From Stygiolobus caldivivus (GTDB taxonomy: Archaea > Thermoproteota > Thermoprotei_A > Sulfolobales > Sulfolobaceae), in assembly GCF_019704315.1 (NCBI RefSeq), contig NZ_AP024597.1:1674001-1738000 (forward strand): a DNA stretch of 64,000 nt. The letters are read 5' to 3'. Position numbers and translations under genes: made by a program. How positions within the stretch are numbered: the stretch's first letter is position 1; each line of letters starts with the position of its first letter. Positions 1 through 64,000 of the stretch are shown here, one piece after another. The notes below the pieces were generated by a model, which saw only the letters and a program-made list of their open reading frames with translations, did not search any database and was not told the origin of the DNA.

Positions 1-722
1 ACATATTCTTGGGCAGTGATCCTAGGCTCTTCTTAGTTACCGGGAGTTTACCGCTGATCTTAGTACCTTATATGAAATTGATAAATGAAAGTAAAGTTTC
101 AGCTCACACAGCCCACTTTGGAATAAGGCTAAAAGACTACTTACCAATCCTTTTGAAAGCAACAGCCGGGATGGTAGGAATGTTCTTAGCTTATTTCGCT
201 GTATTCGGGAACTACACGGTTATAGCGAATGAGTATCTTGACCTAAAACCTTACACTTTAGGCATTTTAATGACAGTTGCAAATCTGGGACTAGCGTTGT
301 CTTTTATTCTATTTGGTAGGTTAGCTGATAGATTCGATAAGAAAAAATTAATATATATAGGTGTTGCAGGTTTACTTTTGTCATTACCATTGGCTGTACC
401 ATTACTCAGACTCCCTCCTATACTCCCAATGGCCGGGGTAGTAATCTATGCCTTTTCAACCGGCTTTTGGCCCTTAATGCCCTTGTTACTTGCAGATGCT
501 GTCCCCACGGAAGTAAGGGGGTTCTTATCCGGGTTTGCTTATAATATTGGCGGTATGGTAGGAGGGTTCGGAAACATCATACTGGGTATCATAGAACAAT
601 TTTTCGGTGTCGATTCTCTTGTAAAAGCTATAGACATAACAGGTTTATTTGCAATATCTGTAGTATTAGTAAGTGTTATAACATGGCCTAAGAGTAAGGG
701 GAATGTAGTTCTCTTGGAGTGA
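1..722 (+). CDS. MFS transporter, C-terminal part (cut by window edge)
   Basis: The reading frame is open to the left edge, so the first half of the protein lies outside the window. The visible part has about six hydrophobic segments and the MFS loop pattern GRLADRFDKKK between two of them, which is the cytoplasmic signature repeated in both halves of major facilitator proteins. It ends in WPKSKGN and a short tail. The substrate cannot be read from the sequence; family knowledge says only that it is a secondary transporter in the cytoplasmic membrane. A second MFS gene lies at the other end of the window, but the two do not overlap enough for me to compare them. Confidence 0.85.
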   Translation, partial: IFLGSDPRLFLVTGSLPLILVPYMKLINESKVSAHTAHFGIRLKDYLPILLKATAGMVGMFLAYFAVFGNYTVIANEYLDLKPYTLGILMTVANLGLALSFILFGRLADRFDKKKLIYIGVAGLLLSLPLAVPLLRLPPILPMAGVVIYAFSTGFWPLMPLLLADAVPTEVRGFLSGFAYNIGGMVGGFGNIILGIIEQFFGVDSLVKAIDITGLFAISVVLVSVITWPKSKGNVVLLE

Positions 723-788
723 TAACGAATAAAGAAGAAAAAGGCTTAATATTTTAAAAAATAAAGAAGTAATTAAAATTTTATTGAT

Positions 789-1097
789 TTATTTTTTCTT
801 TAATTTCTCTATTATTTCTTCGGTCTTTTTGATATAAGTATCTAGTGCAGTCTTTATATCCTTCAAGCTCATTTTAGTCTGGTTTTCCTTTAACTTATCC
901 AGTTTCCCTAAAACTTCCTTTACTTCTTTTTCTAAGTCGTCTACTTTTTTACCTTCCTTCTTAGCTTTGGCTAACTCAGAATTCAGGCTATTATGTATGG
1001 AAGAAGTCACTTTCGTAATGTCTTTCACTATAGTCTCTTTTTCATTGTAAGTCTTAGATTTAACCTCCTCTAATAGTTTCTTTAATTCCTCTAACAT
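789..1097 (-). CDS. Small charged coiled-coil protein, unknown
   Basis: I do not recognise this 102-residue protein. It is almost entirely Lys/Glu/Asp/Leu with heptad-like spacing (LEELKKLLEEVKSK at the start, EEIIEKLKKK at the end), so it should be one or two long helices forming a coiled coil. It has no Cys, no signal peptide and no membrane segment. The ATG is preceded by AGAAAGG, a weak ribosome-binding site. It is convergent with the MFS gene to its left and stands alone. Low-complexity charge could also make this a spurious reading, but the uninterrupted frame and start signal favour a real gene. Confidence 0.6.
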   Translation of the reverse strand: MLEELKKLLEEVKSKTYNEKETIVKDITKVTSSIHNSLNSELAKAKKEGKKVDDLEKEVKEVLGKLDKLKENQTKMSLKDIKTALDTYIKKTEEIIEKLKKK

Positions 1098-1289
1098 CCT
1101 TTCTGAATACTACTTGTATGCAAAAGTTTTAAGGTTTTTCACTTTAGTTACGAATAGCCTTCTCGTAACCATGACCAGAATATTTCCATAAGATAATACG
1201 ACCAACATCACAATAAAAACCCTATAAACTCGCATTGAACACAACCTCAATTAGACAGGCTACAAAAACTTTCCGATGGGCCCACCACC

Positions 1290-1297
1290 TTATATAC
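1290..1297 (+). promoter_or_regulatory. TATA box for a possible leaderless small gene
   Basis: The sequence CTTATATACT lies 25-32 nt before an ATG at 1322. This is the usual TATA-to-start distance for leaderless Sulfolobales transcripts. It supports the short open frame that follows, though that frame could be noncoding. Confidence 0.35.
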
Positions 1298-1321
1298 TCT
1301 AGACTAAGTAAGGTGTTACTC

Positions 1322-1426
1322 ATGAGCCTCATTGAACACCTAAAACTGAGGAGAATAAGGAAATCGATACGGAATGCCTACATACATTACCCTTCTAGCC
1401 TAGAGATAAAGAAACCTTCTGTATAA
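1322..1426 (+). CDS. Possible 34-residue basic peptide
   Basis: A short frame starts MSLIEHLKLRRIRKSIRNAY and is rich in Arg, Lys and Ile. It ends inside the 3' end of the convergent RNA methyltransferase gene, so its last 40 bases are shared with that coding region. Support comes only from the TATA box placed correctly for a leaderless start and from its basic, nucleic-acid-binding look. I recognise no family. The frame is also open upstream to 1235, but the longer version would include the TATA box and is less likely. Confidence 0.3.
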   Translation: MSLIEHLKLRRIRKSIRNAYIHYPSSLEIKKPSV

Positions 1427-2409
1427 TCAACGTAAGGTATAAAACGCTTGTAGTATACGGTTTTTGCATTAACCGACTTTATTACGTTTTCACCCTCTTC
1501 CGGGAAAAGTGAGCACGTAGCGTATACTACGTTGTCCGAAAGCGTTAAGGCGTTTTCTAACAATACTTCCTGTAGCTTGGATAATTCCTGAACCCTTTTC
1601 TCCGTTAGTCTAAGCAATACTGTCGGTTCATTAGCTATCATACCAGAAGAACTGCAAGGAGCATCTAGGAGCACCTTATCAAATTTCTTTGAAAAAGAGA
1701 TATACCTTGCATCAGCATGGATAATATTAACTTTATTCAGGTTTACCCCAGCACTCTTCATGAGGGCTATCTCTTTCCTCAACCTCTTATAGTCCAATTC
1801 CGTAACCGTTAAATTAACGCCGTTATCAGTCAAAGCCATCACCAGAATTGACTTTATACCGGGTGCGGAAGTCATGTCAAAGATCGTCTCACCCTTCTTA
1901 GGATCCAACGTATTGACTACACTAACACTCGCCTTATCTTGGATAATTATCTTATAGTCCCTAAATTCTTCTAACTTCGTGAGGTCACCTTTTAATACCT
2001 TATATAAGTAAGGGATTTGGGAGTCCCTCTCTATTAGAATATCTTTATCTTCAATTCTCCTGATTACCTTGTCTTGGTCTCCTTTAAGTGTGTTTACCCA
2101 AAACCAAGTGGTCCTCATTTTGAGGGACTCTTTGAGCTTTCTCAGGTCGTACAGTTCTGAGAGCTTCTTTTCCATCCAATCCGGTAATTTTACCTCACCG
2201 TTACCACTTAAGAACTGTCCCACTTTTTTCCTCCTACTTTTGCCTCGTAAGGAGTAGTACTGTAAAACTAAGAGCCTTGCCTTATCATATGCGGTTGCTC
2301 CATCGACCTTGTAACCTTTCATCTGTTTTGCTTTCTTAAACGCTACTGGTAACGGGTATCCCTTCTCTACGTAATAGAGGAACCTGCTTAGTAGAAGTTC
2401 TAACGACAT
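1387..2409 (-). CDS. RsmB/NSUN-family RNA (cytosine-C5) methyltransferase
   Basis: The 340-residue protein has the fold signatures of SAM-dependent m5C RNA methyltransferases. It has DMTSAPGIKS (about 178-187, SAM loop), DAPCSSSG (249-256) with C252, and YATCS (296-300) with the second catalytic C299. Family knowledge: one Cys makes the covalent adduct to C6 of cytosine and the other releases the product. The N-terminal 100 residues are helical and lack a PUA domain, so substrate choice (tRNA or rRNA) cannot be read. The ATG at 2409 follows a short AT-rich spacer shared with the divergent gene at 2460. Confidence 0.85.
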   Translation of the reverse strand: MSLELLLSRFLYYVEKGYPLPVAFKKAKQMKGYKVDGATAYDKARLLVLQYYSLRGKSRRKKVGQFLSGNGEVKLPDWMEKKLSELYDLRKLKESLKMRTTWFWVNTLKGDQDKVIRRIEDKDILIERDSQIPYLYKVLKGDLTKLEEFRDYKIIIQDKASVSVVNTLDPKKGETIFDMTSAPGIKSILVMALTDNGVNLTVTELDYKRLRKEIALMKSAGVNLNKVNIIHADARYISFSKKFDKVLLDAPCSSSGMIANEPTVLLRLTEKRVQELSKLQEVLLENALTLSDNVVYATCSLFPEEGENVIKSVNAKTVYYKRFIPYVDYTEGFFISRLEG

Positions 2410-2426
2410 TAGGCTATATCTGGCAT

Positions 2427-2438
2427 AAATATTTAAAT
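2427..2438. promoter_or_regulatory. Symmetric AT element between divergent genes
   Basis: AAATATTT overlaps ATTTAAAT here, giving a symmetric A/T block 18 nt from the methyltransferase start and about 22-26 nt from the start at 2460. Such an element can be read as a TATA box on either strand. Similar symmetric blocks occur between other divergent pairs in this window (7970-7983 and 10717-10726). Confidence 0.35.
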
Positions 2439-2459
2439 GTGTAATGAGATAATTCTCTT

Positions 2460-2837
2460 ATGAAAGTCGAAAGGATAGAAAAATTATACTTTGAGCTAGT
2501 GTATTCGATAGAGGACGCCAATGACACGAAGGAACTCTTGAACAAAGTTTCACGCTCATTATACCTTTTACTAAAACTCGTATATTTACGCCACGGTGAG
2601 CTATCAAGGACGGTAGGCAGAGAGATAATGAAGTTCTTATACGCTGAAGAAAGTGAGGAAGAAAAAGTTGAGAAGCTGGGGAAAATTGTTAGTTTACTTA
2701 GAGAAGAGGCCATAACGACCAAATACCCCTATATTGATTTCTACATGCAAAACTTCGTGAGCGAGATGGACAGGCTAATGATAAAGAAAGGGTTCAACTT
2801 CTTCTTAACTTCTAACGGTGAATCCAAGACCTCTTAG
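2460..2837 (+). CDS. Conserved-looking helical protein, unknown
   Basis: A 125-residue soluble protein that I do not recognise. It is predicted to be all-helical and mixed in charge, with no Cys motif or membrane segment. The middle part (SRSLYLLLKLVYLRHGELSR) looks like an amphipathic helix pair. Its last 11 codons overlap the 3' end of the convergent reductase gene at 2805. It is divergent from the RNA methyltransferase and probably shares its promoter spacer. A HEPN-like fold would suit the length and composition, but I see no R-x4-6-H motif. Confidence 0.65.
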   Translation: MKVERIEKLYFELVYSIEDANDTKELLNKVSRSLYLLLKLVYLRHGELSRTVGREIMKFLYAEESEEEKVEKLGKIVSLLREEAITTKYPYIDFYMQNFVSEMDRLMIKKGFNFFLTSNGESKTS

Positions 2838-3518
2838 CAACCAGTCGTCAAGTGAGAAATCAAAGTACTTACCTTCGTATGAAATTACTTGAGCGTTGAA
2901 GATATCCCCTATCTGTTCACATACACTTAACATACTCCTCCTTTTCCCGCCTATATTTACTACTCCTTTTATACCCCTTTTTACTAAGCTTGATATAATC
3001 TCTGATGCCTCATCTACTGTTACGGGAGATACATAGAAGTTAGAATTACACTTAATAGTCCTTTTCCCTTTCAAAATACCCTTAATGAAGGGGTGAAATA
3101 TCCCCCTGTAAGTGGTCGAATATAGAGCACCTAACCTTACTACAAGGTAGTTTCCCAACGACATAATACCGGTCTCCGCTGATAGCTTGCTGAGCCCGTA
3201 ATAGTTTAGCGGGTTTGGTGTAGAGGTCTCGGTATAATACCCCTTCCTACCATCGAACACCATAAAAGTTGACAGGAAAACGTTAGTAGAACTTACTTTA
3301 CTCGCGCTTCTTGCTACATTTATAGAATACCACGTATTAATGTTCCAGGCAGTAGATGGGTTCCTATTTGACTCGTCGTACGGCACTTCAAAAGTATGGA
3401 TAACGACGTTTGGTCTTTCCTTTACTACCCGTTGAGGAGAGTCAATTATCACTACTTGTTTAAAATGCCTAGCTATACTCTTAGCTAGTTCACCTTCGTC
3501 AGTAACTCCAACTAACAA
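2805..3518 (-). CDS. RmlD-like NAD(P)-dependent sugar reductase
   Basis: This 237-residue protein is a short-chain reductase of the extended type, closest in layout to dTDP-4-dehydrorhamnose reductase (RmlD). Seen in the sequence: an N-terminal beta-strand with a shortened nucleotide loop (VGVTDEGELAKSI), NINTWYSINVAR, the STFMVFDG segment that carries the catalytic Ser/Thr, and YYGLSKLSAE, which supplies the Tyr-x3-Lys pair. It is shorter than typical RmlD (about 290), missing part of the C-terminal substrate domain. No other sugar-nucleotide gene is adjacent, so the substrate is open. Confidence 0.75.
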   Translation of the reverse strand: MLVGVTDEGELAKSIARHFKQVVIIDSPQRVVKERPNVVIHTFEVPYDESNRNPSTAWNINTWYSINVARSASKVSSTNVFLSTFMVFDGRKGYYTETSTPNPLNYYGLSKLSAETGIMSLGNYLVVRLGALYSTTYRGIFHPFIKGILKGKRTIKCNSNFYVSPVTVDEASEIISSLVKRGIKGVVNIGGKRRSMLSVCEQIGDIFNAQVISYEGKYFDFSLDDWLLRGLGFTVRS

Positions 3519-3558
3519 AGTGAATAGTTAATAAGCTTCTAGGCTTAAAAATTTGTGA

Positions 3559-3906
3559 ATGGATGTAATCTCAGAGTTCTCAAAACTCGAAGGAATTAAC
3601 GAAAACGAAGAAAAGATGTTGAGGGTCTTATGGGAGAATAAGGTCACCAGGCTAAACCCATTAGAGATGAAACCGATAGAGACGATAGAAGGGGATAGAC
3701 TGAAGATGTTAGTCTATAAGAACGGTATAGTAGCACTACTCCACAAACCTACTGGGCTATTTCTCCTGATCTACGGGATCAACTCGCTTGAACTGGAGAC
3801 CCTCCGTTACATAGTTACTAAAGAAAAAGATCAAGACCACCAGTTCGTTTCTTTAGTTTATGAGTACCTAAATGTTAAAGAAAAAGGACGTTTAGGCAAG
3901 GTCTAA
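3559..3906 (+). CDS. Small unknown protein
   Basis: 115 residues, no recognised family. A helical N-terminus (SEFSKLEGINENEEKMLRVL) is followed by beta-like hydrophobic segments (LKMLVYKNGIVALLHKP and GLFLLIYGI) and a short helical tail. There is no Cys, no signal peptide and no membrane span. It is transcribed divergently from the RmlD-like gene. Its stop overlaps the stop region of the convergent gene at 3903 by 4 bp. The pattern would suit a small alpha/beta regulatory or partner protein, which is an inference from composition only. Confidence 0.6.
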   Translation: MDVISEFSKLEGINENEEKMLRVLWENKVTRLNPLEMKPIETIEGDRLKMLVYKNGIVALLHKPTGLFLLIYGINSLELETLRYIVTKEKDQDHQFVSLVYEYLNVKEKGRLGKV

Positions 3907-4379
3907 GACTCTGCCTCAAAGAACAGCTGTTCTTCTAGTTCACTACAAGACTGCTTATCTCCTTTAAGACAATTTTTTGCTAAGTAGAGATAAAATATTG
4001 CGTCTTTAATCTTGTCAATATCTTCTACTTCTTCCAGTTTCCTTATTACAACGTCTAATGCCTTAGTAATATTATTGTCCTTTTTCCTTCTGGGGAGTAC
4101 GATGTTGTCGTTTTCTATTATTTTGCTGTCATAGGTCACAAAGCGGTAATATGTCTTCCTATGGATCACTACCCTCATCGCATAGACATTCTTGAAGACT
4201 TTTACTAAAAGTATTGAATTTCTTCCTTTTATTAACATTAGCCTTTTCCCTAGCATTATTGCTGAAAACCCTTTTGGTACGCTGACTACTTCGCCTTCAT
4301 CATTCACTATGTCCCTTAGCCTATATTCCATAGGAGAAGATATTGGAACGGTAATATATAGTTTTTCCTGATAAGACAA
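3903..4379 (-). CDS. Unknown protein with beta N-half and helical C-half
   Basis: 158 residues, not recognised. The first 95 residues alternate short beta-like segments (KLYITVPIS, GFSAIMLGKRLMLIKG, SILLVKVFKNVYAMRVV). The last 60 form helices ending in KNCLKGDKQSCSELEEQLFF with two Cys. A basic linker PRRKKDNN separates the parts. It is soluble, without a signal peptide. The gene faces the 115-residue gene at 3559 and is followed upstream by a 347-bp AT-rich spacer with no other gene. Confidence 0.6.
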   Translation of the reverse strand: MSYQEKLYITVPISSPMEYRLRDIVNDEGEVVSVPKGFSAIMLGKRLMLIKGRNSILLVKVFKNVYAMRVVIHRKTYYRFVTYDSKIIENDNIVLPRRKKDNNITKALDVVIRKLEEVEDIDKIKDAIFYLYLAKNCLKGDKQSCSELEEQLFFEAES

Positions 4380-4726
4380 TAAATAACTATATAGCCTATA
4401 TCTTACGATATAGACTCGTATAAATTATGCCCATTATTTTTATAAAAACTTGAATTATACAATAGTGTATAAACTCATTTAACCAGTTAACTCTTTATTT
4501 GTATAACTACGTACCTTATCTACTACGACCAAGAACTAAATGAGTTAGTGTGTTTAGGTATAGTTAAGGTTAATGTAAATAAAAAATTCTATTATTTTTA
4601 AATCACTGAATTATTAGCTTAATTTAATTTAAATAAGAAAACTTGACTTTACTAGTTTAAATTGTTTTTACATACCTAACAAAAGTTTATATCCTAATAA
4701 ACAACATATAATACATAGGGATAAGT
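4380..4726. other. AT-rich intergenic region with inverted repeats
   Basis: No gene seen. The region holds an imperfect dyad TATACAATAGTGTATA near 4455-4470 and an inverted pair CTCATTTA (about 4474) / TAAATGAG (about 4537). A TTTATATCC TATA-like box lies near 4685, some 35-40 nt before the gene at 4727. These could be regulatory, but AT-rich DNA yields such dyads by chance. Confidence 0.4.
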
Positions 4727-5014
4727 ATGAATGGAACTGTGAATAAGAGGAAGGAAATTGAAGACAAATTAGAGGTAGTATATGACGACGATGAACTAAC
4801 TGTTGTGATAGCTCCTGAAGAAGATGAGCTAAAGGAGGTAATACTCAATCTTTTAAAAGAAAAACCGATGGATGTAAGAGAAATACATAATGTCCTTACA
4901 AACCTAGCTAGCGATGAAAAAATAAGAAAAGCCCTTTATGAACTGGCTGAAGAAGGGACGGTAATTGAGGATAAGAAAAGCAAAAAATTCATGTTAGTGG
5001 GAGTAACAAACTAA
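4727..5014 (+). CDS. Small winged-helix-like protein
   Basis: 95 residues. After an acidic, probably unstructured first 35 residues, the segment ELKEVILNLLKEKPMDVREI, the helix DEKIRKALYELAEEGTVIED and a short final strand KKFMLVGVTN follow the helix-turn-helix-wing order of small archaeal DNA-binding proteins. The wing-like turn is EGTVIEDKKSKKF. It stands alone between two long AT-rich spacers. A transcription regulator is the simplest reading, but no family-defining motif is visible and the DNA target is unknown. Confidence 0.55.
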   Translation: MNGTVNKRKEIEDKLEVVYDDDELTVVIAPEEDELKEVILNLLKEKPMDVREIHNVLTNLASDEKIRKALYELAEEGTVIEDKKSKKFMLVGVTN

Positions 5015-5167
5015 ATGAACAAGTAAAATATTTTATAAATTATGACCTTATTTCTAGTTTTTAATTAAGAAGAGTATTAAGAATTTATTATTGGGCATGA
5101 AAATTTATCGACTAAATAAAGGGAATAAATAAATGTAATAGGAAAAAAGAAGGAAGAAGGGAAAAAC

Positions 5168-7946
<2,779 letters not shown>

Positions 7947-7969
7947 AATGTTTAATTCCTCTTAATAGA

Positions 7970-7983
7970 ATAAAAGCTTTTAT
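7970..7983. promoter_or_regulatory. Palindromic TATA-like element, possibly bidirectional
   Basis: ATAAAAGCTTTTAT is a perfect 14-bp palindrome. Its edges lie 24 nt from the ATG of the oxidoreductase (7946) and 29 nt from the ATG of the ABC gene (8012). Read on either strand it gives an A/T-rich TATA box at the right distance for a leaderless start. One element could therefore serve both promoters. Confidence 0.5.
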
Positions 7984-8011
7984 CTTCTCTCGTAAACCTA
8001 AGAAAAGTCAT

Positions 8012-8899
8012 ATGATAGTAATCAACAGCCTTACAAAGAGATACGGTAGGAAGGTCGCCCTAAATGAAATGGAACTCGAAATAAAAAAGGGTGAGTTCGT
8101 GTCTGTGTTAGGGCCCAATGGTGCGGGTAAGACCACCATGATCAGGTGTGTATTGGCACTGATGTACCCAGATAAAGGTGAGGTTGAGATCTTAGGAAAA
8201 GACCCCTTTAAGGATAAGTCCGTATTCAAAAACGTAGGTTATGTGCAAGAATTACCTAACCTACCCCCTTTTCTTACGGGGAGGCAAGTCCTGGTCTTAT
8301 CGGCTAAGATGAAAGGCGTAAAAAAAGATGAAGTTGACGAACTCCTTGAACTGGTAGGGATGACGGAATTTGCAAATAGGCAGATAGCGAAGTACAGTAA
8401 GGGGATGACACAGAGGATAGCTATAGCTGAAGCACTTTTGGGTGAGCCCCAAGTGCTGATAATGGACGAGCCTAATATAGGTGTAGACCCTATATTCTCC
8501 CTACATATTAGGGAAGTTTTTAACAAGCTTAAGAAAAACGGGACGAGTATTTTGATGACGTCTCACGAAATGGAAGACGTAAAGAAGCTTTCAGACAGAG
8601 TAGCCCTTGTGTATAAGGGTAGAAAAGTATTTGAAGGGACTGTAGAGGATCTGATAAAGAAGTTCCTTGGTATAGTAGTGGTAATTGAAGCCGACGGAAG
8701 GGCTGAAGAAGTACTAAGGGCATTAAACTTCGTAAAAAAGGTAGAAAAAGATGGTAAAGGTAAATACTATGTTACGTTAACGGAAGATAAGAGAGAGGAA
8801 TTGATTAAAGAACTTATATTTCAAGGGGTCAAAGTAAAATCCTTTTATCTAGACCTAGATATTGAAAGGGCGTATGAGAGGGCGATTAGTAATGCTTAA
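8012..8899 (+). CDS. ABC transporter ATP-binding protein
   Basis: 295 residues. All nucleotide-binding motifs are present: Walker A GPNGAGKTT (about 34-42), Q-loop in YVQELPNLPPF, a signature-like YSKGMTQRIA, Walker B VLIMDEP, and the switch histidine in TSHEMEDV. The 80-residue C-terminal extension is usual in ABC-2 type drug or polysaccharide exporters. The permease gene starts inside its last codons, so the two are translationally coupled. The substrate is not readable. Transcription probably starts at the palindromic element shared with the oxidoreductase. Confidence 0.92.
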   Translation: MIVINSLTKRYGRKVALNEMELEIKKGEFVSVLGPNGAGKTTMIRCVLALMYPDKGEVEILGKDPFKDKSVFKNVGYVQELPNLPPFLTGRQVLVLSAKMKGVKKDEVDELLELVGMTEFANRQIAKYSKGMTQRIAIAEALLGEPQVLIMDEPNIGVDPIFSLHIREVFNKLKKNGTSILMTSHEMEDVKKLSDRVALVYKGRKVFEGTVEDLIKKFLGIVVVIEADGRAEEVLRALNFVKKVEKDGKGKYYVTLTEDKREELIKELIFQGVKVKSFYLDLDIERAYERAISNA

Positions 8900-9725
8900 T
8901 GTGATGTTATACGAATTGAGGAGGGCTATAGCCCGTAAAAAAGTCATAGTCTTAATACTTGTCTCGCTATTTTTTGAGGTCGCCATCTATATGGCCCTTT
9001 ATTTAGTGCCATCGAAAGCAGTGAGGGTGATCCTGATCCCTCTTTACCCTTATATGTGGGCCGTAGGTGCCTTATTACCTCAGAGCCTCCTCCTACACTT
9101 CTTAGCTATTTCTATAGCTTCAGGTTCGATGTCAGAAGAGTACGAACAAGGTACTGTAGACTTTTTCCTCACTAAACCTGTCACAAGGCTCAGGTTTTAC
9201 GCAGAAAAGTGGTTAGGCTCATTCGCTCTGCTAGCTATGATATACGGTCTGATGATCGGGCTGTCATTGACCTTTTCTTTTTCACTTTTTGGAGCACAAG
9301 CGGACCTCTCACAGCTACCGGAGATTGTAGGCTTAGTACTTTTCTCCTCTCTAGTCTTTTTCAGTATAGCCTTCTCAATTGGTGAACTACTGAGGAGGAG
9401 TAGTCTTTCGTTTATAATCTCTAGTTCCTTACTTATAGGATCGATCCTTATATCTGACGTATTAGTATTTATAGGAAAATTTACGCATTCTCCTGAATAT
9501 ATATCTATAGCTTTATCATTACCCTCTTGGGGTGCTACCCAACTGCCTTTCTTACCGCTTGCACAATCTCAGTTCAAGTTATTTGTTGAAGTTCTGGACA
9601 TCTTCCCGCTTACTGTAGGGACTTTAGAAGAAGCAGTCCTTTCAGTCAGTATATATACGGCGGTGCCTGTTCTACTATCACTCCTTACATTTCTAAGGAG
9701 AGATATACCTAAAAGGGTCAGTTAG
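8892..9725 (+). CDS. ABC-2 type transporter permease
   Basis: I place the start at the ATG reading MLNVMLYELRRA, which overlaps the ATPase stop by 8 bp. A longer frame from 8862 would overlap it by 38 bp. The protein has six hydrophobic segments. The motif EYEQGTVDFFLTKPVTRLRFYAEKW between spans two and three is typical of ABC-2 permeases (EExGTlexLlstPvsr). It works in the membrane with the ATPase encoded just upstream. Lipid, drug or heme export are all possible. Confidence 0.88.
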   Translation: MLNVMLYELRRAIARKKVIVLILVSLFFEVAIYMALYLVPSKAVRVILIPLYPYMWAVGALLPQSLLLHFLAISIASGSMSEEYEQGTVDFFLTKPVTRLRFYAEKWLGSFALLAMIYGLMIGLSLTFSFSLFGAQADLSQLPEIVGLVLFSSLVFFSIAFSIGELLRRSSLSFIISSSLLIGSILISDVLVFIGKFTHSPEYISIALSLPSWGATQLPFLPLAQSQFKLFVEVLDIFPLTVGTLEEAVLSVSIYTAVPVLLSLLTFLRRDIPKRVS

Positions 9726-9783
9726 GCTAGGCCTTTCACATGAAAACGACCGTTAGACCTTACACGCCAGAATTAAAAAATTC

Positions 9784-9837
9784 CTTCAGCCGGGGATAAT
9801 TTTCAATCACCAATCTTCACATCGACCTTCATCATAA
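9784..9837 (-). ncRNA. Candidate C/D-box guide sRNA
   Basis: Read on the minus strand: C box ATGATGA (9835-9829), about 18 nt, C' box TGATTGA, a 13-nt spacer, then D box CTGA (9789-9786). The order and the overall length of about 50 nt fit archaeal C/D sRNAs that guide 2'-O-methylation. The D' box is degenerate. The C box overlaps the stop codon of the aldolase gene, an arrangement also seen for the candidate next to codA. Nothing was folded or searched, so the target is unknown. Confidence 0.5.
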
Positions 9838-10692
9838 GTTTAGTTCCTTTAATGTAGCATAGATCAGGGAATTCTGTTCCATCTTTTCCTCTAAGGGCCT
9901 CCTCACAGTCCCTACATATATCCCCCTATACTTTAGGGCTACTTTTACACCGGCGGGATAATCCCCTCCACTTATCGCCCTAGTGAGACTATTAACGGCT
10001 TTTTGTACTTCTAATGCTTCCTTGAGGTTTCCCTCTCGAAGGAGCTTATACAGTTTTAGAACTAACTCTGGGGCTACATTAGCAGTAGCCGAGACTACAC
10101 CATCGCTCCCAGACATGATCGCAAACGATATTAACTCATCATTACCTACTGCGACATGAAGGGGACTACTGCCCATCTGTTTTAATTCTAAATACCGTTG
10201 GAGTAAAATGACATTTTCTGTGGTAAGTTTTATACCTTCAATTATTCCCTCATCCACTAACCTTTTTACTATTTCAATATCAATGTATGCTTTACCATCA
10301 AAATTATAGAGATATAGTGGCAGACCGAACTTTGAAAGGGATTCAAAATAGTTTATTACCCCTTTTTCGGAAGGCTTATGGTAAATAGGCGGTAAAGACG
10401 CTATACCCTCGGCCCCTATATCTAGGGCTTGTTTAGCCAACTTCATTGCGTTAATTAACGAGTTTTCTGTTACATTAATTATTAACTTAAGGTTTGTGAT
10501 TAATCTCAAACTCTTTATAAATTGCTCTTTTTCTTCCATATTAAGCATGTTAAATTCTCCCGTAGTCCCTAAAGCAAAGATAGTCCCTATACCATTCCTT
10601 TTTAGAAAATCTAGATAGTTCTTTAGTGCATTTTCGTCCAGAGTCTCGTCTTGGGCAAACGGTGTTACAATTGCGGGTATAATTCCTTCCAC
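9832..10692 (-). CDS. KDG aldolase / dihydrodipicolinate synthase family lyase
   Basis: 286 residues of the class I aldolase family that makes a Schiff base with pyruvate. Visible motifs: GTTGEF (42-47), YLYNF (127-131) with the catalytic Tyr, and GIKLTTEN (153-160) with Schiff-base K155. In Sulfolobales this family provides 2-keto-3-deoxygluconate aldolase of the branched Entner-Doudoroff pathway, but bona fide KdgA sequences I know have GVKDT at the lysine and differ elsewhere. Dihydrodipicolinate or another 2-oxoacid aldol substrate is therefore possible. It is divergent from a DtxR-like regulator. No other sugar-pathway gene is near. Confidence 0.8.
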   Translation of the reverse strand: MEGIIPAIVTPFAQDETLDENALKNYLDFLKRNGIGTIFALGTTGEFNMLNMEEKEQFIKSLRLITNLKLIINVTENSLINAMKLAKQALDIGAEGIASLPPIYHKPSEKGVINYFESLSKFGLPLYLYNFDGKAYIDIEIVKRLVDEGIIEGIKLTTENVILLQRYLELKQMGSSPLHVAVGNDELISFAIMSGSDGVVSATANVAPELVLKLYKLLREGNLKEALEVQKAVNSLTRAISGGDYPAGVKVALKYRGIYVGTVRRPLEEKMEQNSLIYATLKELNL

Positions 10693-10716
10693 GGTCTTTT
10701 AATTCGTACAATAGCT

Positions 10717-10726
10717 TAAATATTTA
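10717..10726. promoter_or_regulatory. Palindromic AT element between aldolase and regulator
   Basis: TAAATATTTA is a perfect palindrome 25 nt from the aldolase ATG and 19 nt from the regulator GTG. It reads as a TATA-like box in both directions. It could also be an operator for the DtxR-like protein; the sequence cannot separate the two. Confidence 0.35.
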
Positions 10727-10744
10727 GTCAGGAAATATCTAAGT

Positions 10745-11149
10745 GTGAACCTCTCGAGAAGAGAGCTTTCCTATCTCCTTGTAATAAAGAAGTACAATGA
10801 TCAAGGGCAGCTTGCAAAGCTCAGTTGGGTCGCAAAACAGCTTAACATATCACCAGCTAGCGCTTACGAGGAATTGTCACACCTTGAAGGTAAAGGATTT
10901 GTAAAAAAGAACAGGAGCGGGATTGAAATAACTGATGAGGGAAAAAAGGCGGTAGATAACTTGATAAAAGCACATAGGGTCATTGAATCCCTATTAGTAG
11001 AAATCGGGTTTTCCCCAGACGAAGCTTGCAAATATTCTACTCAGTTTGACTTTGCTGTCCCTGAGGAAATAATAGATAGGCTACATAAATACTTAGGTGA
11101 ACCAAAAAGATGTCCTCATGGAGAGGAGATACCTATAACTACTTCTTAG
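10745..11149 (+). CDS. DtxR/MntR-family metal-dependent regulator
   Basis: 134 residues starting at a GTG. The N-terminal winged helix (LSWVAKQLNISPASAYEELS, then KKNRSGIEITDEGKKA) is followed by the helical dimerisation and metal domain with HRVIESLLVEIGFSPDEA and a final CPHGEEIP. Both blocks match the order in iron- or manganese-dependent repressors, where the final Cys/His/Glu residues bind metal. The SH3-like third domain is absent, as in MntR-type proteins. It probably senses divalent metal in the cytoplasm. Its targets are not evident, though its own divergent promoter with the aldolase is an obvious candidate. Confidence 0.85.
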   Translation: MNLSRRELSYLLVIKKYNDQGQLAKLSWVAKQLNISPASAYEELSHLEGKGFVKKNRSGIEITDEGKKAVDNLIKAHRVIESLLVEIGFSPDEACKYSTQFDFAVPEEIIDRLHKYLGEPKRCPHGEEIPITTS

Positions 11150-11385
11150 CCGAAAATGAATTTCCCCCATTTATACCTGAATAGTGCCCCTACTATAAGG
11201 AACACTACTGCCATTGGGACAACAATATAAGGTACAAAACTCCACCCCGGCACTTTCTCTAGAACACTCGCTACCCATAACGTTAAAGCAAGGAATATTA
11301 CTAAGGGGCCTAATACTACAAACCAAGTCGTAGCACTCCACTTCTTGGACATAAATAAACACTCACCTTGACAGTATAAATTCAT
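11146..11385 (-). CDS. Small two-span membrane protein
   Basis: 79 residues with two hydrophobic segments (FVVLGPLVIFLALTLWVA and VPYIVVPMAVVFLIVGALF) and a positively charged end. The ATG at 11385 overlaps the stop of the gene before it as ATGA, which argues for translational coupling and for this start; a second Met follows at residue 12. It is the last gene of a three-gene run with the tRNA thiolation gene and the possible primase subunit. I recognise no function. It is convergent with the DtxR-like gene, sharing 4 bp. Confidence 0.65.
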   Translation of the reverse strand: MNLYCQGECLFMSKKWSATTWFVVLGPLVIFLALTLWVASVLEKVPGWSFVPYIVVPMAVVFLIVGALFRYKWGKFIFG

Positions 11386-11858
11386 TCGTTTAAAATTTTT
11401 GTAATTATTTCATACATCTCCTTGTCCTTCTCCTCAATCCTTTTAAGAGACCACGGTAATAATTTCTTAACCTTAACCCCCCTAACTACCGATTTTAGCC
11501 ACGATTCGTAGACCTTACCACCGCTCTTAGAATAAAACTCCTCAAGCTCTTCTACTGCTTGGTCCTCTTCCAGTCCCTTTACGTTAACTAAATACCTGCT
11601 AGCCACGTATAATATAAACCGCTTTCTACAATCCGGTAATCCCTTTTCTAAGACTTTCTCTACCCACTGATAGTTAATTTTCCTACGTACAGGCGGGAAG
11701 ACCCCTTCGACCTCAAAAAGTATTTCTCCTTTCTCGTCATATACTTTTGAGTACTTCCCGTCAAAGACTACATACCCCGCGTATGAACCGTCAGGGTAAC
11801 TCAGGGTATACCTGATCACCTTTTTCTCCTTTTCACCTTCATTTCCCTCTTGCTTCAC
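11382..11858 (-). CDS. Possible DNA primase noncatalytic subunit PriX
   Basis: 158 residues. After a charged N-terminus comes a beta section ([17 protein letters not shown]), then a helical domain with [20 protein letters not shown], an acidic helix [28 protein letters not shown] and [13 protein letters not shown]. The length and the RRxFxLxxxARYL-like helix resemble what I remember of PriX, the third subunit of the Sulfolobales primase, which helps bind substrate nucleotide. That identification is from memory of the family pattern and is unproven. The gene overlaps the upstream tRNA thiolation gene by 20 bp, so both are probably co-transcribed. Confidence 0.45.
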
Positions 11859-12798
11859 TTAAGACACCCATAGATATACGTGTAGCGCAGAAAGAACAAA
11901 TATCCCTACCCTTAGATGTCGGTCTGCCACATATCTTACACTTTGAGACCTCATCTTCCTTTACGTACTCTTTTTCAAGAGGTTTCTGTATTTTGTCAAT
12001 GAAGTTCTGCACTAACATTAACATAAACCCGGGTATCTCGTCCTCCATCTCCTCAAGTTTTCTCCTTATCTTATCCTGAGTAGCCCCTCCGACCCTGAAC
12101 GTATGGGGGCATGAGTCATAGATAAACGGAATCTTATTGACTAAAGCGTAGGTAAGTATCTCCTTTTCGTATATCAGAAAGAGGGGCTTTATCTTCTTAA
12201 CTTTGTACCCCTTTTCTGGAGGAGAAACCGGCTTTAACCTGGACAAGTCTAATACGTCACCGCTGAAGTAACCGGAAAGTATAAACTGGGCCATATCGTT
12301 TAAATTATGTCCAGTAGCTATAGTATCCAACCCCTCTTTTTCCGCTATATCGTTAAGGGTATACCTCTTTACTAGACCGCAAGTGCTACACACGGGTCTC
12401 CTGATCTTATGCTTGGCCTCATCTATCGTGAAACCGTATTGCTCTTTTACTCTAACAACTTTGTACCTAATTCCTAGCATTTCGAAATTTTTTACTGCAA
12501 ATTCTGTACTTTTAGACGAGTAACCTTTGCCCATGTCAATTCCTAAATCTATGTTAATCCCCACCAGTTCAAAACCATAGATTTTAGACAAGTTGTACAT
12601 TAGGTGGAGAAGGGTAGTACTATCCTTACCTCCTGAGACTGCCACTCCGACCCTATTGACCCCATCTAACATGTTGTATTTTTTGGCGACCCTCTCCAAT
12701 CTATGTTCTAACCACTCTGAAAAGTGGTTCTTACAGAGAGCGATATTAGCATAAGGTATTTTAATTATAGCTTTCTCATCACATTTGTTACACTTCAT
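11839..12798 (-). CDS. tRNA 2-thiouridine synthetase, TtuA/NcsA family
   Basis: 319 residues. Zinc ligands C3/C6 and C22/H25 open the protein. The PP-loop SGGKDS (55-60) binds and activates ATP. C137 and C140 in CSTC plus C230 in DSCPH are placed like the three [4Fe-4S] ligands of TtuA. A second zinc ribbon C287/C290/C301/C304 closes it. Family knowledge: adenylates and thiolates tRNA uridine (position 54 for TtuA, 34 for Ncs6) using sulfur from a ubiquitin-like carrier. Which of the two uridines is modified cannot be read here. It is the first gene of a tightly overlapping three-gene set. Confidence 0.9.
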
Positions 12799-12850
12799 AA
12801 TCCTAACTTTCGCATCAAAAAATATAAGCTAGACTGTAAAGGTTAAACCA

Positions 12851-13534
12851 ATGCAAATTCTAGTAGAAGTACATCCGAAGCACAAGTTAGAAAAGCTAGT
12901 AAAGACTATATCACTACTTGAGCCATTTGACGGATTTGACGTCCCAGACTCACCGTTAGGTTTACCTTCACCATTAGCTTCCGTAGTAGGGACTTTAATA
13001 AGGCAGACTCTAAGGGACGATAAGAAAAGAGTAATAATAAACCAAAGGACTCTAGATATAAATGAGCTATTTATACATTCGCTGTCCGTCACGAGCAAGA
13101 TGATGGGCTTTGACGTTACGTTCACCAGAGGGGATAAGCCTAAAATTGGGAAGGAAGTAGGTTACGTCTCTCCAGAAGATGCAGTTAGGATAGCTAAAGG
13201 ATATGGAGTGATGTCGGGGTTAATGTTAAGCATGAGGAAAAATAAGGAAGAGATAGAGGAGAGGATTAGAAACGGCAACGCTGATTTTTATTTGGTATTA
13301 AGGTTAGAAGACCCTGAACAGCTCAACAGACTAAATACTTCCCTCATGATCCCTTACGTGATAGTAAAGACTGAGAAAAACAAAGAGGTTGCTAGTACTC
13401 TCAACCAGCCTACAATAGAAGCTGAGAAGGCTATTGACTTTATTATGTCACTAAAAGAAAAGGGTATAAATAATGTTTTACTTTCAGCATTAGGTGACTA
13501 TGAAACTTTATTACAAATACTAAAGAAAATTTAG
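12851..13534 (+). CDS. Methylenetetrahydrofolate reductase-like protein
   Basis: 227 residues. The opening ILVEVHPKHK, the segment LEPFDGFDVPDSPLGLPSP and the mid-protein MSGLMLSMRK recall the TIM-barrel flavoprotein family of 5,10-methylenetetrahydrofolate reductases, which start with a conserved Glu and have a similar DxPDxP stretch. The protein is shorter than the usual 290 residues and the later flavin-binding segments are hard to match. A relative with an altered role in C1 metabolism is possible. It is divergent from the tRNA thiolation gene and shares a short AT-rich promoter spacer with it. Confidence 0.5.
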   Translation: MQILVEVHPKHKLEKLVKTISLLEPFDGFDVPDSPLGLPSPLASVVGTLIRQTLRDDKKRVIINQRTLDINELFIHSLSVTSKMMGFDVTFTRGDKPKIGKEVGYVSPEDAVRIAKGYGVMSGLMLSMRKNKEEIEERIRNGNADFYLVLRLEDPEQLNRLNTSLMIPYVIVKTEKNKEVASTLNQPTIEAEKAIDFIMSLKEKGINNVLLSALGDYETLLQILKKI

Positions 13535-13568
13535 CAAAATTATGAAAAAAGTAGTTATGAATAACTGA

Positions 13569-15071
13569 TCATTCTGGAGGTATTTCTTTATAAATCAAGT
13601 TTAAGTCCACTCCTTTCTTCTGGTTATACAAATACGATACTACGTAAACTATAGCAGAACCTACTAAAGTGCCCAAGACAAATACTAGTGTTATGAAGTC
13701 TATCCCGTTGCTCGTCATAAAACCGAAGTCTGAGTTAGTAGCTGATACGTAAGTTAAATAAGTGAAGTAACCTATAGATACTATAGAGGCAGGAACCAGT
13801 ACTGTGACCCTATTTCTCAGACCGTGAATAAGACCTGCAATAGATACTACTAAAAAGTATAGGGCACCAAGTACCGTGGCACCGTATAACGCCAAGGCAT
13901 TTTGGGAACCCAAGAAAAATATTACCCCTAAGAAAAACGTCACTAACCCTAAATCTAAAAGGTGAGTGTAAACTGGGCTACCGTTCTTGCTTACGGAAGC
14001 AAATAAAGAGGGCAGAACCCTGTCAAAGGCCATTGCAAACATGTAACGAGAAAATACCACTACCCCGTAAGATAATATAAAGAACTCCCACACTATAAGA
14101 CCAAGACCTATTATCCATTCTAGAATAACATTACCCGACATGCCTATAGCTACGTTCCAGAACGTATACGTGAACCCGTTTTTCATAAACTCCGCTGTAG
14201 TAAAACCGTAGCCCCCTACATAGTACATTACCCCGTACCCGGCCTCTACGAGTATAAACGTCAATATTAAGCTCACAAACACGTTATATTTTAGTGCGTC
14301 CTTACCCTTTATCTCCGCTGCAACTGCTGGACCTGCTTGCATCCACGGAAAAGTGTAAAGGGCTAGGAAAGGTAGCATGAAAAGCGTTGCCCCCCAACTG
14401 AAGCTAGGGCCGTTATAGCTTACCTTAGAAGCGCCTATCGCACTTAAAACAGTACCGATTTTAGCCGAAAAATCACCAGCACCCCCCAGTAATACGATTA
14501 TGGCAATTATCGTAGCTGATAGGGAGAATAGACCTAGCACCGTAATAAGCGAATACCCCCACTTTGCCTTAAAGATATTTATAGCTATTATTACGGCCAT
14601 TACGGAGAACGCTAATATGAAAGAAGGGATAGGTGACGCAAGGCTGTTCCCTAAGCTTACTAGGTATTGTTGGCCGTTTAGGGCACCTATTTCCGATAGA
14701 ACCGATTGTATAGCTGAAGAGGCGAAAAAGGCCGTCAATGCAAAGTAGGCAATAGACTCTATCATTATGGAGAGGGCCATTATAACTCCTATACCTCCAT
14801 GTAAAGTCCTCGATATCCATACATAGTCCCCGCCAGTTCTGGGTACTTTCCTGATAAAGTATGTGTAGATTAAGGCTTGTGGAAGCGCAAATATTAATCC
14901 AATTAAGGTGGCAACGAGTAAATTAGAACCGGGTTGGACGTAAGGTGTTATGCTATTATAAAGGGCTAACCCTGCAGACATATTACCTACATTTAACATT
15001 ATAACGTCTAACATACTTACTTGTTTAATAAGCCCTGAGGACTCTCGGACAAAAACGTGGCTTTTCTCCAT
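13569..15071 (-). CDS. APC-family amino acid permease
   Basis: 500 residues with about 12 membrane spans. The first span contains MLNVGNMSAGLALYNSITP, the unwound-helix position that holds the substrate carboxylate in LeuT-fold carriers, followed by RKVPRTGGDYVWISR, a diagnostic APC loop. FPWMQAGPAVAAEIKGKD fits span six and the loop after it. The protein should import or exchange amino acids or amines across the cytoplasmic membrane. The substrate is not determinable. It stands as a single gene with its own promoter in the spacer before the oxidoreductase at 15217. Confidence 0.88.
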   Translation of the reverse strand: MEKSHVFVRESSGLIKQVSMLDVIMLNVGNMSAGLALYNSITPYVQPGSNLLVATLIGLIFALPQALIYTYFIRKVPRTGGDYVWISRTLHGGIGVIMALSIMIESIAYFALTAFFASSAIQSVLSEIGALNGQQYLVSLGNSLASPIPSFILAFSVMAVIIAINIFKAKWGYSLITVLGLFSLSATIIAIIVLLGGAGDFSAKIGTVLSAIGASKVSYNGPSFSWGATLFMLPFLALYTFPWMQAGPAVAAEIKGKDALKYNVFVSLILTFILVEAGYGVMYYVGGYGFTTAEFMKNGFTYTFWNVAIGMSGNVILEWIIGLGLIVWEFFILSYGVVVFSRYMFAMAFDRVLPSLFASVSKNGSPVYTHLLDLGLVTFFLGVIFFLGSQNALALYGATVLGALYFLVVSIAGLIHGLRNRVTVLVPASIVSIGYFTYLTYVSATNSDFGFMTSNGIDFITLVFVLGTLVGSAIVYVVSYLYNQKKGVDLNLIYKEIPPE

Positions 15072-15216
15072 AAAGTACCCATTTTGGACTATTACTCGTA
15101 CTAACTAATAAAGTTTACATTTTTACGTAAAGCAGTTATTGTATCTACACGGGGGTCTTTTTACTTAATCATGTAAAAAGCCCAAGACTTAAATAAAAAC
15201 AAGTATAATAAATCGT

Positions 15217-18704
<3,488 letters not shown>

Positions 18705-18706
18705 GG

Positions 18707-19753
18707 ATGTCTGCTGACCTACAGCTAGAGTCTCTGCTGTCAGATGATAAAATCTCTGCCTTAACAAAGGTAGTTGAAATTTTATCTACGGCTGAAAACA
18801 AATATGGGTTACTGTCTGCAATTCAAGGTTTTTTATCTGACGAAGAGATGCTAGGTAAGGTATTATCTTCTGTCATAAATGACCAGACACTAGGTCTTAT
18901 GACTAAGTGGAATAATTTAATGAAGCTTGCAGACAAGTTTGCCGATGAAACAACCATAGAAAACTTAAACGCTGTACTAGACCTAGTTGGCATACTAAAC
19001 AAGACTGGTATTCTAGACCCCATTAAAGGACTATTACAAGACGAAGAAACACTAGGAAAAATCCTATCTGCAATAGTAAATGACACCACACTGAACCTAA
19101 TGAGCAAATGGGGAAACCTAGTAAAGCTTGCAGACAAGTTTGCCGATGAAACAACCATAGAAAACTTAAACGCTGTACTAGACCTAGTTGGCATACTAAA
19201 CAAGACTGGTATTCTAGACCCCATTAAAGGACTATTACAAGACGAAGAAACACTAGGAAAAATCCTATCTGCAATAGTAAATGACACCACACTGAACCTA
19301 ATGAGCAAATGGGGAAACCTAGTAAAGCTAATGGAATTTGCCTCTAACGAAGAAACTATAACTACGCTGAATGACGTATTGGAACTTTATGGTAAACTAA
19401 AGAAACTCGGCTTAATAGACGTAGTTAAGGGAGTACTTGACGATGAGGAGACTATAGGAAAAGTTATGTCAGCTTTAGTGAATGACTTTACATTTAATTT
19501 ATTATCTAACTGGAATCTTATAGTAAGTGATCTAGCAAAAATAGACTTAACTAACTTTAAGTACTACACCTTACTGGTCAACGAGACTGGAGAAGCGTTA
19601 AAAGAAGAAAAAATCTTGAAAATTGACCATTGGTGGGACTTACTCAACATGTTCAAGGACCCTGAAGTAAGAGTTGGTTTAGGCGTAGTAGTGGCAATCC
19701 TAAAGCACATCGGAAGATATCATATGCAATATATAGGAGACGGTAAAAAGTAA
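18707..19753 (+). CDS. DUF1641-type helical-repeat protein, partner of SQR
   Basis: 348 residues made of four related helical units of about 67 residues with the shared pattern GLLxDEETLGKxLSAxVND. Units two and three are identical in protein and DNA. The C-terminal DPEVRVGLGVVVAILKHIG is the signature I associate with DUF1641 and also occurs in the protein at 31920. There are no Cys, signal peptide or membrane spans, though many units have amphipathic helices. Position 2 bp after sqr implies a structural or membrane-anchoring partner for the quinone reductase. That role is inferred. Confidence 0.8.
   Translation: MSADLQLESLLSDDKISALTKVVEILSTAENKYGLLSAIQGFLSDEEMLGKVLSSVINDQTLGLMTKWNNLMKLADKFADETTIENLNAVLDLVGILNKTGILDPIKGLLQDEETLGKILSAIVNDTTLNLMSKWGNLVKLADKFADETTIENLNAVLDLVGILNKTGILDPIKGLLQDEETLGKILSAIVNDTTLNLMSKWGNLVKLMEFASNEETITTLNDVLELYGKLKKLGLIDVVKGVLDDEETIGKVMSALVNDFTFNLLSNWNLIVSDLAKIDLTNFKYYTLLVNETGEALKEEKILKIDHWWDLLNMFKDPEVRVGLGVVVAILKHIGRYHMQYIGDGKK
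18923..19324 (+). repeat. Exact 201-bp tandem duplication inside the DUF1641 gene
   Basis: Two adjacent copies of 201 bp (67 codons), 18923-19123 and 19124-19324, are identical base for base by eye, each beginning AAGCTTGCAGACAAG. The repeat adds one complete helical unit and keeps the frame. The flanking units have the same pattern but are clearly diverged. Lack of any silent change points to a recent event or ongoing gene conversion. Confidence 0.9.
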
Positions 19754-19802
19754 TAAACAAGAATAATAATATTTTTTACTTCTACTCTCTTTTCTTTATT
19801 GC

Positions 19803-20324
19803 GTGAAACTATACACTCACTTATTATTCTCTACAGGCTTACTTACACTGTTAGGCACAACACTAACCCATCATTTCTATGCATCACTCCTCTTTTCAGG
19901 AGTAGTAGCGAGTATAGGGAACACACTCATCGACAGGCTGGGGCACGAAACGAGGTACTTTTCAGGGAGGGAAGTAATAAGGAGGACACCGCTAACACAC
20001 ACCGTCCCCAGAAGTGTAATGTGGGGAGTAATACCAGCAGTAATAATAACTGGCTTATACTACTTAACGTTTAACCAACTCACACCCAGAATTATAGAAC
20101 TTACAATCATAAGCTTATTAAATGGCCCGTCCCACATGCTCCTCGACGCTTTCACAGAAAGGGGGATATACCGTAAGGTGAACGGGAAGTGGAGGAGAGT
20201 AGCACTAGCACACTTCCGCTATAACGACTTAGCGGTGAATAGCTTAGCCTCATTGACAGGTATACTAATGCTCTTCGTAGCAATGCAGTTAACACATCCT
20301 TACTATTACAGTTATTATCCCTAG
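19803..20324 (+). CDS. DUF1286-like membrane protein (YdjM-type hydrolase fold)
   Basis: 173 residues from a GTG start. Three to four hydrophobic segments and scattered His/Asp motifs are visible: THLLFSTG near the start, IDRLGHE, RRTPLTHTVPRS and GPSHMLLDAFTERGIY. This arrangement matches the small membrane-bound metal-dependent hydrolase-like proteins (YdjM/DUF457 group) that archaeal annotation often calls DUF1286, known from Sulfolobales chromosomes and mobile elements. The catalytic activity is not established. It follows the DUF1641 gene by 49 bp but likely has its own promoter. Confidence 0.6.
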   Translation: MKLYTHLLFSTGLLTLLGTTLTHHFYASLLFSGVVASIGNTLIDRLGHETRYFSGREVIRRTPLTHTVPRSVMWGVIPAVIITGLYYLTFNQLTPRIIELTIISLLNGPSHMLLDAFTERGIYRKVNGKWRRVALAHFRYNDLAVNSLASLTGILMLFVAMQLTHPYYYSYYP

Positions 20325-20369
20325 ATTGTCACTAATTAGACCTCTTTGTATAAACTTTCACTACACATA

Positions 20370-20424
20370 TTCTCAGTTTAAAGGAATTACTTCATCGTTC
20401 CGTTACGGTCGCTTTCATCACGCA
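20370..20424 (-). ncRNA. Candidate C/D-box guide sRNA
   Basis: On the minus strand the order is C box GTGATGA (20421-20415), a 16-nt guide-like stretch, C' box CGATGAAG, a 13-nt guide-like stretch, and D box CTGA (20376-20373). This is the clearest C/D pattern in the window. It lies in the 170-bp gap between the DUF1286-like gene and the kinase gene, away from coding sequence. The D' box is weak. The two guide segments could be compared with 16S, 23S and tRNA sequence to find methylation targets. Confidence 0.6.
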
Positions 20425-20493
20425 GTTTTTCATTTTGTGATCAAGTATTTAAGGTCTTACGTGCTAATACTTATTTTAGCTTTCTTGATATAG

Positions 20494-22095
20494 GTGATAG
20501 AATTGTCATTATGGTATAACATTAAAGACTCTGATGTTTACCTCCACAAGGGTATTACCTACTACAGTCAGGGGCTCTATGACGACGCGTTAGGGATGTT
20601 TGAAATGGCCCTGAAAGTAGACCCGGCAAACGTCGAGGCACATAATTATAAGGGACTTTCTTTAATAGGCCTTAGTAGATATGATGAAGCCCAAAGAGAA
20701 TTTGAGGATGTCTTAAAACTAGACCCACAGAACCTCGTTGCCCATCTAGGTCTTGGAGTAGTACTCCTAAACAAGGGAAAGTATGAAGAAGCTTTAAAGG
20801 AATTTAACAAAGTGTCAAGGAAAAACCCTAACTCAGTAGAGGTACATAACCTGAAAGGACAAGCATATTATAAAATGGGTAAGTATGAGTCTGCAATCAG
20901 GCAATACAATGAAGCACTTAAGCTAGACCCAAAAAACGCAGCAATCCATTACAATAAAGGTCTAGTCTATTTTGCCATGGGGAATTATAGAAAGGCTATT
21001 GAGGAATTTGATATAGCAGTCACGCTGGAGCCTACCCTCTTTGAGGCGATTAGGAAATTAGAAGAGGCAAAACTTAAACTTTCACAGCAACCCCCTAAGA
21101 CCAGACAACACAGGGCTGTAAAAAATACACAAGATATAGATTATAGTAAATGGATAGGGAGGAAAATATACGGTTATAAAATAGAAAATATACTCGGTGA
21201 AGGGGGTTTCGGTATTGTATTCTTAGTGAGCTATAGTGGAAAATACTATGCCATGAAAGTCAGGAAGATCTCTTATTCCCAAGGTATATCCAACAGTCTA
21301 ACTAAGATAGCCTTAGATGTCTTCCAGGACCTCCAGACAGAGTCGGCGAACTTAATTAGCTTATCTAAAAAGTCCCCTCACCTAGTCGAGATCTATGCGA
21401 TTTATATAGATTCTAACAAGTTGAGGAACGCAATTGAAGGGAACATGAGAGAATATACTCAAAGCCCGCCGGCGATTATAATGGAATATATGGAAGGAGG
21501 TGATATAAGGTCAATAGTAAATGACCGTATAGTATACTCTTCTTTGTGGTACAAAGTCGTAGCCTCAATAGGGTACCAAATAGCCAGTGCCCTTGAAGTA
21601 GTCCATAAAGAGGGTTACGTCCACTTAGACGTAAAACCTGAAAACTTCTTTTTATCTAAAAAAGTGAACGTAAATACAGCCCAGGACCTTCTGTCCTACT
21701 TTTCCGGCGGTAGCCTGACCGTAAAGCTAGGAGACTTAGGTGCTGCAAAAAGGATCGGTCAGAGAGTGACAGAGATTTCGCCACTTTATGCACCGCCAGA
21801 ACAGTTCAACCCGAACTCGATAGCCGACCCTAAAATGGACATATTTGCTCTGGGTGCGTCCTTATACTCTCTGTACAAAGGAGTAAGCGGTTTTAATCCA
21901 CCTGAAATATCTAACTCCACCTATCCCGACGTAGTCAGTAAGTATTACGCTTACTTTAACAACCTAGTAAACGACTGTAATATGAGAGGGCAAAACTGCA
22001 ACACCCTAGAGAGGGTACTCTTATGGCTAGTGCATCCAGACCCGCGCCAAAGACCTTCAATGACCACAGTAAAGGAATGGTTAAGTAGGGTATAG
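20494..22095 (+). CDS. TPR domain-Ser/Thr protein kinase fusion
   Basis: 533 residues. Five or so tetratricopeptide repeats (about 13-190, e.g. AHNYKGLSLIGLSRYDEA) are joined by a polar linker to a Hanks-type kinase. Kinase motifs: GEGGFG (235-240), catalytic Lys in AMK (K255), HLDVKPEN (377-384) with D379, DLG (414-416) in place of DFG, and APPEQ. All catalytic residues are present, so it should be active and cytosolic. A GGTGAT ribosome-binding site precedes a TTG at 20503, which may be the real start rather than the GTG at 20494. Archaeal TPR kinases are known but their targets mostly are not. Confidence 0.88.
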   Translation: MIELSLWYNIKDSDVYLHKGITYYSQGLYDDALGMFEMALKVDPANVEAHNYKGLSLIGLSRYDEAQREFEDVLKLDPQNLVAHLGLGVVLLNKGKYEEALKEFNKVSRKNPNSVEVHNLKGQAYYKMGKYESAIRQYNEALKLDPKNAAIHYNKGLVYFAMGNYRKAIEEFDIAVTLEPTLFEAIRKLEEAKLKLSQQPPKTRQHRAVKNTQDIDYSKWIGRKIYGYKIENILGEGGFGIVFLVSYSGKYYAMKVRKISYSQGISNSLTKIALDVFQDLQTESANLISLSKKSPHLVEIYAIYIDSNKLRNAIEGNMREYTQSPPAIIMEYMEGGDIRSIVNDRIVYSSLWYKVVASIGYQIASALEVVHKEGYVHLDVKPENFFLSKKVNVNTAQDLLSYFSGGSLTVKLGDLGAAKRIGQRVTEISPLYAPPEQFNPNSIADPKMDIFALGASLYSLYKGVSGFNPPEISNSTYPDVVSKYYAYFNNLVNDCNMRGQNCNTLERVLLWLVHPDPRQRPSMTTVKEWLSRV

Positions 22096-22135
22096 AAGGA
22101 GAAACTTTTTACCCTTGGAATAGAATGGATAACTA

Positions 22136-23878
22136 ATGGTAGTCGCCTGCACGAGAGATTGTTATGACACTTGCATATTTTCTGAGGACTATAGACCTCT
22201 TAATTTATTTCCAGTAAACGGTTTTACTTGTTCTAGGGGTAGAACAGACCTAAAAAGGAACGAGATCAACCGGGTTATGTACCCAATTGTCGAAGGTAAA
22301 GAGGTAGACATTAAAGAGGCTATAAGGAAAACCGCGGAAATAATAAAGGGGACCCCCAAAGACCTCATCCTCCACGTAGACTATGATGGGAATCAGGGCC
22401 TTCTCACCTGGTATTTCCCCTCGAGGCTGTGGAACGCTTTGGGTTCTCTCTCAACTGATTATTCCATATGTTCGGCAGAAGGCCACGAAGCTATAAAGTT
22501 ACACTACGGCTCTTCGTTGGGTGCATTACCTGAAGACTTTGAAAAGTTTGGTTCAGTAGTCTTCTGGGGGAGTGAAGCAGTATTCTCGTTTATCCACGGC
22601 TGGACTCTACTGAAGGACAAATATAAAGTTACAATAGATGTAAGGCTGAGCGAAACAGCGAAAAGGAGCGAAAAAAAGTATATAATTAAGCCCTCGAGCG
22701 ACTCTTACCTAGCAGTTGGAGTCTTAAAGCATTTAATTAAGGGCATACCTCCCCAGTCTCTGCTCGACGACCCGGTAAAATTAAGGAATTACCTAGATTC
22801 ATATAGCTGGAGTGAAATAGAGGAAGTAACAGGTTTAAGTAGGGCCAGTATAGAAGAATTAGCCGAAATATATGTAGAAAGAAGGCCTCTAACTGTGATA
22901 GGGTTTGCATTAGGTAGGACTTACCATGGAGGGCATGCAATATCCCTGATATCACTGATCCCGGCTTTACTGGGGATCCCAAACGGTTTTTATTATTCTA
23001 ACAGTCAAGGTCTAGGCATAGATTTTAACTATCTAAGAGGCCTTCATCTCGCTAGACCTTCTGGGATAGTCCCCATGGCAAAAGTAGGAGATTATATTGA
23101 AGAGGGTAAGGTGAAAGTGTTATTCGTGTGGAATTCTAACCCATTACATTCCCTGCCAAAAAGTCATAAAATTCTTAAAGCCGTTAGAGATGGTGAGTTA
23201 AAGTTGATAGTCCACGACCCCTTCAACAGTGAGACTGCTAAGGTAGCTAACATAGTAATCCCTGCACCTACTTTCTTGGAAAAATACGACGTAGTCTATA
23301 GTTATTGGCATAACTTAATTGTATTTAACGAGCCCATAAGGCCTAAGATAGGAGTTGACGAAGTGACACTTATGAGACTTCTAGCTAAGGAGATGAACCT
23401 CTCCCACCCCTTATTAGAAGAAGACGAATGGGGTGCACTAGATCACGCGCTAAGGGGCACTGGTGTCACTGTACAGAAATTAAAGGAAGAGAAAATAGTC
23501 AAGGTCAACGTTAAAAAAGAGATAAAGAGAGTTAAAGTTGATCCTCTACCCGAACTAAAGAGACCCCCTGAGGGGGACTATCTAGTCTTCTCTTCCCATC
23601 CTAACCACACAAACAGCCAGTTTAAAGAGATTTACGGAAGTCAGGGCCTTAAAGTATATAACTGTTGCTATGACGGGGCTGGGCTGCTAGAAGGTAACGG
23701 GATCAAGGTGAGAGTCAAGTTCGTTAAAAATGAATCCATACCGAAGGGGGTATTCTTCGCGTATAAGTCAGACCTAGTTGATGGAGAAGCCCTATTAAAC
23801 ACCGTAGTTTCTGGCGAAATGAATGACTACGCTCAGACGCCGGTACTCAACGGAGTGATCAGAGTCATTATGAAATAA
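22136..23878 (+). CDS. Molybdopterin-dependent oxidoreductase (formate dehydrogenase-like)
   Basis: 580 residues. The first lines give the [4Fe-4S] ligands C5, C9, C13 and C32 (CTRDCYDTC then GFTCSRG), followed by molybdopterin-binding segments such as VLFVWNSNPLHSLPKS and VIPAPTFLEKYD. The C-terminal domain has the SSHPNHTNSQF and MNDYAQTP pieces of the DMSO-reductase superfamily. It is shorter than most formate dehydrogenases and has no twin-arginine signal, so it should be cytoplasmic. The substrate is not evident. It follows the kinase gene by 40 bp, with an AT-rich spacer carrying its own likely promoter. Confidence 0.82.
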   Translation: MVVACTRDCYDTCIFSEDYRPLNLFPVNGFTCSRGRTDLKRNEINRVMYPIVEGKEVDIKEAIRKTAEIIKGTPKDLILHVDYDGNQGLLTWYFPSRLWNALGSLSTDYSICSAEGHEAIKLHYGSSLGALPEDFEKFGSVVFWGSEAVFSFIHGWTLLKDKYKVTIDVRLSETAKRSEKKYIIKPSSDSYLAVGVLKHLIKGIPPQSLLDDPVKLRNYLDSYSWSEIEEVTGLSRASIEELAEIYVERRPLTVIGFALGRTYHGGHAISLISLIPALLGIPNGFYYSNSQGLGIDFNYLRGLHLARPSGIVPMAKVGDYIEEGKVKVLFVWNSNPLHSLPKSHKILKAVRDGELKLIVHDPFNSETAKVANIVIPAPTFLEKYDVVYSYWHNLIVFNEPIRPKIGVDEVTLMRLLAKEMNLSHPLLEEDEWGALDHALRGTGVTVQKLKEEKIVKVNVKKEIKRVKVDPLPELKRPPEGDYLVFSSHPNHTNSQFKEIYGSQGLKVYNCCYDGAGLLEGNGIKVRVKFVKNESIPKGVFFAYKSDLVDGEALLNTVVSGEMNDYAQTPVLNGVIRVIMK

Positions 23879-23978
23879 ATTGTAATGTGTTACTAATGCT
23901 ATTTGGATTTAATGTAATACCATATTTGTAATGAAAATATTAATAAAAGATGACTTACAGAGAGAATAACGAAAGGAA

Positions 23979-24176
23979 ATGGCAAAGGTAAAGTTCAAGT
24001 ATAAGGGAGAAGAGAAAGAAGTAGATACTTCTAAGATAAAGAAAGTGTGGAGAGTAGGAAAAATGGTATCGTTTACCTATGACGACAACGGGAAGACCGG
24101 TAGGGGAGCAGTAAGCGAGAAAGACGCCCCTAAAGAGTTACTAGACATGTTAGCCAAAGCCGAAAAAGGAAAGTGA
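23979..24176 (+). CDS. sul7d: Sul7d chromatin protein (7 kDa DNA-binding)
   Basis: 65 residues starting [20 protein letters not shown]. Nearly the whole sequence matches the Sac7d/Sso7d group I know; differences lie at the N-terminus and in the tail LAKAEKGK. It binds DNA minor groove without sequence preference, kinks and stabilises it, and coats the chromosome at high temperature. The DNA-contacting region around [16 protein letters not shown] and [11 protein letters not shown] is intact. This family is restricted to Sulfolobales, so it fixes the taxonomic order. A GAAAGGAA ribosome-binding site precedes the ATG. T-rich terminators follow. Confidence 0.97.
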
Positions 24177-24215
24177 ATTATTTATTGTGTAGACAAGACT
24201 GAAGTAATTAAGCTG

Positions 24216-24233
24216 TTTTTACATCCGTTTTTT
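24216..24233 (+). terminator. T-run terminator after sul7d
   Basis: Two T-runs (TTTTT and TTTTTT) separated by ACATCCG lie about 40-55 bp after the Sul7d stop. Archaeal RNA polymerase terminates at such runs without a hairpin. A highly expressed gene such as this one would need an efficient stop. Confidence 0.45.
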
Positions 24234-24333
24234 CAAACCTCAACCCCACTTATTTTTAAATTCATTAATATCCTAAATTATTTAGTTTATTATCATTAGT
24301 CAAACGTATAAGTAATAAAACAAAAATAATATT

Positions 24334-25062
24334 ATGAGTTCAGTTATAGCTCTTTTTAAAATAGTCCCTGACGATACCCTGATAAGAATAACACAAACTG
24401 GCCTAGACTTAAACGTCCCCTATAAGATAAGTACATACGATAAGAACGCAATAGAAGAAGCTGTCAGGATGAAGGAAAAGTACAGCCTGAAGGCGATGGG
24501 GATTACTGCCGGGGTTACAGATAGGAAAAGTATAAGAGAAGCATTAGCTATGGGGCTTGATGAAGTCGTCGCGATAGAGATGAGAGAGATGGATATCCAG
24601 ACTACTGCAGAAAATATAGCTGAACAAGTGAAGGGCTTAAGCCCTAAGCTCATAATCGGTGGGGAGACCACTACAGACAGCAGCGGTGGAGTCTTCATCC
24701 CCTACTTAGCTTCACTGTTAAACTATCCCATAATAACTTACGTTAAGTCCCTAACGCTCATTGAAGACAAAGTGAGGGCTGAGAGAAATTTGACCTCTTT
24801 CACCCAAACCGTTGAAAGTGAACTACCAGCAATAGTATCTGTTGTAGGAGAGATAAACACACCTAGGATCCCTGGGGTAAAGCAAATCCTCGAGTCCCAG
24901 AAGAAACCCGTAAAGACAATAAATTCGACAGCCATCCCTAAAGTAAAAATTACAGCTATTACACCTTATACGATACAGCGTAAAAAAGTAGTTATAGAAG
25001 GAAAGATGGATGAAGCGGTTGACAAGCTTTTACAGTACTTAAAAGGAGAGGGTGTATTATGA
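24334..25062 (+). CDS. fixA: Electron transfer flavoprotein beta subunit FixA
   Basis: 242 residues with the ETF-beta order: YKISTYDKNAIEEAVRMKEK, then GLDEVVAIE and GGETTTDSSGGVFIPYLA (AMP/FAD binding region), and ERNLTSFTQTVESELPAIVSV near the C-terminus. It pairs with FixB to carry electrons from dehydrogenases. It opens a four-gene operon fixABCX with overlapping stop and start codons. In thermoacidophiles such modules are proposed to feed electrons from fatty-acid or amino-acid oxidation to quinone; bifurcation is known for some FixABCX but is not shown by sequence alone. Confidence 0.92.
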   Translation: MSSVIALFKIVPDDTLIRITQTGLDLNVPYKISTYDKNAIEEAVRMKEKYSLKAMGITAGVTDRKSIREALAMGLDEVVAIEMREMDIQTTAENIAEQVKGLSPKLIIGGETTTDSSGGVFIPYLASLLNYPIITYVKSLTLIEDKVRAERNLTSFTQTVESELPAIVSVVGEINTPRIPGVKQILESQKKPVKTINSTAIPKVKITAITPYTIQRKKVVIEGKMDEAVDKLLQYLKGEGVL

Positions 25063-25913
25063 GCTCAACTGTAGTTATCTATTCCGAGGACGTAGATTAC
25101 ATCAAGACCGGAATCGCCTCTACAAAAGGTAAGACGATAGTAATATCACCTAGGGAGGTTAGACTTGGGGACGAGAACCACGTAATAAACGAAATTGACG
25201 AACAGTTAATAGCGGAATACATAGCCAGATTAAAACCTGACCTCGTATTAACGGGTAGTAGCAAGAGGGATAAGACAGTTGCTGGACTAACTGCAGGGTT
25301 ACTGAGAGTCCCTATAATACCGGACGTCATTGAGCTTTCAGAAAATAAGGCTAAAAGGGTAGTATACAGTGGCATGGCTATTGCTGAGCTGGAATTTTCC
25401 TACCCGATAGTCATTACCTTGGTCAAGAAAAATACCGACATTAGAGAAAACCCTGACTGTAAAATTATAAAAGCAGACTTAAGCGGGAATAGCAAGGTAA
25501 AAGTCGTCGAAGAAAAACATAAAGAAGGCGGGAGTATAGACCTATCGAGCGCTCAGATAATAGTCAGCGTGGGGAGAGGTGTAGGTTCGAAAGAGAACGT
25601 CAAGTACGCTGAGGAGTTAGCTAACGCTTTAGGTGGGGCAGTAGGTGGTAGTAGACCTGTAACAGCCGAGTTAGGGTGGTTGCCCGAAGACAGACAGATA
25701 GGACTTTCAGGTACTAAGGTAAAGCCCAAGTTATATATTGCGTTGGGGATTTCGGGGCAGCCGCAACATTTGGCAGGGATAAAAGATAGCAAAATTATAG
25801 TAGCCGTGAATAAGGACAAAAACGCACCTATCGTCGAGAACGCAGACTATACTATAATAGGAGACGTAATAGAGTTCTGTAAGGTATTTGCTCAAAAGGT
25901 GAAAGGTATTTGA
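25059..25913 (+). CDS. fixB: Electron transfer flavoprotein alpha subunit FixB
   Basis: 284 residues. The C-terminal FAD domain is clear: GRGVGSKENVKYAEELANALGG with GGSRPVTAELGW, GLSGTKVKPKLYIALGISG and NKDKNAPIVENADYTIIGD. These are the standard ETF-alpha FAD-binding segments. The N-terminal half resembles FixA-type alpha/beta folds. The ATG overlaps the fixA stop by 4 bp. It forms the heterodimer with FixA that binds FAD and contacts FixC. Confidence 0.93.
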   Translation: MSSTVVIYSEDVDYIKTGIASTKGKTIVISPREVRLGDENHVINEIDEQLIAEYIARLKPDLVLTGSSKRDKTVAGLTAGLLRVPIIPDVIELSENKAKRVVYSGMAIAELEFSYPIVITLVKKNTDIRENPDCKIIKADLSGNSKVKVVEEKHKEGGSIDLSSAQIIVSVGRGVGSKENVKYAEELANALGGAVGGSRPVTAELGWLPEDRQIGLSGTKVKPKLYIALGISGQPQHLAGIKDSKIIVAVNKDKNAPIVENADYTIIGDVIEFCKVFAQKVKGI

Positions 25914-27124
25914 GCTTTGACGCAGACGTCATAATAGTAGGAGGGGGGCTTTCAGGGCTCTCAGCCGGTATTACGATGGCAAGAGAAGGGCTGAATACAA
26001 TACTACTTGAACGCGGAGAGTACAGCGGGGCGAAGAACGTCTCAGGCGGGAGGATGTATATCCACTCCCTCCTTAAATTGGTCCCTGACGCGCTGGAAAA
26101 GGCCCCCTTGGAGAAGCCCATAACAAAAGAGACATACCTAATGTTCTGTGAAAATAACAAGAAAATTTCTTTCAGCTTTGAGGAAAAAGGGAAGAGGAAC
26201 AGTTACAGCGTATTGAGGGCTAAATTCGATAGGTGGCTCGCTAATGAAGCCGAAAACTTGGGATTACTAATATCTTATTCTACTAACGTGTACAATGCGT
26301 ACAGAGAGCACGAGGGGATAACACTAGAGACAGATAAAGGAGCCCTGAAGGCACCTATTGTCATTGACGCCTCTGGAGTAACATCAGTAGTCTTTAGGAG
26401 CCTAGGGTTAAGGAACTTTTCTCCCGATAAGTGGATGCTAGGAGTTAAGGAAGTAGTAAAGGGTAATGGGCTAGAAAGAGAAGAGGGTGAGGCTATAACT
26501 GTAGTAAACGCTATAAAAGGGGCAAAAGGGGGCGGGTTTATTTACACAAATAAGGACACGCTATCAGTAGGGTTTACTATAACTTTCGATTCCATACCTA
26601 AGAGCGAAAAGCCTGCTAAAGACCTCGTGGAGGAGTTCAGAGAAAAGATGGGAATTGAAGGTGAAGTATTAGAGTATTCAGCACACGCCATCCCATATTA
26701 TGGTTATAAGAACCTCCCTAGGCTATACGATAAAAACGTTATAGCTGTAGGAGATGCAGCCGGTTTTCTAATAAATGACGGTTTTACTATAAGGGGAATG
26801 GACTTAGCCATTGCCTCCGGAATGGTCGCTGGAATTGCAGTAAAGAAATTGGTCGAGAGTAGGAATTATGAGAATACTGAAATATATTACAAGATGTTAG
26901 AAGAGAGTTTTATTTTGAGACACTTAGAGCTAGCCTATAATAGGTTTAGCGTGATAAATTCCTCACTTTCACTATACCCTGACGTAATATGTAAAGTGCT
27001 TAGTGACATGTTTACAGTTAGTGAGGATAGGAGGACTCTAATCAGCGATGCCCTTATCAGGCTTAAAGAGAGCGGTATTACTTTAGGCAAAGCCTTAGAT
27101 GACTTAAGAAAGGTGGTATTATGA
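25910..27124 (+). CDS. fixC: ETF:quinone oxidoreductase-like flavoprotein FixC
   Basis: 404 residues from a TTG overlapping the fixB stop as TTGA. N-terminal DVIIVGGGLSGLSAGITMAREG binds FAD; ERGEYSGAKNVSGGRMY and NVIAVGDAAGFLINDG are the other flavin segments typical of FixC. Two hydrophobic stretches in the middle suit quinone or membrane association. The enzyme takes electrons from FixAB and passes them on, with FixX bound as ferredoxin partner. The overlap with fixX is again 4 bp. Confidence 0.93.
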   Translation: MSFDADVIIVGGGLSGLSAGITMAREGLNTILLERGEYSGAKNVSGGRMYIHSLLKLVPDALEKAPLEKPITKETYLMFCENNKKISFSFEEKGKRNSYSVLRAKFDRWLANEAENLGLLISYSTNVYNAYREHEGITLETDKGALKAPIVIDASGVTSVVFRSLGLRNFSPDKWMLGVKEVVKGNGLEREEGEAITVVNAIKGAKGGGFIYTNKDTLSVGFTITFDSIPKSEKPAKDLVEEFREKMGIEGEVLEYSAHAIPYYGYKNLPRLYDKNVIAVGDAAGFLINDGFTIRGMDLAIASGMVAGIAVKKLVESRNYENTEIYYKMLEESFILRHLELAYNRFSVINSSLSLYPDVICKVLSDMFTVSEDRRTLISDALIRLKESGITLGKALDDLRKVVL

Positions 27125-27390
27125 TCCCTTTACTGAAAAGACTAGGCCTAAATACGTACGATGTTGATAGTACATCCCACATCCAAGTAGACACTGATAA
27201 GTGCGTACAGTGTGTTGGAAAACCATGTACTATATCGTGCCCTGCTGGTACATATGAAGCTTCTCCAGACGGTAAGATTATAGTGCACTACGAGAGGTGT
27301 CTTGAATGTGGCGGGGCCCTAGTTATATGCCCTTATGGTGCGATCAAGTTTAGGTTTCCTAATGGTGGTGTGAAATATAAGTACGGGTGA
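27121..27390 (+). CDS. fixX: Ferredoxin-like protein FixX
   Basis: 89 residues with the pattern CVQCVGKPCTISCP and CLECGGALVICPYGAI. This fits the FixX group, which usually holds one cluster as in the ETF:quinone oxidoreductase C-terminus, but there are enough Cys here for more than one. It ends the fixABCX operon. A T-rich stretch follows the stop. Confidence 0.92.
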   Translation: MIPLLKRLGLNTYDVDSTSHIQVDTDKCVQCVGKPCTISCPAGTYEASPDGKIIVHYERCLECGGALVICPYGAIKFRFPNGGVKYKYG

Positions 27391-27466
27391 TTATTTAATA
27401 AATTAAATGTTTGACTTCAAACAATTAGACAATAAAATATTAAAATCCAAAACACAACCATAAGTT

Positions 27467-29134
27467 ATGCAATATAAATGGATAGCACTAAGCAACACCA
27501 CTATAGGAGTCCTCATGGCGTCAATTAACGGTACGATAACAATAATCTCACTCCCCGCTATATTTAGAGGGATTGACATAAACCCACTTACGTCTTTCCA
27601 ATACCTATTATGGATACTAATGGGGTATAATGTAGTAACAGCTACTCTACTGGTGACTTTTGGCAGGCTATCAGATATATACGGGAGAGTAAGGTTATAC
27701 AATTTAGGTTTTTTAATATTTACTATTGGCTCAATTCTACTTTCTCTCACTCCTAATACCGGAGATACCGGAGCCTTGGAGCTAATAATTTTCAGGATAA
27801 TTCAGGGGATAGGCGGAGCTTTTCTATTCGCAAATAGCGCAGCAATTATTACCGACGCATTCCCTTATAATGAAAGAGGAAGAGCCCTAGGAATAAACCA
27901 GATTGCAGCACTGGCGGGATCACTTGTAGGGTTGATCTTAGGCGGTATACTTTCAGTAATAGATTGGCGGTTAGTCTTCCTTGTAAGTGTGCCAGTTGGA
28001 GTGTTAGGGACTGTATGGAGCTATACCAAGCTAAGAGAGACTAGTAAGCCAAATAAATCCGAGAAACTGGACATACCGGGTAATGTTACATTCGGTCTAG
28101 GTCTAGTATTGATACTGCTAGGGGTCACCTATGGGCTCCTACCTTATGGCGACTCCCAGACAGGGTGGGGAGACCCGTGGGTCATTGCGTCTATGGCTGT
28201 AGGGGCCTCACTTTTAGTGGCGTTTATCTTTGTGGAGAGAAAAGTAAAGTATCCCATGTTTAGGTTAGAGTTATTTAAAATAAGGTCATTCGCTGCTGGA
28301 AATTTAGCGAGTATACTTAGGTCATTCGCATATGGCGGGCTCATGATAATGATTATTATCTTCCTACAAGGTATATGGTTACCCCTCCACGGCTATTCAT
28401 ATTCTGAGACGCCCTTCTGGGCAGGGATCTATACAATACCTTTAATGGTAGGTTTCGTATCTATGGGTCCAATAAGCGGTTATCTGTCAGATAAATACGG
28501 TGCAAGAGTTCTGGCAACACTAGGAATGGTCATTGTCGGTATTGGGTTCTTCTTACTTACCACTTTACCTTATAATTTCAGCTACCCTGAGTTCGCTTTA
28601 ATAATATTCCTCATGGGTTTAGGAAACGGTATGTTCGCGGCTCCTAATACTTCATCTATAATGAGCAGTGTCCCTGCAAAACACAGAGGTGCAGCCTCGG
28701 GTATGAGAGCTACCCTGCAAAACACCGGACAGACGGCTAGTCTAGCACTGTTCTTCACGATAGTAATACTCTCGCTTTCAGCGACATTACCCCACGATTT
28801 GGCAAGTGCTGTAGCCCAAGCTGGTGCACCCCAATTGGCACCGTTGGCACAAAAAGTCCCTGTAACTGGAGCACTTTTTGCAGCATTCTTAGGATATAAT
28901 CCCGTTAGAGCATTGCTAGCAAATCTACCGCCAAACACGATCCCAGCTTCAGCAATAGCAGTTATGGAGCAAAGGACTTGGTTTCCGACGGCAATTGCCC
29001 CGGCATTTATGCAAGCACTGAGGAACGCTTTCTATATTGGGGGTATAATGAGTTTTATAGCTGCTATAGCTTCAGCTTTAAGGGGAAAAAGGTATATCGC
29101 GGAGGTGGAGAGTGTTGAACAATCAGGGACTTAA
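27467..29134 (+). CDS. MFS multidrug transporter, DHA2 type
   Basis: 555 residues with about 14 hydrophobic segments. The span-1 end [16 protein letters not shown] (family motif D1-like), the loop [13 protein letters not shown] and the drug-efflux motif in [21 protein letters not shown] all indicate the 14-span proton/drug antiporter group (EmrB/QacA). A second loop [11 protein letters not shown] is in the C-half. The MarR-family gene overlaps its 3' end by 23 bp and is probably its regulator. The substrate could be an organic toxin or acid. Confidence 0.9.
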
Positions 29135-29543
29135 ATTTTTCAGCACGATTGCCAAAGTCCATAGGAGCTTCGTAAGGGAACTGAATAAGAAGTTTGCAGA
29201 CAAGGGGATGAACTATTTGGACTTCCTTATCTTAAGAGCTGTGATGGAGAAAGAGTCTACCATGAGCGAATTAGCTAAGAGGTACTATGTAACTCAGGCT
29301 ACTATCACTGCGAGCGTAGACAGGTTAGAGCAGAAAGGTTACGTAGAAAGGAAAAGGGATCTTATAGATAGGAGGGTTGTTACGGTTAAAATAACAAAGA
29401 AAGGAGAGGAAACCTTTAAGGACTTACTCAAGGATTACTCTTCATTAGCAGATGAAGTAATTAAGAATATAAAAGTGGACGATACAATCGAAATTTTACA
29501 AAAAATATTAAATAAACTAGACATACTTAGTTCTAAGAGTTAG
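29112..29543 (+). CDS. MarR-family transcription regulator
   Basis: 143 residues. A winged helix with [20 protein letters not shown] (recognition helix), then [20 protein letters not shown], the MarR wing DxRxxxV, flanked by long helices for dimerisation. The GTG start at 29112 is set by the strong upstream GGAGGTG, which lies inside the transporter gene. The tight overlap suggests that it represses or senses substrates of that efflux pump. The rhodanese gene on the other strand overlaps its last 11 bases. Confidence 0.9.
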
Positions 29544-29940
29544 TTAGTTCTTCTAACCATTTTTGCCATTTAATCCCGTTCTCGTCCATTCCTGTCTCTA
29601 CTTCATACCCCATCCCCATCCAGCCGGCCATTCCGCCTATTACGTAGTATACTTTTCTACCTTTCCAAAGCTCCGGCATACCGTAAGTAGCATACCTAGC
29701 TCTGTTACCGTGCTCGCAGAATACGGCTATCTCTGTATGAGGAATTTTATGGATCAGCACGTCTAAATAGTCCATAGGCACTAATAGTGCTCCGGGTATA
29801 TGATGATCCTCGTATTCCATTGGAGTCCTTATGTCAAGGACGAGTACGTTGTTCTTCTTCCATAATTTCCTTGCTACAGACGGGAACACATCAATTATAT
29901 GAGGATAATATGGAGATGAATACTCTTCGTTTACTTTCAT
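29533..29940 (-). CDS. Rhodanese-like sulfurtransferase
   Basis: 135 residues with one rhodanese domain: VLDIRTPMEYEDHHIPGA and the active-site loop CEHGNRAR with C75, then GGMAGWMGMGYEVE. The loop has the six-residue size of sulfurtransferases, not the seven of phosphatases. It should carry a persulfide in the cytoplasm. Position next to the tusA-sqr-dsrE operon, divergent from it across a 193-bp AT-rich spacer, makes a role in the same sulfur-relay system plausible. Confidence 0.9.
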   Translation of the reverse strand: MKVNEEYSSPYYPHIIDVFPSVARKLWKKNNVLVLDIRTPMEYEDHHIPGALLVPMDYLDVLIHKIPHTEIAVFCEHGNRARYATYGMPELWKGRKVYYVIGGMAGWMGMGYEVETGMDENGIKWQKWLEELTNS

Positions 29941-30133
29941 CTTAACCCTACTTTAACTCTGTTAAAGTAACTTAAATTTTTTTCTTTGAAATGAATTTAA
30001 CTCAAAATATTTGTTTTTAATTAATTTTTTTGTTAATTCAGTATCTAATTTATATACAAATTAATAAAAATAAGAAGAATTTAAATAAAAACATATATAT
30101 CCGAAATATATTTAATAACATAGGGAGGGGTAG

Positions 30134-30367
30134 ATGTCTTCCTATAAAATCCAAAAAAGTCTTGATTTAACCGGGACTTCATGTGCAGGTCCAATAGGCG
30201 AACTATCTGGTGTTATGGACGAAATAGGAGCTGGAGAAGCTATTGAAGTAATTCTAGGAGATGAAGCTACAAAAAAAGACATTGTAGCTTGGGCTACCAA
30301 AAAAGGGTATAAAGTACTAAGTGAAACAAAAGACGGTAGTAAATTCAAACTAGTTATACAGAAGTGA
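30134..30367 (+). CDS. tusA: TusA-family sulfur carrier
   Basis: 77 residues. It opens with a beta-strand LDLTGTSCAGPIGELSGVMDE, where C17 in CAGP is the sulfur-binding Cys (usual form CPxP). The rest, GEAIEVILGDEATKKDIVAW and GSKFKLVIQK, follows the IF3-like fold of TusA. It accepts and hands on persulfide or thiosulfonate groups between sulfur enzymes in the cytoplasm. A GGGAGGGG ribosome-binding site precedes the ATG, and TATATAT lies further upstream. It leads a four-gene operon with 6-7 bp spacings. Confidence 0.9.
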   Translation: MSSYKIQKSLDLTGTSCAGPIGELSGVMDEIGAGEAIEVILGDEATKKDIVAWATKKGYKVLSETKDGSKFKLVIQK

Positions 30368-30373
30368 TACGCC

Positions 30374-31528
30374 ATGAAGAGGATTATTATAGCCGGTGGA
30401 GGAATAGCTGGTACAATAGTAGCAAATAGGCTAGCAAGGGCTTTATCTCATGAAATTCATAAGGAAGAACTAGAAATTGTAGTCTTAGATAAAAGCGACA
30501 GACATGTGTATCAGCCTGGACAGCTATTTGTAGGAATGGGTCTAGTTGAACCAACGGACATTGTAAAGAATGAAAGGGAACTACTAGATGAAAGGGTAAA
30601 GTTTGTCCACGGAGAAAAAGGTGAGATAACAAAGATTGATCCGCCAAATAATACAGTAGTCACTGCTGACGGAGTTAAACACACTTACGATTATCTGGTG
30701 ATAGCGACCGGGTCGCATCTAAGTTGGGATGAAATACCGGGCTTAAAAGAAGCTGAATTCACTGCATGGAGTTATGAAGATGCACTAAAGATGAGAGAAG
30801 CCGTACAGCAGTTCCAAGGAGGCACAGTAGTCATTAACGTGGCTAGGTTACCTCACAAATGTCCAGTAGGGCCTTTAGAAATGACTTTAATGTTCGAGGA
30901 CTGGACTAGGAGGATGGGTATAAGAGACAAGACCAGGATAATTTATACTTATCCGATCCAAGGAGTGTTTGGCATCAAGTCCACCAACGAGTTAATGCTG
31001 AAGATATTCAAAGAGAGGGGAATTGAAGTCGTATCGCCGTTTACAGTTACAAAAGTAGACCCGAAGGAAAAAGTGATAGAGTCGCAAGAAGGAGAAAAAA
31101 TAAAGTTCGACCTCCTATTAGGTGTACCACCTCACATGGGTGCTAAGGTCATAGGAGATTCAGGGATTGGTGATAAGAGGAATTGGGTTCCTACCGACAA
31201 GTTTACATTACAAATGAAAGGACATTCTAACGTATATGTGATCGGCGATACGACTGATATACCAATATCTAAAGCAGGCTCTACTGCAGACTTCGAATCA
31301 TATGTAGTAACTTCAAATATAGTAAATGACATAAGGGGACAAAAACAGAAGAAAATGTATGACGGGTCAGTGTTCTGTTATATAGCTACCGGACTGGATC
31401 AAGCTACATACATTAGGTTTAACTATAATAACCCGCCCATACCACCTCCACCATCTTATGTACACTGGTGGGGCAAGATATTATACAACAAACTATACTG
31501 GACAGTAACGGCTAAGGCTATAGTGTGA
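30374..31528 (+). CDS. SQR-like flavoprotein (sulfide:quinone reductase family)
   Basis: 384 residues. N-terminal [18 protein letters not shown] and the late [17 protein letters not shown] bind FAD; VIATGSH is also typical. Redox cysteines are C163 in HKCPVGP and C335 in VFCYIATG, close to the pair in other SQR types, while the third Cys (129 in the sqr at 17475) is missing. The tail with [18 protein letters not shown] could be a membrane-contact helix. It is a different SQR class from the first gene. It is flanked by TusA and DsrE genes, so its sulfur product may go to these carriers. Confidence 0.85.
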
Positions 31529-31535
31529 GTCTAAA

Positions 31536-31913
31536 ATGGCAAAAGTAGGAATAGTCCTCGGAAGTAATGAACTTTCTAAAGTCCTTTTTGCAGGGATGTG
31601 GAGTGTAATTTCAACAAGTATGGGAGATGAAGTAGTAATTTTTGCTACAATGGATGCTGTAAAGGCTTTTACCAAAGAAAATGCCGATATGAAGGTAACC
31701 GATGAGACTTCGAAGAAAGCAGCTAACGAGGACGTCATGGGGTTTTATAAGAAAGCGAAGAAAAGTGGAAGGCTAAAGGTATATGCTTGTTCTTATGCGA
31801 GTAAACTATTCGGGCTTGAGAAAGACAATTATAATGACGTTATAGATGACATAGTAGGTATAACGAGCTTCCAAATGGAGGTAGAAGGAGGACAGATAAT
31901 ATCAATATGGTGA
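31536..31913 (+). CDS. DsrE-family sulfur-transfer protein
   Basis: 125 residues with the DsrE/DsrF-like alpha/beta fold: KVGIVLGSNELSKVLFAG at the start, EVVIFATMDAVKAF, and KVYACSYASKLFGL, where the Cys is the conserved sulfur-binding residue. It ends in a beta-strand. It works with TusA in cytoplasmic sulfur relay in sulfur-oxidising archaea. It sits between the SQR-like gene and the second DUF1641 gene in one operon. A related protein is encoded at 53510. Confidence 0.87.
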   Translation: MAKVGIVLGSNELSKVLFAGMWSVISTSMGDEVVIFATMDAVKAFTKENADMKVTDETSKKAANEDVMGFYKKAKKSGRLKVYACSYASKLFGLEKDNYNDVIDDIVGITSFQMEVEGGQIISIW

Positions 31914-31919
31914 GATTGA

Positions 31920-32816
31920 GTGCAGGATGTAAACTTTGAAAAAGTTATGAGTAAAATAGACGAGAAAAAGGTAGATGAGATAGCTGAATTAATAGACCAT
32001 TTACCAACACTTAACGAGACACTAAAAGTGGTTTCACAACTTAAGGAGAGTGGGGCACTGGATACTCTTGTTAATTTATCATACTCAGCTAAGATGCTTA
32101 GAGATATGCTAAATGATGACGCATTATCTAATGTAGCTACAATGTTATCAGGTCTCCTAGAGTTATCCGAGACGGTTGGAGAGAACTATAATAAATTCCA
32201 AGAACTAATGGAGAATGTTGATGTACTGGCAGACTTGACTAGAAGACTAAAAGAGCTGAAAGAAAGCGGAGCACTTGACGTAGGTCTAAACAGCCTATAC
32301 ACGTTAAAGACACTTAAAGATATGTTAAACGATGAAGCACTAGCAAATCTTGGAAACACTATGTCAGCTCTGCTAGAATTTTCTAACGTGTTCTCAGAGA
32401 ACTATAAGGGAATTATGAACACATTAAAGAACTGGGACGTGATTGACAAGCTAATGGTAAAGTTAAAGGAACTAGACCACTCAGGAGCACTTGACGTAGG
32501 TCTAAACAGCCTATATGCATTGAAAACATTTAAGGACATGTTAAATGATGAGGCACTGGGAAATATAGCGGCTACTCTATCTTTAACACTTGATTTCCTT
32601 CCTAAAGGTCTGGAATTCCTAGAACATGCAATGGACCCTGTATTCTACAATATGGTAACTTCACTTACTTCACCCGAAGCTAAGAAAATGCTTTCTAACC
32701 CACCTAAAATTACACTCGGAGGACTTATAGCGTCGATGAGAGATGAAGACGTCCAGAGAGGGCTAGGGATCTTTATAACTATGCTCAAGATCTTGGGAAA
32801 GAGCTATAAAGCTTGA
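31920..32816 (+). CDS. Second DUF1641-type helical-repeat protein
   Basis: 298 residues from a GTG start. Three repeats share the pattern SGALDxxxNSLYxLKTxKDMLNDEAL, and the C-terminal RDEDVQRGLGIFITMLKILG is the same signature as in the protein at 18707. No Cys and no clear membrane span. The protein ends the tusA-SQR-dsrE operon, so both SQR-type genes in the window have a DUF1641 partner downstream. The repeats are less similar to each other at the DNA level than those of the first copy. Function is inferred to be a partner or anchor for the flavoprotein. Confidence 0.8.
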   Translation: MQDVNFEKVMSKIDEKKVDEIAELIDHLPTLNETLKVVSQLKESGALDTLVNLSYSAKMLRDMLNDDALSNVATMLSGLLELSETVGENYNKFQELMENVDVLADLTRRLKELKESGALDVGLNSLYTLKTLKDMLNDEALANLGNTMSALLEFSNVFSENYKGIMNTLKNWDVIDKLMVKLKELDHSGALDVGLNSLYALKTFKDMLNDEALGNIAATLSLTLDFLPKGLEFLEHAMDPVFYNMVTSLTSPEAKKMLSNPPKITLGGLIASMRDEDVQRGLGIFITMLKILGKSYKA

Positions 32817-32907
32817 ACATCTATTCTCCTCACTGCTTCATAAAGTACGACCAATTATTTCTTTTTCTTAGAAGGGTTTAAAAGACACAAAAATAATCTT
32901 TTTTTCA

Positions 32908-34308
32908 GTGATTAACAAAATGGACATTTTTGTTAAGTTTAGAGAAAACTTAGAAATTTACAAAAGTATGGGGTTAAACCCTTTATCACTCGCCACAGGT
33001 TGTGCAGTAAAAGTCGACCTAATAGAGACTGTTTATCCAGCACTCGAGAAACTTAGGAAAGAGCTGGAGAAAAGAAACATTTACATACTGCCTAGGGAAG
33101 ACGCTGACATATTCGTTTCTACGGAAAAGATTATACACAAAAGGCTGATAAACGGTGGTGAATTTGACGCAGATAGGGCAATTAGCCTTATTCAAGTGAA
33201 CCAGGAAACCGCTGGGAACCCACAAGCTTTTGCCGAATTTTTATTCAGGGCGTATACTTCAGTAAAGACAAGTAGGAAACTCACAATCGGAAAAGGTCAC
33301 TCAATCGTAACTACTAAGAAAGACGGAGAGATCGCACTCTTAGATTTGTTCAGGCTTGAAGGGAGGAGAGAAAGGTCGTACACTGTAGCTAACAATGACA
33401 CAATACAGATAGTCGACCCTTTAGATAACCCGGGGTCTCAGACTCAAGTTGATGTGGCTATATCAAACTCTTTAAATGACTTATTTACGAAGGGTGTATT
33501 CCAAGGCTTAACAGTAATCCCAGTAGCTGATGCACCTAATGATGAATTAAAAAGGAGGCTACTAGGTAATTATGAGAACTTTACACGAAAGTATAATATG
33601 GAGTTAAAAGACGATATCCAACCGTCTACGAAAACCCTTATGATGGGGGCTACAGTCATAGGTAAGAGTGACCACGAATTACCCACATTTTACGATAAAG
33701 TAGACGAAGACACGGTAATTGTGACCACGAGGTATTTTGGTGAGTTGACCCCTATCAACGTCCACTTATGGGTATTAGCTGTCCCAGAGCTCATTGAACT
33801 TATGGAAGCGAAAGGAATATCCTTCTCTAAATTAGAAGAAACTAAGACTAAAGCATTGAGGGTAATGTCAACACCTAATATCCATGTAGCTAAGGTGATC
33901 TATAACCACCTACCTGAGTTCGGTAAGGACTTCTCTAGGGAAGAACACGTAGCAATGACTACTGATGTCACGGGACCGGGGATATTTGTCATAAAGGAGT
34001 TTGCAGAAAAGGCTGGGGTAAATGTTGAGCTATCGTCCGTCCCAGTGATAGACCGTGACATCTGTGAATTCGCTACTGAGAACTTCATTATTCCTAACTC
34101 TACTATCGGGACTAATGGGGCAATTGTGATGTTTGTGAACAAGAGGTTAGCCGACGACTTAGTTGAGGAGTTAGAAAGAGCTGGAGAAAAGCCGGAGGTG
34201 ATAGGAAAAGTGGTGGGGAAAGGTAACGGGGCAGTAATAGTCCCCCCTTATGTTACAAAGCTTATAAGGAGGGATAACGTGTTAAGACAGTTTAAGATAA
34301 AGGAATGA
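32908..34308 (+). CDS. SelD-related protein, putative sulfur metabolism
   Basis: 466 residues. [11 protein letters not shown] holds C32 at the position of the selenophosphate synthetase active-site motif GCxCK, and [38 protein letters not shown] and [13 protein letters not shown] match ATP-binding and AIR-synthase-like segments of SelD. It is longer than SelD (about 350). Sulfolobales do not use selenocysteine, so a sulfur analogue reaction has been suggested for this family. The start is GTG with an ATG four codons on. It is 90 bp after the second sulfur operon. Confidence 0.75.
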
Positions 34309-34341
34309 GCTTTTTAAAAGTTTTGAACACAGTTTTACCGC

Positions 34342-34482
34342 ATGGCTAAGAGGACTTGCCCCGGTTGTGGAAACGTTGTTGAAATAAAAATTACAAAGGA
34401 CGGTAATATGATAACAAAGAGTTGCCCTAGATGTGGATATATATTTATTAAGTACCAAGTAAAAAGCGTAAATCAAGCTTGA
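34342..34482 (+). CDS. 46-residue zinc-ribbon protein
   Basis: A short frame starting MAKRTCPGCGNVVEIKI has two CxxC pairs (CPGC and CPRC) with a beta-strand between them, a minimal zinc ribbon. It ends with YIFIKYQVKSVNQA. It follows the SelD-like gene by 33 bp. The next gene starts 4 bp before its stop as TTGA. Such small ribbons often bind RNA or associate with RNA polymerase or ribosomes, but no specific role is evident. Confidence 0.7.
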   Translation: MAKRTCPGCGNVVEIKITKDGNMITKSCPRCGYIFIKYQVKSVNQA

Positions 34483-34712
34483 ACATGAACGTTAAGATAC
34501 CCGAAGAGTGGTACGAAATACTGGTCAGGCTTTCAAAACAAAAAAGGATACCTTTTTCTAAACTATTAGATGACGCTATAAGCTCAGGCGAATGCCTGAA
34601 TCTCCCTGATATACCTACAAGCGGGAAGATAAAGACAGTAAACTTAAAAAATATAAAAGAGAACGAAAAAGACATCCTAGTCAAAATACGTCGGTTCTTA
34701 TTTTGTAACTAG
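34479..34712 (+). CDS. Small ribbon-helix-helix-like protein
   Basis: 77 residues. The segment NVKIPEEWYEILVRLSKQKR followed by PFSKLLDDAISSG has the strand-helix-turn-helix spacing of CopG/Arc-type DNA-binding proteins. The C-terminal half is basic and may be a tail. The start is either TTG 34479, overlapping the zinc-ribbon stop, or ATG 34485. It is co-transcribed with the ribbon gene. The pair could form a small regulatory unit, but no target is seen. Confidence 0.55.
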   Translation: MNMNVKIPEEWYEILVRLSKQKRIPFSKLLDDAISSGECLNLPDIPTSGKIKTVNLKNIKENEKDILVKIRRFLFCN

Positions 34713-35078
34713 CTCCGACTGTTTTAGTGCCCCAGTCCTTTTAAAACACAGTCTGCAATTAACTTTAGGCGGCACCAAAAAGATAGGCCCTGCTAATGTC
34801 TTTCAATATTACTTTAAAACTATTGCAAAACTACACCTAAGAGGCCCTAGTGTAGAGTAGAAGAGTTTCTCCGATATCGAAGCTGTAAGCGCTACTACCT
34901 TAGATCGTAGGAACCCATCACCTAAGGTAAATATCCCTCTAAATATTTGCCTTCTTTACCACAATTTCTCCAATGGTAATTTTAAAAATTTTATAAAAAA
35001 AGTAATTATAACGTAAATTACTTTAATACATGAGAGAGTTTTAGCAACTCTTTTAAGTGACAGGAGAGAGTAGTTTGA
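34713..35078. other. Intergenic region with two strong hairpins
   Basis: No convincing gene. CTACAC pairs with GTGTAG (34831-34855), and ACCTTAG pairs with CTAAGGT (34897-34928, 18-nt loop). A CGATATCG palindrome lies at about 34872. The density of paired segments here is higher than in other AT-rich spacers, so a structured RNA or a long 5' leader of the membrane gene at 35079 is possible. A 25-codon frame on the minus strand at 34699-34776 is too short to accept. Confidence 0.35.
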
Positions 35079-35852
35079 GTGGAGTTACTCTTATTCTCGT
35101 CAATAGCATCCGTAATGGTAATTGGCATAGTGCTCATCCTATACCTATTTGAGAGAATAAAGAATTATGCTGGACTATTTCTAGTGTACTTTTTGTTAGG
35201 AATGATGATCAGTATGTTCTTAAGTGCTATATATTACCTTTATTATCCCTCTTCGATATCTATTGCAATAGCATTTCTGACCAACAGTATATATATGGTA
35301 AGCTTACTTGTACCGTTCTTTTTAAACGCTAAGAGACTTGCCTCTAAGGAATATAACGGGGGCCACGAGATTTACGTGTCTACTCTCGCCGTGGTTAATG
35401 AGTTTCTAATGGGTTACGCCTTTAACCTAGCGTATTTAGGGAAAAACTACTTCGAGAACGGTATAGATATTTTTAACTACTCTATAGACTCTTACTGGTT
35501 TTTTTACCCGATGATGGCTGAAATGCTGTCCCTTTATATAATTAACTATATGAAAAACGAGAGCGTGAGAAGGGACTTATTCCCCTTGATCGGGATAGCT
35601 ACTTTCCCCCCGATACTGCTCAACGAAACCTATTGGATTTACTCAACCGTAATAATATCTTTAGGACTATGTTTTATAGGGGTAATCTCTTCTAAAGATA
35701 AAACTATAAAAATTGTATACTTGGCTCTCGCAATAGGTACAGTCCTGACTTTTTATACATCACTGCTGTATGAAGTCCTTATCCTTGTAGGAATGGTAAT
35801 GTATTACCAAAAAGTCCTCCTTAAAAAAAGTTATAATGCCTTTAACGCGTAA
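35079..35852 (+). CDS. Polytopic membrane protein, unknown
   Basis: 257 residues with seven or eight hydrophobic segments, e.g. ASVMVIGIVLILYLF at the N-terminus and VYLALAIGTVLTFYTSLLYE later. Polar loops contain many Glu and Asn; I recognise no catalytic motif. The GTG start is preceded by CAGGAGAGAG, a fair ribosome-binding site. The 3' end overlaps the convergent TauE gene by 22 bp. Confidence 0.65.
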   Translation: MELLLFSSIASVMVIGIVLILYLFERIKNYAGLFLVYFLLGMMISMFLSAIYYLYYPSSISIAIAFLTNSIYMVSLLVPFFLNAKRLASKEYNGGHEIYVSTLAVVNEFLMGYAFNLAYLGKNYFENGIDIFNYSIDSYWFFYPMMAEMLSLYIINYMKNESVRRDLFPLIGIATFPPILLNETYWIYSTVIISLGLCFIGVISSKDKTIKIVYLALAIGTVLTFYTSLLYEVLILVGMVMYYQKVLLKKSYNAFNA

Positions 35853-36682
35853 ATATTTTGATACATTAAGTAAATTGCTACTAGTATTATTATTATTGCA
35901 AAGACTTTCCTCAACATACCTCTTGGCATACTACTGGCTATTTTAGCACCTACAAAGCCTCCAGCTATACCGCCTGCTAGATAAAGAATACTAATTATTG
36001 GGTCTATGTCCCCCGCTAAAGCGTAAGTCAGTGCCCCGGTCACACCGAACGTCCCCACAGAAATTAGAGATGTACCCACTGCCTTTATCATACAAAGTCC
36101 GGTACTAAATAGCAACCCAGGGACAATTAAGAAACCTCCTCCTATCCCGAAAAACCCTGAAGCAAAACCTACAGCAAACCCGACCGGTATTATCCTCATA
36201 AAGTTTATCCTTTTCAGAGAGGACATAAGGCTTTGTGTTTCACTAGAAGGTTCAACAACTCTAGCATTCTTAGGCTTATCTTTTCCCTTATATACCATTA
36301 CCGCAATAACTATCATCAATATTCCGAACAAGAATAGCAGTAATCCACCGTGAACAAGCAATCCTACCCTTGCTCCCGTGTACGTACCTACTATGCCCGG
36401 TATTGTAAATGCAATACCTTCTAGCACTCTTACATTACCTTTTCTCCAATGAATAAAAGCGTTAATATAAGCGTTTAACCCCACTGCAAGAGCTGTTGTA
36501 CCTATTACTACATGGTCAATATAATTCGAGCTGACACCGGGTAAGTAAGCTAGTCCTACAAAGTATAATAACAAGGGTATTGCTAATATTGAACCTCCTC
36601 CACCTATAAGCCCTAGGCTAAATCCCACTAGAAACCCTGAAACTATTGAGAGGACATACTGAAGTAAAGTAAGTTCAAGCAT
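35831..36682 (-). CDS. TauE/SafE-family anion exporter
   Basis: 283 residues with eight hydrophobic segments in two related halves. Each half has a glycine-rich start: SGFLVGFSLGLIGGGGSILA and VGFAVGFASGFFGIGGGFLIVPG, the defining GGGxxxxP-like repeats of this family. Members move sulfite, sulfonates or related organic anions out across the cytoplasmic membrane. With two sulfide-oxidising gene sets nearby, export of sulfite is a reasonable guess. It is preceded by an AT-rich spacer and has no operon partner. Confidence 0.85.
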   Translation of the reverse strand: MLELTLLQYVLSIVSGFLVGFSLGLIGGGGSILAIPLLLYFVGLAYLPGVSSNYIDHVVIGTTALAVGLNAYINAFIHWRKGNVRVLEGIAFTIPGIVGTYTGARVGLLVHGGLLLFLFGILMIVIAVMVYKGKDKPKNARVVEPSSETQSLMSSLKRINFMRIIPVGFAVGFASGFFGIGGGFLIVPGLLFSTGLCMIKAVGTSLISVGTFGVTGALTYALAGDIDPIISILYLAGGIAGGFVGAKIASSMPRGMLRKVFAIIIILVAIYLMYQNIYALKAL

Positions 36683-36986
36683 AAGAGAGTTATTATTTTT
36701 TTTAGTTAAAAAACTTTAGTTTAAACAAAAGCAACTATTTTAACGTGGTCAATTTAATAATTCTCTAGATAGCAGTAGTCATATATCTAAACTGATCTGT
36801 CTCTCGTTAGTAAAATATAATCGATAAAGTTATTTTACTACATAATATGTTTAATATAATTAAATTAATAATATGTGCTTATTTATTTTAGTTTTGTAAT
36901 TTTTAAATACTCGGACAATCCTTTTATACAACATTTTAAAAAACATAAGACTAAAACTTATATACGGTATTAAAGCAAGTTATTTT
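36683..36986. other. AT-rich spacer with promoter-like sites
   Basis: I see no gene here. The strand is long runs of A/T with several TATA-like boxes. TTATATAC near 36959 is placed about 25 nt before the small frame at 36987. Confidence 0.4.
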
Positions 36987-37160
36987 ATGAATTCAAATAT
37001 CTCAAAATATTATACAATAAAGAAAAGTGATGCATGTATATCAGGCTATGGGATATATGAATGCATAGAAGACAAATGTAAATTAATTGCTTGTACTGTC
37101 CCATCACCTCTGTCGACTGCAATAGATTTAACTTTTTATACGAAGTTTACTAAATACTAG
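36987..37160 (+). CDS. Small 57-residue protein with four cysteines
   Basis: The frame starts MNSNISKYYTIKKSDACISG and has Cys in CISGYGIYEC and then KCKLIAC, four in all, spaced C-x8-C-x5-C-x4-C. A TTATATAC box sits about 25 nt before the ATG, right for a leaderless transcript. There is no recognised family and no transmembrane segment. The cysteines could bind a metal or form disulfides. The surrounding 600 bp are otherwise empty, and codon use is plausible. A chance frame cannot be excluded. Confidence 0.45.
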   Translation: MNSNISKYYTIKKSDACISGYGIYECIEDKCKLIACTVPSPLSTAIDLTFYTKFTKY

Positions 37161-37322
37161 ACGGAATTTTTTAATTTTATTTTTATATATTTAATAAAAT
37201 TTTAATAAAGTAATTTTTATAAGTTATATTGTAATCTAAAATTCGTTAAACTTATTAAAGGTTTAAATTAAACAGTTATCACATTAACTCTGAAAAACGT
37301 TTATAACCCCGTTTTCGTAATC

Positions 37323-37532
37323 ATGCCCATGCAAAGACTAATTGTAGTAGATATGAGCAAAACAGATTTAGAAGAGATAAGGAATAAGTCAAAGGAACTA
37401 TTAAAGAAGCTTAAAAGAAATGAGACCCTAATCCTCATGAGCGAAGTCGATATCTCGTATCTATTTAGGGGGTATGAAGTTGAGAAGGCTAAAGAAGAAG
37501 GGATGTGGATAATAAGTGTAAGAAGGAATTAG
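37323..37532 (+). CDS. Small alpha/beta protein, unknown
   Basis: 69 residues: strand RLIVVDMSK, helix DLEEIRNKSKELLKKLKRN, strand ETLILMSEVD, and a final strand MWIISVRRN. The beta-alpha-beta-alpha-beta order recalls TusA or DUF2249-like sulfur-carrier folds, but there is no Cys. It is a single gene with its own AT-rich promoter region and ATG start. Function unknown. Confidence 0.55.
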   Translation: MPMQRLIVVDMSKTDLEEIRNKSKELLKKLKRNETLILMSEVDISYLFRGYEVEKAKEEGMWIISVRRN

Positions 37533-37568
37533 GTTATACTTTCTTCTCTACCTTTAATAATTGTTATT

Positions 37569-37646
37569 AACTGCTCCTTGTTAAGCAAGTGTTAGCCTAA
37601 AGAGCAACGGAATCGCTTAAGGGATCTAACGACCGAGGAAGTTACA
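37569..37646 (+). ncRNA. Candidate H/ACA-type guide RNA hairpin
   Basis: AACT and TCCT (37569-37578) pair with AGGA and AGTT (37636-37643), and the lower stem is followed directly by ACA (37644-37646). Above an internal loop (pocket) GTTAG pairs with CTAAC, then CCT-A-AAG with CTT-A-AGG. From the base of the upper stem to ACA is 14 nt, the distance used to place the target uridine in known H/ACA RNAs. The 5' pocket side (12 nt) is a bit long and a kink-turn near the apex is not certain. Folding was done by eye. Confidence 0.45.
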
Positions 37647-37682
37647 TTGCCCTTTAAAGCTTCATGGAGTATACTTTAACTG

Positions 37683-38915
37683 ATGGATGTAATTAAACGT
37701 GCGAGGTTATTAAGCGGAGACGTAGTTGATATAGGTATTGACGATAAAAAGATCGTATGTTTAGGAGAGTGTAGAGGAGAAGAAATAATAGACGCCGATA
37801 AAAAGCTAGTTCTACCGCCTTATTTTAACATGCATTTCCATTTAGATAGTGTATTTCTTCAGTCTAAAAATAAGAGCGGGACCCTTTGGGAAGGGATACA
37901 GATATGGAGAGATATTAAAGAAAAACTTACCGAGGACGACGTTATAAAACGAGCGTTAGTAGCCGTGAAGCTCATGGTCGCATACGGGACATTATGGATC
38001 AGGACACATGTAGATGTGACAGAAAAAGAGCTCAGGTTGCTGAAAGCTATCCTCAAGGTAAAAGAACAAGTAAAAGAAATAGCAGATATACAAGTTACTG
38101 CATTCCCGCAAGACGGTGTTTACACAGACAAGGGTAATGACGAATTACTCTACAAGTCGGTTGAAATTGGTGCTGATAACGTAGGTATGATACCTCATAA
38201 TGAGTTAACTAGAGAGGACGGTGTAAAGTCAGTAGAACTGGCTTTTAAAATAGCAAAGGAATTTAACAAAGATGTAGACGGGCATGTAGACGAGACGGAC
38301 GACCCTAATTCTAGGTACCTTGAAGTAGTAGCTAAGAAAACAATCGAGAATAACTGGTACAACAGAGTTACAGCCGGGCATGTTACCGCAATGCATAGTT
38401 GGGATAGGGCATACAGGTTTAGGATATTACCGGTAATTGCAAAGGCAGGAATTACAGTTGTACCTAACCCCCTTATAAACGCTGTTCTTCAAGGTAGATT
38501 TGACGAGTATCCTAAGAGGAGGGGCCTAGCACCAATAAAGGAGATGATATCTCAAGGTGTCAATGTGGCCCTAGGTCATGACTGCATAATGGACCCTTGG
38601 TATCCTCTAGGGGCCGGAAACATGCTCCAAGTATTATTTATGGCTATACATCTAGACCAATTGACGGGATACGATGAGCTAAACTCATCTATAAACCTGA
38701 TAACCTATAACGCAGCAAAGGCTTGGAAAGTTGAGTATGGGATAGATTTAGGGAAAAAAGCTAATTTACTTATCACAGATGCTGATGATATAATTGACCT
38801 TATTAGGTTTCTTGAGCCACCTAAATATGTAATTAAAGATGGGAAAATTGTAGCCAAAGACGGGAAATATATTCTCTTCAACGGTAAGTGGGAAGAAGTT
38901 AAGAAGAGACCTTGA
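37683..38915 (+). CDS. codA: Cytosine deaminase-like amidohydrolase
   Basis: 410 residues of the amidohydrolase superfamily with all metal and catalytic residues of CodA-type enzymes: HFH (H51, H53), GHVDETDDP (H201, E204), GHVTAMHS (H233, H238) and LGHDCIMDPWYPLG (D300). It deaminates cytosine to uracil or a related N-heterocycle. It is cytoplasmic. Hydantoinase genes lie 2 kb downstream on the other strand, which suggests a local grouping of pyrimidine or hydantoin catabolism, though the genes are not co-transcribed. Confidence 0.85.
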   Translation: MDVIKRARLLSGDVVDIGIDDKKIVCLGECRGEEIIDADKKLVLPPYFNMHFHLDSVFLQSKNKSGTLWEGIQIWRDIKEKLTEDDVIKRALVAVKLMVAYGTLWIRTHVDVTEKELRLLKAILKVKEQVKEIADIQVTAFPQDGVYTDKGNDELLYKSVEIGADNVGMIPHNELTREDGVKSVELAFKIAKEFNKDVDGHVDETDDPNSRYLEVVAKKTIENNWYNRVTAGHVTAMHSWDRAYRFRILPVIAKAGITVVPNPLINAVLQGRFDEYPKRRGLAPIKEMISQGVNVALGHDCIMDPWYPLGAGNMLQVLFMAIHLDQLTGYDELNSSINLITYNAAKAWKVEYGIDLGKKANLLITDADDIIDLIRFLEPPKYVIKDGKIVAKDGKYILFNGKWEEVKKRP

Positions 38916-38969
38916 ATTCAGAAAGGCCAGGTGAAATCACCCGCTCTTACTCTGGCGATCTCATCACTT
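38916..38969 (-). ncRNA. Candidate C/D-box guide sRNA
   Basis: Minus strand: C box GTGATGA (38967-38961), about 20 nt, C' box like GTGATTT, a 12-nt stretch, then D box CTGA (38921-38918). Its 3' end abuts the codA stop on the opposite strand. The length of about 50 nt fits C/D sRNAs. C' and D' are degenerate. Compared with the 20370 candidate it is a little weaker. Confidence 0.45.
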
Positions 38970-39054
38970 CTAATAACTTCAAGGGCCGCTTATTAATAAT
39001 TTTATATAACCAACATGATCATGCATGGATCTAATAGATAAAAATAAACGGAGA

Positions 39055-39459
39055 TTAAATGTATGTCATAGGCTTAATTTTCTTATTAGAACCCAAATAT
39101 ACATCAATTGGATCTGATAACTGCCTCGCCAAAGAAAATGCAAAACTACCTTCTCCAAATTTTTGTCCTACGATTTCCATCGTTATCCTCCTAACTTCTC
39201 TTTCATCTGCTATTCCTATCAGGTGCAAATACTCATGGAGAAGTACTACGTAGAGATACTCCTTAGATTTTATGGGGTCATTTTTCACTACTCCATAAGG
39301 TAAGGAGTTGACATAGATCGTATAATCATTAGCCTTGACATATCCTAGCACAGCAGGATTAAAAGGTTGCAACTTTACAATTGCATTAACCCTCTTACCT
39401 AATTTCCTAAAGACGTCCTCTGATATCTCGTCCAGTATGATTGAAAACACATCTGGCAT
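39055..39459 (-). CDS. Small zinc-metalloprotease-like protein
   Basis: 134 residues with HEYLH (75-79), the HExxH zinc motif, on a helix after VVLLHEY and preceded by KSKEYLYV. A possible third ligand is Asp/Glu in IADEREVRR. No signal peptide, so it is cytoplasmic. Small archaeal proteins of this sort exist as single-domain minimal proteases or archaemetzincin-like proteins, but the archaemetzincin Cys pattern is missing. The target is unknown. It is monocistronic. Confidence 0.7.
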   Translation of the reverse strand: MPDVFSIILDEISEDVFRKLGKRVNAIVKLQPFNPAVLGYVKANDYTIYVNSLPYGVVKNDPIKSKEYLYVVLLHEYLHLIGIADEREVRRITMEIVGQKFGEGSFAFSLARQLSDPIDVYLGSNKKIKPMTYI

Positions 39460-39516
39460 AATATCTTAACTTAACACCCGAAATAAAGGACTTTATCCTA
39501 AACGCTTAAATGGGTT

Positions 39517-40041
39517 TTAACCGAAGTCGGTCTTAATAGGCCTCAACTCGTTAGAGCAAACGAACTTTGCTATATCTTCTGGTTCTCTGAAGTATTTTAT
39601 TTCCACCACTTTCCTCTCATCCAGATAGTTAGGGAATATTTTTTCTAAATTATCTGTTGGCATCCCAGTATCCACTAATACTGCTATAGGTTTACCCATG
39701 GCATAGGCCATAGCAATTTCTATTTGAGTACCTACTCCACCTCCTAATGCTACGAGGACATCTGAGGACCTAACTAGCATTACAGACCTACACCTATATT
39801 CACAACCTGTATAGACCCTAACTACATTACCTGGAATTTCTATGTTTTCTCTCTCTATTGGTAGAAACATCACGACTTGTAGCCCTTTAGCTATTGCTTC
39901 ATCCGTAACTACCTTCATAAGTCCCCAGTACCCTCCCAATAATATCCTAGGACTGCATGAGAGCGAACTAATAAACCTCTTTACTTTTTCCTCCGCATAA
40001 GTTGAAGGGACAGAACTATGAACAGCTATACCTAATTGCAT
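39517..40041 (-). CDS. LOG-family (SLOG) nucleotide-binding protein
   Basis: I start at the ATG reading MQLGIAVHSSV; a longer frame to 40095 adds 18 residues that read like a poor signal. LLGGYWGLMKVVTDEAIAKG and LGGGVGTQIEIAMAYAMGKP are the paired loops of the Rossmann-like LOG family (TIGR00725 type). Plant and bacterial LOG proteins cleave nucleoside 5'-monophosphates (phosphoribohydrolase), but the archaeal short form lacks a fully matching PGGxGTxxE motif, here GGGVGTQIE. It lies among nucleobase-related genes. Confidence 0.8.
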   Translation of the reverse strand: MQLGIAVHSSVPSTYAEEKVKRFISSLSCSPRILLGGYWGLMKVVTDEAIAKGLQVVMFLPIERENIEIPGNVVRVYTGCEYRCRSVMLVRSSDVLVALGGGVGTQIEIAMAYAMGKPIAVLVDTGMPTDNLEKIFPNYLDERKVVEIKYFREPEDIAKFVCSNELRPIKTDFG

Positions 40042-40110
40042 ACTAAGGAAAGCGAAAGGTGAGAGAAAAAATTTGTGAAAAACTTTTAGATTCAAAAACG
40101 TATGCCCACG

Positions 40111-40221
40111 TCAGTCAACTACGACTTTAGGTGCTTCTATTATCTCCGCTTCTCTCTTTTTCTTTTTGCTCATTAATTGGCTAATGGTCTTACTTTCTTC
40201 CTGTTGCACTATCTGTTGCAT
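40111..40221 (-). CDS. Possible 36-residue charged peptide
   Basis: A frame MQQIVQQEESKTISQLMSKK continues with a KKREAE stretch and ends in VVVD. It is highly charged and helical. A TTTATTAATATT stretch lies roughly 25-35 nt before the ATG, good for a leaderless start. No family recognised. The whole ORF fits in the gap between two genes on the same strand, which argues for a real small gene, but the length gives little statistical support. Confidence 0.35.
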   Translation of the reverse strand: MQQIVQQEESKTISQLMSKKKKREAEIIEAPKVVVD

Positions 40222-40274
40222 AATCGAAAAGTTGTTAAGAATATTAATAAACTTTGTTGACATGAAGAGCTCGT

Positions 40275-40691
40275 CTAAGTCCCCTTATTGTTAGGAGTCC
40301 TTTCACTGCTAAGGACTGAGGAAATTATGTCGGGGTTAAGGACTTTAGGTAATGTAACCCTTTTACCTTCTACCGTATAGATTATAATATCGCCCATATA
40401 GATTTTCCCTTCAATCCTCCTATTTTCTATAATTACACTCCTTATCTGGGTTAGGTCCAGCACTTTCCCGCTCGGTATATATAGTGCGCCACCTTTAACT
40501 TTATACGCATAAAATAATTTAGAAGGGATATACAAGCTCAATAACGTTAAAACAACTAGAACAATATCAACATAAAGTAATGAACCGCTAAACAATATTA
40601 ATTGTAATACCAAAATCGGGACAAAACCTGCTAGAATATATAGTCTAAATAAAGATTTACGCTTATAAGAGTAATAATCGTCTATTATCAT
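40275..40691 (-). CDS. Small membrane protein with PH-like domain
   Basis: 138 residues. Two adjacent transmembrane segments (LYILAGFVPILVLQLILF and LYVDIVLVVLTLLSLYI) are followed by a beta-rich soluble part (GGALYIPSGKVLDLTQI, KIYMGDIIIYTVEGKRVTLP). That order matches bacterial PH-domain (YdbS-like) membrane proteins. The soluble domain should be on the cytoplasmic face. Function unknown. It is transcribed in the same direction as the hyu genes but separated from hyuB by the spacer 40692-40827. Confidence 0.6.
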   Translation of the reverse strand: MIIDDYYSYKRKSLFRLYILAGFVPILVLQLILFSGSLLYVDIVLVVLTLLSLYIPSKLFYAYKVKGGALYIPSGKVLDLTQIRSVIIENRRIEGKIYMGDIIIYTVEGKRVTLPKVLNPDIISSVLSSERTPNNKGT

Positions 40692-40827
40692 TCCTCATAA
40701 AATTGTGTAGCTCTTTAAAAAGATTTAATGATCATAAATTTAAAAGTGATGCGTCTAAGAACGTAAACTTTATCCCCTAGATCCCCAGGGTTTATACGTA
40801 GGTTAGCCCTAATAACTCTATAACCAT

Positions 40828-42324
40828 CTAACTCTGGGGCCTACCGTAACCTCCGCCACCAGGTGTTTCAATTATTACCTCATCACCTTCCTCCAATTCA
40901 GTACTAAATTTACTCGGCATCACCTCAATTTTACCAGATTTTCTCTTTATTATAACACACCCTGTCTTACCTCTTTCGCCACCGTTAAGCCCCCAAGGAC
41001 CTAGCACGAACCTATCCGCTAGTATTGAAAGCCTTAACTTATCTAAAGCAATAAAACCCCTAACTAACCCATCTCCTCCCCTAAACTTTCCTTTCCCACC
41101 GCTCCCTTCTCTGACTCTGTACGACGTAAAAAGAATGGGATAAGAAGACTCAGCAACCTCTATCGGAGTGTTCATAGTATTTGTCATGTTTACATGGACT
41201 CCGGAAACACCGTCAGAATTAGGTCTAGCACCGCTCCCACCACCTATAGTCTCGTAATAGGCCCAATATCTACCTTTATTGACACCGCCCATCATAACAT
41301 TCATCATTGTCCCTGAGCCAGCTGCAGGAACTGGTAAAAATTTTGAAAGGGCGAGAAAAGTTACGTCCGCTATCCTCTGTGACGTCTCCACGTTTCCTCC
41401 ACCTACTGCTGCGGGTTTCTTAGGATTTACTAATAGGCCTTCATCAGCTTTTACCTCGATAAATGAGTAAAACCCTTCGTTAGTCGGTATCTCCTTATTG
41501 ATAGCTGACCTAATTGCAAAAGAGACAGAAGAGTACGTGACTCCTAAGACTGCATTAATCGGGCCTTCAACCTGCGGATGAGTTCCGCTAAAATCGGCTA
41601 TTATCTTATAGTCAGATACTGTGAGCCTTAGCCTTATATTAACTAAGGAACCTTTCCATTCTAAATAGTCTTCAGCTTCATACGTTCCCTCATCCCATTT
41701 GGGTAAAAGGGATCTAGTATGTTCAATACTTCTTTCCCAAGCGTCAGTCACATTTTCCACCCCATACTTATCGAATAATTCGGTAAGTCTTTTGACGGCA
41801 AGTTTATTAGCCGAGACTTGTGCATTAAGGTCTCCAATAGATACCTCAGGCGTTTTGAAGTTCTCTCTTATAATCTCTAATACTTCTCTACCTAGAGGCA
41901 AAGGAGGTATTATAACCCCCTCCTCATACAGAGTGGACGCGTTAGGATTAATACTACCCGGTGCAGGACCTCCTACGTCCACATGGTGGGCTTTATTAAT
42001 AACATACGCTACTAGGCTCCCACGGTAATAAACGGGAGTTATTACACCGATATCATTAAGGTGGGTGCCCGAAATATAAGGGTCGTTAAATATTAGAGTA
42101 TCAGAGCTAACATAGGGTAATACGTTCTTTACAGCAATCTTAAACGACCCTAAATGGACGGGAATATGCTCAGCTTGTGCTACTATCCTACCTTGCTTGT
42201 CGACTATTGCACAACTATGATCCATCCTTTCCCTTATATTCGGGGATAATGACGCTCTTTTGAGAAGTACTCCCATCTCTTCAGCGATAAACGTCGTCGC
42301 TTTTTCGATTATCTCCCACTTCAT
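40828..42324 (-). CDS. hyuB: Hydantoinase/oxoprolinase B subunit HyuB
   Basis: 498 residues. Matches the HyuB family: [58 protein letters not shown] and a GGxG-rich C-terminus ([15 protein letters not shown], then ETPGGGGYG). Together with HyuA it hydrolyses hydantoins, 5-oxoproline or carboxylates ketones in an ATP-dependent manner, depending on the subgroup. It starts 3 bp after the hyuA stop, so both are in one operon. Confidence 0.92.
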
Positions 42325-42327
42325 GGT

Positions 42328-44241
42328 CTAAGACCTCCTAATAACTATTGAACCGTTTTCTCCTACTTCAAATTCCCAACCATCTTTAACTATTATAGTT
42401 GAACTATATTCTTCAATTATAGTAGGGCCTTTACCCCTAAACCCTTTGTTCAAACTCTCTCTTTTATATACATCTACGTCTACCCAGTCTCCCAGAAATA
42501 CCTTTTTCTTGTAGACTTTAACCTTATCACTTGACCTTTCAGGAAACGAGAGTGCAATCAACTTCTTGACCCCGAAGACCCTCGCGAGCACCACTTCTAC
42601 GGGGTAAGGTAAAGTATACCCATATGTAGCCATATACTTTTCCTCGAATGCCTTACGATAATCTTGGCCCTTCTCAACTCTCACCGTAAGCTCCCATCCT
42701 TGACCCTTGTACCTTGCATCTATATACCTGATAAAATAGTCAACATCATGGAACCTCCTTTCAAGTTCTTCAAAAGCCCTATCAACATCACCAGGGAAAG
42801 GAAGCCTAGCTTCAAATTTAAGGTCTGCAGCAAGCAACGATAACGCGCTGAATAAACCCGGATACGGTGGTACTATTATTTCTTTGACACCTACTTCCTC
42901 GGCCACATCAATTGCAAATTGTGGACCAGCTCCTCCAAATGCGAATAATACAAAATTCTCGGGGTCAAGTCCCCTTTCTACAGTAACCAATCTTATTGCC
43001 CTAGCCATTTCGATACTAGCTAACTTTATTGCGTCTTCTGCTACATCTAAAGGGTCACCTAATTTCGATATAGCCTCTTCGGCAGGCCTTATATCAAGCC
43101 TCATCTCACCGGAAAGGAGATCACCGATCCTCCCCTCTACTGCCATTGCGTCTGTTAATGTGGGGAATTTTCCACCTCTCCCATAGCATATGGGGCCCGG
43201 GTCTGCACCTGCGCTAATTGGCCCTACCCTTAGAGCTCCACCTTCATCTCTCCAGATTATTGTCCCACCCCCGGCAGATACTTCCGCTAAGTCGATAAAA
43301 GGGAACCTAACTGGATACCCTGAGCCTTTAATGATCCGCCCGTGGTGCGTCCTACCCCCTACCTCATATTCAGCCGTTATCTCTATTTCACCATTAACTA
43401 TAGTACCGGCTTTTGCTGTGGTCCCGCCCATATCGAAGCTGATAACATTCTTATAACCTAACCTTTCAGCGAAGACTTTTGCACCTATAACCCCTGCTGC
43501 AGGGCCGCTCTCGATAATCTGAACAGGCCTTTTTACTGTTTCATCAAGAGTAATTAATCCGCCTGAACTCGACATAATATACACCTCATCAGCCAGGCTA
43601 CGTAGTCCTTCTACGTACTTCGATACTATAGGCATGAGGATAGCGTTTATGACGGTAGTAGAAGTCCTTTCATATTCCCTCTGTTCAGGAGACACCTCGT
43701 AGGAGGCTACTACATATTTAAAGAACCTTGAGAGGTATTCCTTTACTCTGTATTCGTTCTCAGGGTTTTTATACGAGTGAAGGAACGAAATTGCAACAGC
43801 CTCGACTTTCTGCTCGAGAAGTGGATCTAGGTCTTTTAGATTGGGTTCTTTCAGTACTTTCCCTTCAGAAGTAACTCTTTCCTCTATTTCAAACCTGAGC
43901 TCTCTAGGTATTAACGGCTTTGGTTTTTCAAAGTACAAGTTATATAGTTCAGGTCTATTTTGCCTAGCTATTTCTATTATATCCCTAAAACCTTTGGTAG
44001 TAACTAAAGCAGTTCTTGGAAGTTCTAAGTTCAACTGTCCGAGCAAAGCGTTAGTAGCTATAGTAGTAGCGTGGAAAAGCTTGGAAACATGCCCCACTTT
44101 AACAGCTCTAAGCCCTTCTTGAACACCGATCTCTGGTGCCTTAGGCGTAGACAGCCCTTTGTAAAAGCTTAATGTACCGTTGTCCCTGAGGACTATTATA
44201 TCAGTAAAAGTGCCTCCTACATCTACAGCCACGATTGACAT
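42328..44241 (-). CDS. hyuA: Hydantoinase/oxoprolinase A subunit HyuA
   Basis: 637 residues. The N-terminal [12 protein letters not shown] is an actin-like ATPase phosphate loop; [28 protein letters not shown]-type [10 protein letters not shown] and [14 protein letters not shown] are the usual HyuA segments. HyuA carries the ATP-binding site and acts with HyuB. The subgroup (N-methylhydantoinase, 5-oxoprolinase or acetone carboxylase) cannot be settled, but no gamma subunit of acetone carboxylase is visible, which favours hydantoin or oxoproline substrates. Confidence 0.92.
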
Positions 44242-44359
44242 TACATTACTTAAAAGATTTTCAGGAGATATTAAATGTTAATCTTTTAGAATTAAAAATT
44301 TTTTACAGAGACTGATACTCAATTTGCTCAAGGATCTACAAAAAATTAAGGCATAGGAA

Positions 44360-44830
44360 ACCCACTAACCTCTCCACACCTTAAAGGGTATGGGTTCCTC
44401 CAAGTAATTCACAAGTCTGTGGTTTACCGCCTTTGCCCTCATTACTTCATAGGAGGTGGGATTTATCAGCCCACTCTATCCGTCCAGCGGTGGACCACAA
44501 GCCGTGCCTACAGCCCATTACTCCTCACCAGAGTTTCCCCTTTACCTCGTGTCTTAGGGGACTCGGGGGATATGTAGATCTGGGCAGGGGCACATATTGG
44601 CACTTGATAATTGCCCTACCACGCTGGCTTCTCTACATACACCGTGTTTCAAACCATTACCTAAGGTTAAAAAGGCTCCCAAAAAATTGAGGCTTGCAGA
44701 TCGTTTTGTCATAAATACATTAATAATGGCTATCTTGTTCGACCTCTGATAACCTCTTATGCCTGGTTAACATGCAAAGGACAAATGTGCTCTAAAACCA
44801 CAATAAGTACTTTAACGAGACAAGGGAGTG
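44360..44830 (-). pseudogene. Decayed 3' end of an IS605-type tnpB
   Basis: No intact frame, but protein-like text in three minus-strand frames can be joined. It reads GYQRSNKIAIINV (like the zinc-ribbon GYxxxRDxIAxxN of TnpB), then QVPICAPAQIYISPESPKTR, then SYEVMRAKAVNHRLVNYLEE and a stop near 44362. Several stops and frameshifts break it. The block is GC-richer than its surroundings. A structured RNA was considered as the alternative. The family call comes from pattern memory, not a search. Confidence 0.45.
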
Positions 44831-45226
44831 CATTAGCCCTATAAAGGCTAATAAGGTATAATTAATAGAATGTCTTGATATTCCTTACCATTTCCGTTTT
44901 CTGCTAATGTTTATTTTGTAGAGTTGTTGTTGTTTTTAACTTAATTTTAAAAATTATTAATAGGCGTGTAGAGAACGCTGAAAGGTGGTTTGAAAACAAA
45001 ACTAATACTTCCGAATTTCTAACTAACCCAAAGCGTAATACATGATCAACACGCTGAATATTTGTTTAAAAATTATCCGCGGATATCGTAGTTTAGGTAA
45101 AGTTAGAGGAGTATCTAGCGTATAAAATACAATACACCCGGGTTATTTCCTAAGACATAGTTTTCCTAATTTTTTAGGATTGAGGAATAGATAACGCCTT
45201 ATATATGAAATCAGAGAAACTTTCTG
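44831..45226. other. Spacer upstream of the ribbon-helix-helix gene
   Basis: No gene seen. The only clear site is CTTATATATG near 45199, a TATA box about 25 nt before the ATG at 45227. The left part may hold more of the decayed tnpB but is too degenerate to read. Confidence 0.35.
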
Positions 45227-45388
45227 ATGAGGACAGAAATTACACTTACTCTGGATGAGGAAATCCTAAAACAAGTAGAACTATATGCGTTAAGCGAAGG
45301 GATATCGCTGGATGACGCGTTTAATGACATATTGGAAAAATTGATATTGGATGAGATCTCTAAAGGCCATGACCTATCTTCAGGTTAA
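45227..45388 (+). CDS. Ribbon-helix-helix DNA-binding protein
   Basis: 53 residues: strand RTEITLTLDEEIL, helix KQVELYALSEG, turn ISLDDAFNDILEKLI, the order of CopG/Arc-type ribbon-helix-helix proteins. A TATA box sits about 25 nt upstream, so it is likely leaderless. The last 4 bp overlap the stop of the convergent 661-residue gene. Proteins of this size are often antitoxins or plasmid copy regulators; here the function is open. Confidence 0.7.
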   Translation: MRTEITLTLDEEILKQVELYALSEGISLDDAFNDILEKLILDEISKGHDLSSG

Positions 45389-47370
45389 ATAAATATAATC
45401 AAATCTTTTTTGGTAATTCTCTCAGTCAAGAGAATTCTACCCTGAACGGTCCTCTCTAAAACATCCCTCACAGCTTCATCAGGGTTCATTACATAGTCAT
45501 CGCACTCTGTTATGTCTTCGCTTTCTATGCATTCATCGAAAGCCTCTTCCCTAGTTATCTCACCTAATTTGTACCTCAGGGCTGGTACTACTGTCCCCTT
45601 ATGTACCGTAATGAGAGCAAACTTGGTCAGGTCACAATTTCCGAAATAACAGTCCACCATAATTTTAACGTAGGGTACGTACCTTAAAAGATACGAGTAA
45701 GCCTCGTATGCCACACGATCATCATTAGAAACAACATATAAGGCTAATGCTATAGCTTTAGTCTGAGGCACCACATCGACTTTATTCTTAACTTCATTCC
45801 ATAGCTCTTTACTATATTCTGAAATATCCTGCCCTTTCTGCACCATAGTCTTAGCCCAGAGTATCCTGCAGTTTATCATGGTCTCCGTTATTTCCGAATT
45901 TACACAGTGAATGAGGTGCTTCTGAGCCTCGTCTGGAAGTCCGGCATAGACTAGGAACTTACCGATAGTGCTCTCGTAGTACTCTTTCCTGATCGTTAAC
46001 CATTTGTCCGGTTCAACCCCTAAATACTTACAATATTCGGGGACTAACTTAGGGGGATTACTTAAAGCGCTCCTGATCCCTATGTCAAGGTCTCTATCAT
46101 ACCTAGCATTAAGTTCATCGATACCGCCGTCAATTAGTGCTACCTTACACTCTTCTATTCCCTCACTACAGATAGATGATATGACGGGTTTCGTATCTTG
46201 TAATGAGTCGACTAGATAGGGGAGAATAAGGCTTTTAGCTATCCAGTCTCCTTTATCGATTATTTTCTTTGCATATTCTGACATTCTATCTTTCAGGTAA
46301 ACCGACATAACCCTCACATATACCCCTAAAGCCCTTAGCTCTTCCTTGTCTTCTGCACGTTCCGCATAAAACTTGCCTAAATATTCGTGTAATACTTGTG
46401 CCGGAAATTCGCCAGTAGCGTATTTATGTATGCTCCTGAGCACCTTTTCGGTACAGACTTTTCCTTCATCCGACGAACCATACCTAATTATATCATCTAC
46501 CGAGTCCCCGCACCCCCTAAAGGGCATACGCAATGTTATCCTCCTAGGGTAAAGTACAGCTTGCCTGACACTGAGGGGGAGTTCGCCTCTTACACATAAG
46601 TCTGGACACCTCTCGCAAAGGTAACCGGCTTTACTCACAGTTACGGACACTAGGAAAGCTTGTCTTAAACACTCTTCATTAAAACCCAAAAGGATATCTT
46701 GGAGTTTACTTAACGCTTGTACTTCATCTAAGTCCTTCGCGTAATTTTCCAAGACCTCTTCGAACAATAGCTCTAATCTCTCGGAAAGTACATTATCGCC
46801 TATAACCGATTTCGGTAAGACACCCAATTTCCCCCTAATTTTTACCTTCAACTCGTCGAGGTTTAATGAACGTAGATACTCAGCTATAATGTCCTCGGGC
46901 CTTTCAAACTCTACCTTTCTCCCCAATAACTTAAGGTATTTTGCACCGACAGTATAGCCGTAACTAAACCCCTTCAGACTCTCTTTAACTGTACTTTCGA
47001 AGGAATTTCCTAACACCTCGTCCACTAAGTACCTTAGGTCAAGTTCAATTACCTCATAAGGGTAAGAGGAAAACAAGGGCTTAAATAGTCCCATATCATG
47101 TGTTACTATTATAACTTTATCACCACCCTTATCGAAAAAGTCCAAAACATTAGTCAAAGACCTCTCTGCGTCAAAGACCCTATAATTAGTTAGTGATGAT
47201 TCCCTGTCGTAAACGTCTACAACTCCAACATACCCTTTAAATGAAATAAATTCTGAAGCGTTTATTGTCCTCAAGTCTACCCATTTTTTGCCCATTAGCA
47301 CAGATTTAACATATGTACTCTTTCCTATCCCTTTACCTCCATAATATACGATGATTTTTTTATCAGTCAA
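45385..47370 (-). CDS. Large P-loop NTPase with helical C-terminal region, unknown
   Basis: 661 residues. Walker A GGKGIGKST lies at 11-19. KVIIVTHD around 85-92 is a strand that could carry Walker B/sensor function. Residues 100-250 are helical, with a Cys cluster C252-x2-C255-x3-C259 (metal ligand-like). The rest (about 260-661) is helical with many Cys in CxxxC-like pairs, recalling TPR or HEAT arrays. The layout of N-terminal ATPase plus long helical sensor is like STAND proteins, but NB-ARC motifs are missing. Convergent with a ribbon-helix-helix gene. No close family comes to mind. Confidence 0.7.
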   Translation of the reverse strand: MTDKKIIVYYGGKGIGKSTYVKSVLMGKKWVDLRTINASEFISFKGYVGVVDVYDRESSLTNYRVFDAERSLTNVLDFFDKGGDKVIIVTHDMGLFKPLFSSYPYEVIELDLRYLVDEVLGNSFESTVKESLKGFSYGYTVGAKYLKLLGRKVEFERPEDIIAEYLRSLNLDELKVKIRGKLGVLPKSVIGDNVLSERLELLFEEVLENYAKDLDEVQALSKLQDILLGFNEECLRQAFLVSVTVSKAGYLCERCPDLCVRGELPLSVRQAVLYPRRITLRMPFRGCGDSVDDIIRYGSSDEGKVCTEKVLRSIHKYATGEFPAQVLHEYLGKFYAERAEDKEELRALGVYVRVMSVYLKDRMSEYAKKIIDKGDWIAKSLILPYLVDSLQDTKPVISSICSEGIEECKVALIDGGIDELNARYDRDLDIGIRSALSNPPKLVPEYCKYLGVEPDKWLTIRKEYYESTIGKFLVYAGLPDEAQKHLIHCVNSEITETMINCRILWAKTMVQKGQDISEYSKELWNEVKNKVDVVPQTKAIALALYVVSNDDRVAYEAYSYLLRYVPYVKIMVDCYFGNCDLTKFALITVHKGTVVPALRYKLGEITREEAFDECIESEDITECDDYVMNPDEAVRDVLERTVQGRILLTERITKKDLIIFI

Positions 47371-47829
47371 CTCATTAAGAAATAAGGAGTAGCTGTTATA
47401 ATAACTTGATAACCGACCCAGTTTTACATGGCTGGTAAAAATTTTGAAGCCTTCTTAAGAACGGTTATAAAAAGTCCTAGTAAATAAAGAAGTTCTTATT
47501 CATAGAGGGTCAGTGTCAATTTGGTTTCAGGCTCCCTGACTACTTATGGTATCCCTGTCTTTAACCTAACGTCTAGACTAAAACAAGTTATGGTTCACTA
47601 CCTAATATAGGGACTGTTGAGCGGATTCTCTCATCCTTTCATAGTAGTAATATACTCAAAAAGGCAGTTACAAAAATAATATATAAAATGAGGAAAGACT
47701 CAAAGTTTAGATAAAATTATCACGTCTTTCAATATTAGTACACGTTATTTATGAAAGCGAAATACTTATAAAAGTGGAAATCGTCCTTACTATTAATGTT
47801 ACAGATTTTCGCTCCTTATAAAGACCTGG
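47371..47829. other. Intergenic region without a clear gene
   Basis: I see no gene. ACTTATAAAAG near 47764 is a TATA-like box. It would place a leaderless start at an ATG at 47797 in a frame other than the zinc-finger gene, giving a short unsupported peptide. The zinc-finger gene at 47830 would then have a leader of about 30 nt. Confidence 0.3.
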
Positions 47830-48021
47830 ATGTCAAGTTATCCAGATTGGGACTCATTCAAGGATACGAGGAGTTTAAAGATACATCTTGAGAAGGTCGG
47901 AGTGTACGCGTGCCCCGTCTGTAAGGCAGAAATTAAGGGACATACTTTCGGAAGATGGCTGAAACATGCGAGGATGAAAAAGGACGAAGAACATAGAAAG
48001 TTGGTCGAGAGGTTCAGCTAG
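47830..48021 (+). CDS. Small C2H2 zinc-finger protein
   Basis: 63 residues. CPVC (C28, C31), then GHTFGRWLKHARMKK and EEHRK give a Cys2-His2 pattern with spacing close to classical fingers and a basic helix. Archaeal single-finger proteins of this kind are common in Sulfolobales chromosomes and their viruses, and usually bind nucleic acid. The start is an ATG with no strong ribosome-binding site. It stands alone. Confidence 0.65.
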   Translation: MSSYPDWDSFKDTRSLKIHLEKVGVYACPVCKAEIKGHTFGRWLKHARMKKDEEHRKLVERFS

Positions 48022-48112
48022 ACAGAAAACTAAGGGGGTACACAGAGGCACAACTAGCTTTCACGGGCTGTATCATTTTAAAAACTTTTTTCTTTCTTCC
48101 TTATTTACGTGG

Positions 48113-48592
48113 CTATATTACCTTTCCGTACTGGTATTGACCGTTATACGTCTTCTCGGTAGGCTCTTCCAGTCTCATAAAGACTACGTGGTGTGTTGAT
48201 GAGTTTTTCCGTATAGAAGATTTATAAAGACTAGTAACCGCTACCGTGATTTTACCCCTATAACCCGCGTCTATGACAGTAGGAGGGGCTATGAAACCGT
48301 TTCTTGCCATAGTGCTCTTTAAAGTCAATAAAGCTGCGAGGTCGCTGGGCATATTAAATTCCTCGCAAGACTCAAATAAGTATGTCTTAAGGGGGTCAAG
48401 GACAGCTGACTCACCGAACTTAATACTCTTTATTTCACTTTTTTTACTAGGTAATTCAGCTCCCCCTAGGACTTCATAGTAATACTCACCGCAGACTCTT
48501 AGGTCGTACCCGTTTTCCCTCACACTGTTTTGCTCGTAGTTTAAAATTACAGACCCTAATAGCCCCTTTATTAACTGGTGCGGTAGGATCAT
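48113..48592 (-). CDS. dUTPase / dCTP deaminase-family protein
   Basis: 159 residues of the trimeric dUTPase fold. [20 protein letters not shown] and [15 protein letters not shown] are the nucleotide-binding motifs with the catalytic Asp in [21 protein letters not shown] is the N-terminal motif of the dCTP deaminase branch (NxyDLrl). Family knowledge: removes pyrophosphate from dUTP or deaminates dCTP, in either case controlling dUTP in DNA synthesis. The branch is not fixed by what I can see. Confidence 0.88.
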
Positions 48593-48633
48593 TAATTTAG
48601 AGTTTATAGCGTTGGAGTTTTAACACTTATATG

Positions 48634-49182
48634 TCATCCCGCGTTATTCTTTATCCACATCTTTACCTTATACTTTCCTTTGAGCTCCTCAGTTACCTCA
48701 TACTGTATCTTTACACCGTTACAGTCCATAGTCGTTTTTATCTTGTCTTCAGAAAGTTCTAGAGACGGGGATGGACAATCGGACAAGTTAATCCCTAGAC
48801 CAGAGATAAAGTTCTCTACTTTAGCCTTAGCATCATCTATACTAGAAGAGTAAAATTCGGTATAAATACCGTTATTACTAACTGAGGTAACCGTTATCCT
48901 TGATAATAATAAGTAGACAGTAAGCATTGATATCACTATACCTACTATTGAAAGTATCATAGTAAATACTGGTAAAATGTTACCTAATATTGGTGCTTTG
49001 ATTACGTAGACGGAGACGAAAATATAAAGTGATGACGCAAGGACGGAAGAGATAAAAGTAGATACTAAACCCCTCCTAAGGTCTCTTTCAATAAAAGCGT
49101 CAATTAGACCAAATAATGCGGGACCTATCACCGGGATCCACCATAAGCCTATTGCAACTGGTATCTCGTACTGTAACTTCAT
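48634..49182 (-). CDS. Membrane protein with C-terminal soluble domain
   Basis: I start at the ATG reading MKLQYEIPVAIGLWW, set by GGTGTGA just upstream; a TTG six codons earlier is the alternative. Three or four hydrophobic segments (WWIPVIGPALFGLIDAFI, FISSVLASSLYIFVSVYVI, MILSIVGIVISMLTVYLLL) are followed by about 80 polar residues ending in KYKVKMWIKNNAG. No recognised family. The soluble part contains a Cys pair (DCPSPS and MDCNG). Confidence 0.6.
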   Translation of the reverse strand: MKLQYEIPVAIGLWWIPVIGPALFGLIDAFIERDLRRGLVSTFISSVLASSLYIFVSVYVIKAPILGNILPVFTMILSIVGIVISMLTVYLLLSRITVTSVSNNGIYTEFYSSSIDDAKAKVENFISGLGINLSDCPSPSLELSEDKIKTTMDCNGVKIQYEVTEELKGKYKVKMWIKNNAG

Positions 49183-49362
49183 ACTGTCACACCTTCTCAA
49201 CCATTACTTTTAAGCATTGTTTATAAAATTATAAAGAGATGTATTATTCGTACTTTTTATAAATTAGTTTATATAATAAACAAAGTTAAAAGTGTTTAAA
49301 TATAATTTGAGGAAAACAATTAAAAAAAGGTTTACCTTGATAACAAGCCTGGTATTTAAAAA

Positions 49363-50466
49363 CTATGCAAATTTAAAGTAAGGCTCTATCCCTTCAAATA
49401 AAGCACCTTCAAACACCTTAACCAGCATAAAGATCGGACTAGTTAAACTTTGTAAGGGCCTCTTCCCCGAACGTACCTCCATGAGCAGTAGTAAGGAAAA
49501 TAAAATAGCTATGAGTCCCGCATATATGAAGGGTAACGAGTAACTTACTATATAAGCTAAGGAAGATACTATATACCCTATAGTCCACAGAGAGGCTTCG
49601 GTCAACGCAACTCTTATGGCACTCCTGAAACTCCTAGGATTTACGCCTCCTACTCCAGTGCTCAATACCGCTTCTGACAAACCATAATAAAACCCCCCGA
49701 CAGATACGAGGGAGTTTATCACTACAGTTGAAAATATCAGCAACGAAATCGGTAGCGAATTTTTAGATTTCCACGATACCCACGTTAAGATTATGCCTAC
49801 TATCTCCCCTATCTCGTAACTTAGCCAGACAGCTGATAATTCAAAGAACTTCACCTCATAAAGGAAGGGGAGGGCTAAAGACAAGGGAAATACAGAAAAT
49901 ATAAGCGGAAGTAAGTTAATATCCTCTTTTTGGAAACTCTCCCCTTCCGGATTAAGTTTGACCCAGTTTAACGGCAGTGTGGATAACATCATTATTGCCC
50001 CTGAAATTACAAAGACCGTCCTGACACCGGCATTAAGGACTATCATCCCCCCTATAACAGGTAGGACTAGTGCGGGTAACATCGATATTGCCCACGTCTT
50101 AGAAAATTGCTCTTTTTCAGCACTGCTAAGCGCGTAGTAGAAAAACGGGACGGATAACCAATATGAGTTGTAAAGCACTAACCCAATTACTGCTGCCAGT
50201 GGACTGTTTATCAACCCCATTATGAGTAATCCAACGCCAGAAGTCACTAGTGGTATTTTTATCATTAAGTTTACATTGGAGTTTTTAGCCAGTCGTAGTA
50301 GATTAATAAGGACTACGCCAACAATAGAACTTATTATATAACTAAGACCTATTAAGACCGGACTAGAAATAGAACTCTCAAGGAGAATAGTTAAATATGG
50401 AGAAAATAGATAGAGAGAGATCCCCCACAAAGTCCAGCTTATAGCTATATATTTTAACGTCCGCAA
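49363..50466 (-). CDS. MFS-like transporter
   Basis: 367 residues with about ten to eleven hydrophobic segments and no soluble domain. FFYYALSSAEKEQFSKTWAISML between spans resembles the central MFS motif region, but the classical GxxxDRxGRR loop is not well conserved. The TTG start follows GGTGATGAGAA, a strong ribosome-binding site that decides this start. The gene has its own promoter in the spacer to 50703. Substrate unknown. Confidence 0.7.
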   Translation of the reverse strand: MRTLKYIAISWTLWGISLYLFSPYLTILLESSISSPVLIGLSYIISSIVGVVLINLLRLAKNSNVNLMIKIPLVTSGVGLLIMGLINSPLAAVIGLVLYNSYWLSVPFFYYALSSAEKEQFSKTWAISMLPALVLPVIGGMIVLNAGVRTVFVISGAIMMLSTLPLNWVKLNPEGESFQKEDINLLPLIFSVFPLSLALPFLYEVKFFELSAVWLSYEIGEIVGIILTWVSWKSKNSLPISLLIFSTVVINSLVSVGGFYYGLSEAVLSTGVGGVNPRSFRSAIRVALTEASLWTIGYIVSSLAYIVSYSLPFIYAGLIAILFSLLLLMEVRSGKRPLQSLTSPIFMLVKVFEGALFEGIEPYFKFA

Positions 50467-50702
50467 TTCTCATCACCTCTATAGCTCTTCTCATCTCACT
50501 TTTCCTACTATATAATAAGACAGATAGTATAAATATTTTGCTGAAGAGTGGTCTCAGTATTCCTGAATCAAATTTTAAAATGTAATTAACAATATATTGC
50601 ACATATCACTATTTATCTACAATTACAAATATCTTCTATAATTTATCTCAGTATATTAATATCCTCAAACAGTTAAATTTGCCTTTTTGTCATTAGATTC
50701 TG

Positions 50703-50975
50703 ATGGAAAACGCTATAATTATCGTAGTAGGTGCTGATAAGCCCGGAATAGTAGCTGGGATAGCTACTAAACTGGCTGAAAATAACGCCAACATAATAGA
50801 TATTTCACAGACCGTAGTCAGAGGGATCTTCGCAATGATCATGGTAGTCGACATATCCAAATGTAAAGTTAGCTTATCTGAATTAAGAAAACAGCTCCAA
50901 GAGAAGGGAAAAGAATTAGGAGTAGAAGTACATACTTACCACGAAGAAGTATTTAGGTATATAGAAAGGGTGTAG
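50703..50975 (+). CDS. ACT-domain protein (UPF0237 type)
   Basis: 90 residues forming one ACT domain: IIVVGADKPGIVAGIATKLA, then NANIIDISQTVVRGIFAMI and MVVDISKCKVSLSELRKQL. ACT domains bind small ligands such as amino acids. The gene is 3 bp before the DUF711 gene, and the same pairing is well known across bacteria and archaea. Joint function has not been established. Confidence 0.88.
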   Translation: MENAIIIVVGADKPGIVAGIATKLAENNANIIDISQTVVRGIFAMIMVVDISKCKVSLSELRKQLQEKGKELGVEVHTYHEEVFRYIERV

Positions 50976-50978
50976 AGA

Positions 50979-52316
50979 ATGAGGTACTCAGCAGATGAAG
51001 TAATAGAAGTCTTCAGGATGCTTAACGAAGAAGACCTCGATATTAGGTCCGTTACTCTAAGTATTAACACGTTGTATGCCATATCTGACGACATAGATAA
51101 GACCTTGAAAAAACTCGGATCTTTAGACAAGACGCTGGAGGAGTTCTCTTCAGCTGTAGATGAGGTATCGGGAAAATACGGAATTAAAGTAGTCACAAAA
51201 AGAGTAGCTGTCTCCCCTATCCAGTTCTTCTTAGAGGTCCTAGATGAAAAAGACGGCGTAGAAATTGCTAAGTTCCTTGATAAACTGGCTGAAAACAACA
51301 GGATCGATTATATTAGCGGTTATTCAGCCTTTGCCGATAGGGGGTTTACTAGGGGGGCCTTAAAGGTCATTACTACGTTATCCCAAGCCCTTAACTCCAC
51401 TATAAGGCTTACTGGTATGATAAACGCCGCTTCAACCACCTCAGGAATGAACATTGAAGCTATCAAACTATTCGTAGATAAGATCTTTGAAATGCCTCCG
51501 TCTTCTTCCTCTAGAACTACCATAATGGCCAACGTACCACCCGATTCGCCTTTTGTCCCGTCCGCACATCACGGTTTAGGCATGCCGGAAGCTACAATAA
51601 ATATTGCGGTGAGCGGACCGGGCGTGATTGAGGGTGCAATAAAGAGGAGTAGACCTAAAACTCTCCAAGAACTACACGACGTGATTAAGAGAGCAGCGTT
51701 TAAAGTTTCTAGGTTAGGTGAGCTAATAGGTAAAAGCGTAGCTGAAAAAATGGGGATAAACTTCACTACGGTAGACCTTTCTTTAGCACCGTCACCGAAC
51801 GTAGGGGATAGCGTAGCTGAGATAATAGAATCTATGGGTATCGAAAAGATGGGCGGACACGGGTCTTTAGCCGCTTTAGCAATACTTATGGACGCCGTAA
51901 AAAAAGGTGGGGCAATGGCTACCTCAGCGATAGGAGGTCTAAGCAGTGCGTTTATCCCGGTCAGCGAAGATGCAATAATGGTCGAGAGAGCTCTGGAAGG
52001 TTATGTCGATTTTTATACCTTGATCGCCTTATCGTCTGTCTGCAATAGCGGTATAGACATGGTAGGGGTCAGTAAATCACAAGGTAAAGATAAGGTAATA
52101 GGCCTAATATCTGACGTCCTTGCACTTGCGATATCCCTGAATAAGATCTTGGGAGCTAGGATAATACCCGTAGACGCCCGCCCCGGGACCTATATAGACT
52201 TAGGAGGGCTCTTAGGTAAAATAGTCGTAATGAGGCTAAAAGATGTGGACGTAACGAGGTTTGCGTCCTATACCGGGTTTATCCCCAGCACGATCAAAAG
52301 GCTTGAACTGGGATAA
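50979..52316 (+). CDS. DUF711/UPF0210 (PFL-like) family protein
   Basis: 445 residues. The protein begins with [20 protein letters not shown] and contains [28 protein letters not shown] and [10 protein letters not shown]-type [14 protein letters not shown], the conserved parts of UPF0210. The fold is related to glycyl-radical/PFL enzymes but the Gly-radical motif is absent, so any catalysis is unproven. It is co-transcribed with the ACT-domain gene, a stable gene pair. Confidence 0.9.
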
Positions 52317-52382
52317 AATAGGAGTTTGATATCTTACTCTAGGAGTCGTTGCGGTCTTAACTTTACTCACTAGTATAATCTT

Positions 52383-53411
52383 TTACCAACCCAACTCTTT
52401 CCTAATTGCCCCCTCGTACTGCTTTAGTTCGGGGGAAGACTTTACAAAATATTCAAAATACTCCCTGAAAATATCTAGTTCTTCTTTTGTCACAAACCCG
52501 TACTTTATCGCGTATCTTACATACTTCCACGCTCTATAGTTAAACATTAAGAGCTCAAGGTAGTACTCACGGTATTCAGGAGTTAAAATACCGCTCTTAA
52601 GAAGCCCCCTAAATATTTTCCCGTCAAAAAACCTCTCAAAGAAAATACCCACATACTGAGAGAAAAATTCTTTATCTAATATTGATGAAATCCTGCTAAT
52701 CACTACCCACGCCTTCTTAGTCCTTATCTTCTTTATCAGCCCCGGTAACCTGGAATAGATTTCGCCTTCAGAGATCAGACCTACTTCAAGGAACTGCGGG
52801 ATATAATACCAAGCTGTTAAATTACCCCTAGATAGTGCATTAAGGACGATTTCTTTAGCCCTCTTTTCTTTACTATGCTTTATAAGATATTTCCAAAAGT
52901 GCTTACGACGGACAGACCCTGACTTAATCGGGTACTCGTCTAGGACAGAAGCCGGGACTTTTAGATTAAGTCTTAAGACTACTTCCCATAAACCCTCATC
53001 AGTTACCAAAAGCTTAAACAGCTTAGAGCTATTTTCTACAAGTTTATCTAATACAATATCTGAGACCTCACTTAGCACTATCCACGCTTCAGGACTAATC
53101 AGAAGAGAATCTATAGATTCTTTATGGCTAATTATGAAATCCTTACCGATAAGACCTAATTTATATGCTGATACTATAACTTTCCAAGAAGCCAGTCTAT
53201 TACCTATGTACACCTCCTTTGCTAAGTTATCTGCTAAACTTTTTGAGTCTTTGATACAAGGTATCAGCATATCTAAAACGGAGATATATTTATGAAAAAA
53301 TCTAGCGTCCTTAACATAGTCGTCTACTTTATCACAAGAAGTATTAAGGATGAGCCTTACAGTGGTTTCATCGGGATAATATTGTAAAAGCTCGTCCAGT
53401 GACAAAGCCAT
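52383..53411 (-). CDS. Helical-repeat protein, unknown
   Basis: 342 residues, all helices, with repeating short motifs such as AWKVIVSAYKLGLIG, AWYYIPQFLEVGLIS and AWKYVRYAIKYGFVT, each W-x3-7 followed by a G-containing turn. This regular WxxIxxxxxxGLI pattern points to an alpha-solenoid. No Cys cluster and no membrane segment. It is separated from the DsrE-like gene upstream by 98 bp and is probably independent. The role is likely protein binding, which is inference. Confidence 0.6.
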   Translation of the reverse strand: MALSLDELLQYYPDETTVRLILNTSCDKVDDYVKDARFFHKYISVLDMLIPCIKDSKSLADNLAKEVYIGNRLASWKVIVSAYKLGLIGKDFIISHKESIDSLLISPEAWIVLSEVSDIVLDKLVENSSKLFKLLVTDEGLWEVVLRLNLKVPASVLDEYPIKSGSVRRKHFWKYLIKHSKEKRAKEIVLNALSRGNLTAWYYIPQFLEVGLISEGEIYSRLPGLIKKIRTKKAWVVISRISSILDKEFFSQYVGIFFERFFDGKIFRGLLKSGILTPEYREYYLELLMFNYRAWKYVRYAIKYGFVTKEELDIFREYFEYFVKSSPELKQYEGAIRKELGW

Positions 53412-53509
53412 TAAAAATGATCTGTTAACATAAAATTAAAATGTTAAATTTGATCCTTATCCAAAATAAGTCAAAATAAAAAAGAGTTAAGTCCTTAACT
53501 TCTTTTTAA

Positions 53510-53851
53510 TCAGAACGTTAAAACGGTATACCCGTCGTCTACAAATTTCACTATTACATCAGCTCCCCTAGAGACCTCATTTACATACACTAGGTCTTCT
53601 TTACTTACGTTGTAGTTCTTCATCGCCATTTCGCACGCATATACAGTAATACCCATCTTAGTAAGGTTTTCAGAGGCCTTAGAAACCACATTTGATATCT
53701 CACTCTTCTTTGATAGGGCATTTATACCAGGGCCTAAGAAGACCATTTTTACGTCTTTAGCACCCATCATTTTTAACCCTTGAGCTACATTCACCGCGGT
53801 ATTTACATTTAATTGGTCTTGAGATTTAACTACTAGTAGGAACTTGGCCAT
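53510..53851 (-). CDS. DsrE-family protein
   Basis: 113 residues: FLLVVKSQDQLNVNTAVNVAQG, MVFLGPGINALSKKS, GITVYACEMAMKNYNV with the conserved Cys, and VKFVDDGYTVLTF. Close in plan to the DsrE-like protein at 31536, without operon partners here. Sulfur-carrier or YchN-like role expected in the cytoplasm. It lies 10 bp after the large membrane protein gene on the same strand. Confidence 0.85.
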   Translation of the reverse strand: MAKFLLVVKSQDQLNVNTAVNVAQGLKMMGAKDVKMVFLGPGINALSKKSEISNVVSKASENLTKMGITVYACEMAMKNYNVSKEDLVYVNEVSRGADVIVKFVDDGYTVLTF

Positions 53852-53860
53852 GAGGGGATA

Positions 53861-55963
53861 TTACGTTTTTACTTTTTTAAATTTTTTTATTAAAAAGAAA
53901 ATCCTAGTAAAAACCTCATTTCTCGCTATCCCTATCAAACTCACAATCCTTGCCAAGAAATCCTTCAAGAGATATAATAGGACGACCACAATTAAATACG
54001 CCACTGCATATACATAAGATAGAGTAAGTTGCTTGCTTAAGGAGTTTACAATGATGATATTCTTTTCTTTTATAGTGTTAAATTCTATGAAACCAAACGA
54101 ATTGTTTCCAACCTTTCCTTTAACTGTCCAATACGGACTGTAGGCAAACGTAAGCAAAAGGTGCTTAGAATTAACACCACATACGAGGACTTCATTACCC
54201 TTTATCTTAAAATTAACCGGCACAAGGATTTTACTCAGATTTTCATTAAGGTTAATAACACTACTACTGGCATTAGTCTCATAAACATAAGAAGTATCCA
54301 TTTTCACTTTATATATTAAGAACGGAGAGTAGTTTTCCACGAGTTTTACCAGTCCTAAGTGTTGAAGGACATTCAAAGACTCTGTGTAGTTATAAGGTGG
54401 AATATAGTCCATAGTTATGAAGCCCCTAGTCTCAGCGTCACATTCAATAACGATATACTTCACGTTAAATAACAATAACAGATCCTCGAGTTCTTCTACG
54501 GCAGAGGTAACGTTTTTCTGCCTATCGAGAAAATAAATTAAACAATTTAGCTTTACTGTTAGATTTTTAAATTCTCCGCTGGAGTAAGTACCACCAGCAA
54601 GCAGTGGGTGGGATAAAAAGTAGATGAAAATATTATTACCGTAATACCACGAAGTACCATACCACCCGCATACAGGGAAAGGTAACAATAAAACCGTGAA
54701 CTGCCCTTTTTGGTTATTAAGATATTCCACAGTTTCTATAAATTGTTGGGGAATTGTTATCCTACCTTGGTTATAAGCCATTAGTACGGGGTATGGGAGA
54801 ACAAGTCCTATGATAATAAAGGTTAGAAGGACAACTATTATTCCCTTTCTTACCGTCAGAAGGTTATCGAAAAAACTGGAGACCAGATAGGTAAAGGGTA
54901 AGGAGAGTACGGGAGAAAGGAATAGTGGTGAATCCCTTAAAGGTGCAAATAATCCGAAGTGCGATACCCCGTACTCGACCAACGGCTTAAAGGGAGTCGT
55001 TTCAGATGATAAAAACCCTACACCTATTAGCCAAATCAGAAAGAAAAACATTATATCGTTTTTATTTTTATTCCTCACTTTGATTATAGTTAAGCCGAGG
55101 AGAATAGGCACTATCAGCGAGAGTAACAAAATATATAGAGGATAAGCCGTATATCCGACAGCACCTAGAGTCCTAACAGTAAGTGTAAAGGGGACATATG
55201 ACTGAATCCCAAGATACGTATAGTAGGAGACATTTGTAATTTTACTGAATGTCTCGATAGTAGGAGCTACTGCGATCTTAAGCCAATAAAGTTGCCCTAG
55301 AGTAACTGACGCAACTGTTAATGATACTTTCCAGATGTTCCTTAAGAAGTACGTTAGGAGTATAACTAAGTACAACCATATAAAAGGGAAAATATCACCA
55401 GAAGCAGAGAGGCTTATAAAAGATATTAAAGAAAATAGTAAGAAGAACTTACTAAACTGAGTTCTACACCTAGTATAATACACGACAAGATATGTGAGCA
55501 AAGGCAATGTAAAATAAACAAACTCATCGTTTAAGAAAATAGACGACGAAATAGAACTTGACGAAAAAATATACCATGTAGAAGAGTATATAAAGGCGCC
55601 TAAGAGTGAAGCAAGATTAGAGAAGTAGATTCTGTTAAGTTTATACGTGAAAATACTCCCGGCTAGCATCAAAGTAAGAGTGAAGACTTGCTCTCCGTAA
55701 GCTCCGAACAGCTCGAAAGGGACAGTTAACCAGACCACCCAGCTACCGGGGCTTAAAGAGGGTTGAAAGCCGTAAGGGTAGTTAGTATAAGGGTATACAG
55801 TCCCCCACTCCAGATAGTTTAAGCTCATATGTGGGTAAATAATAAAATCCTGGTCTCCAGAGTAAATAACATGCCCTTTAAAAATGAGAGACGAAACTAG
55901 CAAGTCCCATAGGAAGATCGAAAAGTATACTAATGCACTTCTCCCCGGTTTTATCTTTACCAC
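53861..55963 (-). CDS. Large polytopic membrane protein, YfhO/GT-C-like
   Basis: 700 residues: about 13 hydrophobic segments (1-400), a soluble section (about 400-650) and a final membrane span with basic tail. HVIYSGDQDFIIYPHMS near the N-terminus, an acidic loop after the first span, fits GT-C type glycosyltransferases; the soluble region with FAYSPYWTVKG and FIEFN resembles YfhO-type proteins. It probably works on lipid-linked sugars together with the GT2 gene upstream (59 bp). Family call is tentative. Confidence 0.6.
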   Translation of the reverse strand: MVKIKPGRSALVYFSIFLWDLLVSSLIFKGHVIYSGDQDFIIYPHMSLNYLEWGTVYPYTNYPYGFQPSLSPGSWVVWLTVPFELFGAYGEQVFTLTLMLAGSIFTYKLNRIYFSNLASLLGAFIYSSTWYIFSSSSISSSIFLNDEFVYFTLPLLTYLVVYYTRCRTQFSKFFLLFSLISFISLSASGDIFPFIWLYLVILLTYFLRNIWKVSLTVASVTLGQLYWLKIAVAPTIETFSKITNVSYYTYLGIQSYVPFTLTVRTLGAVGYTAYPLYILLLSLIVPILLGLTIIKVRNKNKNDIMFFFLIWLIGVGFLSSETTPFKPLVEYGVSHFGLFAPLRDSPLFLSPVLSLPFTYLVSSFFDNLLTVRKGIIVVLLTFIIIGLVLPYPVLMAYNQGRITIPQQFIETVEYLNNQKGQFTVLLLPFPVCGWYGTSWYYGNNIFIYFLSHPLLAGGTYSSGEFKNLTVKLNCLIYFLDRQKNVTSAVEELEDLLLLFNVKYIVIECDAETRGFITMDYIPPYNYTESLNVLQHLGLVKLVENYSPFLIYKVKMDTSYVYETNASSSVINLNENLSKILVPVNFKIKGNEVLVCGVNSKHLLLTFAYSPYWTVKGKVGNNSFGFIEFNTIKEKNIIIVNSLSKQLTLSYVYAVAYLIVVVLLYLLKDFLARIVSLIGIARNEVFTRIFFLIKKFKKVKT

Positions 55964-56022
55964 GTCATCAGTTAACTTTTACTCCAATTTAAAGCTAATA
56001 GCAATTTAGGGAAAAACCTAGA

Positions 56023-56757
56023 CTATCCCCTTAAAAACTCAATTATTTTAGCTTGAACTTTCAAAAACGTATTAGTATAAACGATAAACCTAAGAGGTGA
56101 GTAAAACATCCTCAATTTAACAATAGAAAGGAACATTAAAATGCTGACCCGCATAAGATCCTTCGAAATTTTACTATTAACTTCATCGTGATGATATTCT
56201 GCTGTTACCTGAACGATCTTGTACCCTCTTCGCTTAAAAGCGTAAATTAAATTAACGTCAAAGAGGAGGTCACTGATTATAAGTTCGTCAAGTACTTTTA
56301 AAGCCTTATCCCTACAGACGAGCTTAACACCTGCTTGGAAGTCCTTTATATCGCGGAGTGATGGGAAAAACAGTTTAACAGTAAGTTTAAAGGCCTTGTG
56401 CAAAAATTTGCGCAAATAAGTCTGTTCCCTGAAGACACGGTTGACCAACACCATGTCCGCGTCTTGTTTAAGCATCTCTTCGACAGTTGTCATAGACACC
56501 GGTACATCAGCGTCTATCAGTAGAACCTTTTCCGACCTAGACATTTGAATGCCCTTCTTTATAGAGCCTCCTTTACCCAACCTGACCTTATTTACCTCGA
56601 TCACTGCCCTGTTATACCGCCTTACTATATCTGGTGTTTTGTCATTACCCTCAAATACTACTATAATTTGCGCATTAGGAAACTTAGAGGTCAATTGACG
56701 TAAAGCTCTGTCTATTCTCTTTTCCTCATTATAGGCAGGTATTATTATTGAGATCAT
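56023..56757 (-). CDS. GT2 glycosyltransferase (dolichol-phosphate sugar synthase-like)
   Basis: I start at the ATG reading MISIIIPAYNEEKRIDRALR; the frame is open 57 bp further, but a TATATAAAG-type box lies there, so the short form is better. IIPAYNEEKRI, a DADVPV Mn-binding motif (LLIDADVP) and FQAGVKLVCR are typical of GT-A family 2. It likely makes polyprenyl-phosphate hexoses used by membrane-embedded transferases such as the product of the adjacent downstream gene. The C-terminal helix contains basic residues for membrane contact. Confidence 0.85.
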   Translation of the reverse strand: MISIIIPAYNEEKRIDRALRQLTSKFPNAQIIVVFEGNDKTPDIVRRYNRAVIEVNKVRLGKGGSIKKGIQMSRSEKVLLIDADVPVSMTTVEEMLKQDADMVLVNRVFREQTYLRKFLHKAFKLTVKLFFPSLRDIKDFQAGVKLVCRDKALKVLDELIISDLLFDVNLIYAFKRRGYKIVQVTAEYHHDEVNSKISKDLMRVSILMFLSIVKLRMFYSPLRFIVYTNTFLKVQAKIIEFLRG

Positions 56758-56814
56758 AACTATTATTGCTTTAACTATCTCTGTGGAGTCTATATAAAGG
56801 TAGCTGATTACCAA

Positions 56815-57119
56815 TTTAATTTAGAACAGAACCAATACTACCCAAAAGCCTTTTTCTTACGAAAATAAACATAGAATTATTTATTGTTAAGGATAGAATC
56901 CTCCCCACTAATACTGGAAGTCTGTTTAGCATTTATTGAAAAGTTTGGAATAGCGAGTATTACTTTAAACACTTATGTTATTTACTTATATCCTAATTTT
57001 ATGTTAAGTCCCTTAGGGTTCGAAGCCTTAATCGTGAAATATATAATATCACGTATCTAAATCAAATTGCTAAGGCATCCCCTGCAAATTGAAATACTCT
57101 CTCCCGAATTAGTATAATT
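56815..57119. other. AT-rich spacer left of the transposase remnant
   Basis: Nothing coding was seen. It contains a few TATA-like boxes and no clear repeat. It separates the glycosyltransferase gene from the transposon debris. Confidence 0.3.
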
Positions 57120-57700
57120 ATACGCGTGTAATTAATCCAAATAAGTACTCGTCGGTAATAATAACGAGAATAACAGTAATATTATTAAGTTGTAAAAAAT
57201 TAGTGAATAGGTGTTCCAAACAGCAATAGCCCGTGCAGTTCGCAAAACCCCCGCGGAGAATGGCTTTACCGAAACGCCTCCCCACCACGAGGTTAATACC
57301 CTTGAGCCACTCCCACAACTCCTCTAGTTCTCATATGTAGCCGGACACACCGCACTCGTCCACGACAACTACACCCCTCCCAGCTAAAGACACCAACTTA
57401 TCCGACTCTTCCCTCTCCACCCTAGTTACGCTTTAAGCGTACTACACAGTACCATCTCCTCACCACATTCCCAGAACAGCAATGGTGCTGTCCAAGGCTC
57501 TGACACCGCCAACAATAACCATTTCTACATTCCCACAAGCTTACTAGGGGCTCCCAGTAGCCCTCCTCGTCCTCTCCCTTAGCAAAGGTGATACCGAGGA
57601 CTGACCTCTTTCCGTCTGGTGCTATTCCTATGGCTATGATGAGTACTCCTTTCCTTCTCTACTTCCTCCATGACCTTAGTATCATTTTAGTAACTGCTTT
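57120..57700 (-). pseudogene. Decayed IS256/Mutator-type transposase
   Basis: On the minus strand the frames read IAIGIAPDGKRSVLGITFAK followed by GEDEEGYWEPL, then in shifted frames pieces like VRALDSTIAV and VRLKRN. This order is that of IS256-family transposases (GVxxDGxxxVLG, then DGLxxxxxAI, then HxxRN). Stops and frameshifts interrupt it. The region further left holds VERE and GRRFGKAIL pieces I cannot place. The intact element is absent. Inverted repeats of the element were not recognised. Confidence 0.55.
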
Positions 57701-57799
57701 AGAGTTTCAATAAGCCGGCAGTGTCTTCTAAATATATGGCCCCGCAATCACAAGAAACTTTTACTACCTTTAGTGATAGCGGGTCTAAAACAATCCTAG

Positions 57800-57825
57800 T
57801 ATAGTGGGTTAATATAGTGGGTTAA
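57800..57825. repeat. Two tandem copies of a 13-bp repeat
   Basis: TATAGTGGGTTAA occurs twice in direct contact. It lies about 100 bp from the transposase remnant. It could be a leftover of target duplication or a slippage product. GTATCGAGATAC, a short dyad, follows at 57938-57949. Confidence 0.5.
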
Positions 57826-57999
57826 TTTGAACTAGACTTGCTCTGGATGTCTGCGGAAATTACTACACCTCCGGATAATGTGTAAAACGTCTATTTTCTC
57901 GATCATGTATCTGGGGGATTTGCATGGAAATTATTTTGTATCGAGATACGATATAAACACTTCTATTCAAAAATTTTCATATCTCGAATATCGATACGA

Positions 58000-58281
58000 T
58001 TAACATTCTTCTATCGACGAAGTCTCACCTTTAATTAGTCTGGTTGAGCATTCTAACCCTCTCTGACTTAATTGATAAGTAGTAGGTTCTCTAATAGGGT
58101 GTAACGTCAGTAGTCCTCTTTTGATTAATTCTTTAATGCACCTCCTTACATCTCCTCTTAAGTGCCCTGGAAACCTCCTTAATATCACTTCTAAAGGGAC
58201 GTGGGCAGATAATGAACCGTTGCTAGCATTATAGACTGCTACTAATCTTGCGTTAAGTGTCTCGATACTGCATTTAGCCAT
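58000..58281 (-). CDS. Small winged-helix-like regulator
   Basis: 93 residues. HVPLEVILRRFPGHLRGDVR then RCIKELIKRGLLTLHPIREP and TTYQLSQRGLE form helix-helix-wing in the order of winged-helix DNA-binding proteins. GAATAAAATG about 25 nt before the ATG is a TATA box. The gene is divergent from the frameshifted gene at 58344 and may regulate it. No known family identified with certainty. Confidence 0.65.
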   Translation of the reverse strand: MAKCSIETLNARLVAVYNASNGSLSAHVPLEVILRRFPGHLRGDVRRCIKELIKRGLLTLHPIREPTTYQLSQRGLECSTRLIKGETSSIEEC

Positions 58282-58343
58282 TTTCTGCCAGAATCATTTT
58301 ATTCATAGCAAGATTTGTAAGTCTTTATCAGAAAGTGATAATC

Positions 58344-58615
58344 ATGGAAAGTAAACAAGTGGAAAAGGAGTAGTTTTTGTAAGTAAGGTTTCCGTAACTA
58401 AGAGTAAGAAAAACAGGAAAGAATACATTACTTATAGGATAACCGTCCCTATGGATAAGACTAAGGAGCTAGGACTAAACGATGGAGACTATTTGTTAGT
58501 AAAGGCTAAGAAGGCTAAATGGTATCACCTCTTAAATTGGGAGGAAATGAAAAACGCTTACAACATGCTACCAGAGGACGTGAAAAAGGAAGTTGATGAA
58601 CTGAATTATAAATAG
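58344..58615 (+). pseudogene. Frameshifted small basic protein gene (AbrB-like?)
   Basis: An ATG start gives MESKQVEKE and stops at a TAG. Another frame, without a start codon of its own, then reads VSKVSVTKSKKNRKEYITYR and continues to a stop at 58613. Adding one base in the AAAAGG run near 58365 joins the two into one protein of about 90 residues. Its middle (YRITVPMDKTKELGLNDGDY) looks like the swapped-hairpin AbrB/SpoVT DNA-binding fold. A sequencing error, a pseudogene or programmed frameshifting are possible. Confidence 0.5.
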
Positions 58616-58794
58616 GGTTTCGACATTTCCTTGGTCAAGAATATAATAGCTTTAGGTAAATCGGCCTCAGTTTTTGCGGTTTCCTCAACTCCCTAATTAT
58701 AAGAAAGCGACTCTGTTCCATCAATAAGGTTTTATGTTCCATTTACGCATTTATAAAGAGGACGTAACTCTCTTTCAATTTTAGAGAAAGAATA

Positions 58795-58838
58795 CGCCAA
58801 GGCCGGGATTTGAACCCGGGCCACAGGCTTGAGAGGCT
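58795..58838 (-). other. 3' half of a tRNA gene (att-site scar), tRNA-Glu(CUC)-like
   Basis: On the minus strand the piece runs from the anticodon loop CTCTCAA through the variable region, T-stem CCGGG, loop TTCAAAT, CCCGG and acceptor CCTTGGC plus discriminator G. The 5' half is missing: sequence before the loop does not pair. Such 3' tRNA halves are left at the far end of elements integrated by tyrosine integrases that recombine within tRNA genes. It shares a 20-bp T-arm block with the tRNA-Asp at 62562. Confidence 0.65.
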
Positions 58839-58844
58839 AGATAG

Positions 58845-59042
58845 CGTTTCAGTGAAACGTCAAAAAGAAACGTGTTGTGTTGCACGTTGAAGTAGAAGTA
58901 GGATCACGATATGAAAGAAAAGTAGAATAGAATAGTAGCAGAAAACGTAAGGTGTTTCAAAGCGTTAACTCCCCAGTTAACGTCAAATTCCTTATTATCA
59001 CTTAGCAAAATGTAATGGAATGTCTATATAGTTTAGACATTC
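58845..59042. other. Three hairpins between att scar and kinase-like gene
   Basis: CGTTTC/GAAACG (58845-58859, 3-nt loop), CGTTAACT/AGTTAACG (58963-58982, CCCC loop) and GAATGTCTA/TAGACATTC (59018-59042, 7-nt loop) are perfect stems. The last lies just after the stop of the gene at 59048 and may act in termination. No gene reads through this section. The stretch 58616-58794 to the left shows nothing coding. Confidence 0.45.
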
Positions 59043-59047
59043 TAGTG

Positions 59048-59578
59048 TTAAGAGAGTATAATATCTAGAATATGTTTCACTACATCATTTAATTTTAAAT
59101 CCGAAGTATTCAATACTATCTTATCTAAGCCGCAGTTTTTAGGGAAATCTATAAAGCACTTTTTACTCTCATACCAATCATAAATTTCAAGTGCACTAGC
59201 AACAGTAGGCCCTTCTCGTGTTTCTTCATATCTTTTTCTAACCCTCTCTTCAATATCTTTCTTAGTAGCGGTAAGTCTGAATAAAAATATTTTAAATCCC
59301 TTCTGTCTTAATAGTTCAACCCACTCATTAGGTTTAGAAGTAGCACCGTCACCCCACGCTAACTCTATGAGTATACACTGCGGGTCTCTGGATAAAATAT
59401 TCTTAAGGTTTATATATTTTCTATTATTACGCTGTTCTTCTTTGAAATCAAATCTGTCAAGGATTTCTAATTCACATTTAATATGATATTTGTCAAATAA
59501 AACCCTCTCTAATTCCTTTATTACTGTAGTCTTACCTGTACCCGGAGGACCCCTTATAATAATTGCAATCTTATCCAT
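59048..59578 (-). CDS. Small P-loop kinase-like protein
   Basis: 176 residues. IAIIIRGPPGTGKTTVIKEL carries Walker A (GPPGTGKTT, 10-18). ILIELAWGDGAT is a strand with acidic end, and EERVRKRYEETREGP is a lid-like basic helix. The layout suits small nucleotide- or zeta-toxin-like kinases (nucleoside, polynucleotide or UDP-sugar kinases). No motif fixes the substrate. The gene lies in the accessory region between an att scar and the integrase fragment, so it may be cargo of an integrated element. It follows the membrane gene at 59590 on the same strand. Confidence 0.65.
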   Translation of the reverse strand: MDKIAIIIRGPPGTGKTTVIKELERVLFDKYHIKCELEILDRFDFKEEQRNNRKYINLKNILSRDPQCILIELAWGDGATSKPNEWVELLRQKGFKIFLFRLTATKKDIEERVRKRYEETREGPTVASALEIYDWYESKKCFIDFPKNCGLDKIVLNTSDLKLNDVVKHILDIILS

Positions 59579-59589
59579 CAGCTTTCACA

Positions 59590-60060
59590 TTAAGGTAGTA
59601 TTTTTAATACTTCTTCAGCTAATGAGTCCCTTTTAATGTATGTGTATATTTCATAACTAATTAGTGCAACTGACAGTGCTATAAACATGTAAACTACATC
59701 TAAGACTAAAGGTAATATATCCTTAAATGGGTCATAAGTCTCAGTTATTCCGAATAGACCTATATATGTTTCACGAAAGTTTTTCATAAAGAAGTACATG
59801 GCAATTATAAAAATATTGAGTACAACCAGTGCTAATCCTGGATATATGGGATTATAAATTAAGGGAGTAGCGACTATCCTGGTCCTTGAATCTTGAGGGT
59901 ATAAATAAAACATTATTTTCATTGTGTCTCTTTCAGCGGAAATCGTCTTGGGGTAATCTTCCGATTTTATCGTATACCCTGAAGCTAATAATATTCTTTT
60001 TAGTTCTACATACGCCGAATTAATATCCATGTTTACAATTCTTTCCTTCATTACTCTCAC
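59590..60060 (-). CDS. Membrane protein, unknown
   Basis: 156 residues. An alpha/beta N-terminal domain (VELKRILLASGYTIKSEDYP, MKIMFYLYPQDSRTRIVA) is followed by two or three membrane segments (GLALVVLNIFIIAMYFFM, LVLDVVYMFIALSVALISYE) and a short helix. I recognise no family. Possible starts are 60060 (M1), M4 or M11. It sits 3 bp after the small wHTH gene, so it belongs to its operon with the kinase-like gene. Confidence 0.6.
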   Translation of the reverse strand: MRVMKERIVNMDINSAYVELKRILLASGYTIKSEDYPKTISAERDTMKIMFYLYPQDSRTRIVATPLIYNPIYPGLALVVLNIFIIAMYFFMKNFRETYIGLFGITETYDPFKDILPLVLDVVYMFIALSVALISYEIYTYIKRDSLAEEVLKILP

Positions 60061-60063
60061 CGT

Positions 60064-60282
60064 TTAAAACATCTCGTCTTTTCCTTTAAGACAGTATTCT
60101 CTAAACTTCTTACCACCGTATTTTTGCCACGTACGGTAAATTAACCCTCTCTTATGCAGTCGTGTCAGATAAACTAAGAGTTCTTTCTTCGGGATTCCCG
60201 TCTTTTCCTCTAAGCGTTCTAAAGTTGCACATCCATGGGATAATATTATCAATATTTTCTCAGTATTCTGGAGTTTTTGCAC
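60064..60282 (-). CDS. Small winged-helix protein
   Basis: 72 residues: EKILIILSHGCATLERLEEK, TGIPKKELLVYLTRLHKRGL and IYRTWQKYGGKKFREYCLKG form helix-turn-helix plus wing. It heads a three-gene run with a membrane protein and the P-loop gene and probably regulates it. Divergent from the Panacea gene, with GGATTAA repeats in the spacer. Confidence 0.65.
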   Translation of the reverse strand: MQKLQNTEKILIILSHGCATLERLEEKTGIPKKELLVYLTRLHKRGLIYRTWQKYGGKKFREYCLKGKDEMF

Positions 60283-60322
60283 AATTATATATCGTGAAAA
60301 TTTTCCTTAATAAACCTTGAGT

Positions 60323-60476
60323 AGGATTAATAGATATATTAATTTCCTTACTGCGCTGCAAAAAACTCTATTGCTTAATCCCTCCCCTCAGGATTAACAC
60401 ATTTGTTAATGTTATTTCCCTTGACGCAAGAGCCCGCTCTTTTTCTTAAGAAATACGGGATCCGAGCAGGATTAAC
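60323..60476. promoter_or_regulatory. Cluster of GGATTAA repeats (possible operators)
   Basis: GGATTAA occurs at 60323, 60391 and 60469 on the plus strand and as TTAATCC at 60375. The last two direct copies extend to CAGGATTAAC. All lie between the winged-helix gene and the Panacea gene, where an operator for either would be expected. Confidence 0.4.
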
Positions 60477-60531
60477 GACAACCCGAGGAGTGTACTCATA
60501 ATTTTTTATCTCCCTCTCTAGTTTATTATCA

Positions 60532-61005
60532 GTGTTAAATATTATGGCCAGAGTAGACAGAGTTTATCAGCTGATTAAGCTCCTCCTTTACGTCGCTAAA
60601 GAGGAGGGAGTTGAGGTTACTGCAACAAAGCTACAGAAGATATTCTTCTTACTTGAGAAGGAGGGAGGAGTTGATTTAGGCCTTAAATTTACGCCTTGGT
60701 TCTTCGGCCCCTACTCAAGTCTACTTCAAGACTATATTGATAAGCTAATCGAAAAGGGAGACGTGAACGTTGAGGAGCAAGAGGTAAAAGACGTATTGAG
60801 CAATCAGGTAGTTGGGTATAAGAGGGTTTACGTCCTCAGTTCAGACTTTAACGCCAGTCAGGACGATAAGAGCATCGAGGAGTTCTTTAGAAAGTGGGTT
60901 AGGACGAGTAGAAGTGAGATTTTAAATTACGTATACAGAAAGTATCCGGAATACGCTAAGTATTCCCTAATTAGGGATAAGATTTTGGGAGCCCTTAATG
61001 AGTAA
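60532..61005 (+). CDS. Panacea (SocA-like) antitoxin-type protein
   Basis: 157 residues. RVYQLIKLLLYVAKEEGVEV then ATKLQKIFFLLEKEGG, FTPWFFGPYSSLLQDYIDKL and KSIEEFFRKW reproduce the Panacea/DUF4065 pattern known from SocA and many toxin-antitoxin pairs, where the domain neutralises diverse toxins. The GTG at 60532 or the ATG at 60544 may be the start; GTTTATTA lies 16-25 nt before the ATG. The stop overlaps the next gene start by 8 bp, as in toxin-antitoxin operons. The gene is less AT-rich than its surroundings. Confidence 0.75.
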   Translation: MLNIMARVDRVYQLIKLLLYVAKEEGVEVTATKLQKIFFLLEKEGGVDLGLKFTPWFFGPYSSLLQDYIDKLIEKGDVNVEEQEVKDVLSNQVVGYKRVYVLSSDFNASQDDKSIEEFFRKWVRTSRSEILNYVYRKYPEYAKYSLIRDKILGALNE

Positions 61006-61954
61006 AAAGAGGAAATCGATTTTTGTGAAATTTATCAGCGACTCTCTAACGTTTCTTGATGCAGCACTTAGCATATACGACAAGTTGCAGAGCGGCAAGG
61101 AGCCGTTCTTTTCCGACGTGAGGTCTTTAGAGTATCAAAAGATTTTCAACCTGGCAAGATCTTTCGAAACTTTGAGTAAGGCCTATCTCTCCGCATACGG
61201 TGGATTAATTACATATCCAGCTCTTTTAGTAGCCAAAGCCAGAAAAGGAAGCCAGGATACTTCCAGATACGAGCAGAAGGTTATAAACTCCCTAGAAACG
61301 TTAGTAAAACAATCTTTAGACGAGAAGAAAATTAAGGAAAATTTAAGGCACGACCCCGTAGGTAAGTCCCAAATTCCAGCCCTTTTGAGAGCTACAGCAA
61401 AGTTCTTAAAACAATTAGGGGAAAGGGAAATTGCGAAATTATATGAGCAAGTTGCAGATTATTTGGAACAGGGCAACAGGACTTACATGCAGTTGCTAGA
61501 GATAAGAAAGAGAATACTTTCTGTAATTCAGCTGAAGAAAGCTCACGAACAACTGCTCGATATCATTGAAAAGTGTTTACAATCAGGGTCTGAGGACGAG
61601 ATTTGCAAAAACTTGCCCAGCGACGCCGAGAAAATATTCGGCGTTTATAAGGAGAAGCCTTACCTAGTTGATCAGATACTAACGATGCTGGACTTAGGAA
61701 TTCAAGAGATGTTTGACGCCATGGTTTACACGGCCTATCTAGCTAAGGCCGCTTCAATTGCAGATTATAGCGCAGGTAGGGATGAAAACGATGAAAAATA
61801 CTTAGAGGAAGTGAGAGATCATCAGAAGGAAATTATTGAATTTATCATGAAATACGCACAAATAAACAAGGAGTTTGTGAAGAGCGACGAGTTGGACGAA
61901 TTTATGAGGGAAATTGAGGATAATGCCAGACATCACTTCTCTAGGGAGAGTTGA
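60998..61954 (+). CDS. Helical partner of the Panacea gene, putative toxin
   Basis: 318 residues, almost all helix. The N-terminal part has KIFNLARSFETLSKAYLSAYG and NLRHDPVGKSQIPALL, which remind me of HEPN/AbiV-type proteins (helix with E-x2-xKA, then His-x-Lys). The canonical R-x4-6-H RNase motif is not present. The C-terminus ends in DNARHHFSRES. A pair of Cys lies in EKCLQSGSEDEICKN. No membrane spans. Its position overlapping the Panacea gene makes it the presumed toxin, or an effector of a defence unit. I know no family for the whole protein. Confidence 0.6.
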   Translation: MSKKRKSIFVKFISDSLTFLDAALSIYDKLQSGKEPFFSDVRSLEYQKIFNLARSFETLSKAYLSAYGGLITYPALLVAKARKGSQDTSRYEQKVINSLETLVKQSLDEKKIKENLRHDPVGKSQIPALLRATAKFLKQLGEREIAKLYEQVADYLEQGNRTYMQLLEIRKRILSVIQLKKAHEQLLDIIEKCLQSGSEDEICKNLPSDAEKIFGVYKEKPYLVDQILTMLDLGIQEMFDAMVYTAYLAKAASIADYSAGRDENDEKYLEEVRDHQKEIIEFIMKYAQINKEFVKSDELDEFMREIEDNARHHFSRES

Positions 61955-62065
61955 GCTACATTACAAAAGTTTGAAAGCCTTGCCCTTTACGGTAGGCCCA
62001 AAATCTAAATAGTAAAGATAATTATCAAAAGATAATAGGGGCCATTTACGGATCCATTGCAATTT
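61955..62065. other. Spacer after the Panacea operon
   Basis: AT-rich, no gene seen. It leads into the first copy of the diverged direct repeat. Confidence 0.3.
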
Positions 62066-62290
62066 CTATTTGTCTTATTGAAGTGGTATTTTAACTGTTA
62101 AATTATACGTCAAGTAAAATTAATACTAAAATGTCGATAGGACGGATAATAAGGGGGTTATGACTTAAATTAAATAGAACATCATACGAGTATTTAGATC
62201 ATTTGTAATAGAATTATATTAATTCGATAGAGAGTATTTCAATTTGTAATAGAGGCATGAGCGACCCTATACTTTCGTATATCAAATATT
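62066..62290 (+). repeat. Diverged direct repeat, copy A
   Basis: About 225 bp that align with 62793-63024 in the same direction. Best-matching blocks: CTATTTGTCTTATTG with TTATTTGCCTTAATG, TAATTCGA, TATTTCAATTT, GACCCT, and CAAATATT at the end. The two copies have drifted by several small indels (offset grows from 727 to 734). Copy A ends about 100 bp before the integrase fragment. Confidence 0.6.
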
Positions 62291-62386
62291 AATACGGTAA
62301 AGGAATCTTTACCGTCTTCTTTCAATTCTACGTCTTTCGTTCTATTAGAATAAGTATTTAAACCTACATTACTTAACACTCTTCAA

Positions 62387-62623
62387 ATGCCTTCATTTTA
62401 CGTAAGTTCTAATTTCTATGTTAAAGAGATTAAAGGTAAGTATTATGTTTACGTCATAGAGAAGGACAAAGAGGGTAAGCAGAGGCAACATTACATAGGT
62501 CCTTTAGAGGAGATAATAGAAAATTACATTAGTATTGGGGGCAGTGGGGGTGTCCCCCACACGCCGCGGCCGGGATTTGAACCCGGGTCAGGGGCTCGAC
62601 AGGCCCCCATCCTAGACCGCTAG
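62387..62623 (+). pseudogene. SSV-type integrase N-terminal fragment, int(N)
   Basis: The first 50 residues (KEIKGKYYVYVIEKDKEGKQ, then HYIGPLEEIIENYI) resemble the start of the SSV1 integrase, and the following PRPGFEPGSGARQAP is the stretch that SSV-type integrases translate from the attachment core. The frame runs antisense through the tRNA-Asp gene and stops in it. In SSV-type elements integration splits int in two, leaving int(N) at the tRNA. The catalytic C-terminal part is not in the window. ATTTAAACC 26-34 nt upstream is a TATA box. Confidence 0.8.
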
Positions 62624-62634
62624 ACTACCGCGGC
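62562..62634 (-). tRNA. tRNA-Asp (anticodon GTC)
   Basis: A complete 73-nt cloverleaf: acceptor GCCGCGG/CCGCGGC, D-arm with AGTCTAGCGGTCTAGGAT, anticodon stem GGGGC/GCCCC around CTGTCGA, T-arm CCGGG-TTCAAAT-CCCGG and G as discriminator. CCA is not encoded. No intron. Its 3' half is the attachment site of the integrase fragment that ends inside it, and the tRNA is intact, as expected at the attL end of such an element. Confidence 0.95.
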
Positions 62635-62792
62635 AATTATCTTTACCACTGAAAATTATTTAAAGTTTACGTGAATACATTAAAATCAAGACTTAAAGGG
62701 CTGTGAAGCTTCTCGATTTAGAGTAATGAACACCGGCTAAATTATTTATTTCCACACTAGTTCCAGACCGGTTTAAGTACCTTTTGTAAAGT

Positions 62793-63024
62793 TTATTTGC
62801 CTTAATGAGACGGTATATTAACGGTTAATTACATACCGAGGGAAGAGGAATGATAATACAAGGAAGCTAGTGAGACAGACAATAAGGATATTATAATTTT
62901 AATGACACAGAACATTCGCCTATATTGCATTATTTATACGTACGGTTATACTAATTCGAGAGAAAATATTTCAATTTAAAATGGACGCCTTGGTGACCCT
63001 GAAAATCCCAAACGTCCAAATATT
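62793..63024 (+). repeat. Diverged direct repeat, copy B
   Basis: Counterpart of the segment 62066-62290, on the other side of tRNA-Asp. It ends about 140 bp before the MFS gene. The pair is too diverged for a recent duplication but is collinear over its whole length. The rest of the spacer 62635-63160 shows no gene; CTTAAATA near 63128 is the TATA box of the MFS gene. Confidence 0.6.
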
Positions 63025-63160
63025 CTCTAGAAGGCGATTTTAGAAGGCATTGATCGAAAAATTGAAATTACAAAACTAAAATTTATAAATAAACAATAAA
63101 GACATACTCACATAAAAGTATAAAAAGCTTAAATAGTTAAGTATTGTAAAAATTTTTGCC

Positions 63161-64000
63161 ATGACGGATCCATCAGGGAAATCACCAAAAGGTTCACCTG
63201 ATATATATTCTAAAGTCGCGGAACTGACGGCTAGGATTGATAGATTACCTACTATGGTATTACCGATCTCAGTGATCTTAGCGTTAGCTTTCGGCTACTT
63301 TATTGCCCTATATGACGTGATCGACATAGGTGTGGCGTTTTCCGGGACCTCTTTACCTTATACGGGGCTGACCTCATCGCAAGCATCTACTGTGATCTCA
63401 ATGGGGCTATTCGGCTACATCCCCGGGGCTATAATCCTAGGGTACTTAGCTGATAGACTGGGGAGGAAGCCGGTGTTAATGTTGACCGCTTTACTAACCG
63501 CGGTAGGTAGTCTAGGTAATGCCTTGTCTTTTAATTACCCTATGTTCCTCATATTTAGGTTTATAACGGGTATGGGGATTGGAGGTGACTTAATCCTAGT
63601 ACCTACATATATAGTAGAGATGGTACCGGCTGTGAAAAGGGGGCAATATTTTAACTTAGTGTATATAGCCGGGTGGGCTGGGTTAGGACTAGGGCCTTTC
63701 TTAGCATCGGTAATAGACGTGCTTAACCCCGCAATTGGTTGGAGGGTGATCTTCCTCATAGGTGCTACATTAGCGTTTATAGTCCTAGTGATCAGGTCCC
63801 ACGCAGATGAGACAGTAAGGATGTTAGCCTTGAAAGGAAAAGTGGATCAAGCTGAGGCCTTAGTGAGGAGGATGGAGGAAGAAGCCAAAGTTAAGGCTAA
63901 AGTGGCTGAACTACCTCCTTATAACCCACTTCAATACAAAGTAGAAGAGAAAAACCCGCTTAGTGTATTCCTAAATAAGAGGTACGCTATCAGGATAATC
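63161..64000 (+). CDS. MFS transporter, sugar-porter-like (N-terminal part)
   Basis: The gene runs off the right edge after 280 codons. It begins MTDPSGKSPKGSPDIYSKVA and has five or six spans. GYLADRLGRKPVLM is the MFS loop, RFITGMGIGGDLILVPTYIV matches span four and five of sugar/organic-acid porters, and GQYFNLVYIAGWAGLGLGP follows. It starts at an ATG with a TATA box about 26-33 nt upstream. A long loop (AEALVRRMEEEAKVKA) starts the central cytoplasmic region. Confidence 0.9.
   Translation, partial: MTDPSGKSPKGSPDIYSKVAELTARIDRLPTMVLPISVILALAFGYFIALYDVIDIGVAFSGTSLPYTGLTSSQASTVISMGLFGYIPGAIILGYLADRLGRKPVLMLTALLTAVGSLGNALSFNYPMFLIFRFITGMGIGGDLILVPTYIVEMVPAVKRGQYFNLVYIAGWAGLGLGPFLASVIDVLNPAIGWRVIFLIGATLAFIVLVIRSHADETVRMLALKGKVDQAEALVRRMEEEAKVKAKVAELPPYNPLQYKVEEKNPLSVFLNKRYAIRII

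Follow-up and report, generated by a model that had tools for sequence, protein, structure and literature searches.

A DUF1641 protein encoded with an SQR-type flavoprotein, TusA and DsrE in Sulfolobaceae is probably a quinone- or membrane-coupling partner

The operon and its products

The window analyzed here is a stretch of 64,000 nucleotides (positions 1674001-1738000) on a 2.96-Mb archaeal chromosome. Four open reading frames on its forward strand, at positions 30134-32816, encode in order a TusA-like sulfur carrier, a flavoprotein of the sulfide:quinone oxidoreductase (SQR) type, a DsrE-like protein and a DUF1641 protein, and are separated by only 6, 7, and 6 nt. A sequence-only reading had described this locus as an SQR set between two sulfur carriers, TusA upstream and DsrE downstream, and followed by DUF1641. 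All four reading frames lie where that reading had placed them, and Pfam confirmed the family of each. Because the same operon is found again across Sulfolobaceae genera, the arrangement is not a matter of chance. The following gene (32908-34308, + strand) encodes a SelD-related protein (NCBIfam NF038049, E 7.7e-211); it starts 91 nt past the DUF1641 gene and is outside the tight four-gene unit, and in some relatives it adjoins the operon or lies a few genes off. This protein keeps a GCAVK motif, which we take to resemble the catalytic Cys/Lys region of SelD, and SQR-like flavoproteins fused to SelD make up the NCBIfam family TIGR03169. Upstream of the operon is a divergent rhodanese-domain gene (29533-29940), and several other Sulfolobaceae likewise have a rhodanese gene near the operon.

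SQRs are textbook single-subunit enzymes and usually reach quinone and the membrane through C-terminal helices of their own. The flavoprotein of the operon (30374-31528, + strand, 384 aa) has the FAD domains of this family (Pfam Pyr_redox_2, E 5.5e-18, and FCSD_central, E 3.9e-8) together with the catalytic cysteine pair. It contains exactly two cysteines, Cys163 and Cys335, which match the redox cysteines kept in 67/67 and 61/67 aligned SQR-like proteins and also align with those of human SQR (HMMER). The position of Cys129 in the Acidianus ambivalens enzyme is occupied by Trp, so the description of an SQR with two cysteines and the third missing was correct. Among solved proteins the closest were those of human SQR (E 1e-42 to 3e-42). 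The best NCBIfam model was that of the type III SQRs (NF049943), whose score of 368 bits fell under the cut-off of 525, a value set for a selenoprotein subtype; the flavoprotein is therefore named type II/III-like only. A second SQR in the window (17475-18704, + strand) is type V-like, with Cys129, Cys178, and Cys350 in A. ambivalens numbering, and is followed after 2 nt by a DUF1641 gene of its own (18707-19753, + strand, 348 aa). The two SQRs had been called unrelated types. They are instead divergent homologues within one flavoprotein superfamily, about 24% identical. A gene for a CoxL/aldehyde-dehydrogenase-like large subunit lies directly upstream of this second pair; the three genes span 15217-19753.

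TusA (30134-30367, + strand, 77 aa; Pfam TusA, E 1.6e-17) combines the fold profile of its family with the reactive cysteine, its only one, in the motif SCAGP. This residue is retained in 15/15 aligned TusA proteins, and the SQR-linked copies of Sulfolobaceae carry CAGP, with Ala in place of the first Pro of the CPxP motif that most TusA proteins have. DsrE (31536-31913, + strand, 125 aa; Pfam DsrE, E 2e-8) has its active-site cysteine in the motif YACS, and this cysteine is retained in all aligned DsrE proteins. By its profile, its active-site cysteine and its position downstream of an SQR it belongs to the DsrE4 group, which the available part of the original description defines by this location (PMC4175335).

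The last gene (31920-32816, + strand) encodes a protein of 298 aa with three copies of a 72-residue helical repeat (216 nt each) ahead of the C-terminal DUF1641 motif. It matches the C-terminal profile PF07849 at 53.3 bits against a cut-off of 21 (E 2.4e-14), and the assignment of both DUF1641 proteins of the window to this family was borne out. The protein possesses no cysteine and no transmembrane segment (maximum 19-residue hydropathy, 1.13). The DUF1641 protein paired with the type V-like SQR also lacks cysteine, as do 23 of the 24 SQR-paired DUF1641 proteins of at least 180 aa. A model of the operon protein based on 11 sequences shows only helices but has low confidence and is too poor to use (pLDDT 38), and a short DUF1641 relative is modeled as all helical at pLDDT 89. 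A Foldseek comparison of the latter model with the PDB gave no match at E<=0.001.

Association of DUF1641 with SQRs and other dehydrogenases

The pairing of two SQRs with the same family had suggested a functional link, which would fail if DUF1641 proteins elsewhere kept no company with flavoprotein or sulfur genes. A PF07849 search of 147 genomes of the order returned at least 150 matches; among those listed, 89 are preceded on their own strand, at a distance of up to 2.5 kb, by a listed SQR-like gene. By rough arithmetic, if a 2-Mb genome has some two listed SQRs, well under one such neighbor would be expected by chance. Neighborhoods were then read at 80 loci of the order and at 40 of other Thermoproteota, which together contain 128 DUF1641 genes. 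An SQR-like gene lies directly upstream or one gene away in 90 of these. A further 10 stand behind a ForC-type formate dehydrogenase, 13 are within sHdr/lipoamide dehydrogenase regions, and one adjoins a [NiFe] hydrogenase, bringing the DUF1641 genes with dehydrogenase-system neighbors to 114/128. The remaining 14 (about 10%), some of them at contig ends, have no recognized partner. At two loci (L109 and L113), short DUF1641 genes belong to a conserved cluster in which no dehydrogenase is obvious. A genome scan with a single DUF1641 sequence detected four archaeal loci only.

Since these loci were picked for having DUF1641, a fair test must start from the SQR side. A DUF1641 gene recognized at the Pfam level lies downstream in 19 of 21 Sulfolobaceae orthologues of the operon SQR, compared with none of the 22 members of a paralogous SQR-like group. 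That the two exceptions lack a partner was considered and rejected. Both have one recognized by a broader DUF1641 profile, and in one of them the next gene is a sub-threshold DUF1641 (18 bits vs 21). For three more SQRs elsewhere that appeared unpaired, the product of the next gene resembles DUF1641 at its C-terminus, as judged by eye. In 80 of 94 pairs the two genes either overlap or have fewer than 30 nt between them. Overall, the link between DUF1641 and SQR flavoproteins withstood the refuting check and is strongly supported, and the association is wider than first claimed, because it extends to formate dehydrogenase, sHdr, and hydrogenase. The open-access literature searched, as far as its texts were available, contained no report of a functional link of DUF1641 to SQR.

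The partners also vary together. Pairwise distances among SQRs and among DUF1641 proteins are correlated (rho 0.53, against 0.13 for the best of 300 permutations). Among Sulfolobaceae, DUF1641 proteins are 44 and 47% identical within the two SQR classes and 22% between them, and the two copies of one genome are only 16-25% identical. Outside Sulfolobaceae, short DUF1641 proteins have a conserved cysteine pair that accompanies an extra cysteine pair in the SQR, with 80 of 94 pairs concordant (examples are L055, L058, L062, and L066). At six loci with two tandem SQR-DUF1641 pairs, the cysteine-rich SQR is beside the cysteine-rich DUF1641 in all six, and neither member of the other pair has extra cysteines. 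Shared ancestry accounts for part of the correlation but not for matched pairs inside one locus. The paired extra cysteines could form a disulfide, a metal site, or a sulfur path at an interface.

Two further properties of the paired SQRs were considered. The idea that they always lack the last C-terminal membrane helix was rejected because their tails (12-38 residues, median 15.5) overlap in length with those of unpaired SQRs; long tails of 30-36 residues occur in three of four unpaired Sulfolobaceae SQRs, vs 16 residues in the operon protein. In addition, the second catalytic cysteine is lost from 7 of 94 DUF1641-paired SQR-like proteins (L050, L051, L052, L053, L071, L078, and L080), all outside the family of the operon SQR. 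These seven are probably not sulfide oxidases.

A search of the source genome found four DUF1641 genes. Besides the two in the window, one is located in an sHdr/lipoate region and one in a formate dehydrogenase-FdhD cluster. The former (locus L006, 407500-419500; 4378-5919 within it) encodes a highly repetitive protein of 513 aa, is conserved there across Sulfolobaceae, and has genes for HdrC, TusA, DsrE, lipoamide dehydrogenase, a radical SAM protein, and lipoate ligase as neighbors. A DUF1641 protein of this type may link sHdr or its lipoamide dehydrogenase to quinone. The latter gene (locus L005, 1507500-1518500; cluster at 4580-8575) lies between FdhD and a large ForC-like formate dehydrogenase of Fer2/Fer4/molybdopterin architecture, which possesses a Cys-Gln motif at the active site like the ForC proteins of Bacillus subtilis described in the accessible sections of PMC8808070. 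This cluster is an archaeal version of B. subtilis ForCE. In another Sulfolobaceae genome, a DUF1641 gene is divergent from the genes for the small and large subunits of a [NiFe] hydrogenase (L044, 1710-5126), an arrangement that recalls HucM.

Of the 90 SQR-DUF1641 pairs, 28 have a gene for TusA or DsrE beside them, across several families and with varying orders among the Thermoproteota loci, and the other 62 have none nearby. The SQR-DUF1641 pair is therefore the core of the arrangement, to which the carriers are an optional addition. The operon of one 2,225,959-bp genome, presumably that of Sulfolobus acidocaldarius DSM 639, lies (L141, 3171-5882) tail-to-tail with an sHdr cluster (6055-9863) that includes HdrC-like, TusA, DsrE, and LPD genes. 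This proximity fits a delivery of sulfane sulfur to sHdr. Surveys give S. acidocaldarius as a reference member of the Sulfolobales without Sqr, and one of the two used an A. ambivalens query with identity above 50% (PMC11143483; PMC8551704). These surveys would miss the SQR of this operon. The locus indicates that this genetic model species carries a different SQR in an operon beside its sHdr genes.

The proposed role of DUF1641

Searched against every chain in the PDB, a profile of 22 short archaeal DUF1641 proteins had matches at E<=0.001 to just four distinct sequences. The match to ForE1 was the best (E 2e-12), and those to HucM (E 4e-5) and YjlC (E 4e-4) were weak. The fourth, named an 'NDH-2 membrane coupling protein' (E 8e-4), shares its PDB entries with the NDH-2 YjlD. 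A profile built from the group of the operon protein itself also found ForE1, at E 1e-5. Each of the four solved relatives couples its partner dehydrogenase to quinone or the membrane. ForE1, as far as the accessible text of the study goes, is needed for formate:menadione activity and for nearly all of the bound menaquinone-7 (PMC8808070), and HucM forms a hydrophobic stalk at the membrane through which menaquinone reaches the hydrogenase (PMC10017518). Moreover, a hydrogenase operon of Parageobacillus includes a DUF1641 gene (PMC12976888, excerpts), and a DUF1641 protein of Ignicoccus rises together with the FAD oxidoreductase of the next gene number (PMC3149612, excerpts). What is common to these contexts is a dehydrogenase that needs quinone, and not sulfur. 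On the strength of sequence comparisons, DUF1641 is therefore probably a quinone- or membrane-coupling partner of the SQR rather than part of a sulfur relay. The structure models and the Foldseek comparison lend this reading no further weight.

The operon as a whole is likely to encode a sulfide (or sulfane sulfur):quinone oxidoreductase module, with DUF1641 as the quinone-coupling subunit and TusA and DsrE as acceptors. The flavoprotein would oxidize sulfide at its FAD and the Cys163/Cys335 pair, as the conserved residues suggest. DUF1641 would be a dedicated partner, cofactor-free and all-helical, by which the flavoprotein is tethered to the membrane and supplied with quinone, in the Sulfolobales with caldariellaquinone. 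Such a role has been shown for ForE with formate dehydrogenase and for HucM with hydrogenase, and the PDB name of the YjlC-type protein that accompanies the NDH-2 YjlD points to it as well. TusA and DsrE would take up the sulfane sulfur and pass it to the sHdr pathway. In this scheme the data show the gene content, the conservation of the cysteines and of the pairing, the covariation between specific partners, and the relation in sequence to quinone-coupling subunits; we infer complex formation, quinone delivery, the direction of the reaction, and the hand-over of sulfur. Human SQR passes its sulfane sulfur to an acceptor, and it is plausible that TusA and DsrE are such acceptors and that the SQR transfers sulfur directly to one or the other instead of releasing polysulfide, as the sequence-only reading had suggested.

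The sequence-only reading had gone further and regarded all four genes as a sulfur-relay operon. For TusA, the SQR and DsrE this remains plausible, with reactive cysteines kept in all three and carriers recurring beside SQR-DUF1641 pairs in several families. A chain in which DUF1641 itself helps to pass persulfide from the flavoprotein to TusA or DsrE would also agree with the cysteine pair of short DUF1641 proteins outside Sulfolobaceae, which mostly co-occurs with the extra pair of the SQR. However, it is very unlikely given that both DUF1641 proteins of the window and nearly all the longer SQR-paired ones have no cysteine, that most SQR-DUF1641 pairs have no carrier nearby, that the family also occurs with ForC and hydrogenase, which carry no sulfur, and that its solved relatives are coupling subunits.

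Two other explanations concern the quinone and the donor. Because SQRs have C-terminal helices of their own and the Caldivirga type III SQR has been purified, DUF1641 may not be strictly needed. The Caldivirga enzyme was purified as a quinone-reducing one and is active in isolation, according to the available portions of the papers that cite this work (PMC11143483; PMC9666304). DUF1641 could then be only a scaffold or an assembly and stability factor for soluble dehydrogenases, with the SQR reducing quinone alone. HucM does organize the Huc oligomer as well (PMC10017518), and ForC1 without ForE1 loses most of its activity, that with an artificial acceptor included (PMC8808070, excerpts). Nevertheless, in the characterized relatives, ForE and HucM, the tie is to quinone itself, by bound menaquinone in one case and a hydrophobic tube in the other, which makes a purely structural role rather unlikely. 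It is also unlikely that the flavoprotein uses another donor or works backwards, taking electrons from quinol to reduce sulfur or polysulfide. The loss of the second catalytic cysteine from some DUF1641-paired SQR-like proteins would suit such a reaction, as would the placement of the strict anaerobe Stygiolobus azoricus in the same order (PMC11143483). Still, the operon SQR keeps both catalytic cysteines and has genuine SQRs as its closest solved enzymes, and aerobic sulfur oxidizers such as Metallosphaera cuprina have this operon as well (PMC4175335, excerpts).

The coupling role preferred here offers a testable function for a family of unknown function that is widespread in archaea, and suggests that SQRs often have a partner. 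It would link the oxidation of sulfide, formate, and hydrogen in the Sulfolobales, and that by sHdr, through one kind of quinone-coupling protein, which bears on the unsettled destination of the sHdr electrons. As a more tentative extension, on balance doubtful, many archaeal SQRs might be two-subunit enzymes with DUF1641 as a quinone-delivery stalk, and the same device might, within one archaeal family, couple formate dehydrogenase, [NiFe] hydrogenase, and the sHdr complex of sulfur oxidation to quinone. If so, the electrons of sHdr would also reach the quinone pool.

Comparison with known systems

One locus (L018) of a genome that we take to be that of M. cuprina has the same four genes as the operon. 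The tusA-sqr-dsrE order is already published, since the 2014 paper on this organism reports tusA-sqr-dsrE4 (Mcup_1722-1724) in the order of the window; the string DUF is absent from its available text, which discusses no DUF1641 gene (PMC4175335). Sulfur-responsive genes of sulfur oxidizers have been named sqr-alt, sirA, dsrE, and hypE (PMC11323534), and these may be the operon described here. The SQR shares the catalytic cysteine pair and the FAD fold with the A. ambivalens type V, Caldivirga type III, and human type II enzymes but has no cysteine where the A. ambivalens enzyme has Cys129. The published descriptions of these enzymes, in the parts available, include no dedicated DUF1641 partner.

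With ForE, HucM, and YjlC, the operon DUF1641 has in common a detectable sequence relation and a quinone-linked dehydrogenase as neighbor. HucM of the Huc [NiFe] hydrogenase (7uus), matched in its C-terminal, DUF1641-like part, is a helical partner that extends to the membrane and transports quinone, as is proposed for the operon protein. Its match to the archaeal profile is weak, its partner is a hydrogenase, and the tetrameric stalk is described for HucM. ForCE of B. subtilis (ForE1/ForE2) belongs to the same Pfam family, with the small DUF1641 gene directly adjoining the dehydrogenase gene. In contrast to ForCE, the partner in the window is an FAD/SQR protein and not a molybdoenzyme, and its DUF1641 is longer than ForE, with the three 72-aa repeats. 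In the case of YjlC with the NDH-2 YjlD (9snk, 9pxk), the flavoprotein oxidizes NADH and has no sulfur carriers, and the YjlC-type matches are at E 4e-4 to 8e-4. Nonetheless, YjlC is a helical partner of a flavoprotein with two dinucleotide-binding domains that is itself a distant relative of SQR, and this pair is the nearest analogue of SQR and DUF1641.
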